Below, piece by piece: positions 1 to 64,000 of a stretch of DNA of 64,000 nucleotides; positions within the stretch are counted from its first letter, which is position 1; each line of letters begins with the position of its first letter. A model generated the notes under the pieces. It was not told the DNA's origin. It made no database searches and was given only the letters and a program-made list of their open reading frames with translations. Origin of the DNA: Halanaerobiales bacterium. GTDB taxonomy: Bacteria; Bacillota; Halanaerobiia; Halanaerobiales; DTU029. The stretch covers positions 1 through 64,000 of the forward strand of contig JANWJZ010000023.1 of assembly GCA_025451675.1 (NCBI GenBank). Direction: 5' to 3'. The position numbers and the translations under genes were made by a program.

Positions 1-2
1 AA

Positions 3-641
3 GGAGAGGCACTGAAAAAGGCCTTTGAATTAGGAGCTTTTGATTATATAAAAAAACCTGTTGACAGGATGGAGGTACTGGCCCGGCTTTCAGCAGCACT
101 GGAATATTATGACGAGCAAAAAAGGCTCCGGGAAATGGCCATGAGGGATGGCCTGACAGGCCTGTATACCCATAACCTTTTACTTGAGCTATTGGGAAAA
201 GAGTGTAGTAAAGCCTGGCGTTATAAGACCCCTATGGCGTTCCTTATGATAGATATTGATTATTTTAAGATGGTAAATGATACATATGGCCACAGGATAG
301 GGGATAAAATCCTCCGCCTGGTAGCTGATATATTGCAGGCCAATTCAAGAAGGAGCGACATTGTGGGGAGATACGGGGGAGAAGAATTCGGGATTGTTTT
401 ACAGGATATTAGCTTTGATAATGCGTGGCTTGTATGTGAGAGGATTAGAAGGGCTGTTGCAGATTTTGAATACAGGATTGATGGTAAATCAATAAGTGTT
501 ACTGTCAGTATAGGAATGGCCTTTAAGGAACCGGAAATACTTGCAGATTTGGAAGAAATGATTGCAATTGCAGATAAGGCATTGTATCAGGCTAAAAATA
601 ATGGACGTAACAGGACAGAGTTTATTGTTTTGTCCCGGTAG
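3..641 (+). CDS. Response regulator with GGDEF domain (diguanylate cyclase), 5' end outside window
   Basis: The reading frame is open from the window edge, so the gene is partial. The first residues look like the last part of a CheY-like receiver, with the conserved lysine-proline (IKKP) that ends beta-5. The first internal ATG, at position 69, lies inside this region and is not the true start. A complete GGDEF domain follows, with the catalytic GGEEF motif (about residues 120-124) and the inhibitory I-site RRSD exactly five residues upstream. The family converts two GTP to cyclic di-GMP, is activated by receiver phosphorylation, and is product-inhibited when the I-site is intact. Activity and inhibition are inferred from these motifs; the input kinase is not visible. 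Confidence 0.9.
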   Translation, partial: GEALKKAFELGAFDYIKKPVDRMEVLARLSAALEYYDEQKRLREMAMRDGLTGLYTHNLLLELLGKECSKAWRYKTPMAFLMIDIDYFKMVNDTYGHRIGDKILRLVADILQANSRRSDIVGRYGGEEFGIVLQDISFDNAWLVCERIRRAVADFEYRIDGKSISVTVSIGMAFKEPEILADLEEMIAIADKALYQAKNNGRNRTEFIVLSR

Positions 642-680
642 CAGTTAAAGAATAAAATTTAAATTGAAGAAAGCTCTCAA

Positions 681-727
681 AAAAATCAGGATGCATGGCT
701 CCAATAGGATATAGAAACCATGCATCC
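681..727 (-). terminator. Intrinsic terminator of the spore-protein gene
   Basis: A perfect 10-bp inverted repeat (GGATGCATGG at 689-698, CCATGCATCC at 718-727) is followed on the minus strand by a run of T (681-686). It lies downstream of the minus-strand spore protein and also separates it from the convergent GGDEF gene. Confidence 0.7.
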
Positions 728-804
728 AGATGTGCTGAAGATTATTACTCCCAAATTCCAGTTTAAATTGTATAAGCTATAGATGAGTCCTCTTTATTAT
801 TGGA

Positions 805-1032
805 TTAGAACTGCTGGCCTGACTGGTTTACCAGTGAATTCTGGTAGGCCTCAATCATCTTTCTTACCATATGGCCGCCGATATCACCCGTATCTCTTGT
901 GGTCATGTTTCCATAATAACCACTCTGGGGAATCTGGATACCCAGCTCGTTGGCAACTTCATATTTGAATTTTTCCATAGCCTGGGCAGCCAGGGGGTTA
1001 ATCAGGGTATTACTTTTTTGTCCTGTACCCAA
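805..1032 (-). CDS. Alpha/beta-type small acid-soluble spore protein (SASP)
   Basis: A protein of about 75 residues that should coat and protect DNA in the dormant spore. It has the two hallmark blocks of the family: a KYEVANELGI segment near residue 25, matching the germination-protease (GPR) site region, and a GDIGGHMVRKMIEAYQ segment near the C-terminus. The predicted start is TTG at 1032-1030, preceded by AAAGGAGGTG with a suitable gap. A GTG at 1041 is in frame but lies inside that Shine-Dalgarno sequence. The gene is monocistronic, with its own terminator and a sigma-G-like promoter candidate. It shows that the organism sporulates or descends from spore formers. Confidence 0.9.
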   Translation of the reverse strand: MGTGQKSNTLINPLAAQAMEKFKYEVANELGIQIPQSGYYGNMTTRDTGDIGGHMVRKMIEAYQNSLVNQSGQQF

Positions 1033-1063
1033 GGATGACACCTCCTTTCCTGTTTTCTATTAC

Positions 1064-1093
1064 TAGTTTTCTGAAACTGGATTTAAAATATAC
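1064..1093 (-). promoter_or_regulatory. Candidate sigma-G-type promoter for the SASP gene
   Basis: On the minus strand, GTATA (1093-1089) and AAAACTA (1070-1064) are separated by 18 bp. This resembles the forespore consensus (GHATR, N17-18, CATNNTA) with two mismatches in the -10. It sits about 30 bp upstream of the ribosome binding site. The assignment rests on this weak match and on the gene's nature. Confidence 0.4.
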
Positions 1094-1129
1094 AGGAATA
1101 AACTGTTTATTATCTTCAGGATATAAAAT

Positions 1130-1159
1130 CCCTCCATTTCATAAAATACTAATGGAGGG
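1130..1159 (+). promoter_or_regulatory. Hairpin that can sequester the transpeptidase ribosome binding site
   Basis: A perfect 9-bp inverted repeat (CCCTCCATT 1130-1138, AATGGAGGG 1151-1159) places the Shine-Dalgarno GGAGGG in the 3' arm, seven bases before the ATG at 1167. It would block translation when folded. Alternatively it is only a weak minus-strand terminator. Confidence 0.5.
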
Positions 1160-1166
1160 AAAATCG

Positions 1167-2312
1167 ATGCTAAGAAAACGGGAACTATTGATTATTGTTT
1201 TATATTTTCTCCTCTTATTTCCCCTGCAGGCTGAAGATATGGTATATAAGGGTGATGTCTGGAACCTAATGAATTATTTCAGGATAGATCATGCCCTGAA
1301 AAAATATATTCAGATTCAGGAGAAGGGCGGCTGGCCTGCCTTACCGGCTGATATAATTTTGAAAAAAGGTGATTATTCAGAACATGTCCTCGCTCTGAGA
1401 GAAAGGTTAGAGATCACAGGGGACCTTTTCACTGTCAGGAAAGAAAATTTATATTTTTTTGATGAAGAAGTAGAGGAGGCTGTTAAGAGGTTCCAATACC
1501 GTCATGGTTTAATAATTGACGGTATAGTCGGACCGGATACCCTGGCTGCCATGAATGTTCCTGTGGCAGAGAGGGTCAGGGAGCTGAGCCTGAACCGGGA
1601 GAGGATTTTTAGTCTTTTTGATTCCTATGTAGAAAGATATGTCCTGGTTAATATTCCTGCCTATGAGCTTAAAGTAATTGAAAAGGGCAAAGAGATTCTT
1701 AAAATGAAGGCCATTGTAGGCAGTACTGGTAGTAAAACCCCCGTATTTCAGGATGAAATTGAGTATCTAGTGTTTAATCCTGACTGGAGGATCCCTATCA
1801 GGAAAACTGTCCGGGACATCATTCCGATAATAAAAAGCGATCCCACTTATCTGGAGAGAAAAAACATCCGGATTTTCGATGGCTGGGGTAAAGATGCCAG
1901 GGAACTGAGGCCAGAAGAGGTAAATTGGGATTATTATGACCTGAATAATTTTAATCTGATGCTGGTACAGGAACCAGGGCCCGAGAATGAGTTAGGTAGA
2001 ATAAAATTCATGTTTCCCAACGAGTATCTGGTCTATATACATGATACACCGGCCAGGGAACTCTTTACCTACAATGACAGGGCTTTCAGCTCCGGTTGTA
2101 TCCGGGTAGAGAAACCTATTGACCTGGCCTTATATTGCTTAAAAGACCAGTCAGGGTGGGACCTGAATCGTATTCTGTCAGTGATAGACGGGGGTGAACC
2201 AGTGGAAGTGTATCTGGAAGAAAATATCCCTGTTGTAATTGTTTACTGGACTGCCTGGGTGGATGAGTCAGGCCTGGTTCATTTCCGGAAAGATATTTAT
2301 AATTATAATTAA
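1167..2312 (+). CDS. L,D-transpeptidase, YcbB-like, with peptidoglycan-binding domain
   Basis: About 381 residues. The start ATG at 1167 follows GGAGGG and opens a signal peptide (MLRKRELL, then a hydrophobic run ending near QAED). A peptidoglycan-binding helical domain occupies roughly residues 70-130 (GLIIDGIVGPDTLAAMN motif). The YkuD catalytic domain runs from about residue 160, with the conserved His (IHDTP) and the SSGCIRVEKP motif carrying the catalytic Cys. The family forms 3-3 cross-links or attaches proteins to peptidoglycan. Domain order and length match the YcbB/COG2989 group, best known from Gram-negatives, which suits a diderm Firmicute. It stands alone, next to a spore gene. 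Confidence 0.85.
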   Translation: MLRKRELLIIVLYFLLLFPLQAEDMVYKGDVWNLMNYFRIDHALKKYIQIQEKGGWPALPADIILKKGDYSEHVLALRERLEITGDLFTVRKENLYFFDEEVEEAVKRFQYRHGLIIDGIVGPDTLAAMNVPVAERVRELSLNRERIFSLFDSYVERYVLVNIPAYELKVIEKGKEILKMKAIVGSTGSKTPVFQDEIEYLVFNPDWRIPIRKTVRDIIPIIKSDPTYLERKNIRIFDGWGKDARELRPEEVNWDYYDLNNFNLMLVQEPGPENELGRIKFMFPNEYLVYIHDTPARELFTYNDRAFSSGCIRVEKPIDLALYCLKDQSGWDLNRILSVIDGGEPVEVYLEENIPVVIVYWTAWVDESGLVHFRKDIYNYN

Positions 2313-2316
2313 AGGC

Positions 2317-2343
2317 AATTCCAGGGAAATTCTCCCTGGAATT
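2317..2343 (+). terminator. Hairpin after the L,D-transpeptidase gene
   Basis: An 11-bp perfect inverted repeat (AATTCCAGGGA / TCCCTGGAATT) with a 5-base loop begins 4 bases after the stop codon. The following T-run is short and interrupted (CTTACTT), so termination may be partial. Confidence 0.55.
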
Positions 2344-2433
2344 CTTACTTGAAAGGAGGATTTTATTTCTATATAATGAATTTATATTTATAAAAAAATA
2401 TTTGATAACTGATGCAGGAGAGGAGATAATTCT

Positions 2434-3735
2434 GTGATCTGGAATGAGAAATTTGAGACTATGCCCAGAGAAGAGATGAGGAAGTGGCAGGGCGAAAAAT
2501 TAAGGGAAATGGTGGAAAGGGTATACTATAATGTACCTTTCTATCGCAAAAAATTGCAGGAAATTAATATACAACCGGAGGATATAGAGGGAATAGATGA
2601 TTTAGCCCGTTTACCCTTTACGTCCAAAACAGATTTACGGGATAATTATCCTTATGGCCTTTTTGCAGTACCGATGAGTGAGATAATCAGGATTCACGCC
2701 TCCTCAGGTACTACCGGGAAACCTACTGTTGTCGGTTATACCCGCAGGGATATTGCCCTCTGGTCTGAGGTGGTGGCCAGAATTTTAACCAGCGCCGGTG
2801 TTGAGCGAGATGATTACATACATGTTGCCTATGGTTATGGGCTTTTTACCGGCGGCCTGGGAATCCATTATGGCAGTGAGAAAGTGGGGGCAACAGTAAT
2901 CCCCATCTCCGCAGGGAATACAAAGAAACAATTGCAATTGATGGAGGACCTGGGCAGTACTGTCCTGGCCTGTACACCCTCCTATGCCTTATATCTGGCA
3001 GAAACCATCGAGGAACTGAATATAGACCGGAATCGATTGAAGCTCAGGGTGGGAATTTTTGGCGCAGAGCCCTGGTCCGATAGTATGCGGAAAAAGGTGG
3101 AAGAAAGGTTAAATATTAAAGCCATTGATATTTATGGTTTAAGTGAGATAATTGGTCCTGGGGTAGCCAGTGAGTGTGAATATCAGGATGGTTTACATAT
3201 AAATGAAGACCATTTTATACCGGAAATAATTGATCCGGAAACCCTGGAAGTTTTGCCACCAGGGGAAAGGGGGGAACTGGTATTTACCACTGTCACCAAG
3301 GAGGGTTTGCCCCTTTTACGATACCGGACAGGTGATTTAAGCAGGCTGGTCTATGAGAAGTGCCGTTGTGGAAGGACCCTTGTCAGAATGGAAAAATGTC
3401 TGGGTAGAAGTGATGATATGTTGATTATCCGGGGTGTTAATGTCTTCCCTTCCCAGATAGAAAGTGTATTGCTGGAAATGGGTGAAACAGAACCTCATTA
3501 CCGCCTTATTGTTGACAGGGAAAATAATCTGGATGTACTGGAGGTTCAGGTAGAAGTAGGTGACCAGTTTTTCTCTGATGAAATCAGGAAACTGGAACAA
3601 CTCACTAATAAAATCAGAAAAAATATTGAGAGCACTCTGGGAATCGGTGTAAAGGTAAAATTGGTTGAACCTAAAACCTTTGAAAGATGTGAAGGAAAAA
3701 CCACAAGGGTCATTGATAGGCGAAAGCTGGATTAA
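2434..3735 (+). CDS. paaK: Phenylacetate-CoA ligase (PaaK-type AMP-forming ligase)
   Basis: A 433-residue adenylate-forming enzyme that activates aryl acids such as phenylacetate or indoleacetate to CoA thioesters. The ATP-binding SSGTTGKPT motif is near residue 90, a [10 protein letters not shown] motif near 235 and the hinge YRTGDLS near 290. A CRCGR zinc-type cluster near 305 and a C-terminal lid domain are typical of PaaK. The start is GTG at 2434 after GGAGAGGAG. The ACT-domain gene follows 23 bp downstream, a pairing common in anaerobes, where these ligases serve aromatic amino acid or aryl-ketoacid metabolism. The exact substrate cannot be read from sequence. Confidence 0.9.
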
Positions 3736-3758
3736 ATTTTTTGCCAGGGGGGAAAAGA

Positions 3759-4184
3759 ATGATAATAAAACAGTTGTCTGTTTTTCTGGAAAACAAAGCG
3801 GGACGGCTGACTGAGCTGACCGGGATTCTGGGTAATGCAGGTATCAATATGACTGCTTTAAGTATTGCTGATACTTCTGAATTCGGGATTATACGTGTTG
3901 TTGTGTCAGATCCCGAGAAGGCACTCCAGATCCTGAAAGAGCATAATTTTTCAGTAAACCTGACGGATGTAGTCTGCCTGATGACAGAAAATCAGCCAGG
4001 GGCCCTGGCCAGGGCACTGGAGCTTTTGTCTGCCGAAAGAATAAGTATTGAGTATATGTATGCCTTTTCCATCGGTGAACGGGCTTTTATAATCATGAAG
4101 ACCGAGGATATAAATAGGACTATTGAACTTTTAAGGAAAAATAATATAGAATTATTAAAGGCTGACGAGTTATATAATATGTAA
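3759..4184 (+). CDS. Tandem ACT-domain protein, probable amino-acid sensor partner of PaaK
   Basis: A 141-residue protein made of two ACT domains, about 1-65 and 68-138. The first opens IKQLSVFLENKAGRLTELT and the second contains NQPGALARALELL, both with the PGA/AGR-type ligand turn. The ATG at 3759 follows a G-rich ribosome binding site (GGGGGG); an upstream in-frame TTG at 3741 has none. It belongs to the COG4747 group, which often follows aryl-CoA ligases. ACT domains bind amino acids and regulate enzymes, so it may tune the ligase or its pathway. No catalytic residues are visible. Confidence 0.85.
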   Translation: MIIKQLSVFLENKAGRLTELTGILGNAGINMTALSIADTSEFGIIRVVVSDPEKALQILKEHNFSVNLTDVVCLMTENQPGALARALELLSAERISIEYMYAFSIGERAFIIMKTEDINRTIELLRKNNIELLKADELYNM

Positions 4185-4252
4185 GGCCTGTGCATTAAAC
4201 GGGATATATTAAGCAAAGATAATAGGAGAGTAAGTTTATAAGGAGTGTAGAG

Positions 4253-4990
4253 ATGTTGCAGGGGATTAGCCGAAAGATTATTTTAATAATAGCAATAATT
4301 ATATTATTATTTTTGAGCGGAATTCTGGTCTGGGACTATATGACGGAAGGGAAACTTCTCTTATCTACCAGGGTACTCAGGCTTCTTTCGGATGCGGAAG
4401 AGTTAAGGGAATTTATCCTGCAGTATGAATTTTTTGCTCCCTTGATACTTTTTTTGTTCCAGTTGCTGCAGGTTATTATTGCCCCTATTCCCGGTAATGT
4501 GACTATTTTTATTGGCGGTAGTTTGTTTGGTGCCTGGTATGGTTTGCTTATCAATACCCTTTCCGTATATCTGGGCTCCCTGGTTGCCTTTTACCTGGGC
4601 AGAAGATTTGGTAAACCCTTAATATTGAGACTGGTAGATGAAGAAACCTACAGAAAGTATAATAGGTTTTTTGAGAAAAAATACCTGGCAGTTTTATTCC
4701 TGTTCTTTCTTTTTCCCCTTTTTCCTGACGATGCCCTTTGTTTATTGGCAGGGATTTCCTCCATTCCTCTGAAAACCTTTTTGTTTCTCCTGATAATCGG
4801 GCGTTTTCCCAGTATATTTACCGGAACATTGATGGGCTCTGGCTTATTGGAACTTTCCGTCCGGGAATGGTTTATCATTGCTATCCTTTTTATCCTGGGT
4901 TTAATCTTAATCCTTGTTTATGGTAAAAAGATTGAAGAATGGCTTTATAAAAGGATAGTCAGAACGGAAGTAAATGAAGAAATTGAATAA
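4253..4990 (+). CDS. SNARE-associated (TVP38/DedA-superfamily) membrane protein
   Basis: 245 residues with five or six hydrophobic segments. It carries the family core, a PIPGNVTIFIGGSLFG stretch near residues 82-97 followed by GSLVAFYLGRRFG near 110-122, and later a FLFPLFPDDALCLLAG re-entrant segment near 155. TVP38/DedA relatives are proposed to scramble or flip lipids, or to act as proton-coupled transporters. No substrate can be inferred. The C-terminus is short, charged and presumably cytoplasmic. It stands between the PaaK/ACT pair and the DnaD-like gene and probably forms its own unit. Confidence 0.8.
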   Translation: MLQGISRKIILIIAIIILLFLSGILVWDYMTEGKLLLSTRVLRLLSDAEELREFILQYEFFAPLILFLFQLLQVIIAPIPGNVTIFIGGSLFGAWYGLLINTLSVYLGSLVAFYLGRRFGKPLILRLVDEETYRKYNRFFEKKYLAVLFLFFLFPLFPDDALCLLAGISSIPLKTFLFLLIIGRFPSIFTGTLMGSGLLELSVREWFIIAILFILGLILILVYGKKIEEWLYKRIVRTEVNEEIE

Positions 4991-5062
4991 TATATAAAGA
5001 GGATATCTTTCTTTCTTGTAGAATATAAAATGTGTAGACATTTATATAATGGAGGGCTTTTT

Positions 5063-5716
5063 GTGGGCAGGAAAGAGAGGGGCTTTATTGCGCTTCCAGC
5101 TAATATTTTTAAGGACAGGCGGTTGAATGCACTGGATATTTCTCTTTTGTCCATATTTTTTTTTCTTCTAAAAAAAGAAAAAGGGACTTTACAGCTGGAT
5201 GTTGATGCCTTAATTGACAGGCTTGATATATCGAGAAATCAGTTTAAGTTAAGCCTGGAAAGACTGGAAAGGTTTGGCTGGGTCAGGGTTAAGGATTTTG
5301 AAAGGATCATGGCTTCCAGTATGGAATTAGATATAGATATTCCAGAATTAATTGATGATCCCTATAATCAACCGGGGAGCATGATTGCTAAATCCTGGAA
5401 CAAGTATTTCGGCAATAGGCTGATAAAATATGAGGAAGTACAGGAGCTGAAAAGGTTTGTCCTCGATGGTATGGAGGAAGAACTGGTATTAAAGGTCATG
5501 GAATACAGCGGCCTGAGGGCAGAGAATCCATTTCATTATACAAAAGCAATTTTACTGGATCTTTATAGCCGCGGTATCCTGACCCTGGAGGATTATAATA
5601 AAGAAAAAAGGAAGGGGGAAGCTGGCCATGGACAATATTTTTCAGAGGATGATCGAAGAAAGAAAGAAGAAGTTGAACGAAAACGCGCCCGCTTCAAAGC
5701 AGACGAATACAGATAA
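5063..5716 (+). CDS. DnaD-domain replication initiation protein
   Basis: About 217 residues. The predicted start is GTG at 5063, spaced correctly after GGAGGG; the frame is open upstream but lacks a ribosome site. The N-terminal third (residues 1-85) looks like a winged-helix module (DRLDISRNQFKLSLERLERFGWVRV). A DnaD domain spans about 115-185, with the terminal YTKAILLDLYSRGILT signature. The tail is highly charged. DnaD proteins remodel DNA and help load the helicase at oriC and at restart sites. The 3' end overlaps the next gene by 89 bases, which ties it to a DnaC-like loader. A phage origin is possible but no phage genes are nearby. Confidence 0.8.
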   Translation: MGRKERGFIALPANIFKDRRLNALDISLLSIFFFLLKKEKGTLQLDVDALIDRLDISRNQFKLSLERLERFGWVRVKDFERIMASSMELDIDIPELIDDPYNQPGSMIAKSWNKYFGNRLIKYEEVQELKRFVLDGMEEELVLKVMEYSGLRAENPFHYTKAILLDLYSRGILTLEDYNKEKRKGEAGHGQYFSEDDRRKKEEVERKRARFKADEYR

Positions 5717-6482
5717 TAGAATCCTTTATTATAGTGATCAGGAGGCTATCGAAAGGATATATCAGATTCTACTGAAAAATGCCAGAATTCCCCGGGAGTA
5801 TATCAATTGTTCCTTCAGTAATTTTGATTTAAGTTTTATGCCGGAAAATGAACCCAAAGTAAAGGCCTTGAAGGAATTTGCTTTAAATTATGATAAATAT
5901 TTCCGGAAAACCAACTCACCTCAGTCAGTCCTGCTTTATAGCAGGAATAATGGTGTAGGTAAGACCCATATAGCTGTAGCAACAGCCAAGCTTTTGTTAT
6001 ATGAAATGGCTAAAGATATCTTTAATTCCAATCCTTATGAATATAAACGCAGGGGAGTTATTTTGGACAGGATCAAGTATAAAACGCCTGTTTTTTTCAT
6101 GAGTGAGAAGAAATATATCTGGTGCAGGAAAAGATATTCATCAAAAAATGAAGATATAATCGATTATATAGAAGCCTGTGAAAAAGCCTTTCTTGAGTCA
6201 GAGTTTATTATCTATGATGATCTTTTCAGGGCCAGGGATACAGATTTTTACTTTGATGAGCTGGAAGGGATTATCGATATCAGGTATGATAGCCAGAAAC
6301 CCATGATCTTTACTACTAATGTTAATATAAAAACTATAGATCAACTGGATCCAGAGATAAATCCCTTCGCGGAGCGGGTAGGCCAGGGTGCCTATCTCTT
6401 GTCCAGGATAGAGAAAATGACAAAAGGATATCAATTTGAGTTTGCTGATTATAAGGATTACAGGAAGGAAGGAATTTACTAA
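5628..6482 (+). CDS. DnaC/DnaI-like AAA+ helicase loader
   Basis: 284 residues. The Walker A is RNNGVGKTHIA near residues 105-115 and the Walker B is EFIIYDDLFRAR near 190-200, where the second acidic residue is D, as in DnaC-type loaders. A sensor-1 TTNVN lies near 225 and an arginine-rich ERVGQGAYLLSRIEKM stretch near 250. The start ATG at 5628 follows AAGGGGGAAG inside the DnaD-domain gene, so the two are translationally coupled. The pair likely delivers the replicative helicase DnaB to the fork. It lacks the N-terminal zinc-binding module of B. subtilis DnaI. Confidence 0.8.
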   Translation: MDNIFQRMIEERKKKLNENAPASKQTNTDNRILYYSDQEAIERIYQILLKNARIPREYINCSFSNFDLSFMPENEPKVKALKEFALNYDKYFRKTNSPQSVLLYSRNNGVGKTHIAVATAKLLLYEMAKDIFNSNPYEYKRRGVILDRIKYKTPVFFMSEKKYIWCRKRYSSKNEDIIDYIEACEKAFLESEFIIYDDLFRARDTDFYFDELEGIIDIRYDSQKPMIFTTNVNIKTIDQLDPEINPFAERVGQGAYLLSRIEKMTKGYQFEFADYKDYRKEGIY

Positions 6483-6501
6483 ACGGGAGGCTATATAGCT
6501 T

Positions 6502-6840
6502 ATGCTGAACAGGACTGAGGTGCTAAAAAGGCTGCTTTTAATCCGTAAACAGATTTATAATAAGGAGATGCTTATGGAGCATCCCCCATCCATAGATGAT
6601 ATTAAAATCAGGAAAGAACTGGATCAGCTGATAAAAGATCTTATTGGTGACTTTCTTTCCAGAGAAGATCAGGAAGACATGGATAAAATAATACTGAAGG
6701 CTATCTGTGGAGATATTTCCATCGAAATGGCTCTTGTAGCCATTAAAGAGATTGTTTATACTTATTACCAGGAAAAGCAGGAGAAAAAAACAGGCAATAA
6801 AAAAGGGCTGAATGCATATTATAATAATGGTTACCGTTAG
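6502..6840 (+). CDS. Hypothetical protein downstream of the helicase loader
   Basis: A 112-residue, largely helical, charged and soluble protein. I do not recognise the family. It starts with ATG 20 bp after the DnaC-like gene and is preceded by CGGGAGGC, so it probably shares the transcript. No cysteines, signal peptide or membrane segment suggest a special role. The context (DnaD-like, DnaC-like, this gene, then tRNA) suggests a link to replication initiation, but only by neighbourhood. Confidence 0.6.
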   Translation: MLNRTEVLKRLLLIRKQIYNKEMLMEHPPSIDDIKIRKELDQLIKDLIGDFLSREDQEDMDKIILKAICGDISIEMALVAIKEIVYTYYQEKQEKKTGNKKGLNAYYNNGYR

Positions 6841-6864
6841 ATGGGCTGAATAATTAAAAATATC

Positions 6865-6893
6865 TTGACAAGATTTATCTGATATGCTATTAT
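6865..6893 (+). promoter_or_regulatory. Sigma-A-type promoter of tRNA-Leu
   Basis: TTGACA at 6865-6870 and TATTAT at 6888-6893 with a 17-bp spacer, about 40 bp upstream of the tRNA. Confidence 0.75.
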
Positions 6894-6933
6894 TAAAGTT
6901 GTCCTAAATAGGGCGACCTGTGGTGTTTACTAT

Positions 6934-7018
6934 GCGAAGGTGGCGGAATTGGCAGACGCGCTAGACTTAGGATCTAGTGGGTATTCCCGTGCGGGTTCGA
7001 CTCCCGCCTTTCGCACCA
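6934..7018 (+). tRNA. tRNA-Leu (anticodon UAG)
   Basis: An 85-base class II tRNA with a long variable arm and encoded CCA. The acceptor stem GCGAAGG pairs with CTTTCGC (one G-T). The anticodon loop CTTAGGA in the CTAGA stem gives UAG, which reads CUN leucine codons. The T-arm has GCGGG-TTCGACT-CCCGC. It has its own promoter and terminator. Confidence 0.97.
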
Positions 7019-7033
7019 TAATACCGATAGTAA

Positions 7034-7080
7034 CCCCGATTGTTGGTGAAGGCCAAATCGGGGCTTAAATTTATTTTTAT
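7034..7080 (+). terminator. Intrinsic terminator after tRNA-Leu
   Basis: The stem CCCCGATT (7034-7041) / AATCGGGG (7056-7063) is followed by a T-rich stretch, CTTAAATTTATTTTTAT. Confidence 0.8.
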
Positions 7081-7122
7081 AGATATTAAGCGGAATAAGA
7101 AAATTTCATAAGGAGGCTAATC

Positions 7123-8403
7123 ATGGAAGTTGCAAAGGAAGTCCTGGAGGGCAATAAGGTAAAATTAAAAGTAGAAATTGAAAAAGAAAGGGTAAATGAA
7201 GCCCTGGATAAGGCTTACAGGAAAATAGTCAAAGATCTGGCTTTACCCGGTTTTCGTAAGGGAAAGGTACCCCGCACAATTCTGGAAGCAAGATTTGGCA
7301 AGGAAGTCCTACATAATGATGCCTTTGATTTTCTGGTTCCCCAGGCTTATATGGAGGCAGTAAAGGCAGCTGAGATTGAGCCAATTGATCAACCGGAAAT
7401 TGAAGAATTTTATATCGCCGAAAATGAGCCGGCCACTTTTACAGCCATTGTACAGGTGAAACCAGAGGTGGAATTAGGCCAATATACAGATCTCGGTATT
7501 GAAAAAGAAGAAGTAGAATTAAGTGACGAAGAAATTGAGGAAGTTTTAAAGAGGCAACAGGAGCAACATGCCTATCTGGAGACTGTTGATAAAGAAACAG
7601 TTGAAGAAGGAGATTTTGCCATAATAGATTTCACCGGTTATATTGATGGAGAGGAATTTCCCGGCGGTTCTGCTGAAGAATATACTCTGGAGATAGGTTC
7701 CGGTTATTTTATTCCCGGCTTTGAAGAACAGTTAATCGGACAAAAAGTCGGTGAAGAGGTAGAGGTCAAGGTAACTTTCCCGGAAGATTACAGGGCTGAG
7801 AACCTGGCCGGTAAAGATGCTGTCTTTAAAGTTAATATTAAAGAGCTTAAGGAAAAAAGATTACCTGAGCTTAATGATGATTTCGCCAGAGAAGTCGGAG
7901 AGTTTGAAAGCCTTGCTGAGTTAAAGGAAGATATTAGAGAAAAACTCTTGAAACATAAAGAAGATCATGCTCAACAGGAATATGAAGAAAAATTACTGGA
8001 AAAAATTAGTGATAATGCCGAAGTAGATGTTCCGGATGTATTGGTTAATAACGAACTGGATATGATGTTACAGAATATGGACTATACATTAAGGCAGCAG
8101 GGTATTAATGTTGAGCAATACTTTAATTTTATGGGAATAGACCCGGAAGATTGGCGTAAGGAAAACTGGGAGATGGCTAAAAAGAGAGCCAAAATTAACC
8201 TTGTCCTGGAAGCTATTGCAAAAAAAGAAGGAATCGAAGTAACTGATGAAGAATTAGATAATAGGATTAAAGAAATGACTGAAGGTAGTGAACAGAAACC
8301 TGAACAATTAAAGGCTTACTTAATGGCCAGTGGACAGATGGATGGCCTGGTTCATACCATGCTGATGGGTAAGGTCTATGAATTTTTAATGGCTAACAAT
8401 TAA
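7123..8403 (+). CDS. tig: Trigger factor, ribosome-associated chaperone and peptidyl-prolyl isomerase
   Basis: 426 residues in the normal three-part layout. The N-terminal ribosome-binding domain has the signature GFRKGKVPR near residue 43. An FKBP-type PPIase domain spans about 155-240 (DFAIIDFTGYIDGEEFPGG and later FIPGFEEQLIG). The C-terminal helical chaperone arms run to the end. It binds nascent chains at the ribosome exit tunnel. The start ATG at 7123 follows AAGGAGG. It heads the order tig-clpP-clpX-lonB-lon-ysxC, conserved in many Firmicutes. Confidence 0.97.
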   Translation: MEVAKEVLEGNKVKLKVEIEKERVNEALDKAYRKIVKDLALPGFRKGKVPRTILEARFGKEVLHNDAFDFLVPQAYMEAVKAAEIEPIDQPEIEEFYIAENEPATFTAIVQVKPEVELGQYTDLGIEKEEVELSDEEIEEVLKRQQEQHAYLETVDKETVEEGDFAIIDFTGYIDGEEFPGGSAEEYTLEIGSGYFIPGFEEQLIGQKVGEEVEVKVTFPEDYRAENLAGKDAVFKVNIKELKEKRLPELNDDFAREVGEFESLAELKEDIREKLLKHKEDHAQQEYEEKLLEKISDNAEVDVPDVLVNNELDMMLQNMDYTLRQQGINVEQYFNFMGIDPEDWRKENWEMAKKRAKINLVLEAIAKKEGIEVTDEELDNRIKEMTEGSEQKPEQLKAYLMASGQMDGLVHTMLMGKVYEFLMANN

Positions 8404-8476
8404 ATTTATAAATTGTTGATGGTTGGTTTAAATATCTTATATTGAGGGAATAATGGTTTTAGAGGAGGGATCTTCA

Positions 8477-9064
8477 GTGCCGTTAGTTCCAATTGTTGTT
8501 GAACAGACAAATAGGGGTGAACGCTCCTATGATATTTATTCAAGATTGTTAAAGGACCGGATTATCTTTTTAGGTGATGTTGTTACTGATCAGTTGGCTA
8601 ATCTGGTTATTGCCCAACTATTGTTTTTAGAAGCAGAAAATCCTGACAAAGATATTTACCTTTATATTAATAGTCCTGGGGGTTCGGCTACTGCAGCACT
8701 GGCCATGTATGATACAATTCAGTATATCAAGCCAGATGTACAGACTATCTGTATGGGGCAGGCTGCCAGTGCAGGAGCACTCTTGCTGGCTTCTGGAACC
8801 AAGGGTAAGAGATATGCCTTACCATATGCCAGGATTATGATTCATCAGCCTTCTGGCGGTGCCCAGGGAAAGGCTACTGAAGCAGAAATACACATCAGGG
8901 AATTATTAAGAATAAGAGAGATTCAGAATGAAATTTTAAGTAAACATACTGGAAAAGATATTGAACAAATTCGCCGCGATGTTGAACAGGATTATTTTAT
9001 GTCAGCCCAGGAAGCTGTTGAATATGGTATAATAGATGAGGTAATAACCCGTAAAAAAGATTGA
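8477..9064 (+). CDS. clpP: ATP-dependent Clp protease proteolytic subunit
   Basis: 195 residues from GTG at 8477, the start that follows AGAGGAGGG and gives the usual [20 protein letters not shown]-terminus. An ATG at 8453 would add eight unlikely residues. The catalytic triad is visible: Ser98 in GQAASAGA, His123 in MIHQP and Asp172 near the C-terminus. It assembles as a tetradecamer and works with ClpX, encoded 15 bp downstream. Confidence 0.97.
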
Positions 9065-9079
9065 AAAGGGTGATATGAA

Positions 9080-10333
9080 TTGTTCAAATTTGGAGATGAA
9101 AAGAGTCAGCTTAAGTGCTCTTTTTGTGGCAAATCACAGGAACAGGTACGCAAGTTAGTGGCCGGGCCAGGAGTATATATTTGTGATGAATGTATTGAAC
9201 TCTGTAATGAAATTATTGAAGAAGAATTGACCGATGAATACAGTCTCACTCTGGAGAATATACCTAAACCCCATGAGATTAAGAATATACTGGACCAGTA
9301 TGTTATAGGACAGGAAAAGGCCAAAAAATCTCTTTCTGTAGCTGTTTACAATCATTATAAACGGGTTAATACAGATATGAAGATTGATGATGTAGAGCTA
9401 CAGAAGAGTAATATACTGCTGGTGGGCCCTACCGGTTGTGGGAAAACATTGCTGGCACAAACCCTGGCCAGGATATTAAATGTTCCTTTTGCCATTACCG
9501 ACGCTACATCTCTAACGGAGGCTGGCTATGTAGGCGAAGATGTGGAAAATATTCTGTTGAAACTCATTCAGGCTGCAGATTATGATATTGAGAGAGCAGA
9601 AAAAGGGATTATCTATATAGATGAAATCGATAAAATAGCGAGGAAATCAGAAAATCCCTCCATTACAAGGGATGTGTCTGGTGAAGGTGTTCAACAGGCT
9701 CTTCTGAAAATACTGGAAGGAACGGTTGCCAGTGTACCTCCCCAGGGAGGCAGGAAGCATCCTCACCAGGAATTTATCCAGATTGATACTACCAATATCC
9801 TCTTTATTGCTGGCGGAGCTTTTGATGGCCTTGAAAATATAATTAATTCCAGAATAAACAGTAAGGTAATGGGCTTCGGGGCAGATATCCAGAGCAGATC
9901 AGAGAGAAACCTGGGAGAGGTATTGGAGAATATTATGCCGGAGGATCTCCTGAAATATGGGCTGATTCCAGAATTTATCGGTCGTTTTCCTCTGGTAGTA
10001 ACCTTAAATGAGCTAACTGAGAACGATCTGGTGGATATCCTGACAAAACCCAAAAATGCCCTTGCCAAACAGTATCAGAAGTTCTTTGAGATGGATAATG
10101 TGGAACTGGAATTTACAGAAGATGCCTTAATTGCCATTGCCAAAAAGGCCATAGATAGAAATACCGGTGCCAGAGGTTTGAGGGCAGTAGTGGAAGAAGC
10201 CATTCTGGATTTAATGTATGATCTGCCTTCACAGACAGATGTTGAAAAATGTATTATTGATGCAAAGGTTATAACAGAAAACAAGGCGCCAGAGTTAATC
10301 AGAAGAAATAAAGAAAAAGAAGAGACTGCCTGA
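9080..10333 (+). CDS. clpX: ATP-dependent Clp protease ATP-binding subunit ClpX
   Basis: 417 residues. The N-terminal zinc-binding domain (CSFCGKSQ and CDECIELC, four cysteines at about residues 13-38) recognises adaptors and substrates. The AAA+ core has Walker A GPTGCGKT near 116, Walker [11 protein letters not shown] near 178 and the IGF-loop region that docks on ClpP. The start is TTG at 9080 with AAAGGGTGA upstream. A strong terminator follows, closing the tig-clpP-clpX unit. Confidence 0.97.
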
Positions 10334-10348
10334 GACAGGCGGCTCATG

Positions 10349-10379
10349 AGTCCTTTCCTCCAGGGGAAAGGACTTTTTT
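10349..10379 (+). terminator. Intrinsic terminator after clpX
   Basis: A perfect 10-bp stem AGTCCTTTCC (10349-10358) / GGAAAGGACT (10365-10374) with a 6-base loop, followed directly by T6. Confidence 0.92.
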
Positions 10380-10494
10380 ACTGGAATAATTGAATAAGAA
10401 AATTGCCCCGGATATTCTACAGGTAAACAGGATATACTAAATTCTGTAAATAAAGAACATAATCACCAGGATTGTGTGAAGAGGGGGCAATTCA

Positions 10495-12171
10495 ATGGAT
10501 CTGTCAGTTGTTGCTGCTTTGACTGTATTACAGTTGTTTTTTAGTATTGTAATCGGCCTATATTTCTGGAACCTGCTGAAGAGCCAGCAGGGAACGAAAA
10601 GGGCGGTTATAAAGGAATCGAAGAGTGAATTGAATAAACTGCGGGCGATGAGAAGGATTTCCTTAACAGAACCCCTGGCCGAAAAGACCCGTCCGGAGAA
10701 ATTTCAGGATATAATTGGCCAGGAAGAAGGGATAGAAGCCCTGAAGGCTGCTATCTGCGGTCCCAATCCCCAGCATGTCATTATCTATGGCCCGCCTGGT
10801 GTCGGTAAAACTGCTGCCGCCAGGCTGGTTCTGGAGACAGCTAAAAGATCAGCAACTTCTCCTTTTAGAATGGATGCCAAATTTATAGAAATAGACGCCA
10901 CTACGGCCCGTTTTGATGAAAGGAGTATCGCCGATCCCCTGATTGGTTCTGTACATGATCCTATTTATCAGGGGGCTGGAGCCATGGGGGTGGCCGGCAT
11001 ACCGCAGCCCAAACCGGGAGCTGTTACGAAAGCCCATGGTGGTATACTCTTCATTGATGAGATCGGTGAACTCCACCCCATACAGATGAATAAGCTCTTA
11101 AAGGTCCTGGAGGACCGGAAGGTATATCTGGATAGTGCCTATTACAATGAAGAGGATACTAATATTCCTCAATATATCCATGATATCTTTCAGAATGGTT
11201 TACCGGCTGATTTCCGTTTAATCGGTGCTACTACCAGGCAGCCTCATGAGATACCTCCGGCGATAAGGTCCCGCTGCCTGGAGATTTATTTTAATCCCCT
11301 CACCCCTGAACAGTTGAGGATAATTGCCCAAAGGGCAGTTGATAAGATAGATTTCTGTATCGAGGAGAAAGCCCTGGATTTGATTACTGGTTATGCGGGG
11401 AATGGGCGGGAAGCTGTAAATATGGTTCAACTGGCTGCGGGAATGGCCTTAACTGATGGCCGCAATATTATCATTCAGGAAGATATGGAAAGGGTTATCA
11501 ATAGTGGCAGATATACGCCAAGACAGGACAGAAAGATTCCTGAATTTCCCCAGGTGGGGGTTGTCAATGGACTGGCAGTTCATGGTGCCAATACAGGAAT
11601 ATTACTGGAGATAGAGGCCTTTGCAATCAGGGTAGGAGCAGGTAAAGGAAGTATCAGGATTACCGGAGCTATTGATGAGGAGGAACTGGATGGTGGTAGC
11701 CGTAAGATCAGGAGAAAAAGTATGGCAAAAGAGGCAGCAGAGAATGCTTTAACAGCTTTACGCCGAATACTGGACATTAATCCCTTTGATTATGATATAC
11801 ATATTAATTTTCCGGGAGGAATACCGGTAGACGGGCCTTCAGCCGGTGTATCCATGGCCGTAGCCATTTACTCTGTCCTCAGCAATAAGCCTGTAGATAA
11901 TAAAATCGCCATGACCGGGGAGGTATCCATTAGAGGCCTGATTAAACCGGTCGGCGGTGTAGCGGCTAAGGTGGAAGCAGCTTTGAGGGCAGGAGCACGG
12001 AAGGTCCTTATACCTGCCGATAATTATCAGAATATCTTCAGGAAATTACGGGGAATAGAGGTTATCCCGATCAGGACACTGGAAGAAGCCATTAAGATGG
12101 CCATCACTGTAAATGAAGAAGAGAGAATTAAACTGGTAACTGCAGAAAGGTTGCTGCCTATTTCAACCTGA
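10495..12171 (+). CDS. lonB: Sporulation-type ATP-dependent protease LonB
   Basis: 558 residues. An N-terminal membrane anchor (residues 5-28) replaces the large N-domain of classical Lon. The AAA+ domain follows, with Walker A GPPGVGKT at 99-106 and Walker B GGILFIDEIGEL near 182-193. The C-terminal Lon protease domain has the catalytic serine in DGPSAG near 448 and the catalytic lysine near 491. In B. subtilis LonB acts in the forespore under sigma-F control and sits beside lon, the same order as here. The long insert between Walker A and Walker B is typical of this subfamily. It is monocistronic, with a terminator on each side. Confidence 0.93.
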   Translation: MDLSVVAALTVLQLFFSIVIGLYFWNLLKSQQGTKRAVIKESKSELNKLRAMRRISLTEPLAEKTRPEKFQDIIGQEEGIEALKAAICGPNPQHVIIYGPPGVGKTAAARLVLETAKRSATSPFRMDAKFIEIDATTARFDERSIADPLIGSVHDPIYQGAGAMGVAGIPQPKPGAVTKAHGGILFIDEIGELHPIQMNKLLKVLEDRKVYLDSAYYNEEDTNIPQYIHDIFQNGLPADFRLIGATTRQPHEIPPAIRSRCLEIYFNPLTPEQLRIIAQRAVDKIDFCIEEKALDLITGYAGNGREAVNMVQLAAGMALTDGRNIIIQEDMERVINSGRYTPRQDRKIPEFPQVGVVNGLAVHGANTGILLEIEAFAIRVGAGKGSIRITGAIDEEELDGGSRKIRRKSMAKEAAENALTALRRILDINPFDYDIHINFPGGIPVDGPSAGVSMAVAIYSVLSNKPVDNKIAMTGEVSIRGLIKPVGGVAAKVEAALRAGARKVLIPADNYQNIFRKLRGIEVIPIRTLEEAIKMAITVNEEERIKLVTAERLLPIST

Positions 12172-12210
12172 GAAATAGTTTCCTAAATATAAGAATATAC
12201 AGGATAAGTT

Positions 12211-12238
12211 AACCTCGTCATCTGACGAGGTTATTTCT
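12211..12238 (+). terminator. Intrinsic terminator after lonB
   Basis: A perfect 10-bp stem AACCTCGTCA / TGACGAGGTT with a 2-base loop, followed by ATTTCT. The T-tract is weak. Confidence 0.65.
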
Positions 12239-12331
12239 GGAATTGAGAATTTATGAAAATTGTATTAAAATAATAAGTCAGGCAGGAAAATCAATTTATG
12301 AATAGAAGTTAATTTATGGAGGTGATAAGAG

Positions 12332-14689
12332 GTGATAAAGAAAAAGGTTAAATATATAGAAGACATAATTAATGTCATTGAATTGCCTTTACTGGCATCA
12401 CGTGGTGTTGTAATCTTTCCACATATGGTTTTGCCATTACTGGTTGGTCGCGATAGATCTATTGGGGCCCTGGAAAAGGCCATGGAAGAGGGCAAACAGA
12501 TTATAGTTACAGCCCAGAAAGACGAGACAATAGAAGATCCGGAGAAAGAAGACCTTTACGATGTTGGTACCATTTCCGAGATTAAACAGCTTGTTAAATT
12601 GCCCAATGGTATGATTAAGGTAGTTGTAGCCGGAATTGCCAGGGCAAAAATACTGGAGTTTATTCAGGAAGAAGATTATTTTCTGGTTAAAGCGGAGCGT
12701 CTGGAAGCCGGAGAGGAAAAAGACATTCAGGTAGAGGCTCTGATGCGTTCTGCCCTGGATGGGTTCCAGGAATATATAAAATATAACCGCCATTTACCGG
12801 CAGAAACTATTCTGACTGTTAATAATATAGAAGAACCAGGCAGATTGGCAGATGTGATTGCCTCTCATCTGGAATTGAAGCTGAAAGATGAACAGACACT
12901 ATTGGAGATCATAGATGTTAAAGAAAGACTGGAAACATTGTTGACTTTCCTCAGCAATGAGATAGAGATCTTAAAGGTAGAGGAACAGATACATAAAAGA
13001 GTGAGAAAACAGGTAGAAAAGACCCAGAAAGAATATTACCTGCGGGAGCAATTAAAGGCTATCAAGGAAGAACTGGAAACAGATTCAGATGATCTGGAAA
13101 TACAGGAATACGAAGAAAAGGCAGCCAGTCTTGCCCTGCCGGAAAAAGTTGCCGAACGGATTCAGGATGAAATCAATAAACTCAGCAGGACCCCTTCCAT
13201 GTCTCCAGAGGCTACTGTAATCAGGAATTATCTGGATTGTGTCCTTGATTTACCCTGGGGTATCTATGATGAAGAAGAGATAGATTTAGAAGAAGCTGAG
13301 AAAATTTTAAATGAAGATCATTATGGACTGGAAGATGTAAAGTTAAGAATCCTGGAGTATCTGGCTGTGAGAAAACTGGCACCGGAACAGAAGGGCCCAA
13401 TCCTGTGCCTGATTGGCCCTCCGGGTGTTGGTAAGACCTCCCTGGGCCGGTCCATTGCCAGGGCTTTAAAGAGGAAGTTTGTCCGCATCTCCCTGGGAGG
13501 TGTGCGGGATGAGGCGGAAATTAGGGGCCACCGCAGAACCTATATTGGTTCCCGGCCGGGCCGGATAATCAACGGTATGCGGGAGGCCGGTACCAGCAAT
13601 CCTGTCTTTTTGCTGGATGAGGTCGATAAGATGACTGCCGATTTCCGCGGAGATCCGGCAGCTGCCTTACTGGAGGTCCTTGACCCGGCACAGAATAGTG
13701 ATTTTACCGATCATTATCTGGAATTACCCTTTGATCTTTCCCAGGTTATGTTTATTACTACAGCCAATATATCTTATCCTATCCCCCCTCCATTACTGGA
13801 CAGGATGGAGGTTATAGAAATATCCGGCTATACGGATGAAGAAAAAGTGGAGATAGCCATAAGGCATCTAATCCCACGGATTATAGAGGAACATGGCCTG
13901 GATGATGAGAAGATTAACTTCTCCAGGAATTCTATATACCGGATTATCAGGGAATATACCCGGGAGGCCGGTGTACGGAACCTGGAAAGGAAACTGGCCA
14001 CTGTAGCCAGAAAGGTCAGCAAGGAGATTGTAGAGGGAAGAGCACGGCAGGCCCGGATAACTACACAGAATCTGGAAAAGTATCTGGGAGTTCCTATCTT
14101 TAAGGATGAGAAGGCAGAGAAGAAAAACCGCATTGGCGTTGCAACAGGAATGGCCTATACTGAGGCAGGAGGAGATATACTGGATATAGAGGTGGCTGTT
14201 GTGCCCGGTAAAGGTAAGCTTTTGCTGACCGGTTCTCTGGGTGATGTTATGAAAGAATCTGCCCAGGCAGCCCTCAGTTATATTAGATCCAAATACCAGC
14301 TCCTGGGCCTGGAAGAGGATTTTCATGAGAAATATGATATCCATATCCATGTTCCCCAGGGTGCCGTTCCCAAAGATGGCCCATCAGCGGGGATCACAAT
14401 TGCTTCAGCAATAGCTTCTGCCCTGAGCAACAGGCCGGTCAGGGGAGATCTGGCCATGACCGGTGAGATAACTTTGAGGGGCAGGGTCCTGCCAGTGGGA
14501 GGAATCAAGACAAAGGTACTGGCGGCACGCCGTTCAGGCCTGAAAAAGGTAATACTTCCCCTGGAGAATAAAAAAGACTTCCAGGAGATAGATGAAAAGA
14601 TAAGGCGCAGCATTAAGGCAGAGTTTGTAGAGCATATGGATGAGGTCCTGGGACTGGTTCTGTTGGATGGTGAGCAGGGTGAGGTTTAA
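12332..14689 (+). CDS. lon: ATP-dependent protease Lon (LonA)
   Basis: 785 residues. The N-terminal substrate-recognition domain opens [20 protein letters not shown], followed by a long helical linker. The AAA+ module has Walker A GPPGVGKT near 360 and Walker [11 protein letters not shown] near 427. The protease domain has Ser in DGPSAG near 683 and Lys in GGIKTKV near 726. It degrades misfolded and regulatory cytosolic proteins. The start is GTG at 12332 after GGAGGTGATAAGA. No CIRCE element is visible upstream. The 3' end overlaps ysxC. Confidence 0.97.
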
Positions 14690-15284
14690 TAATCCCCGTT
14701 TTGAAATCAGTGCCTATAGCAGCAAAGATTTTCCTGTCCATAATAATCCGGAGGTTGCTTTTTCTGGCCGCTCCAATGTAGGGAAGTCCTCCATGATCAA
14801 TAAGCTGGTAAATAGCAATAAACTGGCCAGAACCAGTTCCCAACCAGGGAGAACCCAGAGCATAAATTTTTATAATATAGATGATCGATTTTATCTTGTA
14901 GATCTCCCTGGTTATGGTTTTGCCAAAGTCCCGAAGAAATTGAAAGAAAAATGGTCTGTCTTAATTGACGATTACCTACATAATAGAGAAAACCTTGCCG
15001 GAATAATACAGATTGTTGATGCCCGTCATAAACCTTCCCGGGAGGACCAGATGATGGTTAACTGGCTGCTGGAAACCGGGATACCTACATTAATCGTGGC
15101 TACAAAGGTTGATAAGATTTCACGTGGCCAGTGGGCAAAACAGGAAAAAATGATTAAGGAAACACTTGCTTTGAGGCCAGATATTCCTTTCTGTTTTTTT
15201 TCAGCTAAAACCGGTGAGGGTTTAAAAACGGTAGAAAATTTTATCAGTGATATTATTGATAAAAAAAGGATGTCAGTGCAATGA
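14679..15284 (+). CDS. ysxC: Ribosome-biogenesis GTPase YsxC/EngB
   Basis: 201 residues from the favoured GTG at 14679, which overlaps the end of lon and follows GGTGAG. An ATG at 14667 is the alternative. The TrmE-Era-like G motifs are complete: G1 GRSNVGKSS, the switch region [10 protein letters not shown]3 DLPGYG, G4 TKVDK and G5 SAK. The protein assists late assembly of the 50S subunit. The position directly after lon is conserved in Firmicutes, and translational coupling is likely. The stop overlaps the start of the next gene (ATGA). Confidence 0.94.
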
Positions 15285-16105
15285 AAAATAAGGCGTATAC
15301 ATCCTCATTTGCCAGCATCTATGATGATGTCATGGGTACGGTACCTTACCAGGTGTGGTATGACTATTTGAAGGAGATTTTGGACTATTACCAGCTTGAA
15401 GCCAGAAAAGTACTGGATCTGGCCTGTGGTACTGGGAATATGAGTCTTTTGTTTGCCCGGGATAATTACCAGGTTACGGGAGTGGATCGTTCCAGTGGCA
15501 TGCTGGAGGTAGCGAAGCAGAAAGCCAGGGAAGAAGAGCTGGAGATCAATTTTATTGAAGCGGATTTATGTTCTTTTCAGCTGGAAGAAAAATTTGATCT
15601 GGCTATCTCCCTTTTCGATAGTTTAAATTATATCCTGCAACTGGAGGATTTAAAAAAGGTATTTAAGAATGTATTTGACTCCCTCAGAGATGGTGGTATT
15701 TTCATCTTTGATGTAAATACCCTGAGCAGATTGATGAGTATTGAACCAGGAACAACTATATTAAATGGAGAAGATTATACCTGTATCTGGGAAGATATTG
15801 TCAATGAAGAAAAAAAGCTCTGGCAGGTAAAACTAAAGATATACCATAAAGATACAGGAGAGTATCATGAAGAATTCCATCAGGAAAAGGGGTATAAAAT
15901 TGCGGATTTGAAGGGAGCCTTAAAGGAAGCTGAATTTGAGGATATCGCTGTTTTTAATGCCTATACATTTACTGAAGCCACTGATAATGATAACAGAATT
16001 TATTTTGTTGCTTTAAAGAACAGGAAAAGGTCAGCAGAAAGACCAGTACTCCGTTCAGTCAAAAATCTGAAATGGGGTATTAAAAGATTTATAAATGGAT
16101 TGTAA
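15281..16105 (+). CDS. Class I SAM-dependent methyltransferase
   Basis: 274 residues. The Rossmann methyltransferase core starts with motif I, VLDLACGTGNMSLLFA, near residues 42-57. Then come VTGVDRSSGML (motif post-I) and FDLAISLFDSLNYI (motif IV region). The substrate-binding part after residue 150 has the beta-rich layout common in YqeM/TehB-like enzymes. It overlaps ysxC by four bases, so it is cotranscribed. The substrate is unknown and the context does not resolve it. Confidence 0.82.
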   Translation: MKNKAYTSSFASIYDDVMGTVPYQVWYDYLKEILDYYQLEARKVLDLACGTGNMSLLFARDNYQVTGVDRSSGMLEVAKQKAREEELEINFIEADLCSFQLEEKFDLAISLFDSLNYILQLEDLKKVFKNVFDSLRDGGIFIFDVNTLSRLMSIEPGTTILNGEDYTCIWEDIVNEEKKLWQVKLKIYHKDTGEYHEEFHQEKGYKIADLKGALKEAEFEDIAVFNAYTFTEATDNDNRIYFVALKNRKRSAERPVLRSVKNLKWGIKRFINGL

Positions 16106-16107
16106 TT

Positions 16108-16374
16108 TTATTTACGTGTTCCGATTAAAATCAGGGCTACACCTGCTGCTATAAGCAGCAGGTTTTTTAATTCCAGCCTGTCTCTGATTTCAATCAGTCC
16201 GACAAAGGTAACCAGAAGCAGAATCAGGGGGCCCAGTAGCCCAAGAAAGGCATTGATTTTAATGGCGGTTGTAACATTTTTGAAATAATACATTAAACAG
16301 GCAGCTCCCATCTCCATTAAACTTGAGAGAAGCCTCAGAAAGATCATTATATAAAGGGCATTGTTTATTTTCAT
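16108..16374 (-). CDS. YqhV-like small membrane protein (DUF2619)
   Basis: 88 residues with three hydrophobic helices. The pattern FLRLLSSLMEMGAACLMYYF near the N-terminus and LIAAGVALILIGTRK at the end match B. subtilis YqhV as I remember it. YqhV is encoded beside the spoIIIA operon and its function is unknown. The start ATG at 16374 follows AGGAGG on the minus strand. The gene is convergent with the methyltransferase, two bases apart, and no terminator separates them. A sporulation role is only suggested by the family. Confidence 0.7.
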   Translation of the reverse strand: MKINNALYIMIFLRLLSSLMEMGAACLMYYFKNVTTAIKINAFLGLLGPLILLLVTFVGLIEIRDRLELKNLLLIAAGVALILIGTRK

Positions 16375-16517
16375 AAGATAGCTTTCCTCCTGATTTTATA
16401 TAATGAATACTACAGTAAAGTATTCCTGTTTTAATTTATATTCAGTGAATTTACGTTAATGACAGGAAAAGCCCGGCTCCAATCAATGTAGTTACAGGAA
16501 TAAAGTTTTTAGAAAGA

Positions 16518-16560
16518 AAAAAGAGGCATAGTTCCTTCTGTGGAATTCATGCCTCTTTTT
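16518..16560 (-). terminator. Intrinsic terminator of the NDH-2/DoxX gene
   Basis: A perfect 12-bp inverted repeat (AAAAAGAGGCAT 16518-16529, ATGCCTCTTTTT 16549-16560). On the minus strand the stem is followed by a T-run. The symmetry would also stop plus-strand transcripts. Confidence 0.88.
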
Positions 16561-16594
16561 ATTCATTATACTATTTATAAAGGAAACCTGGATT

Positions 16595-18361
16595 TTATAC
16601 CTTTTGGATTGGCTTTACCACTTTCCCTAAAGCTTCCTTTTTTCCCTTTTTCCTGGGCCAGAGGATTTTTTTCAGCCAGGGCAGCAGGTAATAGTCTGCA
16701 CTTAAAGCCCGGCCAGCCCCTATAAGGGCGATAGAACTGAATAACCACCAGGGTAATGTAGGATTAGATGGATAGAATCCGGAAAGGAAGAAGTTAATGG
16801 TCATAAAGGTAGAACCAAGAGCGGCCAGGGGTGTAAGGATTCCCAGGGTAAGGGCAATACCCAAGGCCAGTTCACCCAGGGTTATCATATATTGAAATAA
16901 TAAAGCATTGGGAAAGACCACTGCTTCCATAAAATCTACATACCAGCCAACCGGATTGGGGCCAATTGGTGAAGTGGAAGCACCGGCAACCAGCTTATCC
17001 CCATAGACAAGCCAGCCGCTATATACTTTATCTATTCCGGATTTAAGCCATTGTATACCAAGGAAGATACGTAAAATGGCGAAGAAGATTGAATACCCCC
17101 TATGAGTGGCATGGCCAAGTATCCGGGCAGCAAATCCCTCGCCTTTGCCCTGTCTTTCCATGTAGTTCAGGGAGTATCTTATTCCATTTTTGAGTCCACC
17201 GATTCCAAGTAGATAGTGGATATTAACCATATGTTTCATAAAAATGGCTGGCCAGCCCCTGAGGGAGATTCCCATCAGATTGGCGATGCCGTATCTGCCG
17301 CCAATGGAGACCATGATACCATGTAACCTGGGATTAATTTCTTCTTTTGTTCTTCCATTTATATCTGCCGCAATATTTATGGCGGCAGTTTTACCGGTTT
17401 GCAGGGCTGCTTCTACCAGTGCCGGCAGGATTTTTTTATCATGCCAGGGTGTTGCAGCATTATCACCGATGGCATAAACCTCCGGGTAATCCAGGGTCTG
17501 TAAATACTCATTTACTTTTATCCGTCCATTTTTTTCACTTTTTAATTCCAGACTGCTGGCAATTTCAGAGGCACTTATGCCGCAATTCCAGATAACTGTT
17601 CTACAGGCAATCTCTTCGCCACTATCCAGGATCAGGCTATTTCCTTTTACTTCTTTTACAAAGGAACCTGTCTTTAGCTTGACCCCTCTTTTTTTCAGAT
17701 AGTCACTGGCTCTTTCGGCCAGCCGTCTCTCGAAATTGGGCAGGATTTGTTCCAGCCCTTCCACCAGATAGAGTTCTACATCTTCTCTGGGTATCTCATA
17801 CTGGTCACAGAGCTTGTCTATCCATTCCAGTAATTCACCTGTCATTTCCACCCCGGTGAATCCTCCGCCACAGACAGCAAAACTCAATAATTCCTTTCTG
17901 CTTTCCGTATCCCTGGCCAGCCTGGCTTCCTGAAAACAATTCTGGATATGTTTATTTATTCTTTCCGCATCTTTCAGAGACCAGAGGGTAAAGGCGTTTT
18001 CACTGATGCCCTTTACTCCGCAGTCACTTGGTTTGCTGCCTGTTGCCAGGATCAAATAATCATAATTATATTCATAGTTATCAGATCTCAGGGTTTTTTC
18101 AGCAAAATTGATTCCAGTTATATAATCTTCAATTACATTTACCCTGGTAGAAGCAAAGAGCTCATCCAGGCTTATCTGAACACCTTCACAGTCAATTCTG
18201 TTTCCTGCTACTTCATGGATTCCGCTTAATAGAATATGGTAAGGGTTATTGTTTATTAGTGTAATTGTCACATCATAATTATCTTTAAGTAACCTGTTGA
18301 GAGTTTTTGCTGCTTCTATGCCTCCATATCCTGCTCCCAGAACTATGATATTTTTTCCCAT
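16595..18361 (-). CDS. Type II NADH dehydrogenase fused to a C-terminal DoxX membrane domain
   Basis: 588 residues. Residues 1-390 are an NDH-2-type flavoprotein. The FAD dinucleotide motif GAGYGGIEAAK is at 8-18, the NADH fold CGGGFTGVEMTGEL near 165, and the FAD-closing YAIGDNAA near 300. Residues 405-570 form a DoxX-like module with four hydrophobic helices (FLGIQWLKSGIDK at its start). The family passes electrons from NADH to membrane quinones without pumping protons. The start ATG at 18361 follows AAGGAGG on the minus strand. It is divergent from the exported FMN-protein, ApbE and prenyl-synthase genes, and carries a promoter and a Rex-like site. This context suggests quinone-mediated electron export or oxygen/redox defence. 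Confidence 0.9.
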   Translation of the reverse strand: MGKNIIVLGAGYGGIEAAKTLNRLLKDNYDVTITLINNNPYHILLSGIHEVAGNRIDCEGVQISLDELFASTRVNVIEDYITGINFAEKTLRSDNYEYNYDYLILATGSKPSDCGVKGISENAFTLWSLKDAERINKHIQNCFQEARLARDTESRKELLSFAVCGGGFTGVEMTGELLEWIDKLCDQYEIPREDVELYLVEGLEQILPNFERRLAERASDYLKKRGVKLKTGSFVKEVKGNSLILDSGEEIACRTVIWNCGISASEIASSLELKSEKNGRIKVNEYLQTLDYPEVYAIGDNAATPWHDKKILPALVEAALQTGKTAAINIAADINGRTKEEINPRLHGIMVSIGGRYGIANLMGISLRGWPAIFMKHMVNIHYLLGIGGLKNGIRYSLNYMERQGKGEGFAARILGHATHRGYSIFFAILRIFLGIQWLKSGIDKVYSGWLVYGDKLVAGASTSPIGPNPVGWYVDFMEAVVFPNALLFQYMITLGELALGIALTLGILTPLAALGSTFMTINFFLSGFYPSNPTLPWWLFSSIALIGAGRALSADYYLLPWLKKILWPRKKGKKEALGKVVKPIQKV

Positions 18362-18436
18362 ATTGCGACCTCCTTAAGGCTTATTATTTCCTACTAAGTT
18401 ATTTTTTAATATGTAAAAGTATGTTTTTGAAAAATA

Positions 18437-18454
18437 TTGTTATATATTGCACAA
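18437..18454. promoter_or_regulatory. Rex-like operator candidate
   Basis: The 18-bp near-palindrome TTGTTATATATTGCACAA resembles the Rex consensus TTGTTAANNNNTTAACAA, with three mismatches in the inner positions. It lies just downstream of the -10 of the NDH-2 promoter, where a repressor would block initiation. Rex senses NADH/NAD and represses ndh in B. subtilis. Confidence 0.45.
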
Positions 18455-18458
18455 CTTA

Positions 18459-18486
18459 ATTATATCAGAATAATAACTATTTGCAA
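18459..18486 (-). promoter_or_regulatory. Sigma-A-type promoter of the NDH-2/DoxX gene
   Basis: On the minus strand, TTGCAA (18486-18481) and TATAAT (18464-18459) are separated by 16 bp, about 98 bp upstream of the start codon. Confidence 0.65.
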
Positions 18487-18504
18487 CAAAAATTCGAAAA
18501 TAAA

Positions 18505-18533
18505 TTGACGGATGTAATAAAATATTATATAAT
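18505..18533 (+). promoter_or_regulatory. Sigma-A-type promoter of the FMN-binding protein gene
   Basis: TTGACG at 18505-18510 and a perfect TATAAT at 18528-18533 with a 17-bp spacer. The two divergent promoters are only 18 bp apart, so one regulator could act on both. Confidence 0.75.
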
Positions 18534-18554
18534 ATTAAATCATAAAGAATAAGA

Positions 18555-18598
18555 AATAGTGTACCTAACTAACAAAACATGTTAGAGTTTTCACTATT
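18555..18598 (+). promoter_or_regulatory. Stem-loop in the 5' leader of the FMN-binding protein gene
   Basis: The outer arms AATAGTG (18555-18561) and CACTATT (18592-18598) enclose a second pair, CTAAC/GTTAG. It would form near the 5' end of the transcript, about 43 bp before the start codon. It does not match a riboswitch I know. Confidence 0.4.
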
Positions 18599-18640
18599 AA
18601 AATCTTTTGTTAATTAATATTAGAAAGGGAGGCGTTATTA

Positions 18641-19312
18641 GTGAAAAGAATTTTTTTAATGACTGTAGCTATTTTTTTAGTATCAAGTTTACTTATTTTT
18701 GCTGCTGATTATAAGGATGGGCTCTATATAGGAGTGGTACCTGGTAGAGATGTTACTGTGGTAGAAGTAGGTATTACCAATGGTATTATCGTAGAGGTAA
18801 ATATTGTTTCGCCCGTTAAACTGGAGGCTACATATAATTTTGGCCCCGGTATTGATGCCTTTATTGAATATCCAGGAAAGGTACTGGCCCAGCAGAATAC
18901 AGAAATTGACGCAGTTGCCGGAGCTACTGGCAGCTATCAGGATTACAACAAGGCAGTACAGATGGCCCTGGATATAGCCAGTGGTAAATATAAGGGCAAC
19001 AAATATTATGGTTTAGCTAAAGATTTTGCCCACGGCCATGTTTTGATCGAGATTACTGTTGAAGGTAAGAAGGTAACTGATCTGCAGTTTATAACCAATG
19101 ATAGCGGCAGCAACAGAGTTACTTTAATGGGACCCAAAAATGAAAGCTATCCATATGGCCCTGCAAGAGAATTGTTTAGTTCTTTCAAGGATAAAGCTCT
19201 AGCAGCCATCGCAGCAGGTAAAAATGAGGTAGATGTAGTCACTGGAGCTACTTCCAGTTCCCATAGCTTTAATGCGGCTTTAAAACATGCCTTGAGCCAG
19301 GCTGGTTTATAA
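18641..19312 (+). CDS. Exported protein with two FMN-binding domains (flavinylated redox carrier)
   Basis: 223 residues with an N-terminal signal sequence (residues 1-21, cut near AAD; no lipobox cysteine). Two FMN-bind repeats follow, about 25-115 and 130-222. Each ends in a flavinylation-type motif. The second is canonical (D198, then TGAT, with Thr204 the predicted FMN site). The first reads AGAT, with Ala93 in place of Ser/Thr, and may be modified less or not at all. ApbE, encoded next, attaches FMN to this motif. The protein resembles the electron carrier PplA of Listeria in design, though it is not clearly a lipoprotein here. The GTG start at 18641 follows AAAGGGAGG. Confidence 0.85.
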   Translation: MKRIFLMTVAIFLVSSLLIFAADYKDGLYIGVVPGRDVTVVEVGITNGIIVEVNIVSPVKLEATYNFGPGIDAFIEYPGKVLAQQNTEIDAVAGATGSYQDYNKAVQMALDIASGKYKGNKYYGLAKDFAHGHVLIEITVEGKKVTDLQFITNDSGSNRVTLMGPKNESYPYGPARELFSSFKDKALAAIAAGKNEVDVVTGATSSSHSFNAALKHALSQAGL

Positions 19313-19340
19313 AGACTATTAATTTTATATCACAGATAAG

Positions 19341-19366
19341 AGCCCCTTTAAAGGGGCTTTTGTTTT
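19341..19366 (+). terminator. Intrinsic terminator after the FMN-binding protein gene
   Basis: The stem AGCCCCTTT / AAAGGGGCT is nearly continuous, followed by TTTGTTTT. Confidence 0.85.
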
Positions 19367-19368
19367 AA

Positions 19369-19397
19369 TTGACATAATTTCTATTATCTTTTATACT
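19369..19397 (+). promoter_or_regulatory. Sigma-A-type promoter of apbE and the polyprenyl synthase gene
   Basis: TTGACA at 19369-19374 and TATACT at 19392-19397 with a 17-bp spacer, directly behind the terminator. ApbE is therefore a separate transcript from its likely substrate. Confidence 0.8.
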
Positions 19398-19436
19398 TAA
19401 GTTGGTTAAAATACTTAACAGGCCAGGTGTTAAATT

Positions 19437-20501
19437 ATGAAAAGAAAAAATAACTACCCAGTATTTGTAATACTGCTTTTTATTATTTTAATGATCGCTT
19501 TCTTCCGTTCTGGTTCTCCGCAATATAATTTAAAAAAGATGACGGAGAAAACCAGAACAAATTTTTTAATGAATACACTGGTACAGATCAGAGTCTACGG
19601 TGAAGATCCGGACAGGGTTATTGACAGATCCTTTGAACGGATACAGAATATAGAGGAAATGATGAGCAGGACTCTTGCCGGCAGTGATATTTACAGGATT
19701 AATGAAAACAGTTCTTCCAGTGAATTTATTCCTGTTAATCCTGATACATTTAAAGTTCTGGAAAGAGCCTTGTTTTTTGCTGAGCTGACAGGGGGGAAAT
19801 TTGACCCTACTATCGGTCCATTGGTTGAATTATGGGGCATAGGTACTGCTGATGCCCGGGTACCAACAGAAGAAGAAGTAAAAGAAGCATTATCCCTGGT
19901 TGATTATAGGAAACTTATACTGAACCCCGGAGACAATGGTGTAAAATTATTGCTGGAAGGAATGAAACTGGATTTAGGAGGTATAGCCAAGGGCTTTGCT
20001 GCCGATGAAGTTAAGAAGATTTTAAAGGAAGAGGGCATAGAGAGTGCCTATATTAATCTTGGCGGTAATGTAATGCTTGTTGGCGGCAAGCCTGATGGAA
20101 GTCCCTGGAAAATAGGCATACAGGATCCCCGTTTTAACAGGGGTAATGTAATGGCCAGTATTGAATTAGAGGACAAGACTATTGTTACCTCCGGAAATTA
20201 TGAGCGTTATTTTGAGGAAGATGGAGTTATCTATCATCATATCCTGGATCCGGAGACAGGTTATCCAGCCAGTAGTGGTATAATAAGTGTCAGTATTATC
20301 TGTGATAGCTCTCTTGATGCTGATGCGCTTTCCACCAGTGTCTTTATCCTGGGGATGGAAAAAGGGCTGGAATTGATTAATCAGTTAGAAGGCTATGAGG
20401 CTATTATCATTACTGATGATCTGGGAATAGTATTAACGGAAGGCTTAAAAGGTAAAGTTACCTTATTAAATAAAGATTTTTACTTCCTGGGAAGTGATTA
20501 G
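19437..20501 (+). CDS. apbE: FAD:protein FMN transferase (ApbE)
   Basis: 354 residues. A single N-terminal hydrophobic segment (residues 8-24) serves as signal or membrane anchor, so the enzyme acts outside the cytoplasm. The family motifs are present: KLDLGGIAKGFAAD near residue 180, INLGGNVM near 203, HHILDPETGYPA near 265 and the metal-binding DADALSTSVFILG near 288. It moves FMN from FAD onto Thr/Ser of FMN-bind domains, most likely the upstream exported protein and perhaps RnfG/RnfD of the rnf operon at the window end. The next gene starts directly after its stop, so the two are one operon. Confidence 0.95.
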   Translation: MKRKNNYPVFVILLFIILMIAFFRSGSPQYNLKKMTEKTRTNFLMNTLVQIRVYGEDPDRVIDRSFERIQNIEEMMSRTLAGSDIYRINENSSSSEFIPVNPDTFKVLERALFFAELTGGKFDPTIGPLVELWGIGTADARVPTEEEVKEALSLVDYRKLILNPGDNGVKLLLEGMKLDLGGIAKGFAADEVKKILKEEGIESAYINLGGNVMLVGGKPDGSPWKIGIQDPRFNRGNVMASIELEDKTIVTSGNYERYFEEDGVIYHHILDPETGYPASSGIISVSIICDSSLDADALSTSVFILGMEKGLELINQLEGYEAIIITDDLGIVLTEGLKGKVTLLNKDFYFLGSD

Positions 20502-21452
20502 ATGGAGAGGTTTGCAGCATTAATTGAGAAAATAGACGCTTTTATGGTAAATTACTGTAAATCCACCAGTTTGATTCTTGATACGGCAGTAAAGGATTTG
20601 CTCTATGGTGGCGGTAAGAGGTTAAGGCCTATTATGGTAATGTTGGCCGGCAGCTTTGGCGACTATGATGAGGACAGGCTGCTTCGTATTGCTGCCGGTA
20701 TAGAGCTTTTGCATATGGCTACACTGGTCCATGATGATATAATAGATGAAGCCAGGCTGCGGAGAGGCAGGATAACCGCCCAGGAGAAGTTTGGCAATGA
20801 TGTTGCTGTTTTTGTTGGAGATTTTCTATTAACAAAATCCTATAGCTTATTTGTTGACAATCTTTCTCAACACAGTCTTGTTAAACTCAACAAAGTTGTA
20901 AAAATGGTCTGTATAGGTGAGATCAGGCAATATGAAGAGAAGTACGACCTGGATCTGAGTTTAATAGATTATTTTAAAAGGATCAGAAGGAAGACAGCCT
21001 TACTTTTTGCCATTAGTGCTTACATTGGTGCCTATGAAGCAGGTGTCCGGGGAAAAAGGTTATTTCAACTTTATAAATTTGCCCTTGAGATGGGGATGGC
21101 TTTCCAGATCCAGGATGATATACTGGACTTTATTGGAGATGAAGATACTACTGGCAAAGAAATTAACCAGGATCTTGCGTCCGGTATTTATACATTGCCT
21201 GTTATCTGCCTGCTGAAAGATGAAAGGTATAGCAGCAGAACCAGAAATATATTAGGCAAAAAGGATATTTCCCGGCAGGATATAGCTGTATTAAAAGAGA
21301 TGTTTAAGGAAAGTAATGTACTGGAAACTAGCAGAACATATGTAAAGAAGTTTCTGGATAGGGCAATTGATTATCTTAAATATTTACCGGATATTGAAGC
21401 CAAAAAAGATTTTCAATTTATTTTGAACCTGCAACTCCAACGAAAGGCATAA
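20502..21452 (+). CDS. Long-chain polyprenyl diphosphate synthase (heptaprenyl-type)
   Basis: 316 residues. The first aspartate-rich motif is DDIIDE near residue 78, preceded by the GGGKRLRPIM substrate site near 38-47. The second is DDILD near 205. The fifth residue before the first motif is small (Ala), which permits long chains, as in hepta- to decaprenyl synthases. The product would be the side-chain precursor for menaquinone or demethylmenaquinone. It begins immediately after the apbE stop, so it is cotranscribed. The matching UbiA-type prenyltransferase is at 50 kb. The layout resembles dmkB in the Listeria electron-export locus. Confidence 0.9.
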   Translation: MERFAALIEKIDAFMVNYCKSTSLILDTAVKDLLYGGGKRLRPIMVMLAGSFGDYDEDRLLRIAAGIELLHMATLVHDDIIDEARLRRGRITAQEKFGNDVAVFVGDFLLTKSYSLFVDNLSQHSLVKLNKVVKMVCIGEIRQYEEKYDLDLSLIDYFKRIRRKTALLFAISAYIGAYEAGVRGKRLFQLYKFALEMGMAFQIQDDILDFIGDEDTTGKEINQDLASGIYTLPVICLLKDERYSSRTRNILGKKDISRQDIAVLKEMFKESNVLETSRTYVKKFLDRAIDYLKYLPDIEAKKDFQFILNLQLQRKA

Positions 21453-21475
21453 AAAAGAGCATATTTCTATATATA

Positions 21476-21506
21476 TTCCAGCCTGAGTGCTGGAATTTTT
21501 TATTTT
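21476..21506 (+). terminator. Intrinsic terminator after the polyprenyl synthase gene
   Basis: A perfect 7-bp stem TTCCAGC / GCTGGAA with a 6-base loop, followed by TTTTTTATTTTC. Confidence 0.85.
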
Positions 21507-21593
21507 CTATTTTTGTATTGACATAGGAAAGGATTGTGTATGATTTTATCAGGGAGCAAGAAAAAGAAAAAAATAAAGCCAGAAAAAATATTG

Positions 21594-21622
21594 TTGACTT
21601 TTCCTAAATATTATGGTAATGT
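21594..21622 (+). promoter_or_regulatory. Candidate promoter of the alpha/beta hydrolase gene
   Basis: TTGACT at 21594-21599 and TAATGT at 21617-21622 with a 17-bp spacer. The first operator-like site begins 9 bp downstream, as expected for a repressed promoter. A second, poorer candidate is TTGACA at 21518 with a 15-bp spacer. Confidence 0.45.
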
Positions 21623-21630
21623 TGTAAATA

Positions 21631-21816
21631 AATCGATTGAGCAAAAGACGTTACTTAAATCGATTAATTTTTAAAATATATGTTAAATCGATTAATTATT
21701 AATTTTATAAAATAATATGTATTTTATTTTGCTAAATCGATTAAATTGAAAATATTTGCTCGATCGATAAAACTAAATTATGATTTAGGCAAGCGTGTGT
21801 GCTTGCTAAATCGATT
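21631..21816. repeat. Cluster of AATCGATT palindromes, candidate LacI-family operators
   Basis: Five exact copies of AATCGATT lie at 21631, 21658, 21686, 21735 and 21809. A divergent sixth (CGATCGAT) is at 21762. Three copies share the longer form TTGCT plus one base before the core, and the first copy shows the same flank in reverse orientation. The centres are spaced irregularly by about 27-49 bp. A palindrome with central CG is typical of LacI-family operators, and a LacI-type regulator gene starts at 23508. The rest of the 390-bp gap before the hydrolase is AT-rich and I see no gene in it. Confidence 0.65.
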
Positions 21817-21842
21817 GAATGCACTTAAGGAGGATGATGAAA

Positions 21843-22685
21843 ATGTATCAGGAAGTAGATGGTGCAACTCTTTATTACAAAGAATATGGTTCTGGAGATA
21901 AGTATATTATCTCTGCTCAAATGGGTTTTGATCTTGATGAAAAGGGATGGCCGATGGACCTGGCAGAAGAAGGCTATCATGTTTTTACAATTCAAATCAG
22001 AGGTTATGGAAAATCCACCCATGTATACGAAGATTTGGGGGATGAATGGTATAACATCTGGGCTGATGACGTATATGAATTTGCCAGGAGAAAAGGGATT
22101 GAAAAATTTCTATATACGGGACAATCTCATGGTGCAGGGATAGGCTGGCATCTCGCCTTAAGGCATCCAGAAGTTTTAGTTGGTTTTGTAGCTCTGGTAG
22201 GTGGTCCCCATTCCAGAAAAGGTGGAGAGGTTTCCCGGGGAAGACTTGAAACAATTAAATCAGCAGGAGATCCTGAGGCCAGTAAAAAGCGTGCAGAACA
22301 GGCAAGAAACAATTTTCTTTATTTTGCAAACAAATTTTCAAATAATCCAGAACTAAGAAAAGAATTTGAAGGAAAAGCAGAAAAGGCATATGAAGAAGAA
22401 CTTAACAGGACCGAGGAAGAACTCCGTATAAATCCACGAAAGCCCCTTTCTTACCTGAAAACTGATGAAGAAGTATATGAGGAGCTTTCAAAAATACAAA
22501 TTCCTGTTTTAATGATTAATGGTTTTCAGGATGATGTAGTCCCTGTAACAGATATTATCTGGCCAATTAAGGTAATTAAAAATTCAAAATGCATTATCTA
22601 TCATGATGCTGGACATGGAATTCATTATGATTACAGGGAAGATATCAGGCGTGAAATAGCTTTATTTGCTTCAGGATTGTTCTGA
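21843..22685 (+). CDS. Alpha/beta-fold hydrolase
   Basis: About 280 residues. The nucleophile elbow is GQSHGAG (Ser near residue 98), the oxyanion region follows the early strand, and the catalytic His is in DAGHGIHYD near 258. An acidic residue follows GFQDDVVPV near 228. The start ATG at 21843 lies nine bases after AAGGAGG; three other in-frame ATGs are nearby. No signal peptide is present, so it is cytoplasmic. The substrate is unknown; it could be an ester, a lactone or a C-C bond. It is downstream of the operator cluster and in the same neighbourhood as the LacI regulator and MFS transporter. Confidence 0.8.
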   Translation: MYQEVDGATLYYKEYGSGDKYIISAQMGFDLDEKGWPMDLAEEGYHVFTIQIRGYGKSTHVYEDLGDEWYNIWADDVYEFARRKGIEKFLYTGQSHGAGIGWHLALRHPEVLVGFVALVGGPHSRKGGEVSRGRLETIKSAGDPEASKKRAEQARNNFLYFANKFSNNPELRKEFEGKAEKAYEEELNRTEEELRINPRKPLSYLKTDEEVYEELSKIQIPVLMINGFQDDVVPVTDIIWPIKVIKNSKCIIYHDAGHGIHYDYREDIRREIALFASGLF

Positions 22686-22781
22686 TATTTTTATTACATA
22701 AAATTAATAGAATCTATTTATTTTTTTAAATAGATTACTAATATCTAACAAAAATCTATACAAAAAAGGAGGAAATTAATT

Positions 22782-23300
22782 ATGAAAAAAGCAAAAGTAA
22801 TGAATTTGGCAATGCTTGTCTTATTGTTGACTCTTTTTAGTTTTGTTTCAACTATCGAGGCAAAAACATCAGAACAGAAACAAGGTGGAGTTTTAAGAAT
22901 TGTATATGGTGATGCGATTAATTGCATAGGATATCCGGGGGGAATAGCATCATTCCAGGAACATCAAGTTGCTGAACCTGCTGTTGAGACCCTGGGAAGA
23001 TATGATGAGACAGGTGCTCTTGTTCCCTATCTGGCCAGGGATTTTAAATTGGATGCAGACTCATTAACATTGACTATTTATTTGCGCGACGGTGTTAAAT
23101 TCCATGATGGAACTATCTGTGATGCCGAAGCAGTAAAATGGAACCTGGAAGAATTCAAGGCATCTGGCCGTAATGAAATAGATGATGTTACCAGCATAGA
23201 GGTTGTTGATCCTTTAACATTGGTTCTTCACTTATCGAAATGGAATAATTCCATTGCAGATGCAGTTCTTTTTACCGTCCATTTATACAATTACTGCTAA
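22782..23300 (+). pseudogene. Truncated oligopeptide/nickel-type ABC substrate-binding protein (N-terminal fragment)
   Basis: The first 160 or so residues are a normal SBP_bac_5 beginning: a signal peptide ending near IEAKT, then QGGVLRIVYGD, LVPYLARDFKLD and the strongly conserved block LRDGVKFHDGT near residue 105. Full family members are about 500-560 residues, whereas this frame stops at 172. The last dozen codons do not look like the family, and the DNA there is shared with the tail of another gene in a different frame. A good ribosome site (AAAAAGGAGG) and start remain. It cannot encode a working binding protein. No permease or ATPase genes are present, so this is a decayed transporter locus. 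Confidence 0.8.
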
Positions 23301-23493
23301 ATGTATAATTGAGAATGGCAAAATAATAGAAACCCGCTTTGTCCCGATGATTGTAAATAAAGCCGGGATACCTGAGGTGGTATTAAGGGAGTCTGGTGGA
23401 GAAGAAGTTTTAAATTATATGAAAAAAATTACCCAGGAGGCAAATTTGAATGCTACCTATGAATGGGATGGGGATGAGGTAATAATCGGGTGA
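23254..23493 (+). pseudogene. C-terminal remnant of a CapA-like (poly-gamma-glutamate synthesis type) protein
   Basis: This frame continues from the broken binding-protein gene but has no start of its own. From about 23270 the residues resemble the end of CapA-family metallophosphatase proteins: IIENGKIIETRFVPMIVNK, later GEEVLNYMKKIT and a final EWDGDEVIIG. The rest of such a gene (about 300 residues) is missing. The junction near 23265-23275 probably marks a deletion that fused two unrelated genes out of frame. The family call is from memory of the C-terminal pattern and is moderate. Stop at 23493; the LacI gene follows 14 bp later. Confidence 0.55.
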
Positions 23494-23507
23494 GGTGATA
23501 TAAACAT

Positions 23508-24536
23508 ATGGTGAGTATTTATGATATTGCCAAAGAAGCTGGCGTTTCAGCCAGTACAGTATCCCTTGTCTTGAATGGGAAAGGGAAAAAAATGCGTATT
23601 TCCCCGGAAACAGAAAAATTAATCCTGGAAACTGCAAGGCGTATGGGGTATATTCCCAATATGTCTGCGCGTAAATTGCGAACAAATAAAGCCAGCCATA
23701 TACCTGAGATTGCCTTATGCTGGTCACCTACTCAACATAGTCTGTTTTTGAATACATTTATAAATGTATTACAGAACATGATTTCCAGTGGAGAAGTTAG
23801 AGAAATGAGATTTATGATACTACCATATAAGAATGGTGAATTGGAAAAACTGGAATCTGTTATTTCTACCAATTATTTTAATGGAATAGTTGTACCACCA
23901 GTTTTAAAGGAAGATATTGAATTTCTGGAAAAAACAAATATTCAGGTACCTGTGGTTATGTTATATGGTGATATTCCCCAATATAACCTGGTTACTGTTG
24001 ATAATTATAAAGTAGGGAAGGAAATTGCCAGCATATTCCACCGGCATGGTCATAATACTGTTGGTATTATGCAGTCGGTAGTAAAGAGGCCTACTATATC
24101 TGTAGAGCAAAGGAAAGAGAGTTTTTTAAATAGTTGCCAGGACTATAAAATGGAAGTTAAAGAGATCAGCAGCGGACTTCCGGCGCCCATCCTTAATAAG
24201 GTTGAAGAAGGGAAAATCGCAGCGCAAAAAATGATAGAAGAGAATAATTTTCCTACTGCATTGTTTATCCAGAATGACCTGTTGGCTTTAGGGGCTCTTT
24301 CAGTTTTTGCTGAACATGGAATCAATATTCCGGAAGATATGGAGATAATTGTTTATGGTGTTAATGATTTATTGGAAATTCATAACCCACCGATTACAAG
24401 TGTATCTTATCCGACAGAAGAGATATCCCGGGAATGTATTTTGGTCATAGATAATGCCTTGAATAATCCCGGGACAAGACCAGTAAGGAAAATTATTGAT
24501 ATGACCTATGTTTTTCGCGAGAGTTGTCTTTATTAG
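23508..24536 (+). CDS. LacI-family transcriptional regulator
   Basis: 342 residues. The N-terminal helix-turn-helix is textbook: IYDIAKEAGVSASTVSLVLN at residues 4-23, then the hinge region GYIPNMSARKLRTN near 47-60. A periplasmic-binding-protein-like effector domain follows. The start ATG at 23508 follows GAGGTGA. Such proteins usually repress catabolic or transport genes until a sugar or related ligand binds. The AATCGATT cluster at 21.6 kb is the best candidate target. The MFS gene 34 bp downstream probably belongs to the same unit. Confidence 0.9.
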   Translation: MVSIYDIAKEAGVSASTVSLVLNGKGKKMRISPETEKLILETARRMGYIPNMSARKLRTNKASHIPEIALCWSPTQHSLFLNTFINVLQNMISSGEVREMRFMILPYKNGELEKLESVISTNYFNGIVVPPVLKEDIEFLEKTNIQVPVVMLYGDIPQYNLVTVDNYKVGKEIASIFHRHGHNTVGIMQSVVKRPTISVEQRKESFLNSCQDYKMEVKEISSGLPAPILNKVEEGKIAAQKMIEENNFPTALFIQNDLLALGALSVFAEHGINIPEDMEIIVYGVNDLLEIHNPPITSVSYPTEEISRECILVIDNALNNPGTRPVRKIIDMTYVFRESCLY

Positions 24537-24570
24537 TTTTTAATATATTAGTTATTTATGGGGTGAAATA

Positions 24571-25758
24571 ATGGAAGATAGCAGAGTACATGGTTGTTTA
24601 TGGAATAAATACTATATAACATTGCTTTTTGTAGGTCTAATAACATCATTAAGTTCCAGTATGTTATATACTATTGTATCTGCTTATGCTGTTGAGATCG
24701 GTTCAACATTAGCAGTGGCAGGAATAGTGGCAGGAATTTTTTCCATATCTGCACTGGTATTGCGACCTTTTTCCGGTCTTATATCAGACAGGAGAAATAA
24801 GAAATGGGTATATGCTTTTTCATTATTGGTGATAACTCTTACTTCTATTGGATATGCTATATCAACTAATATACCTGCATTTATGTTTTTTAGAATACTT
24901 CATGGGGCAGCTTTTGGTATTAGCAGTACTGTGACTATATCATTATTAAGTGAATTTATTCCCAGAAAGCGTCTGGCAGAAGGGCTGGGATATTTTGGTG
25001 TCAGTCAGGTGATTTCCCGCATAATTGGCCCTACACTTGGTGTTAATATTGCGACAATTTTTAGTTATAATGTCCTTTTTTTTATCATAGCGATTTTTAA
25101 TTTTCTGGCTTTCCTAATTTTATGGAGGTTACCCTATGAATATAGAGCAGCAAATGGTGGGAAAGCAACCATAAAAATTAATTCTCTTATAGCTAAAGAA
25201 GTAATCGTTTATGCAGCTGTTGGAGGTGTTTTTTCTTTAGGTAATGGTATTGTGAATTCCTTTCTGGTTTTGTTAGGGAATGAAAGAGCCATTTCTGGAG
25301 TGAGTATATTCTTTGCTATCAATGCCCTGACACTAGCTATAGTAAGATTATTTGTAGGACGCCAGGCTGATAAAAAAAGTATAACACTTATTGTTAATAT
25401 TTCATTACTTTGCTCAGCTATATCCATGCTGTTTTTAGGGTTTGCCTATTCTTTAACCTTTGTTATTTTTGCTGCTATCCTTAAGGCCCTGGGCCTGGCA
25501 GGTGGACAGGTATCTTTACAGGCAGAGTGTATACGAAGAGTGGATGAGGATAGGAGTGGTGTAGCGGCAAGTACTTATTATATTGGGGCAGATATTGGAA
25601 ATGGTATAGGCCCTATGCTGGGAGGAGCTATTTCCAGTATGTTTAACTATAAAATCATGTTTATTTCAGTCAGTGTTTTCATGGGGCTTACAGCTATATT
25701 CTTTAATATATACCAAAAAAACAAAGCATATCCTGCGCCTATTGGAAAACAACTTTAA
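24571..25758 (+). CDS. Major facilitator superfamily transporter
   Basis: 395 residues with about 12 hydrophobic helices. The MFS motif between helices 2 and 3 is GLISDRRNKKWVY near residue 68-80. A second copy, RLFVGRQADKKS, lies near 250-262 in the second half. It resembles drug/sugar exporters of the YfcJ/NorA type, but the substrate cannot be told. It follows the LacI regulator closely and is likely coregulated with the hydrolase as a small accessory catabolic or efflux set. Confidence 0.85.
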   Translation: MEDSRVHGCLWNKYYITLLFVGLITSLSSSMLYTIVSAYAVEIGSTLAVAGIVAGIFSISALVLRPFSGLISDRRNKKWVYAFSLLVITLTSIGYAISTNIPAFMFFRILHGAAFGISSTVTISLLSEFIPRKRLAEGLGYFGVSQVISRIIGPTLGVNIATIFSYNVLFFIIAIFNFLAFLILWRLPYEYRAANGGKATIKINSLIAKEVIVYAAVGGVFSLGNGIVNSFLVLLGNERAISGVSIFFAINALTLAIVRLFVGRQADKKSITLIVNISLLCSAISMLFLGFAYSLTFVIFAAILKALGLAGGQVSLQAECIRRVDEDRSGVAASTYYIGADIGNGIGPMLGGAISSMFNYKIMFISVSVFMGLTAIFFNIYQKNKAYPAPIGKQL

Positions 25759-25799
25759 GGAAGATATTTAATTTAACGGAAATTAAGCTAAGGTTACCC

Positions 25800-25828
25800 T
25801 TGACAAAAGGTTTCTACCCGTGTATAAT
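25800..25828 (+). promoter_or_regulatory. Sigma-A-type promoter of tRNA-Arg
   Basis: A perfect consensus: TTGACA at 25800-25805, 17-bp spacer, TATAAT at 25823-25828, about 39 bp upstream of the tRNA. Confidence 0.9.
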
Positions 25829-25866
25829 TAATTATTGTCAGAGACAATAATTTTCTAAACAAATGT

Positions 25867-25943
25867 GGGGCTATAGCTCAGCAGGATAGAGCGACAGATT
25901 CCTAATCTGTAGGCCACAGGTTCGAATCCTGTTAGCCCTACCA
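25867..25943 (+). tRNA. tRNA-Arg (anticodon CCU)
   Basis: A 77-base class I tRNA with encoded CCA. The acceptor GGGGCTA pairs with TAGCCCT (G1-U72 wobble). The D-arm is GCTC...GAGC. The anticodon stem ACAGA/TCTGT encloses TTCCTAA, giving CCU, which reads AGG. The T-arm is ACAGG-TTCGAAT-CCTGT. Confidence 0.97.
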
Positions 25944-25956
25944 TTTTTTTATCAGG

Positions 25957-25996
25957 AAAAACTCCCGGTTTAAATTAACCGGGAGTTTTTTATTTT
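25957..25996 (+). terminator. Intrinsic terminator after tRNA-Arg
   Basis: The stem AAAACTCCCGGTT / AACCGGGAGTTTT is perfect and followed by TTTATTTTAT. The remaining sequence up to 26235 is AT-rich, and I see no gene there. Confidence 0.92.
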
Positions 25997-26235
25997 ATAT
26001 GGAAGTAAAATTACCTAATTTTTAAGCTAAAGGTCAGACAATTTCAGATCTAGGCAAATTTATGCAATTAGTTTGTATTTAATAAAAAATAAATTAATGT
26101 TGGAACGAGAAAACTAAGGGTAGTTTTTATGTTTCATAAATATTTTAGATAAAAGAGAAATTTTGACTTAAATCATATTTTTTTTAAACTATCTCAGTTA
26201 CAATGGAATCAGTAAATGAAGAAAGGAAGATAGAT

Positions 26236-26535
26236 ATGACTGATAAAAACAAATTTAATGCAGTTAAAGAAAAACATCTACCTTTATTGGAGCAATATGT
26301 ACCGATAGTAGCCAGGGTGCATGGCGGCAGTCATCCGGAATTTCATGAGGTTAAAAAAATATTTGATAAAATCAGTGGTAAGTTAAAAGGAGGAGAAAAT
26401 AGGACGGAGCTGGAGGGGGAGTTTGCCCGCCTGCGTCAAATAACAAACAATTATACAGTGCCTGCAGATGTCTGCGAGACCTATGAAGCAGTATATAATA
26501 TGCTGGCTGAGTTAGACGAAGCATACTATCTATAA
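26236..26535 (+). CDS. Small hemerythrin-like protein
   Basis: About 99 residues from the ATG at 26236, which follows GAAAGGAAG; an ATG at 26203 lacks a ribosome site. It is predicted helical, with metal-ligand-type residues HLPLLEQY near 13, HGGSHPEFHEV near 28-38, and later acidic/aromatic helices (ETYEAVYNML). The pattern resembles the short C-terminal half of di-iron repair proteins of the YtfE/ScdA kind, but the set of ligands is not complete enough to be sure. The CPG-type P-type ATPase follows, suggesting a link to metal or nitric-oxide stress. Confidence 0.5.
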   Translation: MTDKNKFNAVKEKHLPLLEQYVPIVARVHGGSHPEFHEVKKIFDKISGKLKGGENRTELEGEFARLRQITNNYTVPADVCETYEAVYNMLAELDEAYYL

Positions 26536-26631
26536 GGATGACAAGGCCGATCATGAATGATAGTTAAAAATGGAGATGCAGGATCAACAGGATAATATAG
26601 ACACAAATTTAAGAAAGGGAGGGAGAAAGGG

Positions 26632-28482
26632 ATGCAGGGATTTATATTGAGTAAAAAAAACCAGATAACATTGATCAGTGCAATTCTAATTGCCACTGGC
26701 TTTGTCAGTATCTTTGCTTTTTCCAATGAAGATGTCTTTAACCTGGCCTTTATAACAGCTTCCATTCTGGGGCTTTTGCCTATAGCTATCCAGGCCTATC
26801 AGGCCCTGAGGGTGAAAGTAGTCAGTATAGATGTTTTAGTTACTGTTGCCGTTATCGGGGCCTTTTTAATAAAGAATTATGAGGAATCCGCAATTGTTAC
26901 ATTCCTGTTCTTATTCGGGGCCTTACTGGAGCAACGTACCCTGAATAAAACCCGGTCTGCAATCAGAGAATTAACTGAAATGGCACCGGAAAAAGCCTTA
27001 AAGCAGATGCCAGGTGGTGAATATGAAGAAATAGATGTGGATGATGTAGAAGAAGGGGATATACTACTTGTTAAGACCGGGGCCAAGATACCTGTTGATG
27101 GTCTTGTTTTAACAGGTGAGGGATATGTCAATGAAGCAAGTATTACCGGTGAATCTGTTCCTGTAAACAAAAAGAAAGATTCAAAAGTTTTTGCCGGGAC
27201 CATTCTGGAAAATGGGACCCTTCAGATTCTTGCTGAACGTGTCGGTGAAGATACTACTTTTGGTAAGATAATTGAACTGGTTGAAGAAGCCCAGGATTCA
27301 AAATCGGCAGCAGAACGTTTCATTGATAGATTTTCCAGGTATTATACTCCGGCAGTACTGCTCCTTTCGATATTGGTCTGGCTTTTATCAAGGGATATAG
27401 AACTGGCAATTACCATATTGGTACTGGGCTGTCCAGGAGCACTGGTTATCGGTGTACCTGTATCAAATGTTGCCGGTATAGGTAATGGGGCAAGAAAGGG
27501 TGTACTCCTGAAAGGCAGTGAGGTTATTCATGCTTTCAGTAAAGTCGATACAATGGTATTTGATAAAACAGGCACATTGACAATAGGTAATCCCGAAGTG
27601 GCTGAAATTGAGGTTTATGCAGATAATGCCGGGGAAGTCTTTGCCTACCTGGCCAGTATTGAAAATGAATCTGACCATCCGCTGGCCAGAGCAGTCCTGG
27701 AATATATAGGTGACGTGGATTTCTATACAGTTGAAAATACGCATGTGGTCAAAGGCAGCGGGATAGTGGCCTATGTAAAAGGCCACAGGGTAGCGGTGGG
27801 TAATCTGGCCTTAATGGAGAGAGAAAAAGTCCATTTAAGTGAAAAGGCCCGGTCAGACATCCTGCGCTTTGAAGAAAAAGGGAATTCCCTGGTACTGACA
27901 GCGGTTGACGGCGAATTAAAGATATTGATGGGAATCCGTGACAGGATACGGCCAGGTGTGAAAAAAGACCTGCAGAGATTAAAAAAGCTGGGAGTAAAAA
28001 ATCTGGTGGTTTTATCTGGCGATAACCAGGGAACAGTTGATACGGTAGCCAGTGAACTCGGTTTAACCGAAGCCCATGGAAATATGCTGCCTGAAGGTAA
28101 GGCCGCCTATATTAAGGAATTACAATCCCGTGGCCGGGTTGTTGCCTTTGTCGGTGACGGGGTTAATGACAGTCCCTCTATAGCCCTGGCGGATATCGGA
28201 ATTGCCATGGGGGGCGGTACGGATGTTGCCATTGAAACCTCTGACCTGGTTTTAATGAATTCAGATTTTAGCCGGCTGCCCCATGCTCTGGGCCTTGCTA
28301 AAGCAACGGTAAAAAATATGCGGCAGAATATCTTTATCGCTGTAGGGGTTGTATTATTTCTAATGGTCAGTGTATTCTTCAGTGAGTGGATGAACATGTC
28401 CATTGGTATGCTGGTACATGAGGCAAGTATACTGGTAGTCATTTTAAATGGGATGAGGCTTCTCAGTTATAGGTTAAGATAA
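26632..28482 (+). CDS. P1B-type heavy-metal-translocating ATPase with CPG motif
   Basis: 616 residues. It begins directly with membrane helices and has no N-terminal HMA domain. Motifs in order: the actuator ASITGESVP near 167-175, the transmembrane metal-site motif GCPGALVIG near 263-271, the phosphorylation site DKTGTLT near 310, the P1B-specific HP in SDHPLA near 347, and GDGVND near 507. The CPx motif is CPG rather than the common CPC, CPH or SPC, so the metal cannot be assigned. The start ATG at 26632 follows GGGAGGGAG. A separate HMA-domain protein is encoded 28 bp downstream and may act as its metal chaperone. Confidence 0.9.
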   Translation: MQGFILSKKNQITLISAILIATGFVSIFAFSNEDVFNLAFITASILGLLPIAIQAYQALRVKVVSIDVLVTVAVIGAFLIKNYEESAIVTFLFLFGALLEQRTLNKTRSAIRELTEMAPEKALKQMPGGEYEEIDVDDVEEGDILLVKTGAKIPVDGLVLTGEGYVNEASITGESVPVNKKKDSKVFAGTILENGTLQILAERVGEDTTFGKIIELVEEAQDSKSAAERFIDRFSRYYTPAVLLLSILVWLLSRDIELAITILVLGCPGALVIGVPVSNVAGIGNGARKGVLLKGSEVIHAFSKVDTMVFDKTGTLTIGNPEVAEIEVYADNAGEVFAYLASIENESDHPLARAVLEYIGDVDFYTVENTHVVKGSGIVAYVKGHRVAVGNLALMEREKVHLSEKARSDILRFEEKGNSLVLTAVDGELKILMGIRDRIRPGVKKDLQRLKKLGVKNLVVLSGDNQGTVDTVASELGLTEAHGNMLPEGKAAYIKELQSRGRVVAFVGDGVNDSPSIALADIGIAMGGGTDVAIETSDLVLMNSDFSRLPHALGLAKATVKNMRQNIFIAVGVVLFLMVSVFFSEWMNMSIGMLVHEASILVVILNGMRLLSYRLR

Positions 28483-28510
28483 ACTTTAAAAAAGGAAGGA
28501 GAAATATAGG

Positions 28511-28744
28511 ATGCAAAAGGCAACTATACAATTAGAAACATTGACTTGTCCTTCATGCTTACAGAAAATCGATAAGGCAGTAAAGGCCCTGGAAGGTGTA
28601 GATAAGGAGAGCGTAGAAGTATTATTTAACTCCAGTAAGGTTAAAGTGAATTACGATGAAGAAAAAACATCCATAGAAGAGATAGAAAAGGCTATTACTG
28701 CCTTAGGCTATGAGGTACTGAAATCAAGGGTAAAGGCATTATAA
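28511..28744 (+). CDS. Free-standing HMA-domain metal chaperone
   Basis: 77 residues forming one heavy-metal-associated ferredoxin-like domain. The metal-binding loop is LTCPSCLQKI near residues 11-20, with the CxxC pair. The VKVNYDEEKTSIEEIEKAI stretch matches the second half. It resembles CopZ-type copper chaperones, but the CPS-C spacing alone does not fix the metal. It shares the transcript with the ATPase, which lacks its own HMA domain, so it likely delivers metal to it. A terminator follows at once. Confidence 0.88.
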   Translation: MQKATIQLETLTCPSCLQKIDKAVKALEGVDKESVEVLFNSSKVKVNYDEEKTSIEEIEKAITALGYEVLKSRVKAL

Positions 28745-28754
28745 TATGCGGGAT

Positions 28755-28788
28755 AAAAGACCGGCAAAATTTTGACTGGTCTTTTATT
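28755..28788 (+). terminator. Intrinsic terminator after the HMA gene
   Basis: AAAAGACC (28755-28762) pairs with GGTCTTTT (28778-28785), with an inner CAAAATTTTG, followed by ATTATAA. The stem holds T4 in its own 3' arm. Confidence 0.7.
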
Positions 28789-28824
28789 ATAATGTCTGTT
28801 TTGTATATAAAAACAAGAAAAACA

Positions 28825-28853
28825 TTGAAAAAAATATAGGGAAAAAGTATAAT
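28825..28853 (+). promoter_or_regulatory. Sigma-A-type promoter of the bacteriohemerythrin unit
   Basis: TTGAAA at 28825-28830, 17-bp spacer, TATAAT at 28848-28853; 57 bp upstream of the GTG start. Confidence 0.75.
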
Positions 28854-28910
28854 GTTAGAAATGGTACCTGATAACAGGCATCAGGGAAAGAGGACGAAGG
28901 AGGAAAAAAA

Positions 28911-29327
28911 GTGATCTGGAAGGAGAAATATGCTATCGGCGTTGAGGTGATTGATAGGCAGCATAAAGAATTGTTCGAAAGATTTAATAAGTTTTTAAGG
29001 GTAGTAAGAAGCGAGCAGAGCATGGAAGAAAAGATTGCCGATATCGAAGAGACTTTTAATTTTATGGGGGAATACGTTATTGCCCATTTTGATTCTGAGG
29101 AAGCTGTACAACGAAAATATAATTTTCCGGAATATGAGAGGCACCGGAAGATTCATGAAGATTTCAAGAAAGATGTAATGGAATTTAAGAGAAAATTTGA
29201 AGAAAACAAATATGATGAAGAACTGATAATGCAATTCAGTGGGCGCTTATTAACCTGGTTAATCAATCATGTAACCGGAGAAGACCAGAAAATCAGTAAA
29301 TATATAAACAGGAAGGAAGAGGAATAG
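28911..29327 (+). CDS. Bacteriohemerythrin
   Basis: 138 residues with the full di-iron ligand set of the family in a four-helix bundle. His is in DRQHKELFE near 19, HFDSEE near 60-65, then the ERHRKIHEDF pair near 77-82, and the last helix LINHVTGEDQKI near 115-126. The family binds O2 (or NO) reversibly at a di-iron site and serves as oxygen scavenger or sensor. GTG start at 28911 after GGAGG. The stop overlaps the start of a CheX gene (TAGTG), so the two proteins are translationally coupled, which suggests a sensory role tied to chemotaxis. Confidence 0.93.
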   Translation: MIWKEKYAIGVEVIDRQHKELFERFNKFLRVVRSEQSMEEKIADIEETFNFMGEYVIAHFDSEEAVQRKYNFPEYERHRKIHEDFKKDVMEFKRKFEENKYDEELIMQFSGRLLTWLINHVTGEDQKISKYINRKEEE

Positions 29328-29785
29328 TGAAAGCAACATATATTAATCCCATATTTATAGCAGCACGTGAAGTATTCAGGAATATGTTTTCTATAGAATT
29401 GGAGAGAGGGGATTTACGGGTAGATGAAAAGATTGTACCAAATCATGTAATCAATGTTTCAATAGGTATTACAGGTGATTTAAATGGGATTATTTTATTT
29501 AGTTTTCCGGAAGAAATGGTATTTAAACTGGTGGAAGAGATGGCTGGTATGGAGTTTAAGGAATTTGATACCTTTATGGCTTCAGCCATTGGAGAGCTGG
29601 CCAATATTATAACCGGTAATGCAATGAGTAATTTGTCTGAATCAGGCTATGCCTGTAATATTGTTCCTCCCCAGATTACCGTAGGATTAAATAAAAGCTT
29701 TTCAACAGCATCTAAAAAGATACTGATAATCCCAATGCAGGCAGGTAATAAAAGCTTTGATTTATATATTTCAATAAAGGAATAA
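29327..29785 (+). CDS. cheX: CheX-like CheY-P phosphatase (copy 1)
   Basis: 152 residues. The CheC/CheX/FliY phosphatase signature is GELANIITGNAM near residues 88-99, with the catalytic Glu and Asn. A single such helix, rather than two, fits CheX. CheX dimers remove phosphate from CheY and stop the flagellar signal. The start GTG overlaps the bacteriohemerythrin stop. A second, diverged copy lies at 44250-44714 on the other strand. No other chemotaxis gene is in the window, so the target response regulator is unknown. Confidence 0.87.
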   Translation: MKATYINPIFIAAREVFRNMFSIELERGDLRVDEKIVPNHVINVSIGITGDLNGIILFSFPEEMVFKLVEEMAGMEFKEFDTFMASAIGELANIITGNAMSNLSESGYACNIVPPQITVGLNKSFSTASKKILIIPMQAGNKSFDLYISIKE

Positions 29786-29816
29786 GCATAAATAATCCGG
29801 ATAGAGGTGATTACAT

Positions 29817-30359
29817 ATGGAGAGATATGAAAAAGCGACATTGGCCGGTGGTTGTTTCTGGTGTCTGGAAGCTGCATATAAAGACTTAAAAGGTGTGCTG
29901 GCAGTTATACCGGGTTATACAGGAGGGCATACTGAGAATCCGACCTATGAAGAGGTTTGTACAGATACTACTGGACATGCAGAAGTTGTACAGATAACCT
30001 TTGATCCGGAAACAATTACATATCGGGATTTGCTGGAAATATTCTTTTTTGTCCATGATCCTACCACATTAAACCGGCAGGGTAATGATATCGGTACACA
30101 GTACCGTTCTGCGATTTTTTATCATAATGAGGAACAGAAAGAGCAAGCCCTGGCCATGATAAAGAGCCTGGAAGAAGAGTCAGCATATCCAGATCCTATA
30201 GTAACACAGGTGGAGAGACTGGAGAAGTTTTATCCTGCGGAGGAATATCACCATAATTATTATGAAAGAAACCCGGAACAGGCCTATTGCGCGATGGTAA
30301 TAGCACCAAAACTGGCAAAATTCAGAGCAAAATATCAGGAAAAATTAAAGAAAGCATAA
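29817..30359 (+). CDS. msrA: Peptide methionine-S-sulfoxide reductase MsrA
   Basis: 180 residues. The catalytic GGCFWCLEAAY motif begins near residue 11, with the nucleophile in GCFW. The conserved GYTGGHTENPTYEEVC and QYRSAIFYHNEEQ stretches follow. It reduces methionine-S-sulfoxide with thioredoxin. No fused MsrB domain is present. ATG start with GAGGTGA upstream. Its neighbours (hemerythrin, metal ATPase) give the area an oxidative-stress theme. Confidence 0.95.
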   Translation: MERYEKATLAGGCFWCLEAAYKDLKGVLAVIPGYTGGHTENPTYEEVCTDTTGHAEVVQITFDPETITYRDLLEIFFFVHDPTTLNRQGNDIGTQYRSAIFYHNEEQKEQALAMIKSLEEESAYPDPIVTQVERLEKFYPAEEYHHNYYERNPEQAYCAMVIAPKLAKFRAKYQEKLKKA

Positions 30360-30376
30360 GAAAAATCATAGGATAT

Positions 30377-30405
30377 TTGAAAAAAATTTTTTGATATAAT
30401 ATAAT
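30377..30405 (+). promoter_or_regulatory. Sigma-A-type promoter of the ZIP transporter gene
   Basis: TTGAAA at 30377-30382, 17-bp spacer, TATAAT at 30400-30405. A second overlapping TATAAT lies at 30395. Only 36 bp separate it from the start codon. Confidence 0.6.
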
Positions 30406-30441
30406 AAAAACAGTAAAAGTAATGATTATCACAAAGATATA

Positions 30442-31269
30442 ATGGATAGGGTGATTAAAATAGAGAATGTAGCTTATGCCTTTATTTTAACATGTATTGC
30501 TGGCCTCGCTACAGGAGTAGGTAGTTTTCTTGCCTTTTTCACCAAAAAAACCAATAAATCATTTCTGGCTGTTTCCCTGGGTTTTTCTGCAGGAGTAATG
30601 ATTTATGTTTCCTTTCTGGAGATTTTCCCCAAAGCCCAGGAAGCTCTGCGTTCATATTTAGGGGAAGGGCCAGGTGATTGGGCAACAGTTGCTTCTTTCT
30701 TTTTCGGGGTTTTGCTTATTTTAATAATTGACCGGCTAGTTCCAGAAACTGAGAACCCCCATGAAGCCAGAGAAGAAGAAAAGTTAATTGATCTAAAAGA
30801 GGATATTCTGAATGAAAAAGACAATTTACAGAGGATGGGGATGTTTTCAGCTCTGGCCATTGCCATACATAATTTTCCTGAAGGCTTAGCAACCTTTGCT
30901 TCAGCCCTGAGCGACCCAGCCTTAGGACTCTCAATTACTATAGCTATAGCCCTTCACAATATACCGGAAGGTATTTCTGTAGCGGTGCCTTTGTACTATG
31001 CAACAGGTAGCAGGAAAAAGGCCTTTTTCTATTCATTTCTTTCTGGCCTGTCAGAACCCCTAGGGGCACTGATTGGTTATTTTATCCTGCGCAGTTTCTT
31101 TAATGATTTAGTTTTTGGTATTTTATTCGGTGCTGTTGCAGGTATCATGGTCTACATATCAATTGATGAGTTGTTGCCGACTTCAAGGGAATACGGACAG
31201 AACCACCAGGAAATATATGGTTTTATTGCTGGAATGTTTGTAATGGCTTTAAGTCTGCTCTTTCTTTAA
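30442..31269 (+). CDS. ZIP-family zinc/divalent metal transporter (ZupT-like)
   Basis: 275 residues with about eight hydrophobic helices. The ZIP signature helices are HNFPEGLATF near residue 142 and HNIPEGISVAVPLYYA near 172, both holding the metal-site His, Glu and Pro. A charged cytoplasmic loop with many Glu and Asp lies near 100-130. ZupT proteins import zinc, iron or manganese into the cytoplasm. The start ATG at 30442 has a poor ribosome site; an in-frame GTG at 30451 is possible. No metal-regulator site is visible. Confidence 0.88.
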   Translation: MDRVIKIENVAYAFILTCIAGLATGVGSFLAFFTKKTNKSFLAVSLGFSAGVMIYVSFLEIFPKAQEALRSYLGEGPGDWATVASFFFGVLLILIIDRLVPETENPHEAREEEKLIDLKEDILNEKDNLQRMGMFSALAIAIHNFPEGLATFASALSDPALGLSITIAIALHNIPEGISVAVPLYYATGSRKKAFFYSFLSGLSEPLGALIGYFILRSFFNDLVFGILFGAVAGIMVYISIDELLPTSREYGQNHQEIYGFIAGMFVMALSLLFL

Positions 31270-31331
31270 AATTTCTAAAATGATTCTCGATATGGCAAGA
31301 TGGAATTTAATAACAAATATGTTTGAGTTTT

Positions 31332-31353
31332 TTATATTAATATGTTAATATAA
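31332..31353. promoter_or_regulatory. Palindromic operator candidate before the GntR-type regulator gene
   Basis: TTATATTAA, TATG, TTAATATAA is a perfect 9-4-9 palindrome that overlaps a TATAAT (31349-31354). Autoregulation by the protein encoded next is plausible. The all-AT composition makes chance more likely. Confidence 0.4.
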
Positions 31354-31392
31354 TAAGCAGATTAATAAATTTGATGTATCGAGGTGAGTCTA

Positions 31393-32079
31393 TTGAATTT
31401 GAGTATAGATACCGATATTGATAGCCGAACAATGAAAGATTATGTTTATCAGATTTTAAAAAGAAATATTATGGAGTTAAGATTAAAACCTGGCTCACCT
31501 CTTAAGAAAGAAAAGATATCCAGGCAGTTACAGGTCAGTGTAACTCCAGTCAGAGAGGCATTTGCCAAGCTGGCAGAGGAAGATTTAGTGGATATCCTTC
31601 CCCAGAATGGTACCTTTGTTTCTCATATTAATATAGACAAGATTATCCAGGCCCAATTTATGCGGGAGAGCCTGGAACTGGCTGTTATCAAGATAGCCTG
31701 TGAAATGGATTTTCCTAAAGATAAGCTTTTTAAATTACAGACTATAGTTAAAATGCAGGAAATCCTTGCTGAGGAAGAAAATCTAATCCAGCTTTTTGAA
31801 TTAGATAACCAGTTTCACCGGCTTGTTTTTGATGCCTGTAATAAAAAGTATGTCTGGGAAGTTTTGCAACAGGCCAGTACCCATATAGATAGAATCAGGG
31901 TTCTAAGTTTAACCACTTCCTTTAATAGAAAGGAGATCATTGCTGATCATCAAAAAATAATTGATGCTATTAAGGATAAAAATTTAGAGTTGGCCGAGCG
32001 GGTAGTAAAAGAACATACTAACCGGATTAAGTTTGACATAGAGGAATTGAAGGAAAAATATAGCGACTATTTCGATTAA
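31393..32079 (+). CDS. GntR-family transcriptional regulator (FCD/FadR type)
   Basis: 228 residues from a TTG start at 31393, correctly placed after GAGGTGA; an upstream GTG at 31384 lies inside that site. The winged-helix domain has LKPGSPLKKEKISRQLQ and the GntR signature VSVTPVREAFAKLAEEDLV near residues 40-58. A helical FCD ligand-binding domain follows, with a possible metal site of Asp and His (DNQFHRLVFDA near 140, HQKIIDA, EHTNRI). Ligands in this group are organic acids. The target genes are unknown; the neighbouring ileS T-box unit is independent. Confidence 0.88.
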   Translation: MNLSIDTDIDSRTMKDYVYQILKRNIMELRLKPGSPLKKEKISRQLQVSVTPVREAFAKLAEEDLVDILPQNGTFVSHINIDKIIQAQFMRESLELAVIKIACEMDFPKDKLFKLQTIVKMQEILAEEENLIQLFELDNQFHRLVFDACNKKYVWEVLQQASTHIDRIRVLSLTTSFNRKEIIADHQKIIDAIKDKNLELAERVVKEHTNRIKFDIEELKEKYSDYFD

Positions 32080-32108
32080 GGGAAATTTTATATTAAGTTT
32101 TATGATAC

Positions 32109-32137
32109 TTGACTTTTAATGGATTTTAAGCTATATT
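32109..32137 (+). promoter_or_regulatory. Sigma-A-type promoter of the ileS T-box unit
   Basis: TTGACT at 32109-32114, 17-bp spacer, TATATT at 32132-32137, about 25 bp before the start of the T-box. Confidence 0.7.
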
Positions 32138-32160
32138 TATTTAAAAGTAAAAATTTTAAA

Positions 32161-32456
32161 GGCTGTGAAAGGGAGAGTAGTAAAGAGAATCTTTAGTACA
32201 GAGAGGTAATTCAGCGGCTGAAAGATTACCCGAAAAGACTCTTTATGAAGATCACCCTGGAGCCGGGGCCTGAAGGTACTGTCTATCTGTACTGTGTAGG
32301 GATTCCTCGCCAGGTGCGTTAAACTAAATGAGTGATAGGATAAGAATTCCTGATTTATTAGTATATATCAGGAAAAATATAGCTTATCCTATAATATGGG
32401 TGGTAACGCGGTAATATCGTCCCTGAGTCTTTTTGGCTTGGGGATTTTTAATTTTA
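32161..32456 (+). ncRNA. T-box leader, isoleucine-specific, upstream of ileS
   Basis: The stem I region begins with AAAGGGAGAGTAGT. The specifier is ATC at 32251-32253 (GAAG-ATC-ACC), an isoleucine codon. The antiterminator T-box GGGTGGTAACGCGG is at 32398-32411. A terminator stem follows (about 32417-32450) that ends in TTTTTAATTTT. Uncharged tRNA-Ile would stabilise the antiterminator and raise ileS expression. Confidence 0.93.
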
Positions 32457-32515
32457 TAGAGGAAATTATTAATGGCTATAATTGATTATACAACAGAAAG
32501 GGAAGGTGAATTCAA

Positions 32516-35500
32516 ATGAGCAGATTTGAAGATTTATCTGATTTACCAGTTCATGAAAATGAAAAGCGCATTGCCGATTACTGGGATGAGATCAGTTTAC
32601 TGGAAAAGAGTATATCTACCCGGGAAGGAAATAAGAGATTCATTTTCTATGAAGGGCCACCAACAGCCAATGGCAGGCCGGGTATACATCATGTTATTTC
32701 CAGAGCATTGAAGGATGCTGTCTGTAGGTATAAGACCATGCAGGGTTATCAGGTGAAGAGGAAGGCAGGCTGGGATACCCATGGCTTGCCTGTGGAGATT
32801 GAGGTAGAAAAACAGTTAAATATCAGCAGTAAGAGGGAAATTGAGGAATATGGGATTGCTGAATTTAATGAAAAATGTAGGGAATCCGTCTTTAAATATG
32901 AAAGTTTATGGCGGGAAATGACCAAAAGTATGGGTTATTTGATAGACATGGATAACCCATATATAACCCTGGATAATGATTATATCGAGACTCTCTGGTG
33001 GATACTGGATAAGTTCTATAAAGAAGGCCTGATCTATGAGGGGCACAAAATTTTACCCTATTGTACCCGTTGTGGTACCGGGCTGGCTTCTCATGAAGTT
33101 GCCCAGGGTTATGAGGAGATTAAATCTGTAACTGTTTATGTAAAATTCAAAAGGAAGGATAAAGATGAGTATTTCCTGGTCTGGACTACAACCCCCTGGA
33201 CACTGGCTGCAAACGTGGCTTTAACAGTCAATCCAGAAATGACCTATGTGAAAGTAAAAAATAATGGTGAGATTTTGTATATAGAAAAATCCCTGGCTGG
33301 CAAAGTCCTGGAGGGGGATTATGAGGTTCTGGAAGAGATAAAGGGTAAGGACCTGGAATGGATTGAATATGAGCCCATCATGCCCTTTGTTAAGGCGGAT
33401 AAAAAAGCCTATTTTGTAACCCTGGCTGATTATGTTACAGCAGAGGATGGTACCGGTATAGTTCATACCGCACCGGCTTTTGGTGAAGATGACTATCAGA
33501 CTGGACTGAGATATGACCTTCCTGTCTTACAGCCTGTAAATGAGGAAGGGAAATATACCACTACACCCTGGCAGGGTATGTTTGTAATGGATGCTGATAT
33601 TGAGATTCTGAAATGGCTTTATGAGAAAGGCAAGCTTTATAAGAAAGAAAATATACTCCATAATTACCCACACTGCTGGAGATGTAAAACACCCCTGCTT
33701 TATTATGCCAAACCCAGTTGGTATATTGAGATGACAAAACTGAGGGATAAACTGATTGAAAATAATAATAGTGTAGAATGGTATCCTCAATTTGTAGGAG
33801 AAGGCCGCTTTGGTAACTGGCTTGAAAACTTAAAGGATTGGGCTATATCCCGTACCAGATTCTGGGGAACACCTCTTAATATCTGGATCTGTGACGACTG
33901 TGGCCATAAGACCAGTGTGGGCTCCAGGAAGGAACTGGTAGAAAGGGCCATTGAAGATATCGATGAAAGCATCGAGTTGCACAGGCCATATGTTGATGAT
34001 GTACATCTGAAATGTGAACAATGTGGCGGGACCATGACCAGGGTACAGGATGTAGTCGATTGCTGGTTTGACAGCGGTTCCATGCCTTTTGCCCAGTTAC
34101 ATTATCCATTTGAAAATCAGGAGGAGTTTGAGCAGAATTTCCCCGCTGATTTTATCTGTGAGGGTATTGACCAGACCAGGGGTTGGTTCTACTCCCTGCT
34201 GGCTGTCTCTACCTTTGTGACCGGAAAATCCCCCTATAAGCGGGTTCTGGTCAATGACCTGATCCTGGATAAAGAGGGCAAGAAGATGTCCAAGTCAAGG
34301 GGTAATACCGTTGATCCTTTTGAACTGTTTGAGGAATACGGTGCAGATGCTTTAAGATGGTATCTTTATTCTGTATCCCCTGCCTGGGTCCCGACAAAAT
34401 TTGATATTGATGGTTTAAAAGAAGTGGAAAGTAAGTTTTTCCGGATCATAAAAAATGTCTACTATTTCTTTAAACTATATGCCAATACTGACAACCTGGA
34501 TCCCACTGCGTTCTTTGTTGAATATCAGGAGCGGAGCGAGCTGGACCGCTGGTTATTATCCAAATACAATAACCTGATCAAGACTGTAAATAACTATATG
34601 GATCAATACGATCTGACCAGTGCTGTAAGGGCTATCCAGTTCTTTGTTGATGAAGACCTGTCCAACTGGTACATCAGGCGTTCCAGGAGGAGATTCTGGG
34701 CATCCGAACTGGATACAGATAAAAAATCAGTCTATAATACGACCTATGAGGTTCTGGTGGGAGTGGCTAAAATAATTGCCCCCTTTGTACCCTTTATTGC
34801 CGAAGAATTATATCAGAAATTAACCGGCGAAGAGTCAGTTCACCTGGCCTATTTCCCGGAGGTAAATGAAGCTTTAATCGATAAAAAACTGGAAGAAAAG
34901 ATGGACCTGGTGAGGGATCTGGTTACCCTGGGCCGGGCTGTCCGGGAGGAACATGACCTTAAAGTAAGGCAGCCAATCCAGAAGGTACTGGTTGATGGCA
35001 GGTATGAGGAATTGATCAGTGACCTGATTCCTTTAATGCAGGAAGAATTAAATGTAAAAGAGGTTGTATTTACTAAAGACCTGAATGAATATATGGACTT
35101 TAGGTTGAAGCCTAATTTCAAGGTCGTTGGCCCCCTCTTGAGGGATAAGATGAAACTATTCGCTCCAGCCCTGGCTAAACTTGATGCTTTAGAGATAAAA
35201 GAAAAGGTGGAGAAGGGTGAATCCTTCACAGTAGATCTTGGAGGAGAGGAATTTGAAGTTAAGCCTGAATATGTAAATGTAGAGATTGTAGATAAAGAAG
35301 GCTTTGCTGTAGCCATGGATAATGGACTCTTTGTAATCCTCGATACCACATTGACCCAGGACCTGCTGGATGAGGGTTATGCCCGGGAATTTGTCTCCAA
35401 GGTACAGCAGATGAGAAAAAATAACGGCTATGAAGTACTGGACAAGATTAAAATATATTTCAATGCAGATGAGGAAATCAGCAATGCTGTAAAGGTTTTT

Positions 35501-35614
35501 GAAGAGTATATCAAAACAGAGACCCTGGCTGAGAGCATCGAAAAAGTTGATGGAGATTTCGAGAAATATGATTTAAACGGCCATGAAACAGGCATAAAAC
35601 TGGAAAGATTATAA
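32516..35614 (+). CDS. ileS: Isoleucyl-tRNA synthetase, long (type 2-like) form
   Basis: 1032 residues. The class I signature appears as PPTANGRPGIHHV near 45-58, a variant of HIGH, and KMSKSRGNTVDP near 590. The editing domain CP1 includes FLVWTTTPWTL and EDGTGIVHTAPAFGEDDY. The C-terminal region is the eukaryote-like tail and has no final zinc-finger cysteines. Overall features match the IleRS type 2 group, which tends to resist mupirocin. It is the only ileS in this window and is under a T-box, so it is likely the housekeeping enzyme. The start ATG at 32516 follows GGAAGGTGA. Confidence 0.93.
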   Translation: MSRFEDLSDLPVHENEKRIADYWDEISLLEKSISTREGNKRFIFYEGPPTANGRPGIHHVISRALKDAVCRYKTMQGYQVKRKAGWDTHGLPVEIEVEKQLNISSKREIEEYGIAEFNEKCRESVFKYESLWREMTKSMGYLIDMDNPYITLDNDYIETLWWILDKFYKEGLIYEGHKILPYCTRCGTGLASHEVAQGYEEIKSVTVYVKFKRKDKDEYFLVWTTTPWTLAANVALTVNPEMTYVKVKNNGEILYIEKSLAGKVLEGDYEVLEEIKGKDLEWIEYEPIMPFVKADKKAYFVTLADYVTAEDGTGIVHTAPAFGEDDYQTGLRYDLPVLQPVNEEGKYTTTPWQGMFVMDADIEILKWLYEKGKLYKKENILHNYPHCWRCKTPLLYYAKPSWYIEMTKLRDKLIENNNSVEWYPQFVGEGRFGNWLENLKDWAISRTRFWGTPLNIWICDDCGHKTSVGSRKELVERAIEDIDESIELHRPYVDDVHLKCEQCGGTMTRVQDVVDCWFDSGSMPFAQLHYPFENQEEFEQNFPADFICEGIDQTRGWFYSLLAVSTFVTGKSPYKRVLVNDLILDKEGKKMSKSRGNTVDPFELFEEYGADALRWYLYSVSPAWVPTKFDIDGLKEVESKFFRIIKNVYYFFKLYANTDNLDPTAFFVEYQERSELDRWLLSKYNNLIKTVNNYMDQYDLTSAVRAIQFFVDEDLSNWYIRRSRRRFWASELDTDKKSVYNTTYEVLVGVAKIIAPFVPFIAEELYQKLTGEESVHLAYFPEVNEALIDKKLEEKMDLVRDLVTLGRAVREEHDLKVRQPIQKVLVDGRYEELISDLIPLMQEELNVKEVVFTKDLNEYMDFRLKPNFKVVGPLLRDKMKLFAPALAKLDALEIKEKVEKGESFTVDLGGEEFEVKPEYVNVEIVDKEGFAVAMDNGLFVILDTTLTQDLLDEGYAREFVSKVQQMRKNNGYEVLDKIKIYFNADEEISNAVKVFEEYIKTETLAESIEKVDGDFEKYDLNGHETGIKLERL

Positions 35615-35625
35615 TATAGGGGAAG

Positions 35626-35654
35626 ACGACAGGGGGATGGTTCTCCTGTGTCGT
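35626..35654. repeat. REP-like palindrome of the ACAGGGGGA-GGTTCTCCTGT type
   Basis: A palindromic unit with outer arms ACGACA / TGTCGT and a GGGGGATGGTTCTCC core. I recall similar cores in many Clostridia and Bacilli, often near REP-associated Y1 transposases. Only one copy is present here and no transposase is nearby. Confidence 0.4.
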
Positions 35655-35663
35655 AGATGATAA

Positions 35664-35691
35664 AAAGGGCAGCCTTTGAGGACTGCCCTTT
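35664..35691. terminator. Bidirectional intrinsic terminator between ileS and the DUF3006 gene
   Basis: A perfect 9-bp stem AAAGGGCAG (35664-35672) / CTGCCCTTT (35683-35691). It has T-rich sequence (TCTTCTTT) on the plus side and T on the minus side. Confidence 0.8.
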
Positions 35692-35703
35692 CTTCTTTAA
35701 AGT

Positions 35704-35895
35704 TTATTCAAACAGGGAATCAGCAAGTTTTTGAATCCTTTCCTTTCTTTCATCTGTTTTTTCTTTATCGATTACTAATTTTAGAACATCGCCTTCTTTT
35801 GCAGTTGCAGGCAGGTATTTTACTGGAATCTCTATCATTTTATCTTCACATTCTATTATAGCCATGTCTCCTTCAAAACGATCGATAATTAGCAT
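35704..35895 (-). CDS. DUF3006 small protein
   Basis: 63 residues forming a small beta-rich domain (IIDRFEGDMAIIECED at the start), followed by a charged helix. DUF3006 proteins are typically encoded next to, or fused with, extracellular metallo-beta-lactamase-fold proteins, as here (60 bp). The function is unknown. ATG start at 35895 after AAGGAGG on the minus strand. The weak spacing suggests the same transcript as the upstream MBL gene. Confidence 0.8.
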   Translation of the reverse strand: MLIIDRFEGDMAIIECEDKMIEIPVKYLPATAKEGDVLKLVIDKEKTDERKERIQKLADSLFE

Positions 35896-35954
35896 GGTAC
35901 CCTCCTTTCCAGGATTTAATCCTATATAACCTGGATTGATTGCCGGTATTTTTT

Positions 35955-37118
35955 TTAATAAGTAGCAATTAAATTATTTTTGTCATCATATAGTTCTGCA
36001 GGATCACCATCATTATTCCAGATATAAGATTTGGTCCAGAGCAGGGTATTTTCATCGATATTGCTGGCAGCAGATCCGCTGACGATCTTCAATCTCTCTC
36101 CAGGTCTGATCAAAGTACCCTGAGGGAAGATAAATTCCTGATTTCCTACTACACTGACTAATCTCCAGCGGGATAGGTTTACTGTTTCATTGCTGTTATT
36201 TCTAATTATAACCATTTCCTTTACCAGGTCAACACTTTCAATTATAATACCATGGTTTCCTGTTATGTTTTGATTAACTGGGTCCTGATTAAACAGGATT
36301 TGCTGGCCATCGCTGCGGGCAATTATTGTTCCCTGCAAATCAGTTCGGTAGATCTTTACTCCATGGTTTTGCAATCTTTGGATAACCAGGGCAGAAGGAT
36401 GGCCATAACTATTATCTTTACCGACACTGATAACAGCATAATCGGGAACTACTTTTTCAATAAATTCCTCGCTGGTGGAAGTATTGCTTCCATGGTGGCC
36501 GACTTTCAGGACATGGGATTTGAGACTGGACCCGTATTTTTCTATCATTTCTTCCTCATTAGGTATTTCGGCATCACCGGTAAAGAGGAAAGACTTATTC
36601 AGGAAATCCACCTTTATCACTGCTGAATAATGGTTTAAGTCATCATAATCATTCCTGATAGGTGAGAGGAAATATATCTTTAATTCAGACTCATTTAATA
36701 TACTTACCCCAGCCCTGGCGGGGGTAATTTTTTTACCCTTTCTCTGAACGGCCAGCAATACATCCTCAAAAGTTTTACTGGTATGTATTACCTGTGGAAG
36801 ATAAATCATGCCTATTTCAAAATTATCAATAACATCATCAAGGCCGCCAATATGGTCGGCATGGGGATGGGTGCCGATGAGATAATCAATGGTATCTATC
36901 CCCTTATCCCGCAGGTAACTGACAACTTTCCTACCATCACTGTTATTACCGGCATCAATGAGCATAATCTCGTTATTGGGTAATTCCAGCAAAATAGAGT
37001 CAGCCTGGCCAACATCAAGAAAATGAATTATTAATTCTCCTGTCCTGCCTGGAACATTGATGCCTATAAATAATAAGAACAGAATAAATAAAAGACTATA
37101 TTTTAGTTTTTTATTCAT
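35955..37118 (-). CDS. Exported ComEC/Rec2-like metallo-beta-lactamase-fold hydrolase with lamin-tail domain
   Basis: 387 residues. The signal peptide is at about 1-27 (hydrophobic run LLFILFLLFIGINV). The MBL core has the metal motif GTHPHADHIGG near 83-93 and later FTGDAE and LKVGHHGSNTS, the ComEC-type pattern. A C-terminal lamin-tail-like (LTD) beta domain spans about 290-387 (IIIESVDLVKEMVIIRNNS, and YIWNNDGDPAELYD near the end). It is predicted to work outside the cytoplasm as a nuclease or phosphodiesterase. The N- and C-domains of true ComEC channels are absent. It is paired with DUF3006. Confidence 0.88.
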   Translation of the reverse strand: MNKKLKYSLLFILFLLFIGINVPGRTGELIIHFLDVGQADSILLELPNNEIMLIDAGNNSDGRKVVSYLRDKGIDTIDYLIGTHPHADHIGGLDDVIDNFEIGMIYLPQVIHTSKTFEDVLLAVQRKGKKITPARAGVSILNESELKIYFLSPIRNDYDDLNHYSAVIKVDFLNKSFLFTGDAEIPNEEEMIEKYGSSLKSHVLKVGHHGSNTSTSEEFIEKVVPDYAVISVGKDNSYGHPSALVIQRLQNHGVKIYRTDLQGTIIARSDGQQILFNQDPVNQNITGNHGIIIESVDLVKEMVIIRNNSNETVNLSRWRLVSVVGNQEFIFPQGTLIRPGERLKIVSGSAASNIDENTLLWTKSYIWNNDGDPAELYDDKNNLIATY

Positions 37119-37368
37119 TTACCTGGCTCCTTTTCCGACATTATTATGTATAATATGACAAAATCACTGATTATACTTTTTATTATATCAAAAGGCCCTA
37201 TTATTTCAATCTTAAGTAAAATACAAGGCCAGCCAGATCCAGGACAGAGATACTATATTTTTAGATAGTTCTAATATTAATGATTCTAGATATTTAGTTA
37301 TAATTTAAAAAATTAATCATATAACTTAAAAATATTAATATTAAAATTAAATATTTTAAAAAATGATA

Positions 37369-37404
37369 TTGACAAACTTAAAAAAATTTTATAATATTTT
37401 AAGT
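37369..37404 (+). promoter_or_regulatory. Promoter and overlapping inverted repeat upstream of the ABC exporter operon
   Basis: TTGACA (37369-37374) and TATAAT (37390-37395) have a 15-bp spacer. The 8-bp inverted repeat ACTTAAAA (37376-37383) / TTTTAAGT (37397-37404) brackets the -10, a likely repressor position. Short spacers of this kind are seen in promoters activated by DNA twisting. The rest of the 395-bp gap is extremely AT-rich, and I see no gene in it. Confidence 0.45.
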
Positions 37405-37513
37405 AAACAAATAAGAGGTATGATATCTATATAGCAGGTAGCAAAACCAGGCCTGAGCCTTATATTAATTAATTTAAAAATTAAAAATATTCCGGCGAAA
37501 GGAGTTTAAGAAT

Positions 37514-39334
37514 ATGAAAAGTAAAATAAAAGAATTATTCGCAGCCTATAAAGACCTGATAGGGGAGATATACCGGGAAAAGCCCTTTATGGTGATTATG
37601 ACTTTTCTGGCAGCAATACTATTAGGTTTGTTTACACCCTTATCTGTTTATGTAAATAGTCATATCTTTAATGATGGAATCGCCATTGCAAGAGGAGAGA
37701 TGACCTTTGACCAGTACATACCTTTTCTAATCTTATTTGTCCTTCTTACCATATTACCACCTATTATAGGGTGGGTTTTTATCTATGGTTATGTGGAACC
37801 ACGTTCTTTGCTGGTTCTTCGTACATCCATGAGAGGAAGAATGCTGCAGAAGATTAAAAAGATGAAATATGAACATTTTGAGAATGAAGAGAGCATGGAG
37901 ATCATAGATAAGGCTTACCATAGAGCAGAGAATTCCGCAAGGCATATGTTCCCCATGTATGTGGTGAATGCTATCTCATCATTGGTGGCAAGTCTTGGTT
38001 CTTTATGGTATCTGTATTCTGTAAAATGGTGGTTACTGTTAACAGTCCTGATTCCTTTTATTCTGGAGACTTACCTGACAACGAAGACTAATTATAATAT
38101 CTATGATGAGCTGGAAACTTACTGGCAAAAAGAACGCCGCTACTGGATACTGGGTATTTTTTTAAGGTCCAGGGAATACTTAAGAGAAAATAAAACTTTT
38201 CAGGCTGCTGATTATTTAATTGATACATATCGAAAAAGATTAAACTCCCGGAACAGGGAATATGAAAAATATTATTTTAAACATTTAAAAAGCAACTTTA
38301 CCAAGTATTATATAACTGATCTGGCTATAATCCTTAATGTAATAATTTTATTGGTTCTTTTTATAAAGGGAGAGCTAAATATTGGTTTATTTATCTCCTT
38401 ATCTCAACTGATTTTCAGGGATTTGTTTGGCGATTTAATGGGCAGTGTTTGGCCTATTCGCTGGAGTGGACACCATATAAATTTTTTTAATTATTTTAAT
38501 AAGTATCTTGCTTTAGCCGAAGATGAAGATGGTGAATTGGGAGATATACCGGAAAAAGTAAGCATAGAATTTAAGGATGTCTGGTTTAAATATCCCGGGA
38601 CAGAAAGGTATGTTTTAAAGGGCCTTAATCTCCTTATCAATGATCAGGAGAAGATATCTATAGTAGGGGAAAATGGTGAAGGAAAGTCAACTATGGTGAA
38701 ACTCTTATTGGGACTCTTTACTCCAGACCGGGGCCAGATACTTATTAACGGGGTTCCTCTCTTCAATTACTCGGCCAGGGCCAGGAGTAAGATCTTTGGT
38801 CCTATTTTCCAGGATTTTTTCCGCTACAGTATTACAGTCAGGGAAAATGTTGCCATTGGCGATATAGATTATCTTGAAGATAAAGAAAAGCTTGAACAGG
38901 CCCTGAGACAGGCCAGGGCAGATGAATTTGTAAATGAGCTGTCTGATAAAGAGGAGACATTGTTGGGCAGGGATTTTGATGGAGGTAGGGATTTATCAGG
39001 AGGACAGTGGCAGAGGATTGCTATAGCCAGGGCCTTTATGGGAGATAAGCCTGTTTTAATTCTGGATGAGCCCACCAGTCAACTAGATCCTGTTGCTGAG
39101 AGTAATCTTTATAGTGAGTTTGCAGAAATGGCCAAGAATAAAACAGCAATCTTTATAACCCATCGTCTTGCTTCAACCATGATAACTGATAAAATTTATG
39201 TTATATCAGAGGGTAAAGTCCAGGAAAGTGGGACCCATGAAGAATTGATGCAAGCAGGTGGCCTTTACGCACAAATGTTTGAGGCACAAAAACAATGGTA
39301 TCAAAAGGGTGAGGTAAATGCCTATGTACAATGA
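37514..39334 (+). CDS. ABC exporter subunit, transmembrane plus ATPase (half 1)
   Basis: 606 residues. The N-terminal six-helix membrane domain is about 20-310. The ATPase has Walker A GENGEGKST near 385-393, the signature LSGGQWQRIAIARA near 495 and Walker B PVLILDEPTSQLD with the catalytic Glu. All ATP-site residues appear intact. The ATG start follows AAAGGAG. The downstream partner overlaps by 17 bases, so they form a heterodimer. The substrate is unknown. The next genes (DUF2089, YvlB-like, DUF4097) suggest a role in envelope stress or antimicrobial export. Confidence 0.87.
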   Translation: MKSKIKELFAAYKDLIGEIYREKPFMVIMTFLAAILLGLFTPLSVYVNSHIFNDGIAIARGEMTFDQYIPFLILFVLLTILPPIIGWVFIYGYVEPRSLLVLRTSMRGRMLQKIKKMKYEHFENEESMEIIDKAYHRAENSARHMFPMYVVNAISSLVASLGSLWYLYSVKWWLLLTVLIPFILETYLTTKTNYNIYDELETYWQKERRYWILGIFLRSREYLRENKTFQAADYLIDTYRKRLNSRNREYEKYYFKHLKSNFTKYYITDLAIILNVIILLVLFIKGELNIGLFISLSQLIFRDLFGDLMGSVWPIRWSGHHINFFNYFNKYLALAEDEDGELGDIPEKVSIEFKDVWFKYPGTERYVLKGLNLLINDQEKISIVGENGEGKSTMVKLLLGLFTPDRGQILINGVPLFNYSARARSKIFGPIFQDFFRYSITVRENVAIGDIDYLEDKEKLEQALRQARADEFVNELSDKEETLLGRDFDGGRDLSGGQWQRIAIARAFMGDKPVLILDEPTSQLDPVAESNLYSEFAEMAKNKTAIFITHRLASTMITDKIYVISEGKVQESGTHEELMQAGGLYAQMFEAQKQWYQKGEVNAYVQ

Positions 39335-41147
39335 TAGAACTACAAAGATTGAAGAGATAATAAAAAAGGAGAATAGTCCTAAAATATCATATATCGTCAG
39401 GCTCTGGCGCTATGTTTTTACCAATGCAAAGTTGATGTGCTTGATTTTTATGGGTCTTACTATTATCTTATCATTATTACGTCCTTTACTCGCCTTTATC
39501 TGGGGGAACTATGTTGATAAAGCAAACAATTTCAGTAGTGGAGATAGTATTTTATCGCTTATTGCCCTAATTCTGGCTTATTGGCTGATAGGTTTTGTGG
39601 CTAATTTAATCGATCGCTATACAAAGATCCAGGAACAGATTGAACGCCTTGATGTAGTGCAGGCAAATCGCTTTCAGGAATTGATAAATTCAAAGATGTA
39701 TAAAAAAATCAGCGAGTTAAACCCTGAGTTTTTTGAGATTCCAGCTTTTAATGATACCATGAAACGGGTTTTTGATTTTACATTAGATGGCTGGCAGGGC
39801 TTAAACAATAGTATTATGACACCTGGCTACTGGATTATTGCCAAGACTGTATCCGTTATCTCTATTGCTTCATCCCTTTATATAATAAATCCCTGGCTTT
39901 GTTTGATTCTGCTGATAGCACCAATACCAACTATATATTCTACTTATATTGGGAATAAGCTAAATTACAAGTTCATTAAGGATAATTCAAAGCTTTCCCG
40001 GGAAATAAGCTATTTTCAGGAACTAATGTTGGGGAAAGCAGTAAAAGAGATCAAGACTTTAAATCTTTTTGACTTTTTCTACTCAAAATGGAAGACCAGG
40101 ATAGATGAGTATACAATTAAAGAACAGAAAGTTTATTTAAGGAGAATGCTTTTAAATATAATTAATAATCTCATAAATGGTCTCACCAATGTTTCTGCAA
40201 ACATCCTGGCAATAATCTTATTATCCATGGGGAGGATCAGTATCGGTGAACTGGGAGCGGTAATGGTACTGATTGGTACTCTGGTTAATGATACTTCACA
40301 ACTTTTCTCTTCTATTGGTACCTTTGTTTCCAAGAAAAATGAAGCAGCCATGTTCTTTGATTTAATGGATTTGTCTTCTGAGAGAAATACTGGCACAGAA
40401 ATAGAGGAAATCAATGTGATTGAGGCCAGGGATATAAGCTATCGCTATCCCCTGACGGAGAAATATGCCCTTGATGGAATTAATCTTACTATTAAAAAAG
40501 GTGAAAAGGTTGCTCTTGTAGGAGAAAATGGAGCAGGTAAAAGTACCTTTGTTAAAATGTTAAATGGCCTTCTCACTCCATCAGAGGGAGAACTGATTAT
40601 TAATAATGAAAAAATTGAGCATATAAATCCACAAAGTATATATAGTTCTTTAAGTACTGTTTCCCAGGAACCAGCCAGATATACGACTTTTACCATAGCT
40701 GACAATGTATTTATTGGTGATACTGCCAGGGCAAGGGATGATTTTGAAATAAAAAATGCCATGAATTTTGCCGGTATAGGTAATCTGGATAAAGAATTGC
40801 TGCTGGGAAAGGATATTGGTGGAACGGATTTATCTGGGGGCCAGTGGCAGAAACTGGCTATAGCCCGTGGGTATTATCGTAACAGAGATTTTATGATACT
40901 GGATGAACCGACAGGGAATCTGGATCCAATTGCTGAAACAGAGATATTTAAAAAATATCTGGAGATGTCGGAAGGGAAAACAGTAATATTTGTTACACAC
41001 CGGATCAGCATTGCCTCTCTGGCAGACAGGATCATAGTTTTCTCCAATGGTAAGATAGTAGAGGATGGTACTCATGATACTTTATTGGCAGCGGGTGGAG
41101 AATATAGCAGATTATATGCTACCCAGGCTAAGTGGTATAACAGATAA
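39318..41147 (+). CDS. ABC exporter subunit, transmembrane plus ATPase (half 2)
   Basis: 609 residues with the same fold. The membrane domain covers about 30-330. The ATPase has Walker A GENGAGKST near 402-410, signature LSGGQWQKLAIARG near 505 and Walker B FMILDEPTGNLDP. It starts inside the previous gene (ATG at 39318 after GGGTGAGG), so the two chains should be made in equal amounts and pair. Low similarity in the membrane domain between the two halves fits an asymmetric heterodimer of the LmrCD/BmrCD type. Confidence 0.87.
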   Translation: MPMYNDRTTKIEEIIKKENSPKISYIVRLWRYVFTNAKLMCLIFMGLTIILSLLRPLLAFIWGNYVDKANNFSSGDSILSLIALILAYWLIGFVANLIDRYTKIQEQIERLDVVQANRFQELINSKMYKKISELNPEFFEIPAFNDTMKRVFDFTLDGWQGLNNSIMTPGYWIIAKTVSVISIASSLYIINPWLCLILLIAPIPTIYSTYIGNKLNYKFIKDNSKLSREISYFQELMLGKAVKEIKTLNLFDFFYSKWKTRIDEYTIKEQKVYLRRMLLNIINNLINGLTNVSANILAIILLSMGRISIGELGAVMVLIGTLVNDTSQLFSSIGTFVSKKNEAAMFFDLMDLSSERNTGTEIEEINVIEARDISYRYPLTEKYALDGINLTIKKGEKVALVGENGAGKSTFVKMLNGLLTPSEGELIINNEKIEHINPQSIYSSLSTVSQEPARYTTFTIADNVFIGDTARARDDFEIKNAMNFAGIGNLDKELLLGKDIGGTDLSGGQWQKLAIARGYYRNRDFMILDEPTGNLDPIAETEIFKKYLEMSEGKTVIFVTHRISIASLADRIIVFSNGKIVEDGTHDTLLAAGGEYSRLYATQAKWYNR

Positions 41148-41245
41148 CTTTCTTCTATACAGTAATTAGTCTATTATAGACTTTAAAGCAATAATCGGAG
41201 AAAAAAGCAGAAGTCTTTAATTCTAATAGAAAGGAAGTAATCTTA

Positions 41246-41623
41246 ATGGAACATAAGGTATTAGGAGCTTGCCCCGTTTGTAAAGGAAAATTGAGAATAA
41301 AGGTTTTGCAATGTACAAACTGCGATACAGAGATAAAGGGAAATTTTACTGCGGGAAAGTTTGCTAACCTGACGGAGAGTCAATTAGAGTTTGTAGAGGT
41401 ATTCTTAAAATCCAGGGGCAATATTAAAGAGGTTGAGAGGGAACTGGGGATCTCTTATCCAACAGTAAGAAATAAATTAGACGAGATTATTAAGGCTCTG
41501 GGCTACAGTGTAGATACCAGCCCGGAAGATAGTTTAGGAGAGCGTAGGAAAGAGATCCTGGCCATGCTGGAAAAGGGAGAGATCAATTCCCAGGAAGCAA
41601 TAAAAATGCTTAAAAATCTTTAA
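41246..41623 (+). CDS. DUF2089-family zinc-ribbon/helix-turn-helix regulator
   Basis: 125 residues. The zinc ribbon at the N-terminus has CPVCKGKL (Cys near 9-12) and CTNCDTEI (near 24-27). A helix-turn-helix follows (VERELGISYPTVRNKLDEII, about 70-90), and a short C-terminal SHOCT-like helix pair ends with EKGEINSQEAIKMLKNL. The family is thought to bind DNA, and here it heads the cassette of envelope-type genes, so it is the best candidate for its regulator and perhaps of the ABC exporter unit. The start ATG at 41246 follows AAAGGAAG. Confidence 0.82.
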   Translation: MEHKVLGACPVCKGKLRIKVLQCTNCDTEIKGNFTAGKFANLTESQLEFVEVFLKSRGNIKEVERELGISYPTVRNKLDEIIKALGYSVDTSPEDSLGERRKEILAMLEKGEINSQEAIKMLKNL

Positions 41624-41638
41624 AAAGGAGGAAGGTCA

Positions 41639-41992
41639 ATGAGTGAAGAAAGGGTCAGGGTTTTAAAATTACTGGAAAGTGGTGAGATAGATGTAGATGA
41701 GGCCATTGGCCTGCTTAATGCCCTGGATAGCAGGGCTGAGGAAAGAGGCAAGAAAAACAAGGTTATCAGGATTATAGTTGCTGAAGATGGAGAAGAAAAG
41801 GTTAATATTAGGGTACCTATCAGGTTGGCAAAACTTTTAACTAGATTTATCCCCAAAAGTGTTCTGGAAGATCTGGGTGAAGAAGATATAGATCTTAAAG
41901 AACTTCTTGAATCCCTGGAATGGGAATCAGTAGAGGGTGAATTGCTCAATGTAAATGATGATGGTGATATTGTTATTATCAGGGTTGAGTAG
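41639..41992 (+). CDS. YvlB/SHOCT-like N-terminal domain protein
   Basis: 117 residues. The first 35 residues form a SHOCT-like helical hairpin (VLKLLESGEIDVDEAIGLLNAL), also found at the end of the DUF2089 protein and the start of the DUF4097 protein. The middle is a conserved IRIIVAEDGEEKVNIRVPIRLAKLL beta/helix unit, and the tail is acidic. It is soluble, without signal peptide. It starts 15 bp after the DUF2089 gene with AAAGGAGGAAGG, so cotranscription is clear. The shared hairpins suggest the three proteins interact. Confidence 0.75.
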   Translation: MSEERVRVLKLLESGEIDVDEAIGLLNALDSRAEERGKKNKVIRIIVAEDGEEKVNIRVPIRLAKLLTRFIPKSVLEDLGEEDIDLKELLESLEWESVEGELLNVNDDGDIVIIRVE

Positions 41993-42006
41993 ATAAGGAG
42001 GAAAAA

Positions 42007-43020
42007 ATGTTACCAGAAGAGAAATTAATAATAGAGAGAATGTTGGCAGAGGGAAAGATAGATAAGGAAGAAGCCGATTCCTTAATTCAGGTATTAGAGG
42101 GAAGAGATAAACAATCAGTTCAAAAAAATATCCAGACTGAAAGAACTAAGAGTCAGACGACAGATAAAAAGAACAGCACAGAGGATAAGTTCTTATCTCT
42201 GGGTAATATTATAAAAAATTTCTTTCAGAATGGAGATACATTTGTCCCGGGAGACAAATATAAGGTTATCCGGAATTTTTCGGGAGCCTTTCCTGGGGAT
42301 AGTATCCCCCAAATAAGTATTTTTTCTAATAATGGTAATGTTTCTATTAGGGAACAGGAGGAAGCTGGTTATAAGTTAGAATTTGAATTAATGGTAAAAG
42401 CTAAAGAACGGGAAGAAGCAGAAGGCAAGGTAGATGAGACAAGCTTTGTTAAACTTGTTGGAGAGAAGCTGGAAATAGATTGTAGAGATTTCCAGGGAGC
42501 GAAAGTGAACCTCTATCTGTCCAGGGACCAAATATACAGACTCAAATCAGAAATTCAAAATGGAGCATATTATATAGAGAAAAACCGCTATGAAGAGCTT
42601 GAAGTGGTTACAAAAAATGGTATGATTACTGTTAAAGATGTAGATGCTGGCACTGCAAAAATAATGTCTAATAATGGGAAGATAGACTTTAGGGGCTGTG
42701 GAAACCTTGATATCAGTACTAATAATGGTATGATAGATATTGAACTACAGGAAAAGGAAGGTATTAAGACTTCTGTAAATCTATCGACCTATAATGGGAA
42801 ATGTACTGTAAAGCTTCCTGCTAAAAAAGTAGCCTATCTGGATTGTAAAACCAAAAATGGCAGGGTTAATCTGGCTATAGATAACCTTGACTTTACTAAA
42901 AACAAGAAAGCAGGACCAAGTCAGCATATTATTGCGGAAAAGATGGGTGGAGACAAAGAGAAGGGAATTTATTGCCAGGTAGAGACAAAGAATGGTGTAA
43001 TAGATATAATTGGTGTATAA
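42007..43020 (+). CDS. DUF4097-family beta-repeat protein with SHOCT-like N-terminus
   Basis: 337 residues. The first 35 residues again form the hairpin (MLAEGKIDKEEADSLIQVLE), followed by a charged linker to about residue 85. A right-handed beta-type repeat region then runs to the end, with repeated NGxI/xGM turns (VTKNGMITVKDVD, MSNNGKIDFRG, STNNGMIDIEL, KTKNGRVNLA, ETKNGVIDIIGV). Such beta-solenoid-like proteins occur with LiaF/YvlB envelope-stress genes. No signal peptide or membrane helix is visible, so it is probably cytoplasmic. Confidence 0.82.
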   Translation: MLPEEKLIIERMLAEGKIDKEEADSLIQVLEGRDKQSVQKNIQTERTKSQTTDKKNSTEDKFLSLGNIIKNFFQNGDTFVPGDKYKVIRNFSGAFPGDSIPQISIFSNNGNVSIREQEEAGYKLEFELMVKAKEREEAEGKVDETSFVKLVGEKLEIDCRDFQGAKVNLYLSRDQIYRLKSEIQNGAYYIEKNRYEELEVVTKNGMITVKDVDAGTAKIMSNNGKIDFRGCGNLDISTNNGMIDIELQEKEGIKTSVNLSTYNGKCTVKLPAKKVAYLDCKTKNGRVNLAIDNLDFTKNKKAGPSQHIIAEKMGGDKEKGIYCQVETKNGVIDIIGV

Positions 43021-43042
43021 GTAGTTATCTTATTATGAGGAG

Positions 43043-43387
43043 GTGATTACAATAGCAATTAATATAAATGGGAAAGAGATTGAAAATCCCTTGCTTAAAA
43101 TAATTATTGCCCTTGCTGTTGTAGGTTTGATTATATTCTTCATATTACCGCTAGTGGGTGTAGTGGTATCTTTTTCTGTCGGTCTGGTCTTCCTTATAGT
43201 TCCGGCAATTATAATAGGGATTCCGCTCCTGGTACTTGGTTCAGTCTTATTCCCTATTGTAAAAATACTGCTGATAATAGCCGGGATTATATTTCTGTTT
43301 TTTGTTCCAGTGGCCATCATTCCCGGCCTGCCTTTGCTGGGGGTATTGCTGATTATAGCCGGTCTATATATTATATTAAAAAAATAG
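43043..43387 (+). CDS. Small membrane protein of the DUF4097/LiaF-type cassette
   Basis: About 114 residues, nearly all hydrophobic after residue 18, with four probable helices. I do not recognise a family beyond a PspC/LiaI-like character. The start is uncertain. The GTG at 43043 lies inside the Shine-Dalgarno GAGGAGGTGA. The codon best spaced after that site is ATA at 43052, giving MAININGKEIENP. No ATG is available nearby. It is the last gene of the plus-strand cassette and ends in the terminator shared with the convergent LiaF-like gene. Confidence 0.7.
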   Translation: MITIAININGKEIENPLLKIIIALAVVGLIIFFILPLVGVVVSFSVGLVFLIVPAIIIGIPLLVLGSVLFPIVKILLIIAGIIFLFFVPVAIIPGLPLLGVLLIIAGLYIILKK

Positions 43388-43409
43388 AGGCAGCCTGGAC
43401 TGCCTCTAT
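43384..43409. terminator. Bidirectional terminator between the membrane protein and LiaF-like genes
   Basis: A perfect 10-bp stem ATAGAGGCAG / CTGCCTCTAT, with T-rich sequence on the plus side (CTTATTTCT) and a T-run on the minus side. Confidence 0.8.
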
Positions 43410-44104
43410 CTTATTTCTATACCCCCCATAAAACATAGGGAGTTAATGATTATTTTTTTCTTTGTTTCTACATTTGCTTTATGTTCATATTCTTTACTGG
43501 AAAAGATGCCCCCATTACCTTCATGAAAGAAGTCAATTCCACCCAGAATAGAAGTATTTCTACAAATGATATCTACATCTTTAGGTGCCCTTATATCGAT
43601 ACCACCCAATACTGCTGTTAATTGAAGATAGGTTTCTCCTTCGGGAATCTCTGCCACATCCAGATCCAGATCAATTCCTCCCAGTAAAGCAATATAATTT
43701 TCATTACTTAGTTTCCAGTGCTTTGTTTTTTCAATACCACTCATTACTGCCCAATTGCTGTCTTTACTGATTGTTCCAGCTCTCAGTAAATTTATACCGA
43801 TAAGGATTAGCACTAATGGCCAGAAAATATTCCATAGTAAGGAAAAACTGAAATAAAATAGACCCATGTTTCTGCCAACAATAGAAAGTCCCAGGATTAT
43901 AAGAATTGCTCCCACCAACAGGTTGGACCTTAACTTTCTATTACTTTTTTCAAAAACGAGTTCTAATCCAGCAATAATAAAGATAACTGGCCAGTAAGTA
44001 GAGATTATTTCCCAGATATCGATGTCGGTGACCCCTAGATTGTTGAGTAATAATGCTAAGCCTAGAAGAATAATAAGTATTCCCCAGAAATAAGAACTTT
44101 TCAT
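43406..44104 (-). CDS. LiaF-like membrane protein
   Basis: 232 residues. The N-terminal half has four hydrophobic helices (FWGILIILLGLALLLNNLG first). The C-terminal half (from about 130) is a beta-rich cytoplasmic-type domain with repeated GGIDLDL, GGIDIRAP, GGIDF and GGIEIR turns, the LiaF/DUF2154 pattern. In B. subtilis LiaF inhibits the LiaRS cell-envelope stress system, but no two-component genes are next to it here. It is convergent with the DUF2089-DUF4097 set and probably belongs to the same biology. ATG start with GGGGTGA on the minus strand. Confidence 0.8.
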   Translation of the reverse strand: MKSSYFWGILIILLGLALLLNNLGVTDIDIWEIISTYWPVIFIIAGLELVFEKSNRKLRSNLLVGAILIILGLSIVGRNMGLFYFSFSLLWNIFWPLVLILIGINLLRAGTISKDSNWAVMSGIEKTKHWKLSNENYIALLGGIDLDLDVAEIPEGETYLQLTAVLGGIDIRAPKDVDIICRNTSILGGIDFFHEGNGGIFSSKEYEHKANVETKKKIIINSLCFMGGIEIR

Positions 44105-44191
44105 TTTTATTCACCCCTTAATAAAATTATATTTTCATTTAAAGGAAAAACTAACTTACATAATATAATATTATTTAAAATCAAAATATAT

Positions 44192-44227
44192 TTTTATTAA
44201 AATGAAGAGGAATTTTCCTATCTTCAT
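44192..44227 (-). terminator. Intrinsic terminator of the second CheX gene
   Basis: A perfect stem ATGAAGA (44202-44208) / TCTTCAT (44221-44227) continues inside as AGGAA/TTCCT. On the minus strand it is followed by TTTTAATAAAAA. Confidence 0.7.
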
Positions 44228-44249
44228 GGAATTAAGTTTATAGATATTA

Positions 44250-44714
44250 TTACCTTGATTCAAGGGAAACATTGATTTCAAAATTCCCTAGGATGGTTTT
44301 AATGGGGATAGTAAATATACTGTTTTTGGTAACTATCCTGGTGTCGGTTCCAATAAAGATCTGTGGGGTTCCTATCTGGCAATGACAATCCTGCTCACTT
44401 AAGTATGTCATGGTGTTCCCGCTTATTATATTGGAAATCTCAGCAACAGCTGAAGCAACAAAATAATTTAGCTCCTTGAAATCCATCCCCAATATTATAG
44501 AAGTAATATTGAAAGCAAGTTCTTTGGAAAAACTATAGATTACTGACCCGGCCAGGTCACCGATAATAGTTATATTGATATTGGCTTCTCTTGTGGCAAT
44601 AAAGTTTTCATGATATTGTATTATACCTGGTTTTATATCTTTTTGGAACATATCTTTAAAAACATTATTGGCTGCAAGATAAAATGGTTCCAGGAATGGT
44701 TCGAAAAATTCCAA
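44250..44714 (-). CDS. CheX-like CheY-P phosphatase (copy 2)
   Basis: 154 residues, paralogous to the protein at 29327. The catalytic signature is EISNIISGNTM near 93-103, with Glu and Asn kept. The two copies share the same length and pattern but differ at most positions outside the core. This one stands alone on the minus strand, with its own terminator. It may serve a different CheY-like protein, or another response-regulator output such as c-di-GMP control. ATG start at 44714 after AGGAGGTGGC on the minus strand. Confidence 0.82.
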   Translation of the reverse strand: MEFFEPFLEPFYLAANNVFKDMFQKDIKPGIIQYHENFIATREANINITIIGDLAGSVIYSFSKELAFNITSIILGMDFKELNYFVASAVAEISNIISGNTMTYLSEQDCHCQIGTPQIFIGTDTRIVTKNSIFTIPIKTILGNFEINVSLESR

Positions 44715-44819
44715 TTATCTGCCACCTCCTATGTAGACAATTATTAAATTAGACATTTGGTTTAAAAAACCTTTTTTTATTATTACTAAAAACAATTAAT
44801 AAATAGGGGAGTTGTTTTT

Positions 44820-46322
44820 ATGAGTAAAAGGAAGAGTTTTTTTAGTTTTTTATTTTTTTTACTTATTCTATCTATATTTCTGACCGGTACTGTATACGGG
44901 ATAGAAGAAAAAGAATTCTGGGAACTGTGTAAGGATGGTTCCCGGGAGGAGATTAATGAGGCAATCAAAAATGGTGCAGATATTAATAAGGGGGATCAGA
45001 ATAAAGTATCACCCCTTATGTATGCAGCCAGATATAATCCAGATCCAGAGGTAATCATATTTCTGGTAAAGAATGGGGCCTATATTAATGGTAAAGATAA
45101 GAATGGGGAAACAGCTTTATTTTACGCCCTGGAGAATAGCAACAGGACAATCTTACATATTTTATTAAGTATAGGAGCAAATGTTAATGTAATCAATGAT
45201 AGGGGCCAGAATGCTTTGTTTAAAGCCATTAATAGAGAAGATGAGGATGCTACAAGGACATTATTGCGGGCAGGAATTAATGTTAATCTCAGCGATAATA
45301 AGGGATGGACACCATTGATGTATGCTGTGCAGAAAGATAACCCGCATATTGTGAGGGCCCTGATAAATAATGGTGCTATCATTAATAAAAGGAACCTGCA
45401 GGGGGAGACAGCTTTAATGCTGGCTTTTAAAGAACGCAGCAGTTTATCGATTATAAAGGTCCTTTTGGAAAATCACGCTGATGTTTTAAATACAGATGAA
45501 AATGGAATGACAGCCTTAATGTATGCAGCCCGTTATTATAAAAACCCTGAAGGAATTTCTTTGCTACTGGAAAAGAATATTCCCCTGAATACAGCGGATA
45601 AACTGGGCCGGAATGCTTTATTACATGCCCTGGAGGGAAATAATTCTCCGGCAGTAATTAATAAATTACTTTCTTTCCGTATAGACATAAACCACCGGGA
45701 TCTGCAGGGTAGAACAGCCCTGATTTATGCCATTATTTATAATAATGAGCTGCAGGTAATTAAGAGCCTGCTTGATGCGGGAGCCGATGTTCATCTGAGG
45801 GAAAGGTATAAAGGAATTACTCCTTTGATGTATGCGGTAAGAGACAGTAAAGATCCTGCAGTTATATATCTTTTACTGGAAGCCGGTGCTGATCCAATAG
45901 CCCGTGATTATCAGGGTAAAAGGGTAGTTGATTACCTAAATGAGAATAGCCATTTAAAGGGAACAGATATATACTGGAGATTACATTACCTGGAACCTTC
46001 GAAAACCAGAATACCCCTGGAAACCCACAAAGACCCGGCCAAAGCAGGATTACTTGCTGCAGTAATCCCTTCAGCAGGACATTACTATGCCGGGAATTGG
46101 GGAAAAGGATCCCTTTTTCTCTTAGGAGAAATTACATCACTGGCTATAGGTTTATCCAGTGAGAATGATTCGACCCGGAATGTTTTTATGGGTGTCTTTT
46201 TAGCCCTTAAAGCCTGGGAAGTTTATGATGCAGTAAAGGAAACAGAGAAATATAACCGCTTTGTAGATGAATTTAATAGAGAGGCGATTATATTCAATGA
46301 AAGTATAGAAAGGGATATGTAG
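44820..46322 (+). CDS. Exported ankyrin-repeat protein with C-terminal membrane-type module
   Basis: 500 residues. The signal peptide is residues 1-27 (hydrophobic run to TVYG). About ten ankyrin repeats fill roughly 35-380, each with the NGETALFYAL or GWTPLMYAV type of turn plus a helix pair; several are clear copies of each other (SPLMYAARY, TALMYAARY, TPLMYAV). The C-terminal 100 residues have a KAGLLAAVIPSAGHYYAGNWGKGSLF helix and further hydrophobic segments, like the DUF5683 module of outer-envelope proteins. ATG start with AGGGGAG upstream. The role is unknown; such repeats bind proteins. Confidence 0.83.
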   Translation: MSKRKSFFSFLFFLLILSIFLTGTVYGIEEKEFWELCKDGSREEINEAIKNGADINKGDQNKVSPLMYAARYNPDPEVIIFLVKNGAYINGKDKNGETALFYALENSNRTILHILLSIGANVNVINDRGQNALFKAINREDEDATRTLLRAGINVNLSDNKGWTPLMYAVQKDNPHIVRALINNGAIINKRNLQGETALMLAFKERSSLSIIKVLLENHADVLNTDENGMTALMYAARYYKNPEGISLLLEKNIPLNTADKLGRNALLHALEGNNSPAVINKLLSFRIDINHRDLQGRTALIYAIIYNNELQVIKSLLDAGADVHLRERYKGITPLMYAVRDSKDPAVIYLLLEAGADPIARDYQGKRVVDYLNENSHLKGTDIYWRLHYLEPSKTRIPLETHKDPAKAGLLAAVIPSAGHYYAGNWGKGSLFLLGEITSLAIGLSSENDSTRNVFMGVFLALKAWEVYDAVKETEKYNRFVDEFNREAIIFNESIERDM

Positions 46323-46339
46323 GCTTTCTGTTGAAATAC

Positions 46340-46368
46340 TTGACAAAGTGGGAAAAGTTCTATATATT
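46340..46368 (+). promoter_or_regulatory. Sigma-A-type promoter of the valS T-box unit
   Basis: TTGACA at 46340-46345, 17-bp spacer, TATATT at 46363-46368. It begins 17 bp after the ankyrin-gene stop. Confidence 0.8.
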
Positions 46369-46374
46369 ATTAGG

Positions 46375-46667
46375 TAAAATACATAGAATTAGTTTTAAAG
46401 ACTGGGAACGGGAGTAGTAGTTTAGCAATGTTCTTCAGAGAGAAAGGTCCACAGGCTGGAAGACCTTTTAGAATATCTAAACGAAGTCGCCCGGGAGTCG
46501 CCTGGCTGAAATAACAGTAGGTCAGGACGGTATTATGCCGTTATCCTGAATGAGTGCTATTCCCTAAGTTTTTTTATATTTCTTATGTTTATATGGGAAT
46601 AGAATTAAGGTGGTAACGCGAAGAGATCCTCTTTCGTCCTTAAAAGGGATGAGAGAGGTTTTTTTAT
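46375..46667 (+). ncRNA. T-box leader, valine-specific, upstream of valS
   Basis: Stem I begins near AAAGACTGGGAACGGGAGTA. The specifier is GTC at 46486-46488 (CGAA-GTC-GCC), a valine codon. The T-box AAGGTGGTAACGCG is at 46607-46620. The terminator stem (CCTCTTTCGTCC / GGGATGAGAGAGG, 46628-46659) ends in T7. Readthrough is expected when uncharged tRNA-Val binds. Confidence 0.93.
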
Positions 46668-46730
46668 TAATTTTTTTAAGTTTTTGTCCAAAATTTTGGC
46701 CAATACTATTTTGAGAAGGAGGAATTTGCG

Positions 46731-49379
46731 ATGAGCACAAAATTGGCGAAAACATATGACCCGGCACAGGTAGAAGAAAAGTGGTATAAACATTGGGAGG
46801 AAAAGGGGTATTTTAAGGCAAAACTTGACCCTGATAAAAAGGCTTACAGCATAGTTATGCCACCACCAAATATTACAGGAGAACTTCATCTGGGTCATGC
46901 CCTTGATAATACATTACAGGATATTTTGACCAGATGGAAGAGGATGCAGGGATATAATACCCTCTGGTTACCGGGAACCGATCATGCCAGTATTGCAACA
47001 GAAGTAAAGGTTGTTGAAAAGTTAAGGGAAGAAGGCATAGAAAAGGATGAGCTGGGCAGAGAGGGTTTTCTGGAAAAGGCCTGGGAGTGGAAAAGAGAAT
47101 ATAGCGGCAGGATAACCCGACAGTTGAGGAAAATGGGCTCTTCCTGTGACTGGAGCAGGGAGAGATTTACCATGGATGAAGGATGTTCCAGGGCGGTAAG
47201 GGAGGTTTTCGTTGAACTCTATGAAAGAGGTTTGATTTATCAGGGAGACTATATTGTTAACTGGTGTCCTGATTGTCAGACTACTTTATCAGATATCGAG
47301 GTTGAACATGAGGAACGTGACAGCAAGCTCTGGCATCTGAGGTATCCATTGAAGGATAGTGATGGGTATATCGTTGTTGCTACAACGAGGCCTGAGACCA
47401 TGTTAGGAGATACTGCTATTGCCGTTAATCCCCATGATGAACGCTATAAGGATCTGATTGGGAAGACCGTTATTTTGCCATTAATGAATAGAGAAATACC
47501 CATTATTGCCGATGAATATGTTGATAAGGATTTTGGAACTGGAATGGTTAAGGTAACACCTGCCCATGATCCCAATGACTTTGAGATGGGCCTCCGTCAT
47601 AACCTGGAGCTGATCAAGGTTATTGATGAAGAAGCCCGGATGACAGAGGTTACCGGTAAATATGCCGGTATGGACCGTTATCAGTGCCGGGAAGAATTAA
47701 TTAAAGATCTGAATGAACTTGGCCTGGTGGAAAAAATCGAGGATTACCAACATTCAGTAGGCCAGTGTTACCGTTGTGATACAGTCATAGAGCCCTTAGT
47801 ATCAAAACAGTGGTTTGTTAAAATGAAGCCGCTGGCTGAACCGGCTATTCAAGTAGTTAAAGAGGGCAAGGTACGTTTTATACCTGAACGTTTCTCTAAA
47901 GTTTATTTAAACTGGATGGAAAATATCAGGGACTGGTGTATTTCCCGCCAGTTGTGGTGGGGTCACCGTATACCTGTCTGGTATTGCCAGGATTGTGGTG
48001 AGGTGATCGTCAGCAGGGAGGAAGTAGTAGAGACCTGCCCGGCCTGCGGCAGTACTAATTTGCGTCAGGATGAGGATGTCCTGGATACCTGGTTCAGTTC
48101 TGGACTCTGGCCTTTCTCTACTATGGGTTGGCCGGAGGAGACTGAAGACCTGAAACATTTTTATCCTACCAGTGTACTGGTGACCGGCAGAGATATTATC
48201 TTCTTCTGGGTAGCCAGGATGATCTTTATGGCTCTGGAATTTATGAAAGAAGTGCCCTTCAGGGATGTTTATATCCATGGGTTGATCAGGGATGCCCAGG
48301 GTAGAAAAATGAGTAAATCACTGGGTAATGGTATAGATCCACTGGAGATGATTGATAAATACGGTGCAGATGCCCTGCGTTTTACATTAATTACAGGTAA
48401 TACACCCGGTAACGATATGAGATTTAGGGAAGAAAGAATAGAGGCCAGCAGGAATTTTGCCAATAAGATCTGGAATGCCTCCCGCTTTATCCTGATGAAT
48501 ATTGAGGATCTGGATTTTGATAGTATAAAAGAAGAAGAACTGGACTTCACCCTGGCAGATCACTGGATTATCAGCCGTTTGAATAAAATTATTATTGAGG
48601 TTGACGAAGCTCTGGAAAAATATAATTTTGGGGAAGTAAGTAAAACCCTTTATGACTTTATCTGGAGTGAGTATTGTGACTGGTATATAGAATTAATTAA
48701 GGCACGTCTATATCAGGATGAAGATCCAGTAGCAAAGAAAACAGCCCAATATATCGGCACTCTTGTTCTGGAAAAAATACTGCGCCTGTTGCATCCTGTG
48801 ATGCCCTTTATTACTGAAGAGATCTGGCAACAGTTACCGGGAAGGGGAGAGACCATCATGCTGACTCCCTGGCCGGTCAGTGAAAAAGAAAAGATAAATG
48901 ATGAGATAGAAGAAAAGATGAACCTCATCATGGATATTATCAAATCGATCAGGAATATCAGGAATGAGATGAAGGTTAATCCCGGCAAGAGAATCAGGGC
49001 CATCCTTAATACACCGGAAGAGAAAAAGGCCATCCTCATGGAAGGATATGATTATATAATGAATCTGGCCCGGCTCAGTGAGTTAAATATAGAAGTAGAT
49101 TTAAAGGAAAAACCTGATAAAGTCTCCACTGCAGTATCAGGCGGAGTAGAGATTATACTGCCTCTGGAGGGTATGATTGACCTGGAAAAAGAGATTGAGC
49201 GGCTGGAAAAAGAACTGGCGGAGATGGATAGTGAGATAAAGAGAGCAGAGGGTAAGCTGGCCAATGAAGGCTTTGTCAAAAAAGCCCCTGCAGAACTGGT
49301 GCAAAAGGAGAGAGAAAAATTACTGGAGTACCAGGAAAAGAAAAAGATATTACAGATTCGTCTGGAAGAATTAAAATAG
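46731..49379 (+). CDS. valS: Valyl-tRNA synthetase
   Basis: 882 residues, the usual bacterial length. The HIGH motif appears as [14 protein letters not shown] near residues 44-57 and [12 protein letters not shown] near 526. The editing domain CP1 includes [12 protein letters not shown]. The anticodon-binding region contains the [13 protein letters not shown] block. The C-terminal coiled coil covers about 810-880. No gap or frameshift is seen. ATG start with AGAAGGAGG. Confidence 0.97.
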
Positions 49380-49410
49380 GCAGGATAATATCCTGTCTAT
49401 TTTATTATCC
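49373..49410 (+). terminator. Intrinsic terminator after valS
   Basis: The stem AAAATAGGCAGGAT / ATCCTGTCTATTTT (one G-U) includes the valS stop codon. It is followed by ATTATCC. Confidence 0.75.
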
Positions 49411-49546
49411 AATAGTTTAAATATTCTATTTATTACTTTTATTGATATTTTGCCTTTAAAATTAAAGGGTTTTTGAAGGCAGATGTTGAATTACTTATTG
49501 AAAGAACTTATTCTTATTTTATTATAATTTAAGGAGGAATTTATGG

Positions 49547-50065
49547 ATGATCAGGGTGGCTGTTTTATTTATCAGTGATGAGGAATCCGCTGATAAGGAA
49601 TCAGCTGGTAGTAATTCGTTGGAGGAGATTATCAGTGAGCTTCTGACTAAAATCAATGGCAGGAAAGTTTATTATTCCGTTGTCCGGGAAGATTTCCGGC
49701 AAATCCAGGAAGCATTGTTTAATGTTACGGAAAAGGGATTTGCTGATCTGGTCCTGACAATCGGAGGCACCGGTTTTGCGCGGAAAAATGTTACCCCTGA
49801 GGCAACACTGGCCGTTGTGGAAAAAGAAGTTCCCGGTATTACAGAGTTCATGAGAATGAAAACAGCCAGTAAATATCCCTCAGTTATTTTAAGCCGGGGA
49901 AGGGCCGGTATCAGGAAGACATCTTTAATCATCAATTTACCCGATGTTAAAGAAGAGGTCGTGGAATCTATAGATTGCCTGGCACAAATAATCCCGGAGG
50001 GAATAAGTATTTTAAGAAAGGATCATGATTATTATGGTTATAAAGAATTAAGATTGTGGAACTAA
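49547..50065 (+). CDS. MogA/MoaB-like molybdopterin-binding domain protein with altered active site
   Basis: 172 residues forming one MoCF-biosynthesis domain. The core motif is LTIGGTGFARKNVTPEAT near residues 73-90. In MogA and MoaB the corresponding block is typically GGTGxxxRDVTPEA; here the Asp is replaced by Asn and the Arg by Lys. The Asp has been linked to activity, so function may differ. ATG start at 49547 follows AAGGAGG; another ATG four bases earlier is out of frame. No other molybdenum-cofactor genes are in the window. A CinA-like role is another option. Confidence 0.75.
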   Translation: MIRVAVLFISDEESADKESAGSNSLEEIISELLTKINGRKVYYSVVREDFRQIQEALFNVTEKGFADLVLTIGGTGFARKNVTPEATLAVVEKEVPGITEFMRMKTASKYPSVILSRGRAGIRKTSLIINLPDVKEEVVESIDCLAQIIPEGISILRKDHDYYGYKELRLWN

Positions 50066-50074
50066 AAAAAGAAA

Positions 50075-50971
50075 CTATATAAATCTGCTGATAATTAAGC
50101 TTATAACCATGGAAAGGCCGAATATGGCGTTCAGACTTGCCATTTTATGTACAATGCCTGTCAAATCTTTGCTTTCTCTCGCAGAATGTACTGTTTTAAT
50201 TCTGTTTAGAGCCAGGGGAATAGTCAAAAAGACCAGAGAGGCCCAATAAGGTAAGAGTTTATAAACTATTAATATACCCAGGGAGATATAGGCTGAGCCA
50301 ATGAGAAAATAATAATAATACCTGGCTGCTTCAAATCCCATGATTACCGGGGCTGTGAAAAGACCTTTTTTCTTGTCATTTTCATAATCCCTTAATTCAT
50401 TGGAATGCTGCATCCCTGTTATGAGAAAACTGACCGGTATGCCAACCCAGACTGGATACCAGCTCTGAATACCTGTCTGAATGTAATATATGCCCCAGAC
50501 CATCACAATTCCCATCCAGAGAAAAATGGATGGCCCGCCAAGGCCGTAATATTTATAGCTGATGGGTTTGGCTGTATAAAAAAAGCCAGCCAGGGCACCA
50601 ATACTACCAATAATAAAGATAATCCAGCCACGGTAGAGAGATAGGACTATTCCAAATGGGATACTGGCAAGGAAACAAATAATTCCTGTCCGGTAAATTT
50701 CTCCTATGCTGATTATATCTTTTACTTTATTGTAAGTGCTTAAATAATCATTATCAATCCCCAAAATGTAATCATAATAATCATTGATCAGGTTAGTACC
50801 GGTGTGGATTAGAATTAGAGGAATCATACTTAAAAGATGAAGTTTATGATTAAAACTACCATGGTAAAAAGCCAGGGCAGCACCGACACTGGTTGATACA
50901 AGTGTAGTAACAAAACCATGAGGTCTTATAGCGATAGCCCAGGCTTTTATTTTGCTTAATTTGCTTTTCAT
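50075..50971 (-). CDS. UbiA-family prenyltransferase (MenA-like)
   Basis: 298 residues with about nine hydrophobic helices. Both aspartate-rich motifs that bind the prenyl diphosphate are present: NLINDYYDYILGID near 63-76 and NELRDYENDKKKG near 190-202. The family attaches polyprenyl chains to aromatic rings (dihydroxynaphthoate for menaquinone, homogentisate or protoheme in relatives). The polyprenyl synthase next to apbE at 20.5 kb could supply the chain. Other men genes are not in the window. Minus strand, convergent with the MogA-like gene nine bases away; ATG start at 50971 after AAGGAG. Confidence 0.87.
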   Translation of the reverse strand: MKSKLSKIKAWAIAIRPHGFVTTLVSTSVGAALAFYHGSFNHKLHLLSMIPLILIHTGTNLINDYYDYILGIDNDYLSTYNKVKDIISIGEIYRTGIICFLASIPFGIVLSLYRGWIIFIIGSIGALAGFFYTAKPISYKYYGLGGPSIFLWMGIVMVWGIYYIQTGIQSWYPVWVGIPVSFLITGMQHSNELRDYENDKKKGLFTAPVIMGFEAARYYYYFLIGSAYISLGILIVYKLLPYWASLVFLTIPLALNRIKTVHSARESKDLTGIVHKMASLNAIFGLSMVISLIISRFI

Positions 50972-51095
50972 ATAAGAAGTCTCCTTTATTGGAAAGATAT
51001 ATGTATAGATTAGAATAGCCTTAAAGAGGAGCTATTATTCATTTGTTCCTTAGTTTTATAGTTCTCATGTATTATTTTTTAAAAAAAGAGAGGAC

Positions 51096-51124
51096 TTTAC
51101 TTTTCGAGGAATAATATATATATT
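51096..51124 (+). promoter_or_regulatory. Candidate promoter of the SLH protein gene
   Basis: TTTACT at 51096-51101, 17-bp spacer, TATATT at 51119-51124. TGTACA occurs twice just downstream (51130-51135 and 51144-51149). Confidence 0.5.
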
Positions 51125-51172
51125 AGTAATGTACATATATCATTGTACAATAAAGGAAGGGGGTATTTCTTA

Positions 51173-51736
51173 ATGAAAAGAAAAGTATTGATGACAATTC
51201 TTGTTCTGGGCTTAGTACTGTCAACTCTGCCAGTCCTGGCATTTAGCGACGAACCTGCCCCTGAAAAATGGGTATACGAGAATTTTATGGTTTTAAAAGA
51301 AGCCGGTTTACTTAAAGGATATCCAGACAATACTTTCAGGGGAGAGAACAAGGCTACCCGTTATGAAATGGTAGAGTTAACGGCGAGGGTTCTGAAATAT
51401 CTCGAGGAAAAGATAGAAGTAAGCCTGGAGGAAAAGGTTTATCTTGATGAACTGGCCATGAAAGAGATATTGGCTGATCTTGTTAGCGTAGAAGGAGATA
51501 ATGATCTCCAGCTTGATGCAGTTTACCAGGCTATCAGAAATCTGGAGAGAGAATTTAAACAGGAACTCTCCAGCCAGGCTCTCAGGATTACCACTCTGGA
51601 AGACGACCTTTCAGCTCTGGAATATGATATTGCAGAATTACAGCGTGATAACGAGGAATTGAAAAAAGAAGTAAGAAATGCCAGGATTATGGCCATTGTG
51701 GGAATCGTGCTGGGATTACTGGGTTTAGCAAATTAA
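51173..51736 (+). CDS. Exported SLH-domain/coiled-coil protein with C-terminal membrane helix (outer-membrane tether candidate)
   Basis: About 187 residues. The signal peptide (1-23) ends near LAFSDE. One SLH domain follows, about 28-75, with the KGYPDNTFRGENKATRYEMV signature. A region of heptad-like repeats spans about 105-160 (ITTLEDDLSALEYDIAELQRDNEELKKEV). A final hydrophobic helix (IMAIVGIVLGLLGLA) ends the protein. The layout is a small version of Thermotoga Omp-alpha and of OmpM of Negativicutes, in which SLH binds pyruvylated cell wall and the other end sits in the outer membrane. No beta-barrel is present. ATG at 51173 follows GGAAGGGGG. Confidence 0.75.
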   Translation: MKRKVLMTILVLGLVLSTLPVLAFSDEPAPEKWVYENFMVLKEAGLLKGYPDNTFRGENKATRYEMVELTARVLKYLEEKIEVSLEEKVYLDELAMKEILADLVSVEGDNDLQLDAVYQAIRNLEREFKQELSSQALRITTLEDDLSALEYDIAELQRDNEELKKEVRNARIMAIVGIVLGLLGLAN

Positions 51737-51768
51737 TTTAATACAATACAGGTAAAAATTAAGTAGAA

Positions 51769-51797
51769 GGGCCTGCAGGAGAGCAGGCTCTTTATAT
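51769..51797 (+). terminator. Intrinsic terminator after the SLH gene
   Basis: The stem GGGCCTGC (51769-51776) / GCAGGCTC (51783-51790), with one G-U pair and a 6-base loop, followed by TTTATATT. Confidence 0.7.
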
Positions 51798-51841
51798 TGG
51801 TAACAGTGCTTATTTATAAGTTGTAGCAAAGGGTGGTTGAA

Positions 51842-52723
51842 ATGGATAAAAAAAATAAGAGAAATATCTATTTTTTATTATTCGCAGGAGTGGTAATCCT
51901 ATCTACATCAGGGATTTTAATTAGACTGGCAACAGCGGCACCATTAATTATCGCTTTTTACAGGATGTTTTTCAGTATTTTGTTTATGTCACCCTTTATA
52001 TTCCAGAAGTACAGGGAAGCCCTGGTCTATTTCAAGGAAATTAAATTGCTTCTGGTGGGTTTTTTTCTGGCCGCTCATTTCTTTTTATGGACCACCGCCT
52101 TTGAATATACCAGTGTATCCAATGCGGTTATTTTTATTGCCTTACAGCCCCTTTTTACCTATCTGCTGGAATATTTTTTTGCCAGAGAGGACCTGCAGCC
52201 CGGAATCATGTCAGGTATAATATTTGCTGTTCTAGGCAGTATCGTTATCAGCATAGGTAATTTTAATGGTTTTTTCGTCAGTCTCCGGGGAGATGTATTG
52301 GCCATTATTGCTACTTTTTTTGCTGCTTCCTACCTCTTTGCCGGCAGGGGCCTGCGGGAAAGGCTGGCTTATTTTCCCTATCTCTATATAATATATACTT
52401 ATGCTGCACTTTTTCTGGGCATAATGTCCCTTTTTACCCGCCAGCAATTTATAGGCCATGGCTGGCAGAATTACCTCTGTTTCCTGGGGTTGGCTCTTGG
52501 GCCGACCCTTATGGGCCATTCCATTTTAAATTACTCAGTCCGCAAATTACCTGCTACGGTAGTTTCCCTGACCATATTACTTGAACCGGTTCTGACCACT
52601 ATTTTTGCCTGGATGTTGCTGGGGGAAGGAATAAAGTGGACAACACTAATTGGGGGATTTTTGATCCTGACTGGAGTCTATAGAGCCTTTCTTAGAAATC
52701 CTCGCAGGGCAGATGTGAATTAA
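51842..52723 (+). CDS. EamA/DMT-family transporter
   Basis: 293 residues with ten hydrophobic helices in two five-helix halves. Conserved DMT-type blocks are seen: AFYRMFFSILFMSPF near 40, TTAFEYTSVSNAVIFIALQPLF near 85 and, in the second half, VVSLTILLEPVLTTIFAWMLLGE near 243. Family members export amino acids, metabolites or drugs; no substrate can be assigned. The ATG at 51842 follows AAAGGGTGG; a GTG at 51833 is within that site. It probably forms its own unit. Confidence 0.87.
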   Translation: MDKKNKRNIYFLLFAGVVILSTSGILIRLATAAPLIIAFYRMFFSILFMSPFIFQKYREALVYFKEIKLLLVGFFLAAHFFLWTTAFEYTSVSNAVIFIALQPLFTYLLEYFFAREDLQPGIMSGIIFAVLGSIVISIGNFNGFFVSLRGDVLAIIATFFAASYLFAGRGLRERLAYFPYLYIIYTYAALFLGIMSLFTRQQFIGHGWQNYLCFLGLALGPTLMGHSILNYSVRKLPATVVSLTILLEPVLTTIFAWMLLGEGIKWTTLIGGFLILTGVYRAFLRNPRRADVN

Positions 52724-52818
52724 TTAGTTTGCCCTTTACCTGACTATTAAATTTTGCTATAATGTATAAAAAATATGTCTTGTATCCCTTAGGGGAACGA
52801 GAACAGGAGGGAACTAAA

Positions 52819-53409
52819 GTGAAGAGTGTACTGCGAAACACCAGGAGCATGACTATACTTGCTGTTATGCTCGCCATTACCATTATACTGGATGTCACCC
52901 CATTGGGGGCTATACCGTTGGGGAGTATCAGTGCGACTATTCTACACATTCCCACAATCATTACAGCACTTATTGTAGGGCCCGTAGCGGGTTTGATAAT
53001 GGGGGCATTATTGGGTTTTGTTACCCTTATCCATGCCCTGACCAGACCGGTTACCCCTCTGGATCCATTATTCATTAATCCCCTGGTTTCTGTTTTGCCA
53101 CGGATGTTTATAGGGGTAGTGGCCTACTATGTATATGTAGGAGTCAAGAAATTATTCAGGAAAGACCGGGCCGGTGAAACAGTTAGCACCCTGCTTGCCG
53201 GTGCAGCAGGTAGTTTAACCAATACTGCTCTGGTATTTCTAATGCTCTATCTGGTTTATGCCCAACGTGTAGTGGAGATTGTGGGGGCAGCTTTCAATGT
53301 TATTATCCTGTCGGTCTTTACGACAAATGCCATTGCCGAAGCAGTGGTTTCTGCCATAATCACTGCGGCTATTGTGGTTGCCTTTAATAATTATAGCAGG
53401 AAAAAGTAG
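52819..53409 (+). CDS. ECF transporter substrate-binding S component
   Basis: 196 residues with five or six helices. The family pattern includes ILAVMLAITIILDVTPLG near the N-terminus, then HIPTIITALIVGPVAGLIMGALLGFVTLI, and a final FNVIILSVFTTNAIAEAVVSAI. S components bind vitamins or similar nutrients and work with a shared EcfA/EcfT module, which is not in the window (a group II arrangement). The vitamin cannot be assigned; pantothenate-type PanT proteins are one option. The GTG at 52819 follows AGGAGGG; the open frame upstream lacks one. No riboswitch is visible. Confidence 0.8.
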   Translation: MKSVLRNTRSMTILAVMLAITIILDVTPLGAIPLGSISATILHIPTIITALIVGPVAGLIMGALLGFVTLIHALTRPVTPLDPLFINPLVSVLPRMFIGVVAYYVYVGVKKLFRKDRAGETVSTLLAGAAGSLTNTALVFLMLYLVYAQRVVEIVGAAFNVIILSVFTTNAIAEAVVSAIITAAIVVAFNNYSRKK

Positions 53410-53428
53410 ATGAAAATTTACAGTAAGC

Positions 53429-53466
53429 AAGGGGCTGTCTCAGAAGGGGAGAGCCCCTTTATTTTG
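53429..53466 (+). terminator. Intrinsic terminator after the ECF S-component gene
   Basis: The stem AAGGGGCT (53429-53436) / AGCCCCTT (53452-53459), with inner TCTC/GGAGA pairing, followed by TATTTTG. Confidence 0.75.
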
Positions 53467-53636
53467 CATATAGGAAGGCTCCTTATAAAAAAGAGCTGGC
53501 CAGAATATCCCTTTTGTGATCAGGAGAGAATAATACTGGACAAATAGCTTTAAACATTATAAAATGATTAATGGTAGTTTATTATCTCTGGTTAATAAAG
53601 ACAAATTTTAAGAAATAATATTTAGGAGGTATAGTG

Positions 53637-55613
53637 ATGTTAAGGGAAATTGCTAATGTGGTGAGAGGGTTATCAGCAGATGCTGTAGAAAAAGCCAATT
53701 CCGGCCACCCTGGATTGCCGATTGGCTGTGCTGATATTGGAGCTCTACTGTATGGAGAAGTTATGAAATATGATCCGGAAATGCCAGACTGGCCAGACCG
53801 GGATCGTTTTATTCTATCAGCTGGCCATGGCTCCATGTTATTGTATTCTCTCCTGCATCTGGCAGGATTTAATGTCAGCCTTGATGACCTGAAAAATTTC
53901 CGCCAATTACATTCAAAGACACCTGGTCATCCTGAGTATGGTTATACTGAAGGTGTAGAGACAACCACCGGCCCGCTGGGCCAGGGTTTTGCCAATGCAG
54001 TAGGAATGGCCATTGCCGAGAAGATGCTGGCAGCAAGGTTTAATACTGCAGAAGATAAGATTGTAGATCATTATACATATGTATTAATGGGTGACGGCTG
54101 TATGATGGAAGGAGTAGTTGCTGAAGCAGCTTCACTGGCCGGCCACCTGGGATTAGAAAAATTAATTGCTATCTATGACGATAACGAGATATCCATTGAA
54201 GGAAGTACTGACCTGGCATTTACTGAAGATGTAGCAGCCAGATTTAGAGCCTATAACTGGCATGTGGTTGAGGGTGTAGATGGCCATGATTTTGATTCCC
54301 TGAGAAAGGCCATTGAAGAAGCCAAGAGTGTTACTGATAAACCATCCCTGATTGTTGCCAGAACTAAGATTGCCTATGGTGCTCCTACTAAAGAAGGATC
54401 AGCAGATGCTCACGGAGCTCCTTTAGGTAAGGAGGAAATCAGGGGTCTGAAGGAGAAAATCGGCCTACCTGTAGATGAGGAATTCTATGTTTCCGAAGAA
54501 GTAAAAGAGTTTTTTGCCAGACGGAAAGAAGAGTTAAAGAAAGTCAGGGAAGAATGGGAAGAGAAATTTAAGAGATGGGCTGAAAAGAATCCAGAGCTGA
54601 AAGAGGAATGGGATAATGCCTTTGAATTAAAGTTACCTGCCGATTTCCGTGGGAAAGTAATGGATTTTGATATCTCCAGCCCGATTGCTACCAGAGCAGC
54701 CAGTGGTAAGGTATTAAATGGTATTGCTGATCTGGTACAATACCTGGTTGGTGGTTCTGCAGACCTGGCCCCTTCAACCAAAACCTATCTGGATAAGTAT
54801 GGGGCCATTCAGAAAGATGATTTCTCAGGTCGTAATTTCCATTTTGGTATCCGTGAACATGCTATGGGTTCTATTGTTAATGGTATGATGGCTCACAAAG
54901 GATTCCGGCCTTTCTGCGCTACTTTCCTGGTCTTCTCCGATTATATGCGGCCAGCTGTGAGAATGGCAGCATTGATGAAACTGCCTGTAATCTTTGTCTT
55001 TACCCATGACTCTTTCTATGTCGGTGAAGACGGGCCTACCCATCAGCCAGTTGAACATGTGGAAGCTTTAAGGATTATACCAGGACTCAAGGTTTTCAGG
55101 CCCGCTGATGCAGAAGAGACCAAAGCAGCCTGGATTAAAGCAATGGAGAATACAGAAGGCCCCACTGCTTTAATCCTGACCAGACAGAACCTGCCCTTAC
55201 TTGGAGAAGGGAATGTACTGGACGGTGTTGATAAAGGTGCCTATGTAGTTAAGGCCAACGATAATCCTGATGTAGTATTGATGGCCAGTGGCAGTGAGGT
55301 TTCTCTCGCTCTGGAAACAGCTGAAATACTGGAAAGTAAGGGCAAGGCATGCCGCGTGGTATCTGTATTAGAGAGAAATGACTTTATAGCTCAGGGTAGA
55401 GATTACGTTGAAGAGCTTACCGGTAACTATGAGCAATTTAAGGTAGTACTGGAAGCAGGTACAGCTTCTGGCTGGTATAGTTTATTGGGCAAAAACTACC
55501 ACATAGTCAGTGTCGAGACCTTTGGTGAAAGCGGCCCGGCTGAAAAGGTTGCAGAATATCTCGGTTTCACTGCGGAAAAGATTGCTGCTGATATCCTGGA
55601 TAAATTAAATTAA
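53637..55613 (+). CDS. tkt: Transketolase
   Basis: 658 residues, a normal full-length enzyme. The thiamine-diphosphate motif starts GDGCMMEG near residue 147 and ends at IAIYDDNEIS near 180. The conserved substrate His block is SGHPGLPIGCAD near residues 22-33. The second half holds FGIREHAMG and HDSFYVGEDGPTHQPVE near 455-475. It moves two-carbon units between sugar phosphates in the non-oxidative pentose phosphate pathway. The ATG at 53637 follows AGGAGG; a GTG just before it is a less likely start. It is a monocistronic unit with a terminator. Confidence 0.97.
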   Translation: MLREIANVVRGLSADAVEKANSGHPGLPIGCADIGALLYGEVMKYDPEMPDWPDRDRFILSAGHGSMLLYSLLHLAGFNVSLDDLKNFRQLHSKTPGHPEYGYTEGVETTTGPLGQGFANAVGMAIAEKMLAARFNTAEDKIVDHYTYVLMGDGCMMEGVVAEAASLAGHLGLEKLIAIYDDNEISIEGSTDLAFTEDVAARFRAYNWHVVEGVDGHDFDSLRKAIEEAKSVTDKPSLIVARTKIAYGAPTKEGSADAHGAPLGKEEIRGLKEKIGLPVDEEFYVSEEVKEFFARRKEELKKVREEWEEKFKRWAEKNPELKEEWDNAFELKLPADFRGKVMDFDISSPIATRAASGKVLNGIADLVQYLVGGSADLAPSTKTYLDKYGAIQKDDFSGRNFHFGIREHAMGSIVNGMMAHKGFRPFCATFLVFSDYMRPAVRMAALMKLPVIFVFTHDSFYVGEDGPTHQPVEHVEALRIIPGLKVFRPADAEETKAAWIKAMENTEGPTALILTRQNLPLLGEGNVLDGVDKGAYVVKANDNPDVVLMASGSEVSLALETAEILESKGKACRVVSVLERNDFIAQGRDYVEELTGNYEQFKVVLEAGTASGWYSLLGKNYHIVSVETFGESGPAEKVAEYLGFTAEKIAADILDKLN

Positions 55614-55641
55614 AGAAATAATGAACTGAAGTGAGGATAGA

Positions 55642-55682
55642 AAAGATGACCTCCAGATGAAGAGGGGGTCATCTTTACTATT
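55642..55682 (+). terminator. Intrinsic terminator after tkt
   Basis: A perfect 10-bp stem AAAGATGACC / GGTCATCTTT with a 15-base loop, followed by ACTATTAT. The rest of the 312-bp gap before the FtsA-like gene holds an extended -10 (TGATATAAT at 55741-55749) without a good -35, and nothing else that I recognise. Confidence 0.7.
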
Positions 55683-55925
55683 ATCTGGTAATAAACCTGT
55701 TGAATATTTAATTTCTTGAATTAAAAAGAAAAATGTAATATGATATAATTGATAATAATTACTATTCTGTATGGAGTTTAATCATTATTCTATGACAATA
55801 GGACTAAATTTATCCTGCCCCATTTACTGCCTTACTGGAAATAGATTATAATGGAACAGGGAAGGAAATTTTTGATTGTAGTCGAATAATGTATTTAAAG
55901 CTAATTATCCTGGAGGTTTTATTAG

Positions 55926-58100
55926 ATGAGATCGCAGGGGGACTTAATCTTTACATTGGATATAGGTACCAGGACTGTAGTCGGCTTGGTGATGAGATAC
56001 AGTAATGGTATATATGAAATACTGGCTTCTGATGTGGCTGAACATGAGGAAAGGGCCATGCTGGATGGCCAGATTCATAATGTTAATCTGGTTGTTAAAC
56101 AGGTTAATAGAGTTAAGAATAAACTGGAGGAAACCCTTGCTGTAAAACTTGAAAGAGTGGCAATTGCAGCAGCAGGGCGGGCCCTGAAAACTGTTGACAC
56201 TGAAGATTCCCTTGAATTTACAGAGAAAAGATTAATTACTGAAGATGATATCAGGTCACTGGAATTCAGTGCTATTCAGAAAGCCAGGAGTGAGTTGCTG
56301 AGAACAGGTAGTGAAAGTGCTATTCCCCAGGATTTTCATTTTGTTGGTTATAGTGTAAAGGAATACGAACTGGACGGTATATATATTCAGAATCTGGAAG
56401 GCCATCAGGGTAAACATTTAAAGGTCAAAATTGTCGCGACCTTCCTGCCAAGGGTCGTAGTGGATTCATTATTATCAGTAGTCAATAAAGCTGGTTTGCA
56501 GGTTGATTATCTCACTCTGGAACCAATCGCAGCAGCAAATCTGGTTATTCCAAGGGATATGTACAACTTTAATCTTGCCCTGGTAGATATCGGTGCCGGT
56601 ACATCAGATATTGCTTTGACCAAAGGCGGTGCCATATTTGCCTATTCCATGGTACCAGTAGCGGGTGATGAGATTACTGAAGCTATAGCAGAACATTATC
56701 TTCTGGATTATAATACGGGCGAGAGGGTAAAGCGCAGCCTTCTAGCCGGCCAGGAAATCAGGGTTCATAATATATTGAGCCAGGAAGTTTTTATAACACC
56801 TGACGAGGCTTTCCGGGTTATTGAACCTGTGGTACAGAGCCTGGCTGCCCAGATCAGTGAAGCCATCCTGATGTTAAATAATAGGACTCCCCAGGCTGTT
56901 ATCTGTATCGGTGGTGGCAGTTTAACCCCTAATTTATTAGAAGGGATAGCGGAATATTTAAGCTTGCCTCAGGATAGGGTGGGAATAAAGCAATATAATG
57001 ATATAAAAGTAATTCAGGGAGAGATTTCTGGAATTAATCCTGCCCAGGCCAGTACCCCTATCGGTATAGCTGTTTCTGCCCATGAGAATAAGGGTAAAGC
57101 CCATTTCCTTGATGTTAATGTTAATGGTCATAAATATCAAATTTTTACAGTAAACCGGGGGACTGTTGCCGATGCCCTCATGGCTGCAGGAATCGATTTG
57201 CGGGAAGTTACCGGTTTGCCCGGAAGGGGCATAACCTGTACAGTCAATGGAGAATTAAGGATTATTAGAGGTGAACTGGGAGAACCGGGCCAGATTATCA
57301 TTAATGGTGAAAAGGCCGGCCTGGATACAGAGATTAAATCCGGTGATGTAATTGAAGTAGTTTCTGGCAGTAGGGGGAAAGATGCCAGAGGAGTTATAGG
57401 TGATCTTGTCCCGGAGCTGACTACATATAATATTAGAATAAATGGGGAATATGTCCTGGTCAGGCCGGAGATTTACCAGAATAATCTGCTGGTTGATAGG
57501 GGAACCCCCATCATAGATGGTGCTGAAATTAGATATGACAAATTTGAGACAATCGGACAGGTCATAGCCAAAATTTATAGTTTAAACCCAGCAGGGCTGA
57601 GAAACAATTTTATTTCATATAAGATCAACAATGAGGTAAGGTATATCCCCCAGGATGAATTACTTGTCCTTGTAGATAATAAGCCCATCGATTTGAACAT
57701 GCCTGTAGATGAAAGCCTGGAGTATACTGTGCTGAAGGGGGAAAAAAAGACATTTACCATTAAAGACATAATGGATGCCAGTTTAAATGATAGTATTGAA
57801 ATTATATTTAATGGCAGCAGGCTGAATATCCCCACCAGAGGAAAGCTTTATTGTAATGGTGAAGAAATACTGGATGATAAACAGATTAAGCATGGCGATG
57901 AGTTTGAGTATAAAGAAAAGACCATTACTGTACGTTCTGTTTTTGAATATATAAATTACAAGGTAACACCTTTTTTAAATACCTTTACCTTAACCGTTAA
58001 TGGAGAGGAAGCCAGCCTGGATGATTATTTAAAAGACGGCGATAGACTGGAGTTGACCTATCGAGGGGCCAACAAATACATGAAGAAGGAGAATCTATGA
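55926..58100 (+). CDS. Large FtsA-like actin-fold ATPase with C-terminal repeat extension
   Basis: 724 residues, against about 400-440 for classical FtsA. The first 400 are actin-like: phosphate-1 loop FTLDIGTRTVVGLV near 9-22, an SHS2-like insertion near 80-170, phosphate-2 LVDIGAGTSDIAL near 219-231 and adenosine loop CIGGGSLTPNL near 325-335. From about 410 comes a mostly beta region of about 310 residues in repeated units, each with a NGE/NGH/NGS turn and a GDxxE/GDRLE ending, resembling small beta-grasp or ubiquitin-like folds. There is no amphipathic FtsA membrane tail. FtsA links FtsZ to the membrane; here the partner is unknown and no ftsZ is nearby. It overlaps the next gene (ATGA). 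Confidence 0.8.
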   Translation: MRSQGDLIFTLDIGTRTVVGLVMRYSNGIYEILASDVAEHEERAMLDGQIHNVNLVVKQVNRVKNKLEETLAVKLERVAIAAAGRALKTVDTEDSLEFTEKRLITEDDIRSLEFSAIQKARSELLRTGSESAIPQDFHFVGYSVKEYELDGIYIQNLEGHQGKHLKVKIVATFLPRVVVDSLLSVVNKAGLQVDYLTLEPIAAANLVIPRDMYNFNLALVDIGAGTSDIALTKGGAIFAYSMVPVAGDEITEAIAEHYLLDYNTGERVKRSLLAGQEIRVHNILSQEVFITPDEAFRVIEPVVQSLAAQISEAILMLNNRTPQAVICIGGGSLTPNLLEGIAEYLSLPQDRVGIKQYNDIKVIQGEISGINPAQASTPIGIAVSAHENKGKAHFLDVNVNGHKYQIFTVNRGTVADALMAAGIDLREVTGLPGRGITCTVNGELRIIRGELGEPGQIIINGEKAGLDTEIKSGDVIEVVSGSRGKDARGVIGDLVPELTTYNIRINGEYVLVRPEIYQNNLLVDRGTPIIDGAEIRYDKFETIGQVIAKIYSLNPAGLRNNFISYKINNEVRYIPQDELLVLVDNKPIDLNMPVDESLEYTVLKGEKKTFTIKDIMDASLNDSIEIIFNGSRLNIPTRGKLYCNGEEILDDKQIKHGDEFEYKEKTITVRSVFEYINYKVTPFLNTFTLTVNGEEASLDDYLKDGDRLELTYRGANKYMKKENL

Positions 58101-58684
58101 AAATCTTATTGATAGCTGATAAGGAACATAAGGCTTTATATGATTTTTTTGATAGGGAAAGATGGGAGGATATAGATTTGATTCTCTCAGCAGGTGATTT
58201 GAAACCTGCTTATTTGCGCTTTCTGGTTACCATGATTAATAAACCCTTATTCTATGTTAGGGGTAATCATGATCAGAATTATACCAAGGATCCTCCCCAC
58301 GGTTGTGTGGATATTCATGGCAAGATTGTAGAATTTCAAGGCCTGAGGATTCTGGGGCTGGAAGGTTCCAGCTGGTATAATGGCAAGGGAGTTCAATATA
58401 CAGAAAGACAGATGTGGCGGAAAGTTATAAAACTCTGGCCCAGGCTTAAATTTGGTAACGGGATAGATATCATTTTAACCCACAACCCGGCTTTCGGGCT
58501 TAATGATGGAAAAGGCCATGCCCACCGGGGTTTTAAGTCTTTCCGTTATCTCATTGATACCTTTTCACCACGCTATTTCATTCATGGGCACCAACACCTA
58601 TCCTACGCCATGCGCAACCGTATAATCCAATATAAAGATACGCAGATTATAAATGCCTATGAGTATTATGTGCTGGAAATCTGA
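58097..58684 (+). CDS. Calcineurin-like metallophosphoesterase
   Basis: 195 residues. Motifs in order: ILLIADKEH near 3-11 (the usual D-x-H is D-K-E-H), LSAGDLKP near 32-39, RGNHDQN near 55-61, ILTHNPAFG near 128 and HGHQHLS near 160. All metal ligands other than the altered first motif seem kept. The substrate could be a nucleotide, phosphoprotein or phospholipid. It starts inside the FtsA-like gene and the following nucleotidyltransferase frame is open inside its 3' end, so the three genes are one operon. Confidence 0.83.
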   Translation: MKILLIADKEHKALYDFFDRERWEDIDLILSAGDLKPAYLRFLVTMINKPLFYVRGNHDQNYTKDPPHGCVDIHGKIVEFQGLRILGLEGSSWYNGKGVQYTERQMWRKVIKLWPRLKFGNGIDIILTHNPAFGLNDGKGHAHRGFKSFRYLIDTFSPRYFIHGHQHLSYAMRNRIIQYKDTQIINAYEYYVLEI

Positions 58685-58691
58685 AATTGAG

Positions 58692-60080
58692 GTGCATTTG
58701 GAATTGTTGAAAGGATGGGATTGTTTAAAAATACTTGCTGAGTTAGTGAAGGAGGAAAAGCTTGAGGCCTATCTGGTAGGCGGGGCTTTACGGGATATAT
58801 TCCTTGGCAAAAATAATGTTGATCTTGATATCGTTTTAAGAAAGCGGGTAGCTGAAATAGCCCGCTATTTTGCTGAAAAAATAAAAGGTAGTTTTGTAAC
58901 ACTGGATGATAAACATAAAATATACCGGGTAATAGGAAAGGATATCTTTTTTGATTTTACTGCTATGAAGGGAGACAGCATCCTGGAGGACCTCTCCAGA
59001 AGGGATTTTACCATTAATGCCATGGCTTTTCCTATATGTTCAGGCGATAATTTTTCCGGTTTCCTGGATTTGCAAAAAGTGATAGACCCCCTTGGCGGCT
59101 TGAGGGATTTAAAGGATAAAAAAATCAGGGTAACAAATGAAAGGGTTTTTATAGATGATCCTCTCCGTTTGTGGAGGGCTTTCCGTTTTGCAACAGAGGG
59201 TTTTGTGATAGAGGAAAAGACAAGGGAATTGATCTCAGAAAACAGTATGCTGGCAGGGCAGGTGGCCCGGGAGAGGATAAAAGAGGAATTAATGAAGATA
59301 TTGCAAAAAAAGGATAGTGCAAAGATCATCAGGGAAATGGAGGAAGAGGGCCTGTTTTCCAGTATTATCCCTGAGATAAAACAAATGAAAGAAACAGGGG
59401 AAAATAAATATCACCATGAAGATGCCTGGAACCATTCCCTGCAGGTTTTGAATGCCTTGGAGGAGATACTGGAGGATGGCAGGTATAATAAATATGTGGC
59501 CATTGAACAGCATCCTCTACTTAAGTTTACAGCTCTCCTGCATGATATAGGGAAGATCAATAGCAGGATTGTAAGGGGAGGCCAGGTTCATTATTATGGC
59601 CATGAGAATGCAGGGGTTAAAATCCTTAAACCTATTCTTAAAGGATTAAGATTCAGCGGGAAAGAGGTCTCTTTTGTTTGTGGGGTGGTCCGTTTCCATA
59701 TGCGGCCTTTTTACCTTTATACAGCAGAGAAACTGAGCAAAAAAGGAATCCTGCGTTTTTTCCGCCAGGGGGATGCACTGGTACCGGCAATCCTGATTCA
59801 TTCCCTGGCAGATAAGTTAGCTAATATGCGGAGCAATAAGCGCAGTGCTGAAATTCCTCTTTATATTGCCTTTATTGATGAACTTTTTACAAAATATGAG
59901 GATTTTCTGGAAAGGACAGAGCTTCTTTACCTGAATGGAAGAGATATCATAGCTATTACCGGCCTTCCTGAGGGTCCCCGTATTGGTGAGCTGTTAAATG
60001 AGTTAATTATTGCCCAGGCAAATGGAGAGGTGAATAACCGTAATGAGGCAATTGCCTATATTAAAAGTATAAGTGATTGA
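58692..60080 (+). CDS. CCA-adding-type tRNA nucleotidyltransferase with HD domain
   Basis: About 463 residues. The nucleotidyltransferase core has LVGGALRDIFLG near residue 27 and the metal pair DLDIV near 43. The RRDFTINAMAF motif lies near 114-124 and the DPLRLWRAFRFA motif near 156-167. A helical RNA-binding part follows, then an HD phosphohydrolase domain with HHEDAWNHSLQV and ALLHDIGK near 240-290. This suits class II CCA-adding enzymes or a poly(A) polymerase relative. The start is unsure: GTG at 58692 or TTG at 58698 or 58704 (after GAGGTG); codons before 58692 lack a ribosome site. The 3' end overlaps the convergent YuiD gene by 20 bases. Confidence 0.9.
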   Translation: MHLELLKGWDCLKILAELVKEEKLEAYLVGGALRDIFLGKNNVDLDIVLRKRVAEIARYFAEKIKGSFVTLDDKHKIYRVIGKDIFFDFTAMKGDSILEDLSRRDFTINAMAFPICSGDNFSGFLDLQKVIDPLGGLRDLKDKKIRVTNERVFIDDPLRLWRAFRFATEGFVIEEKTRELISENSMLAGQVARERIKEELMKILQKKDSAKIIREMEEEGLFSSIIPEIKQMKETGENKYHHEDAWNHSLQVLNALEEILEDGRYNKYVAIEQHPLLKFTALLHDIGKINSRIVRGGQVHYYGHENAGVKILKPILKGLRFSGKEVSFVCGVVRFHMRPFYLYTAEKLSKKGILRFFRQGDALVPAILIHSLADKLANMRSNKRSAEIPLYIAFIDELFTKYEDFLERTELLYLNGRDIIAITGLPEGPRIGELLNELIIAQANGEVNNRNEAIAYIKSISD

Positions 60081-60495
60081 GCAAAGCGATCAGTATACCC
60101 AGTAAAGTCCCTACAAGTACTTCTATCGGTGTATGTCCAATCAGTTCCTTTAAATCCTTGATGATTAATTCTTTATCAGCACTTCTATTCAATTGTTTAA
60201 GGTCAAGGTTTCTGATGATTTTATTTAAAACATTGGCCTGTTCACCAACTGCCCTTCTTACACCGCCGGCATCATAGATTATTATCAATGAAAAGACAGC
60301 AACGATGGCAAAAAGATCTGATCTAAAACCATATCTGAGGCCGATGGAAGTGCTCAAGGTGGAAACAAAGGCCGCATGTGAACTGGGCATTCCTCCTGAA
60401 CCTATAACCCGGCTGAAATTAAAGGGATATACTGTGAAAATCTTCAATACCTGGGTTATAAACAAAGATAGTAAAGATATAGCCAATATACCCAT
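60061..60495 (-). CDS. YuiD-like divergent PAP2 family membrane protein (DUF212)
   Basis: About 144 residues with four helices. The DUF212 signature is GSGGMPSSHAAFVSTLSTSIG near residues 28-48, which keeps the acid-phosphatase-like SSHAA. Later DAGGVRRAVGEQANVLNKI and the end block GHTPIEVLVGTLLGI are typical. The family is a shortened relative of PAP2 lipid phosphatases. The ATG at 60495 follows AAAGGAGGG on the minus strand; an upstream ATG at 60531 is a less likely start. Convergent with the nucleotidyltransferase gene and overlapping it by 20 bases, so antisense transcription is possible. Confidence 0.83.
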   Translation of the reverse strand: MGILAISLLSLFITQVLKIFTVYPFNFSRVIGSGGMPSSHAAFVSTLSTSIGLRYGFRSDLFAIVAVFSLIIIYDAGGVRRAVGEQANVLNKIIRNLDLKQLNRSADKELIIKDLKELIGHTPIEVLVGTLLGILIALLNHLYF

Positions 60496-60726
60496 GGGTC
60501 CCTGCCCTCCTTTCGGATTGTTTTCCGGCATGGATTTATATTTATTTTATGGAAGTATCTTTGTGATATACTTATAAGTAAAGATATGCCAGTTTCCTGT
60601 GTTAATAAAGAAGAAATTTGCCTTCAGTATGGAACAGCGCAAAATTATTTTATATAATATTAGTGCTATATGCAAGTATTACTTAATAAATATTTACTGG
60701 ATTATCTGGAAAAGGAGAGAGTAGAG

Positions 60727-62067
60727 ATGGATCCATATCAATATATCAATAGTTTTGCCCGATTTGGCAGGAAAAAAGGTTATAAGCCTGGACATGAGAG
60801 GATAAATGCACTGTTGGAAACCTTTTCCCACCCGGAAAATAAAATGAAGATTATCCATGTAGCCGGCAGTAATGGAAAGGGTTCAACAGTAACCTATCTG
60901 AAAAATATTTATAAAGAGGCAGGTTATAAGGTAGGTACATATACTTCTCCCCATTTGATTGAATTTAACGAAAGGATAGAGATGAACGGCAGGAAGATCA
61001 GTACTGAAGAATTGGAGGAACTGGTAGATAAGCTTAAACCTGTGGTAGAAAAAATAAAAGATAATGGGCCGGGTGAACCAACTTTTTTTGAACTGGTTAC
61101 AGCTATGGCTTTTATCTATTTCTACCAGGAAAAGGTGGATCTCCTTATTCTGGAAACTGGATTAGGCGGGCTGCTGGATGCCACCAATATTGTCAAAAAA
61201 CCACTGGCCAGTGTAATTACCGGTGTTAGCCTGGAGCATACCGATATTCTGGGGAATTCTATCCAGGATATTGCCAGGGAGAAAGCTGGCATAATTAAAG
61301 AAGGGACTCCTGTTGTAACAGGTGTACAGGATAGGGATGCCCTGGCGGTGATTGAAAAAATAAGTGCAGAAAAAAATAGCAAACTGATTAATATAAATGA
61401 CAGGTATAGTTATGAGCTTAAAGAAAGTAAACTTGAAGGACAGAGCTTTTTACTGAGGCATCGAGAAGGGGACCATGAAGTAAGCCAGCAGGAACTAATT
61501 CCGGAAGGCGAATACAGGACAGGAATGATTGGCAGTTTCCAGGTAAGAAATGCTGTGCTGGCCATGGAAGTAGTCAGGCTTCTCCAGGAAGAACTTCCTG
61601 TTAGCGGGGAGGCTTTACAGGAAGGTTTATTGAAGGCCTATATACCAGGCCGGATGGAGTTAATCAGGAAAGAACCTCTACTACTGGTGGATGGTGCCCA
61701 TAATACTGAGGGAATGGAAAACTTCGTTTCTTCCCTTCTTACATTTAAGAAAGGGGGAGCAATAAACAATAATGGAAGATTATATATTATTCTGTCTGTA
61801 CTGGATGATAAGGATTTGAACAATATGTTGAAGGCTTTAAGCCAGCTGAAAGAGTTTGAGTTAATCATCTCTGAAAACAGTAATGAGAGGGCTCTTTCTG
61901 CCGATGTAATAGAGGAAAAGGCCAGGTTGCTGGGCATAAAGAGCAAGATTTTAAAACCACTGGAAGCGGCCCTAAAGGAGGCCTTGCATAGTGCAAGTAA
62001 AGAAGACCTTATCTGTGTAGTTGGTTCCTTATATAATGTGGCAGAAATTAAAAGGTTCCTGAAATAA
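60727..62067 (+). CDS. folC: Folylpolyglutamate synthase/dihydrofolate synthase
   Basis: 446 residues from the ATG at 60727, which follows AAGGAGAG; an upstream ATG at 60670 has no ribosome site. The P-loop is HVAGSNGKGST near 46-56, followed by TYTSPHLIEFNERI near 75-88. The Mur-ligase central part has LETGLGGLLDATNI near 142-155 and the ATP-site HNTEG near 322. It adds glutamate to folates and may also make dihydrofolate. It is likely cotranscribed with the following SPOR-domain gene (72 bp). Confidence 0.95.
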   Translation: MDPYQYINSFARFGRKKGYKPGHERINALLETFSHPENKMKIIHVAGSNGKGSTVTYLKNIYKEAGYKVGTYTSPHLIEFNERIEMNGRKISTEELEELVDKLKPVVEKIKDNGPGEPTFFELVTAMAFIYFYQEKVDLLILETGLGGLLDATNIVKKPLASVITGVSLEHTDILGNSIQDIAREKAGIIKEGTPVVTGVQDRDALAVIEKISAEKNSKLININDRYSYELKESKLEGQSFLLRHREGDHEVSQQELIPEGEYRTGMIGSFQVRNAVLAMEVVRLLQEELPVSGEALQEGLLKAYIPGRMELIRKEPLLLVDGAHNTEGMENFVSSLLTFKKGGAINNNGRLYIILSVLDDKDLNNMLKALSQLKEFELIISENSNERALSADVIEEKARLLGIKSKILKPLEAALKEALHSASKEDLICVVGSLYNVAEIKRFLK

Positions 62068-62139
62068 AAAAATAAAATCAGGCAGGTATAAATTAATATC
62101 CTCTTACATATTTAGTAATTAGAAGGGAGTGAAGGGAAA

Positions 62140-62640
62140 ATGGACCAGAGTAATAGTATGTCTTTAAAGGTTCTGGTGATAGTATTAGCATTATTTGCCT
62201 TATTGGTGGGATATCTAATGGGTAACTGGATTATTCAACTGGTAACGGGGGAAAGCCCCAATACAGGCCGTCTGGCAAAAACCGGTAATAAGGTAGTGGA
62301 AGAGGAGATTATCCTGAAAGATGAAGAGGTTGAAAGCAGTATATCAAATAAATATTCTCTGAATCTGTCTTCTGGCCAGGAAAGAAATATCCCTCAAAAT
62401 AGTCAGGAAAAGCAGGATGTGAGTAGAGAGGTTTTTGTAATCCAGGTTGGTGCCTTTAATAACCGGAAAAATGCGGAAGCTTTGAGTCAGGAATTGGCAA
62501 GTAAAGGTTTTCAGACCTTTATAGCTGATGAAAGTATCCCCTATAAAGTTCAGATTGGAGCCTTTAAAGACCGCAAAGAGGCAGAAGAGGTCGAAAAAGA
62601 GGTCAAGGCTCTTGGCTATGAGGCCTTTATAACCCACTGA
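62140..62640 (+). CDS. SPOR-domain protein with N-terminal membrane anchor
   Basis: 166 residues. One membrane helix lies near residues 9-35 (VLVIVLALFALLVGYLMGNW). A polar, low-complexity linker reaches about 95, and a C-terminal SPOR domain (about 97-166) has the repeated FVIQVGAFNNRKNAEAL and KVQIGAFKDRKEAEEV motifs. SPOR domains bind denuded glycan at division septa, so the protein probably works in cell division or cortex-type wall processing. The terminator overlaps its stop codon. Confidence 0.88.
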   Translation: MDQSNSMSLKVLVIVLALFALLVGYLMGNWIIQLVTGESPNTGRLAKTGNKVVEEEIILKDEEVESSISNKYSLNLSSGQERNIPQNSQEKQDVSREVFVIQVGAFNNRKNAEALSQELASKGFQTFIADESIPYKVQIGAFKDRKEAEEVEKEVKALGYEAFITH

Positions 62641-62657
62641 GTAGTGGGCTTTTTTTT
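62633..62657 (+). terminator. Intrinsic terminator after the SPOR-domain gene
   Basis: CCCACT (62633-62638) / AGTGGG (62643-62648) with a 4-base loop, followed by C and T8. The stem includes the stop codon. Confidence 0.88.
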
Positions 62658-62714
62658 GCTTGTTTTTGCCCCTTACATATATTATAATAAGTTATAGTTA
62701 TTGTTTTTATTTTC

Positions 62715-62730
62715 GACAAATAAATTTGTC
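62715..62730. promoter_or_regulatory. Perfect palindrome upstream of rnfC, candidate operator
   Basis: GACAAAT, AA, ATTTGTC is a 16-bp perfect palindrome 44 bp before the rnfC start. It does not match the Rex or CcpA consensus. The area lacks a clear -35/-10 pair but contains TAGATAAAATTG. Confidence 0.4.
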
Positions 62731-62773
62731 ATTTTAGATAAAATTGTATTTAAAATAAAGAGGGGTGAAAGCG

Positions 62774-64000
62774 TTGCGAGCTTTAACTTTTAAGCAGGGT
62801 ATTTATCTGGAAGAAAATAAAAGTCTGACCAGTGATAAACCCTTGAAAAAAGCCAACAGGCCTGCACAGGTAATAATTCCAATGCAGCAACATATAGGCG
62901 TTCCCTGCAAACCTTTGGTAAAAAGAGGAGACCATGTTGAGATGGGAGAAAAGATAGGTGATATAGATGGCTTTATCTCTGCCCCCATTCATTCTTCAGT
63001 CTCCGGTACGGTCAAAGAGATCAGGACAGTTTTGACGCCGGAAGGGAAACTATGTGAAGCTGTAGTCATTGAGGCTGACCCGGAGGACAGGCTGGCTGAA
63101 GGGATTAGTGTAAAAGGAGACCTGGAAGATTTAAATCCGGATGAGATTATAGATATAATCAGGGAAGCAGGTATAGTAGGCATGGGCGGGGCCACGTTTC
63201 CTACTCATGCTAAATTGAGAATACCTGAAGGAAAGAAAGCGGAATACCTTATTATTAATGGTGCAGAATGTGAACCTTTTCTCACGGGAGATTATAGATT
63301 GATGCTGGAGCGTCCCGAAGATATAGTATACGGGATGAAAGCACTTATGAAAGCCATCGGGGCTGAAAAGGGTATAATCGGTATTGAAGACAATAAAGCT
63401 GATGCCATTGAAACATTGCAAAGGGCTATTGACGGAGAAAACAATATTGAAATAAAGAAATTAATAACAAAATATCCCCAGGGCGGCGAGAGGATGCTGA
63501 TTAAGGCTATCCTCAATAGAGAGGTGCCGGCAAAAGGTTTGCCTATTGATGTGGGTGTGATAGTGAATAATATAGCAACAGCAGTGGCAGTGGCAGATGC
63601 CATAAAGAAAGGAATGCCTTTAATTGAACGTTCGGTTACCATATCAGGCCCTGGCGTAAATGAACCTGTAAATTTAATTTTCCGGATTGGTACTCCTATT
63701 GAAGAACTGCTGGCAGAGGCGGGAGGATTAACTGCTGATGCAGCAAAAGTGATTATAGGTGGGCCGATGACAGGTTGTGCCCAGCCTCATCTGGAAATAT
63801 CAGCTACAAAAGGGACAACAGGTATTATTGTTTTAACGGAAAATGAAGTGGAAGCTTTTGATCCACAGCCCTGTATCCGTTGTGCCCGCTGTGTTGATGC
63901 CTGTCCAGAGTTGCTCATGCCATTGAATCTTGCCAGATATGCTGAGCATGGCATGCTGGAACAACTGGAAAAATATCAGGTGCTCAGCTGTATAGAATGC
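62774..64000 (+). CDS. rnfC: Electron transport complex subunit RnfC, 3' end outside window
   Basis: The first 409 codons are present and the frame is open at the window end. The start is TTG at 62774 after GAGGGGTGA. The N-terminal biotinyl-lipoyl-like part (KRGDHVEMGEKIG) is followed by the NADH/FMN-binding core with GIVGMGGATFPTHAKL near 136-151 and INGAECEPFLTGDY near 160. A first [4Fe-4S] motif, CIRCARCVDACP near 373-384, is followed by the start of a second (CIEC at the edge). RnfC receives or donates electrons to NAD at the cytoplasmic face of the ferredoxin:NAD oxidoreductase that pumps Na+ or H+. The order rnfCDGEAB is expected outside the window. Confidence 0.95.
   Translation, partial: MRALTFKQGIYLEENKSLTSDKPLKKANRPAQVIIPMQQHIGVPCKPLVKRGDHVEMGEKIGDIDGFISAPIHSSVSGTVKEIRTVLTPEGKLCEAVVIEADPEDRLAEGISVKGDLEDLNPDEIIDIIREAGIVGMGGATFPTHAKLRIPEGKKAEYLIINGAECEPFLTGDYRLMLERPEDIVYGMKALMKAIGAEKGIIGIEDNKADAIETLQRAIDGENNIEIKKLITKYPQGGERMLIKAILNREVPAKGLPIDVGVIVNNIATAVAVADAIKKGMPLIERSVTISGPGVNEPVNLIFRIGTPIEELLAEAGGLTADAAKVIIGGPMTGCAQPHLEISATKGTTGIIVLTENEVEAFDPQPCIRCARCVDACPELLMPLNLARYAEHGMLEQLEKYQVLSCIEC

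Follow-up and report, generated by a model that had tools for sequence, protein, structure and literature searches.

The open reading frame (ORF) at positions 55926 to 58100 of the window, the whole 64,000-nucleotide stretch of DNA that was analyzed, codes on the + strand for an oversized FtsA-like protein of 724 residues. The ORF, Pfam searches, AlphaFold and Foldseek together describe it as an FtsA-fold core followed by a tail of five ubiquitin-like units. All coordinates of the window given below are on the same strand. A likely ribosome-binding site, GGAGG (55912..55916), was read in the sequence about 10 bases 5′ of the ORF. A transketolase gene lies upstream. Downstream, a calcineurin-like phosphoesterase gene (58097..58684) overlaps the FtsA-like gene and precedes a gene for a CCA/polyA-polymerase-type enzyme with an HD domain (58653..60080). 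The first-pass annotation of this DNA had placed the FtsA-like gene in an operon with these two, and their identities are borne out by Pfam. As a clue to function, however, the arrangement failed, because this gene order is kept only in close relatives and is thus lineage-specific.

An FtsA-fold core and a tail of ubiquitin-like beads

The actin-like core occupies residues 1 to 387 (55926..57086) and is delimited by Pfam, Foldseek and AlphaFold. It scored above the Pfam cut-offs for both PilM_2 (38.3 bits, cut-off 27) and FtsA (36.8 bits, cut-off 31.8), and the solved structures nearest to it in Foldseek searches were all FtsA, with TM-scores of up to 0.86 by target length. The FtsA-type core proposed in the first-pass annotation is therefore upheld. 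An SHS2/1C-type subdomain at approximately residues 84 to 172 (56175..56441) gave a weak match to PF02491, below its cut-off, and is spanned by the Foldseek alignment. In an alignment of 77 orthologues, the phosphate-1 motif DIGTR (residues 12 to 16; 55959..55973), in which D12, G14 and T15 are invariant, the phosphate-2 motif DIGAGTSD (residues 221 to 228; 56586..56609) and the adenosine motif GGGS (residues 329 to 332; 56910..56921) are conserved, and all three are intact in the window protein, which makes nucleotide binding by the core likely. The hallmark of the family is the signature RxMLDGQIHN, found here as RAMLDGQIHN (residues 43 to 52; 56052..56081), with almost all of its positions invariant among the 77 orthologues.

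The tail (residues 388 to 715, about 328 residues) consists of five beta-grasp, or ubiquitin-like, units, in agreement with the earlier suggestion of several small beta-grasp domains. Unit R1 (residues 388 to 482; 57087..57371) is DUF348/ThiS/TGS-like with conserved Gly-rich loops, and is followed by R2 (residues 483 to 540; 57372..57545), R3 (residues 541 to 607; 57546..57746), R4 (residues 608 to 666; 57747..57923) and the Ub-Mut7C-like R5 (residues 667 to 715; 57924..58070). All five were delimited with AlphaFold and profile comparisons, and R1 and R5 also with Pfam. The tail matched the Pfam families ThiS, DUF348 (the G5-linked ubiquitin-like domain), TGS and Ub-Mut7C, every one of which is a beta-grasp family. 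The AlphaFold model has a mean pLDDT of 89.0 over the full length and of 89.8 for the tail by itself; with a pTM of about 0.65, the orientation of the units is uncertain, although confidence is high within them. Likeness among the repeats had been set beforehand as a refutation test for the first-pass reading. All 10 profile-profile pairs among R1 to R5 gave probabilities of 97 to 99%, as against 9.3% at most in 45 control comparisons of tail units with core segments, showing that the five units are mutually homologous.

In Foldseek searches with the tail, linear tetra-ubiquitin and an Escherichia coli multi-ubiquitin-domain protein (9cd2) ranked first (E of about 1e-6); the whole-tail TM-scores were low because the orientations of the units differ. 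Like these proteins and ISG15, the tail is made of head-to-tail beta-grasp beads. In contrast with the window protein, the tandem ubiquitin-like proteins have no actin core, and sequence identity in the structural alignments did not exceed about 10%. R1 matched DUF348 above the Pfam cut-off. DUF348 is known in secreted proteins, whereas no signal peptide is evident in the sequence of the window protein, which is presumably cytosolic.

R1 is the best-conserved bead of the tail. Conservation is lower in R2 to R5, and some members lack R4 or R5. Once fragments at contig edges were left out, protein length in the phylum sample ranged from about 580 to 866 residues. The longer members (L112, L115, G083, G193, G200 and G222), with open frames of 825 to 866 residues, suggest extra tail units and may offer a view of how the number of beads changes.

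After R5 the protein ends in nine residues (716 to 724; 58071..58097) that AlphaFold predicts to be disordered (pLDDT below 50). The terminal amphipathic membrane helix is absent from the window protein, as had been noted in the first-pass annotation.

A clade apart from FtsA and PilM

A separate canonical ftsA, which the first-pass annotation had advised looking for, is present in the same genome. It forms part of an ftsQ-ftsA-ftsZ locus on another contig (C67), and its product ends with FFNKIKRFFEWF, by sequence a membrane-targeting helix. As stated at first reading, ftsZ is not beside the FtsA-like gene of the window; nor was an ftsZ neighborhood found at any locus examined. The window protein shares with canonical FtsA (TIGR01174) the fold, the SHS2/1C-type insertion and the nucleotide motifs. 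Unlike it, the protein falls below the NCBIfam ftsA cut-off (106.3 bits versus 175.85) and carries the five-bead tail. The genome also encodes a third FtsA-family protein, a tail-less paralogue of 419 residues (L002:1429-2685; G000 C21:66672-67739), which recurs in related genomes. Its FtsA-like core resembles that of the window protein, from which it differs by its lack of a tail, its own clade and its other neighborhood.

A maximum-likelihood tree of 49 sequences separated the window family (support 96/93), the L002 type (100/100), canonical FtsA (100/99) and PilM (100/100), the order among these groups being uncertain because of long branches. The window protein family is thus a clade of its own, apart from FtsA, PilM and the tail-less paralogue.

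Public annotation points to another identity, that of a PilM-like component of type IV pilus machinery. On plasmid pDSM15939_1 of Anoxybacillus amylolyticus, a protein of the window family (L237; record positions 133647-135806) is annotated “pilus assembly protein PilM”, a name for which neither the tree nor the cut-offs provide support. In that species the acuBC-ccpA-aroA-ytxJ-murC segment is located entirely on the 258-kb plasmid. PilM (TIGR01175) does have an actin core of the same branch, and the PilM_2 match speaks for a relationship. Nevertheless, the window protein scored 64.9 bits with the NCBIfam pilM model, against a cut-off of 133, and carries a tail. The true PilM of the same genome adjoins PilN/PilO-like genes (L004), whereas no pilus genes, pilN and pilO included, adjoin the window-family gene at the loci examined. 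The tree and the NCBIfam cut-off rule out that the window family is PilM itself, and we consider a PilM-like role in the pilus machine very improbable.

Distribution and genomic company

With a presence threshold of E below 1e-40, the family was found in 118 genomes of a 200-genome sample of the phylum and was missing from the other 82. Outside Bacillota, it occurs in 5 of 145 Omnitrophota genomes, sporadically in Goldbacteria and FCPU426, and in unplaced bacteria. Carriers among the Bacillaceae include Oceanobacillus, Sporosarcina and Anoxybacillus. The distribution of the family, a point that the first-pass annotation missed, is thus both wide and not limited to Firmicutes.

We determined the co-occurrence of the gene with chemosensory, flagellar and sporulation markers in the same 200 genomes. 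CheA was present in 116 of the 118 positive genomes and in 55 of the 82 negative ones (odds ratio 28, p = 3e-10, a value that ignores shared ancestry), and the two positives devoid of a CheA match carry CheW-domain proteins. The association was less tight with FliG (114/118 versus 57/82; odds ratio 12.5) and weakest, among the three markers, with Spo0A (112/118 versus 64/82; odds ratio 5.3). Four of the five genomes with CheA and no FliG have the gene, three of the four belonging to one family, and none of the 24 genomes lacking both markers has it. In Omnitrophota, CheA was found in 5/5 positives and 22/140 negatives (p = 1.6e-4, again ignoring shared ancestry), and two of these positive genomes (G251 and G252) have CheA without FliG. 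All FliG-negative positives contain T2SSE-type ATPases, which would fit a pilus component as well, but these ATPases are near-universal and therefore say nothing about the presence of type IV pili.

The Spo0A counts also bear on the possibility that the protein is a second divisome or cell-shape actin, i.e., an FtsA paralogue for division, asymmetric septation or elongation whose beads bind FtsZ or cell-wall enzymes. The FtsA fold and the presence of Spo0A in nearly all positives agree with such a role, as do, in two families, an MreB-family gene and spoIID-type genes near the gene, as read by eye. It is made unlikely by the existence of a canonical ftsA in its own ftsQ-ftsA-ftsZ locus and in a separate clade, by the missing membrane helix, by the lack of ftsZ neighborhoods at the loci examined and by the 82 genomes of the phylum sample that live without the gene. 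The Spo0A odds ratio is the lowest of the three, and Omnitrophota carry the gene. A role in sporulation was rejected on the same grounds, with the addition that six positive genomes have no Spo0A.

Away from the close relatives of the window, the genes that recur nearby are chemosensory. In all five positive Omnitrophota genomes the gene lies inside a che operon, for example in the order cheY-cheC-cheA-cheC-[gene]-comFB-cheR-cheY-cheD-cheB, and at the FCPU426 and Goldbacteria loci the order is cheB-cheA-cheC-[gene]. The identities of CheA, CheC, CheD, CheW and CheR at the che loci were upheld by Pfam. Four of the Omnitrophota operons (L118-L121) share a conserved 87-residue protein of the ComFB family (PF10719), whose gene separates the FtsA-like gene from cheR.

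In Bacillota, we compared 55 regions from 53 families with 40 control regions drawn from similar genomes. A cheR gene was present in 9 of the 55 regions and in none of the controls; in 8 of the 55 it is located just upstream of the gene, on the same strand and at a distance of about 50 to 1200 bp. The contrast was weaker for any che gene or methyl-accepting chemotaxis protein (MCP) gene (15/55 versus 6/40), as MCP genes and receiver domains are widely dispersed. There was no che gene close by in 40 of the 55 regions, nor in the window. Upstream of the gene, candidate sigma-D promoters were not enriched over shuffled sequences in Bacillaceae, and the best candidate in the window has three mismatches. 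HD-domain genes (HD_5, HD-GYP-like) occur just upstream of the FtsA-like gene in Halanaerobium (L043, L047, L048 and L053), and HD-GYP genes lie close to it in some other Bacillota families (L127 and L149). As a recurring partner HD-GYP was discarded, since 6/55 regions versus 2/40 controls represents no clear excess.

Other Bacillota neighborhoods evoke the flagellum. In one uncultured lineage (L076) the gene sits inside an flg operon, many Bacillaceae have aroA-ccpA and motPS-type genes next to it, and in two families a flagellar rod-type gene was read by eye two genes away. Together with FliG in 114 of the 118 positives, these observations would suit an actin-like flagellar factor, acting in the placement or assembly of flagella, the chemotaxis genes being mere fellow travelers. 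Yet the gene is found in CheA-positive genomes that lack FliG, both in Bacillota (four of five) and in Omnitrophota (G251 and G252), which eliminates the flagellum alone as the partner. In addition, the Omnitrophota neighbors are che genes and none is flagellar, and the odds ratio for CheA exceeds that for FliG. We thus regard the flagellar explanation as quite improbable.

A possible actin-family scaffold for chemosensory systems

We propose, tentatively and with slightly more doubt than confidence, that the window protein is a member of a distinct actin family of the FtsA/PilM branch that serves a chemosensory system. This reading rests on the fold and its motifs, the homology of the beads, the clade formed by the family, the co-occurrence with CheA, and the placement in che operons or next to cheR. 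The core would bind ATP and assemble in the manner of FtsA. The conserved bead R1 might provide a docking domain, with the remaining, more variable beads as an arm holding a chemosensory partner, which could be the receptor array, CheR, CheC/CheD or the kinase complex. In this way, the protein may scaffold or position the signaling array, or couple its output to the flagellum or the type IV pilus. Fold and genomic context would be accounted for most simply by an FtsA-type ATPase that builds a scaffold or becomes part of one and whose beads grip chemosensory proteins. The lack of sigma-D promoters, the 55 CheA-positive genomes of the sample without the gene and the lack of che neighbors at most Bacillota loci speak against this reading; the family would then be an accessory rather than a core chemosensory component. 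A more general version, in which an FtsA-type filament or ring with ubiquitin-like arms of variable length docks and positions the array in Bacillota and several uncultured phyla, whether motility is driven by flagella or by pili, is possible but rather doubtful.

The first-pass annotation had taken this to be a cytoskeletal element not yet described, and the literature searched, which comprised few subscription journals, yielded no description of the family. No paper found there connects FtsA-like proteins with chemotaxis or with beta-grasp domains, and FtsA is not mentioned in a survey of the beta-grasp fold (PMC1949818). Taken singly, neither the actin fold nor the beta-grasp bead is new. 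No account of the two joined together, or of a link with chemotaxis, was found in the literature searched.

More than half of the genomes sampled from the phylum thus contain an FtsA-type actin for whose clade, one member of which is called PilM in a public record, there appears to be no described function. The protein looks like an actin with polyubiquitin attached as a tail, and the genes that accompany it suggest chemotaxis. The chemosensory reading can be tested directly in culturable Bacillaceae. If it is true, an actin-family protein is a dedicated partner of the chemosensory arrays in these bacteria, with consequences for our view of how arrays are positioned and organized.
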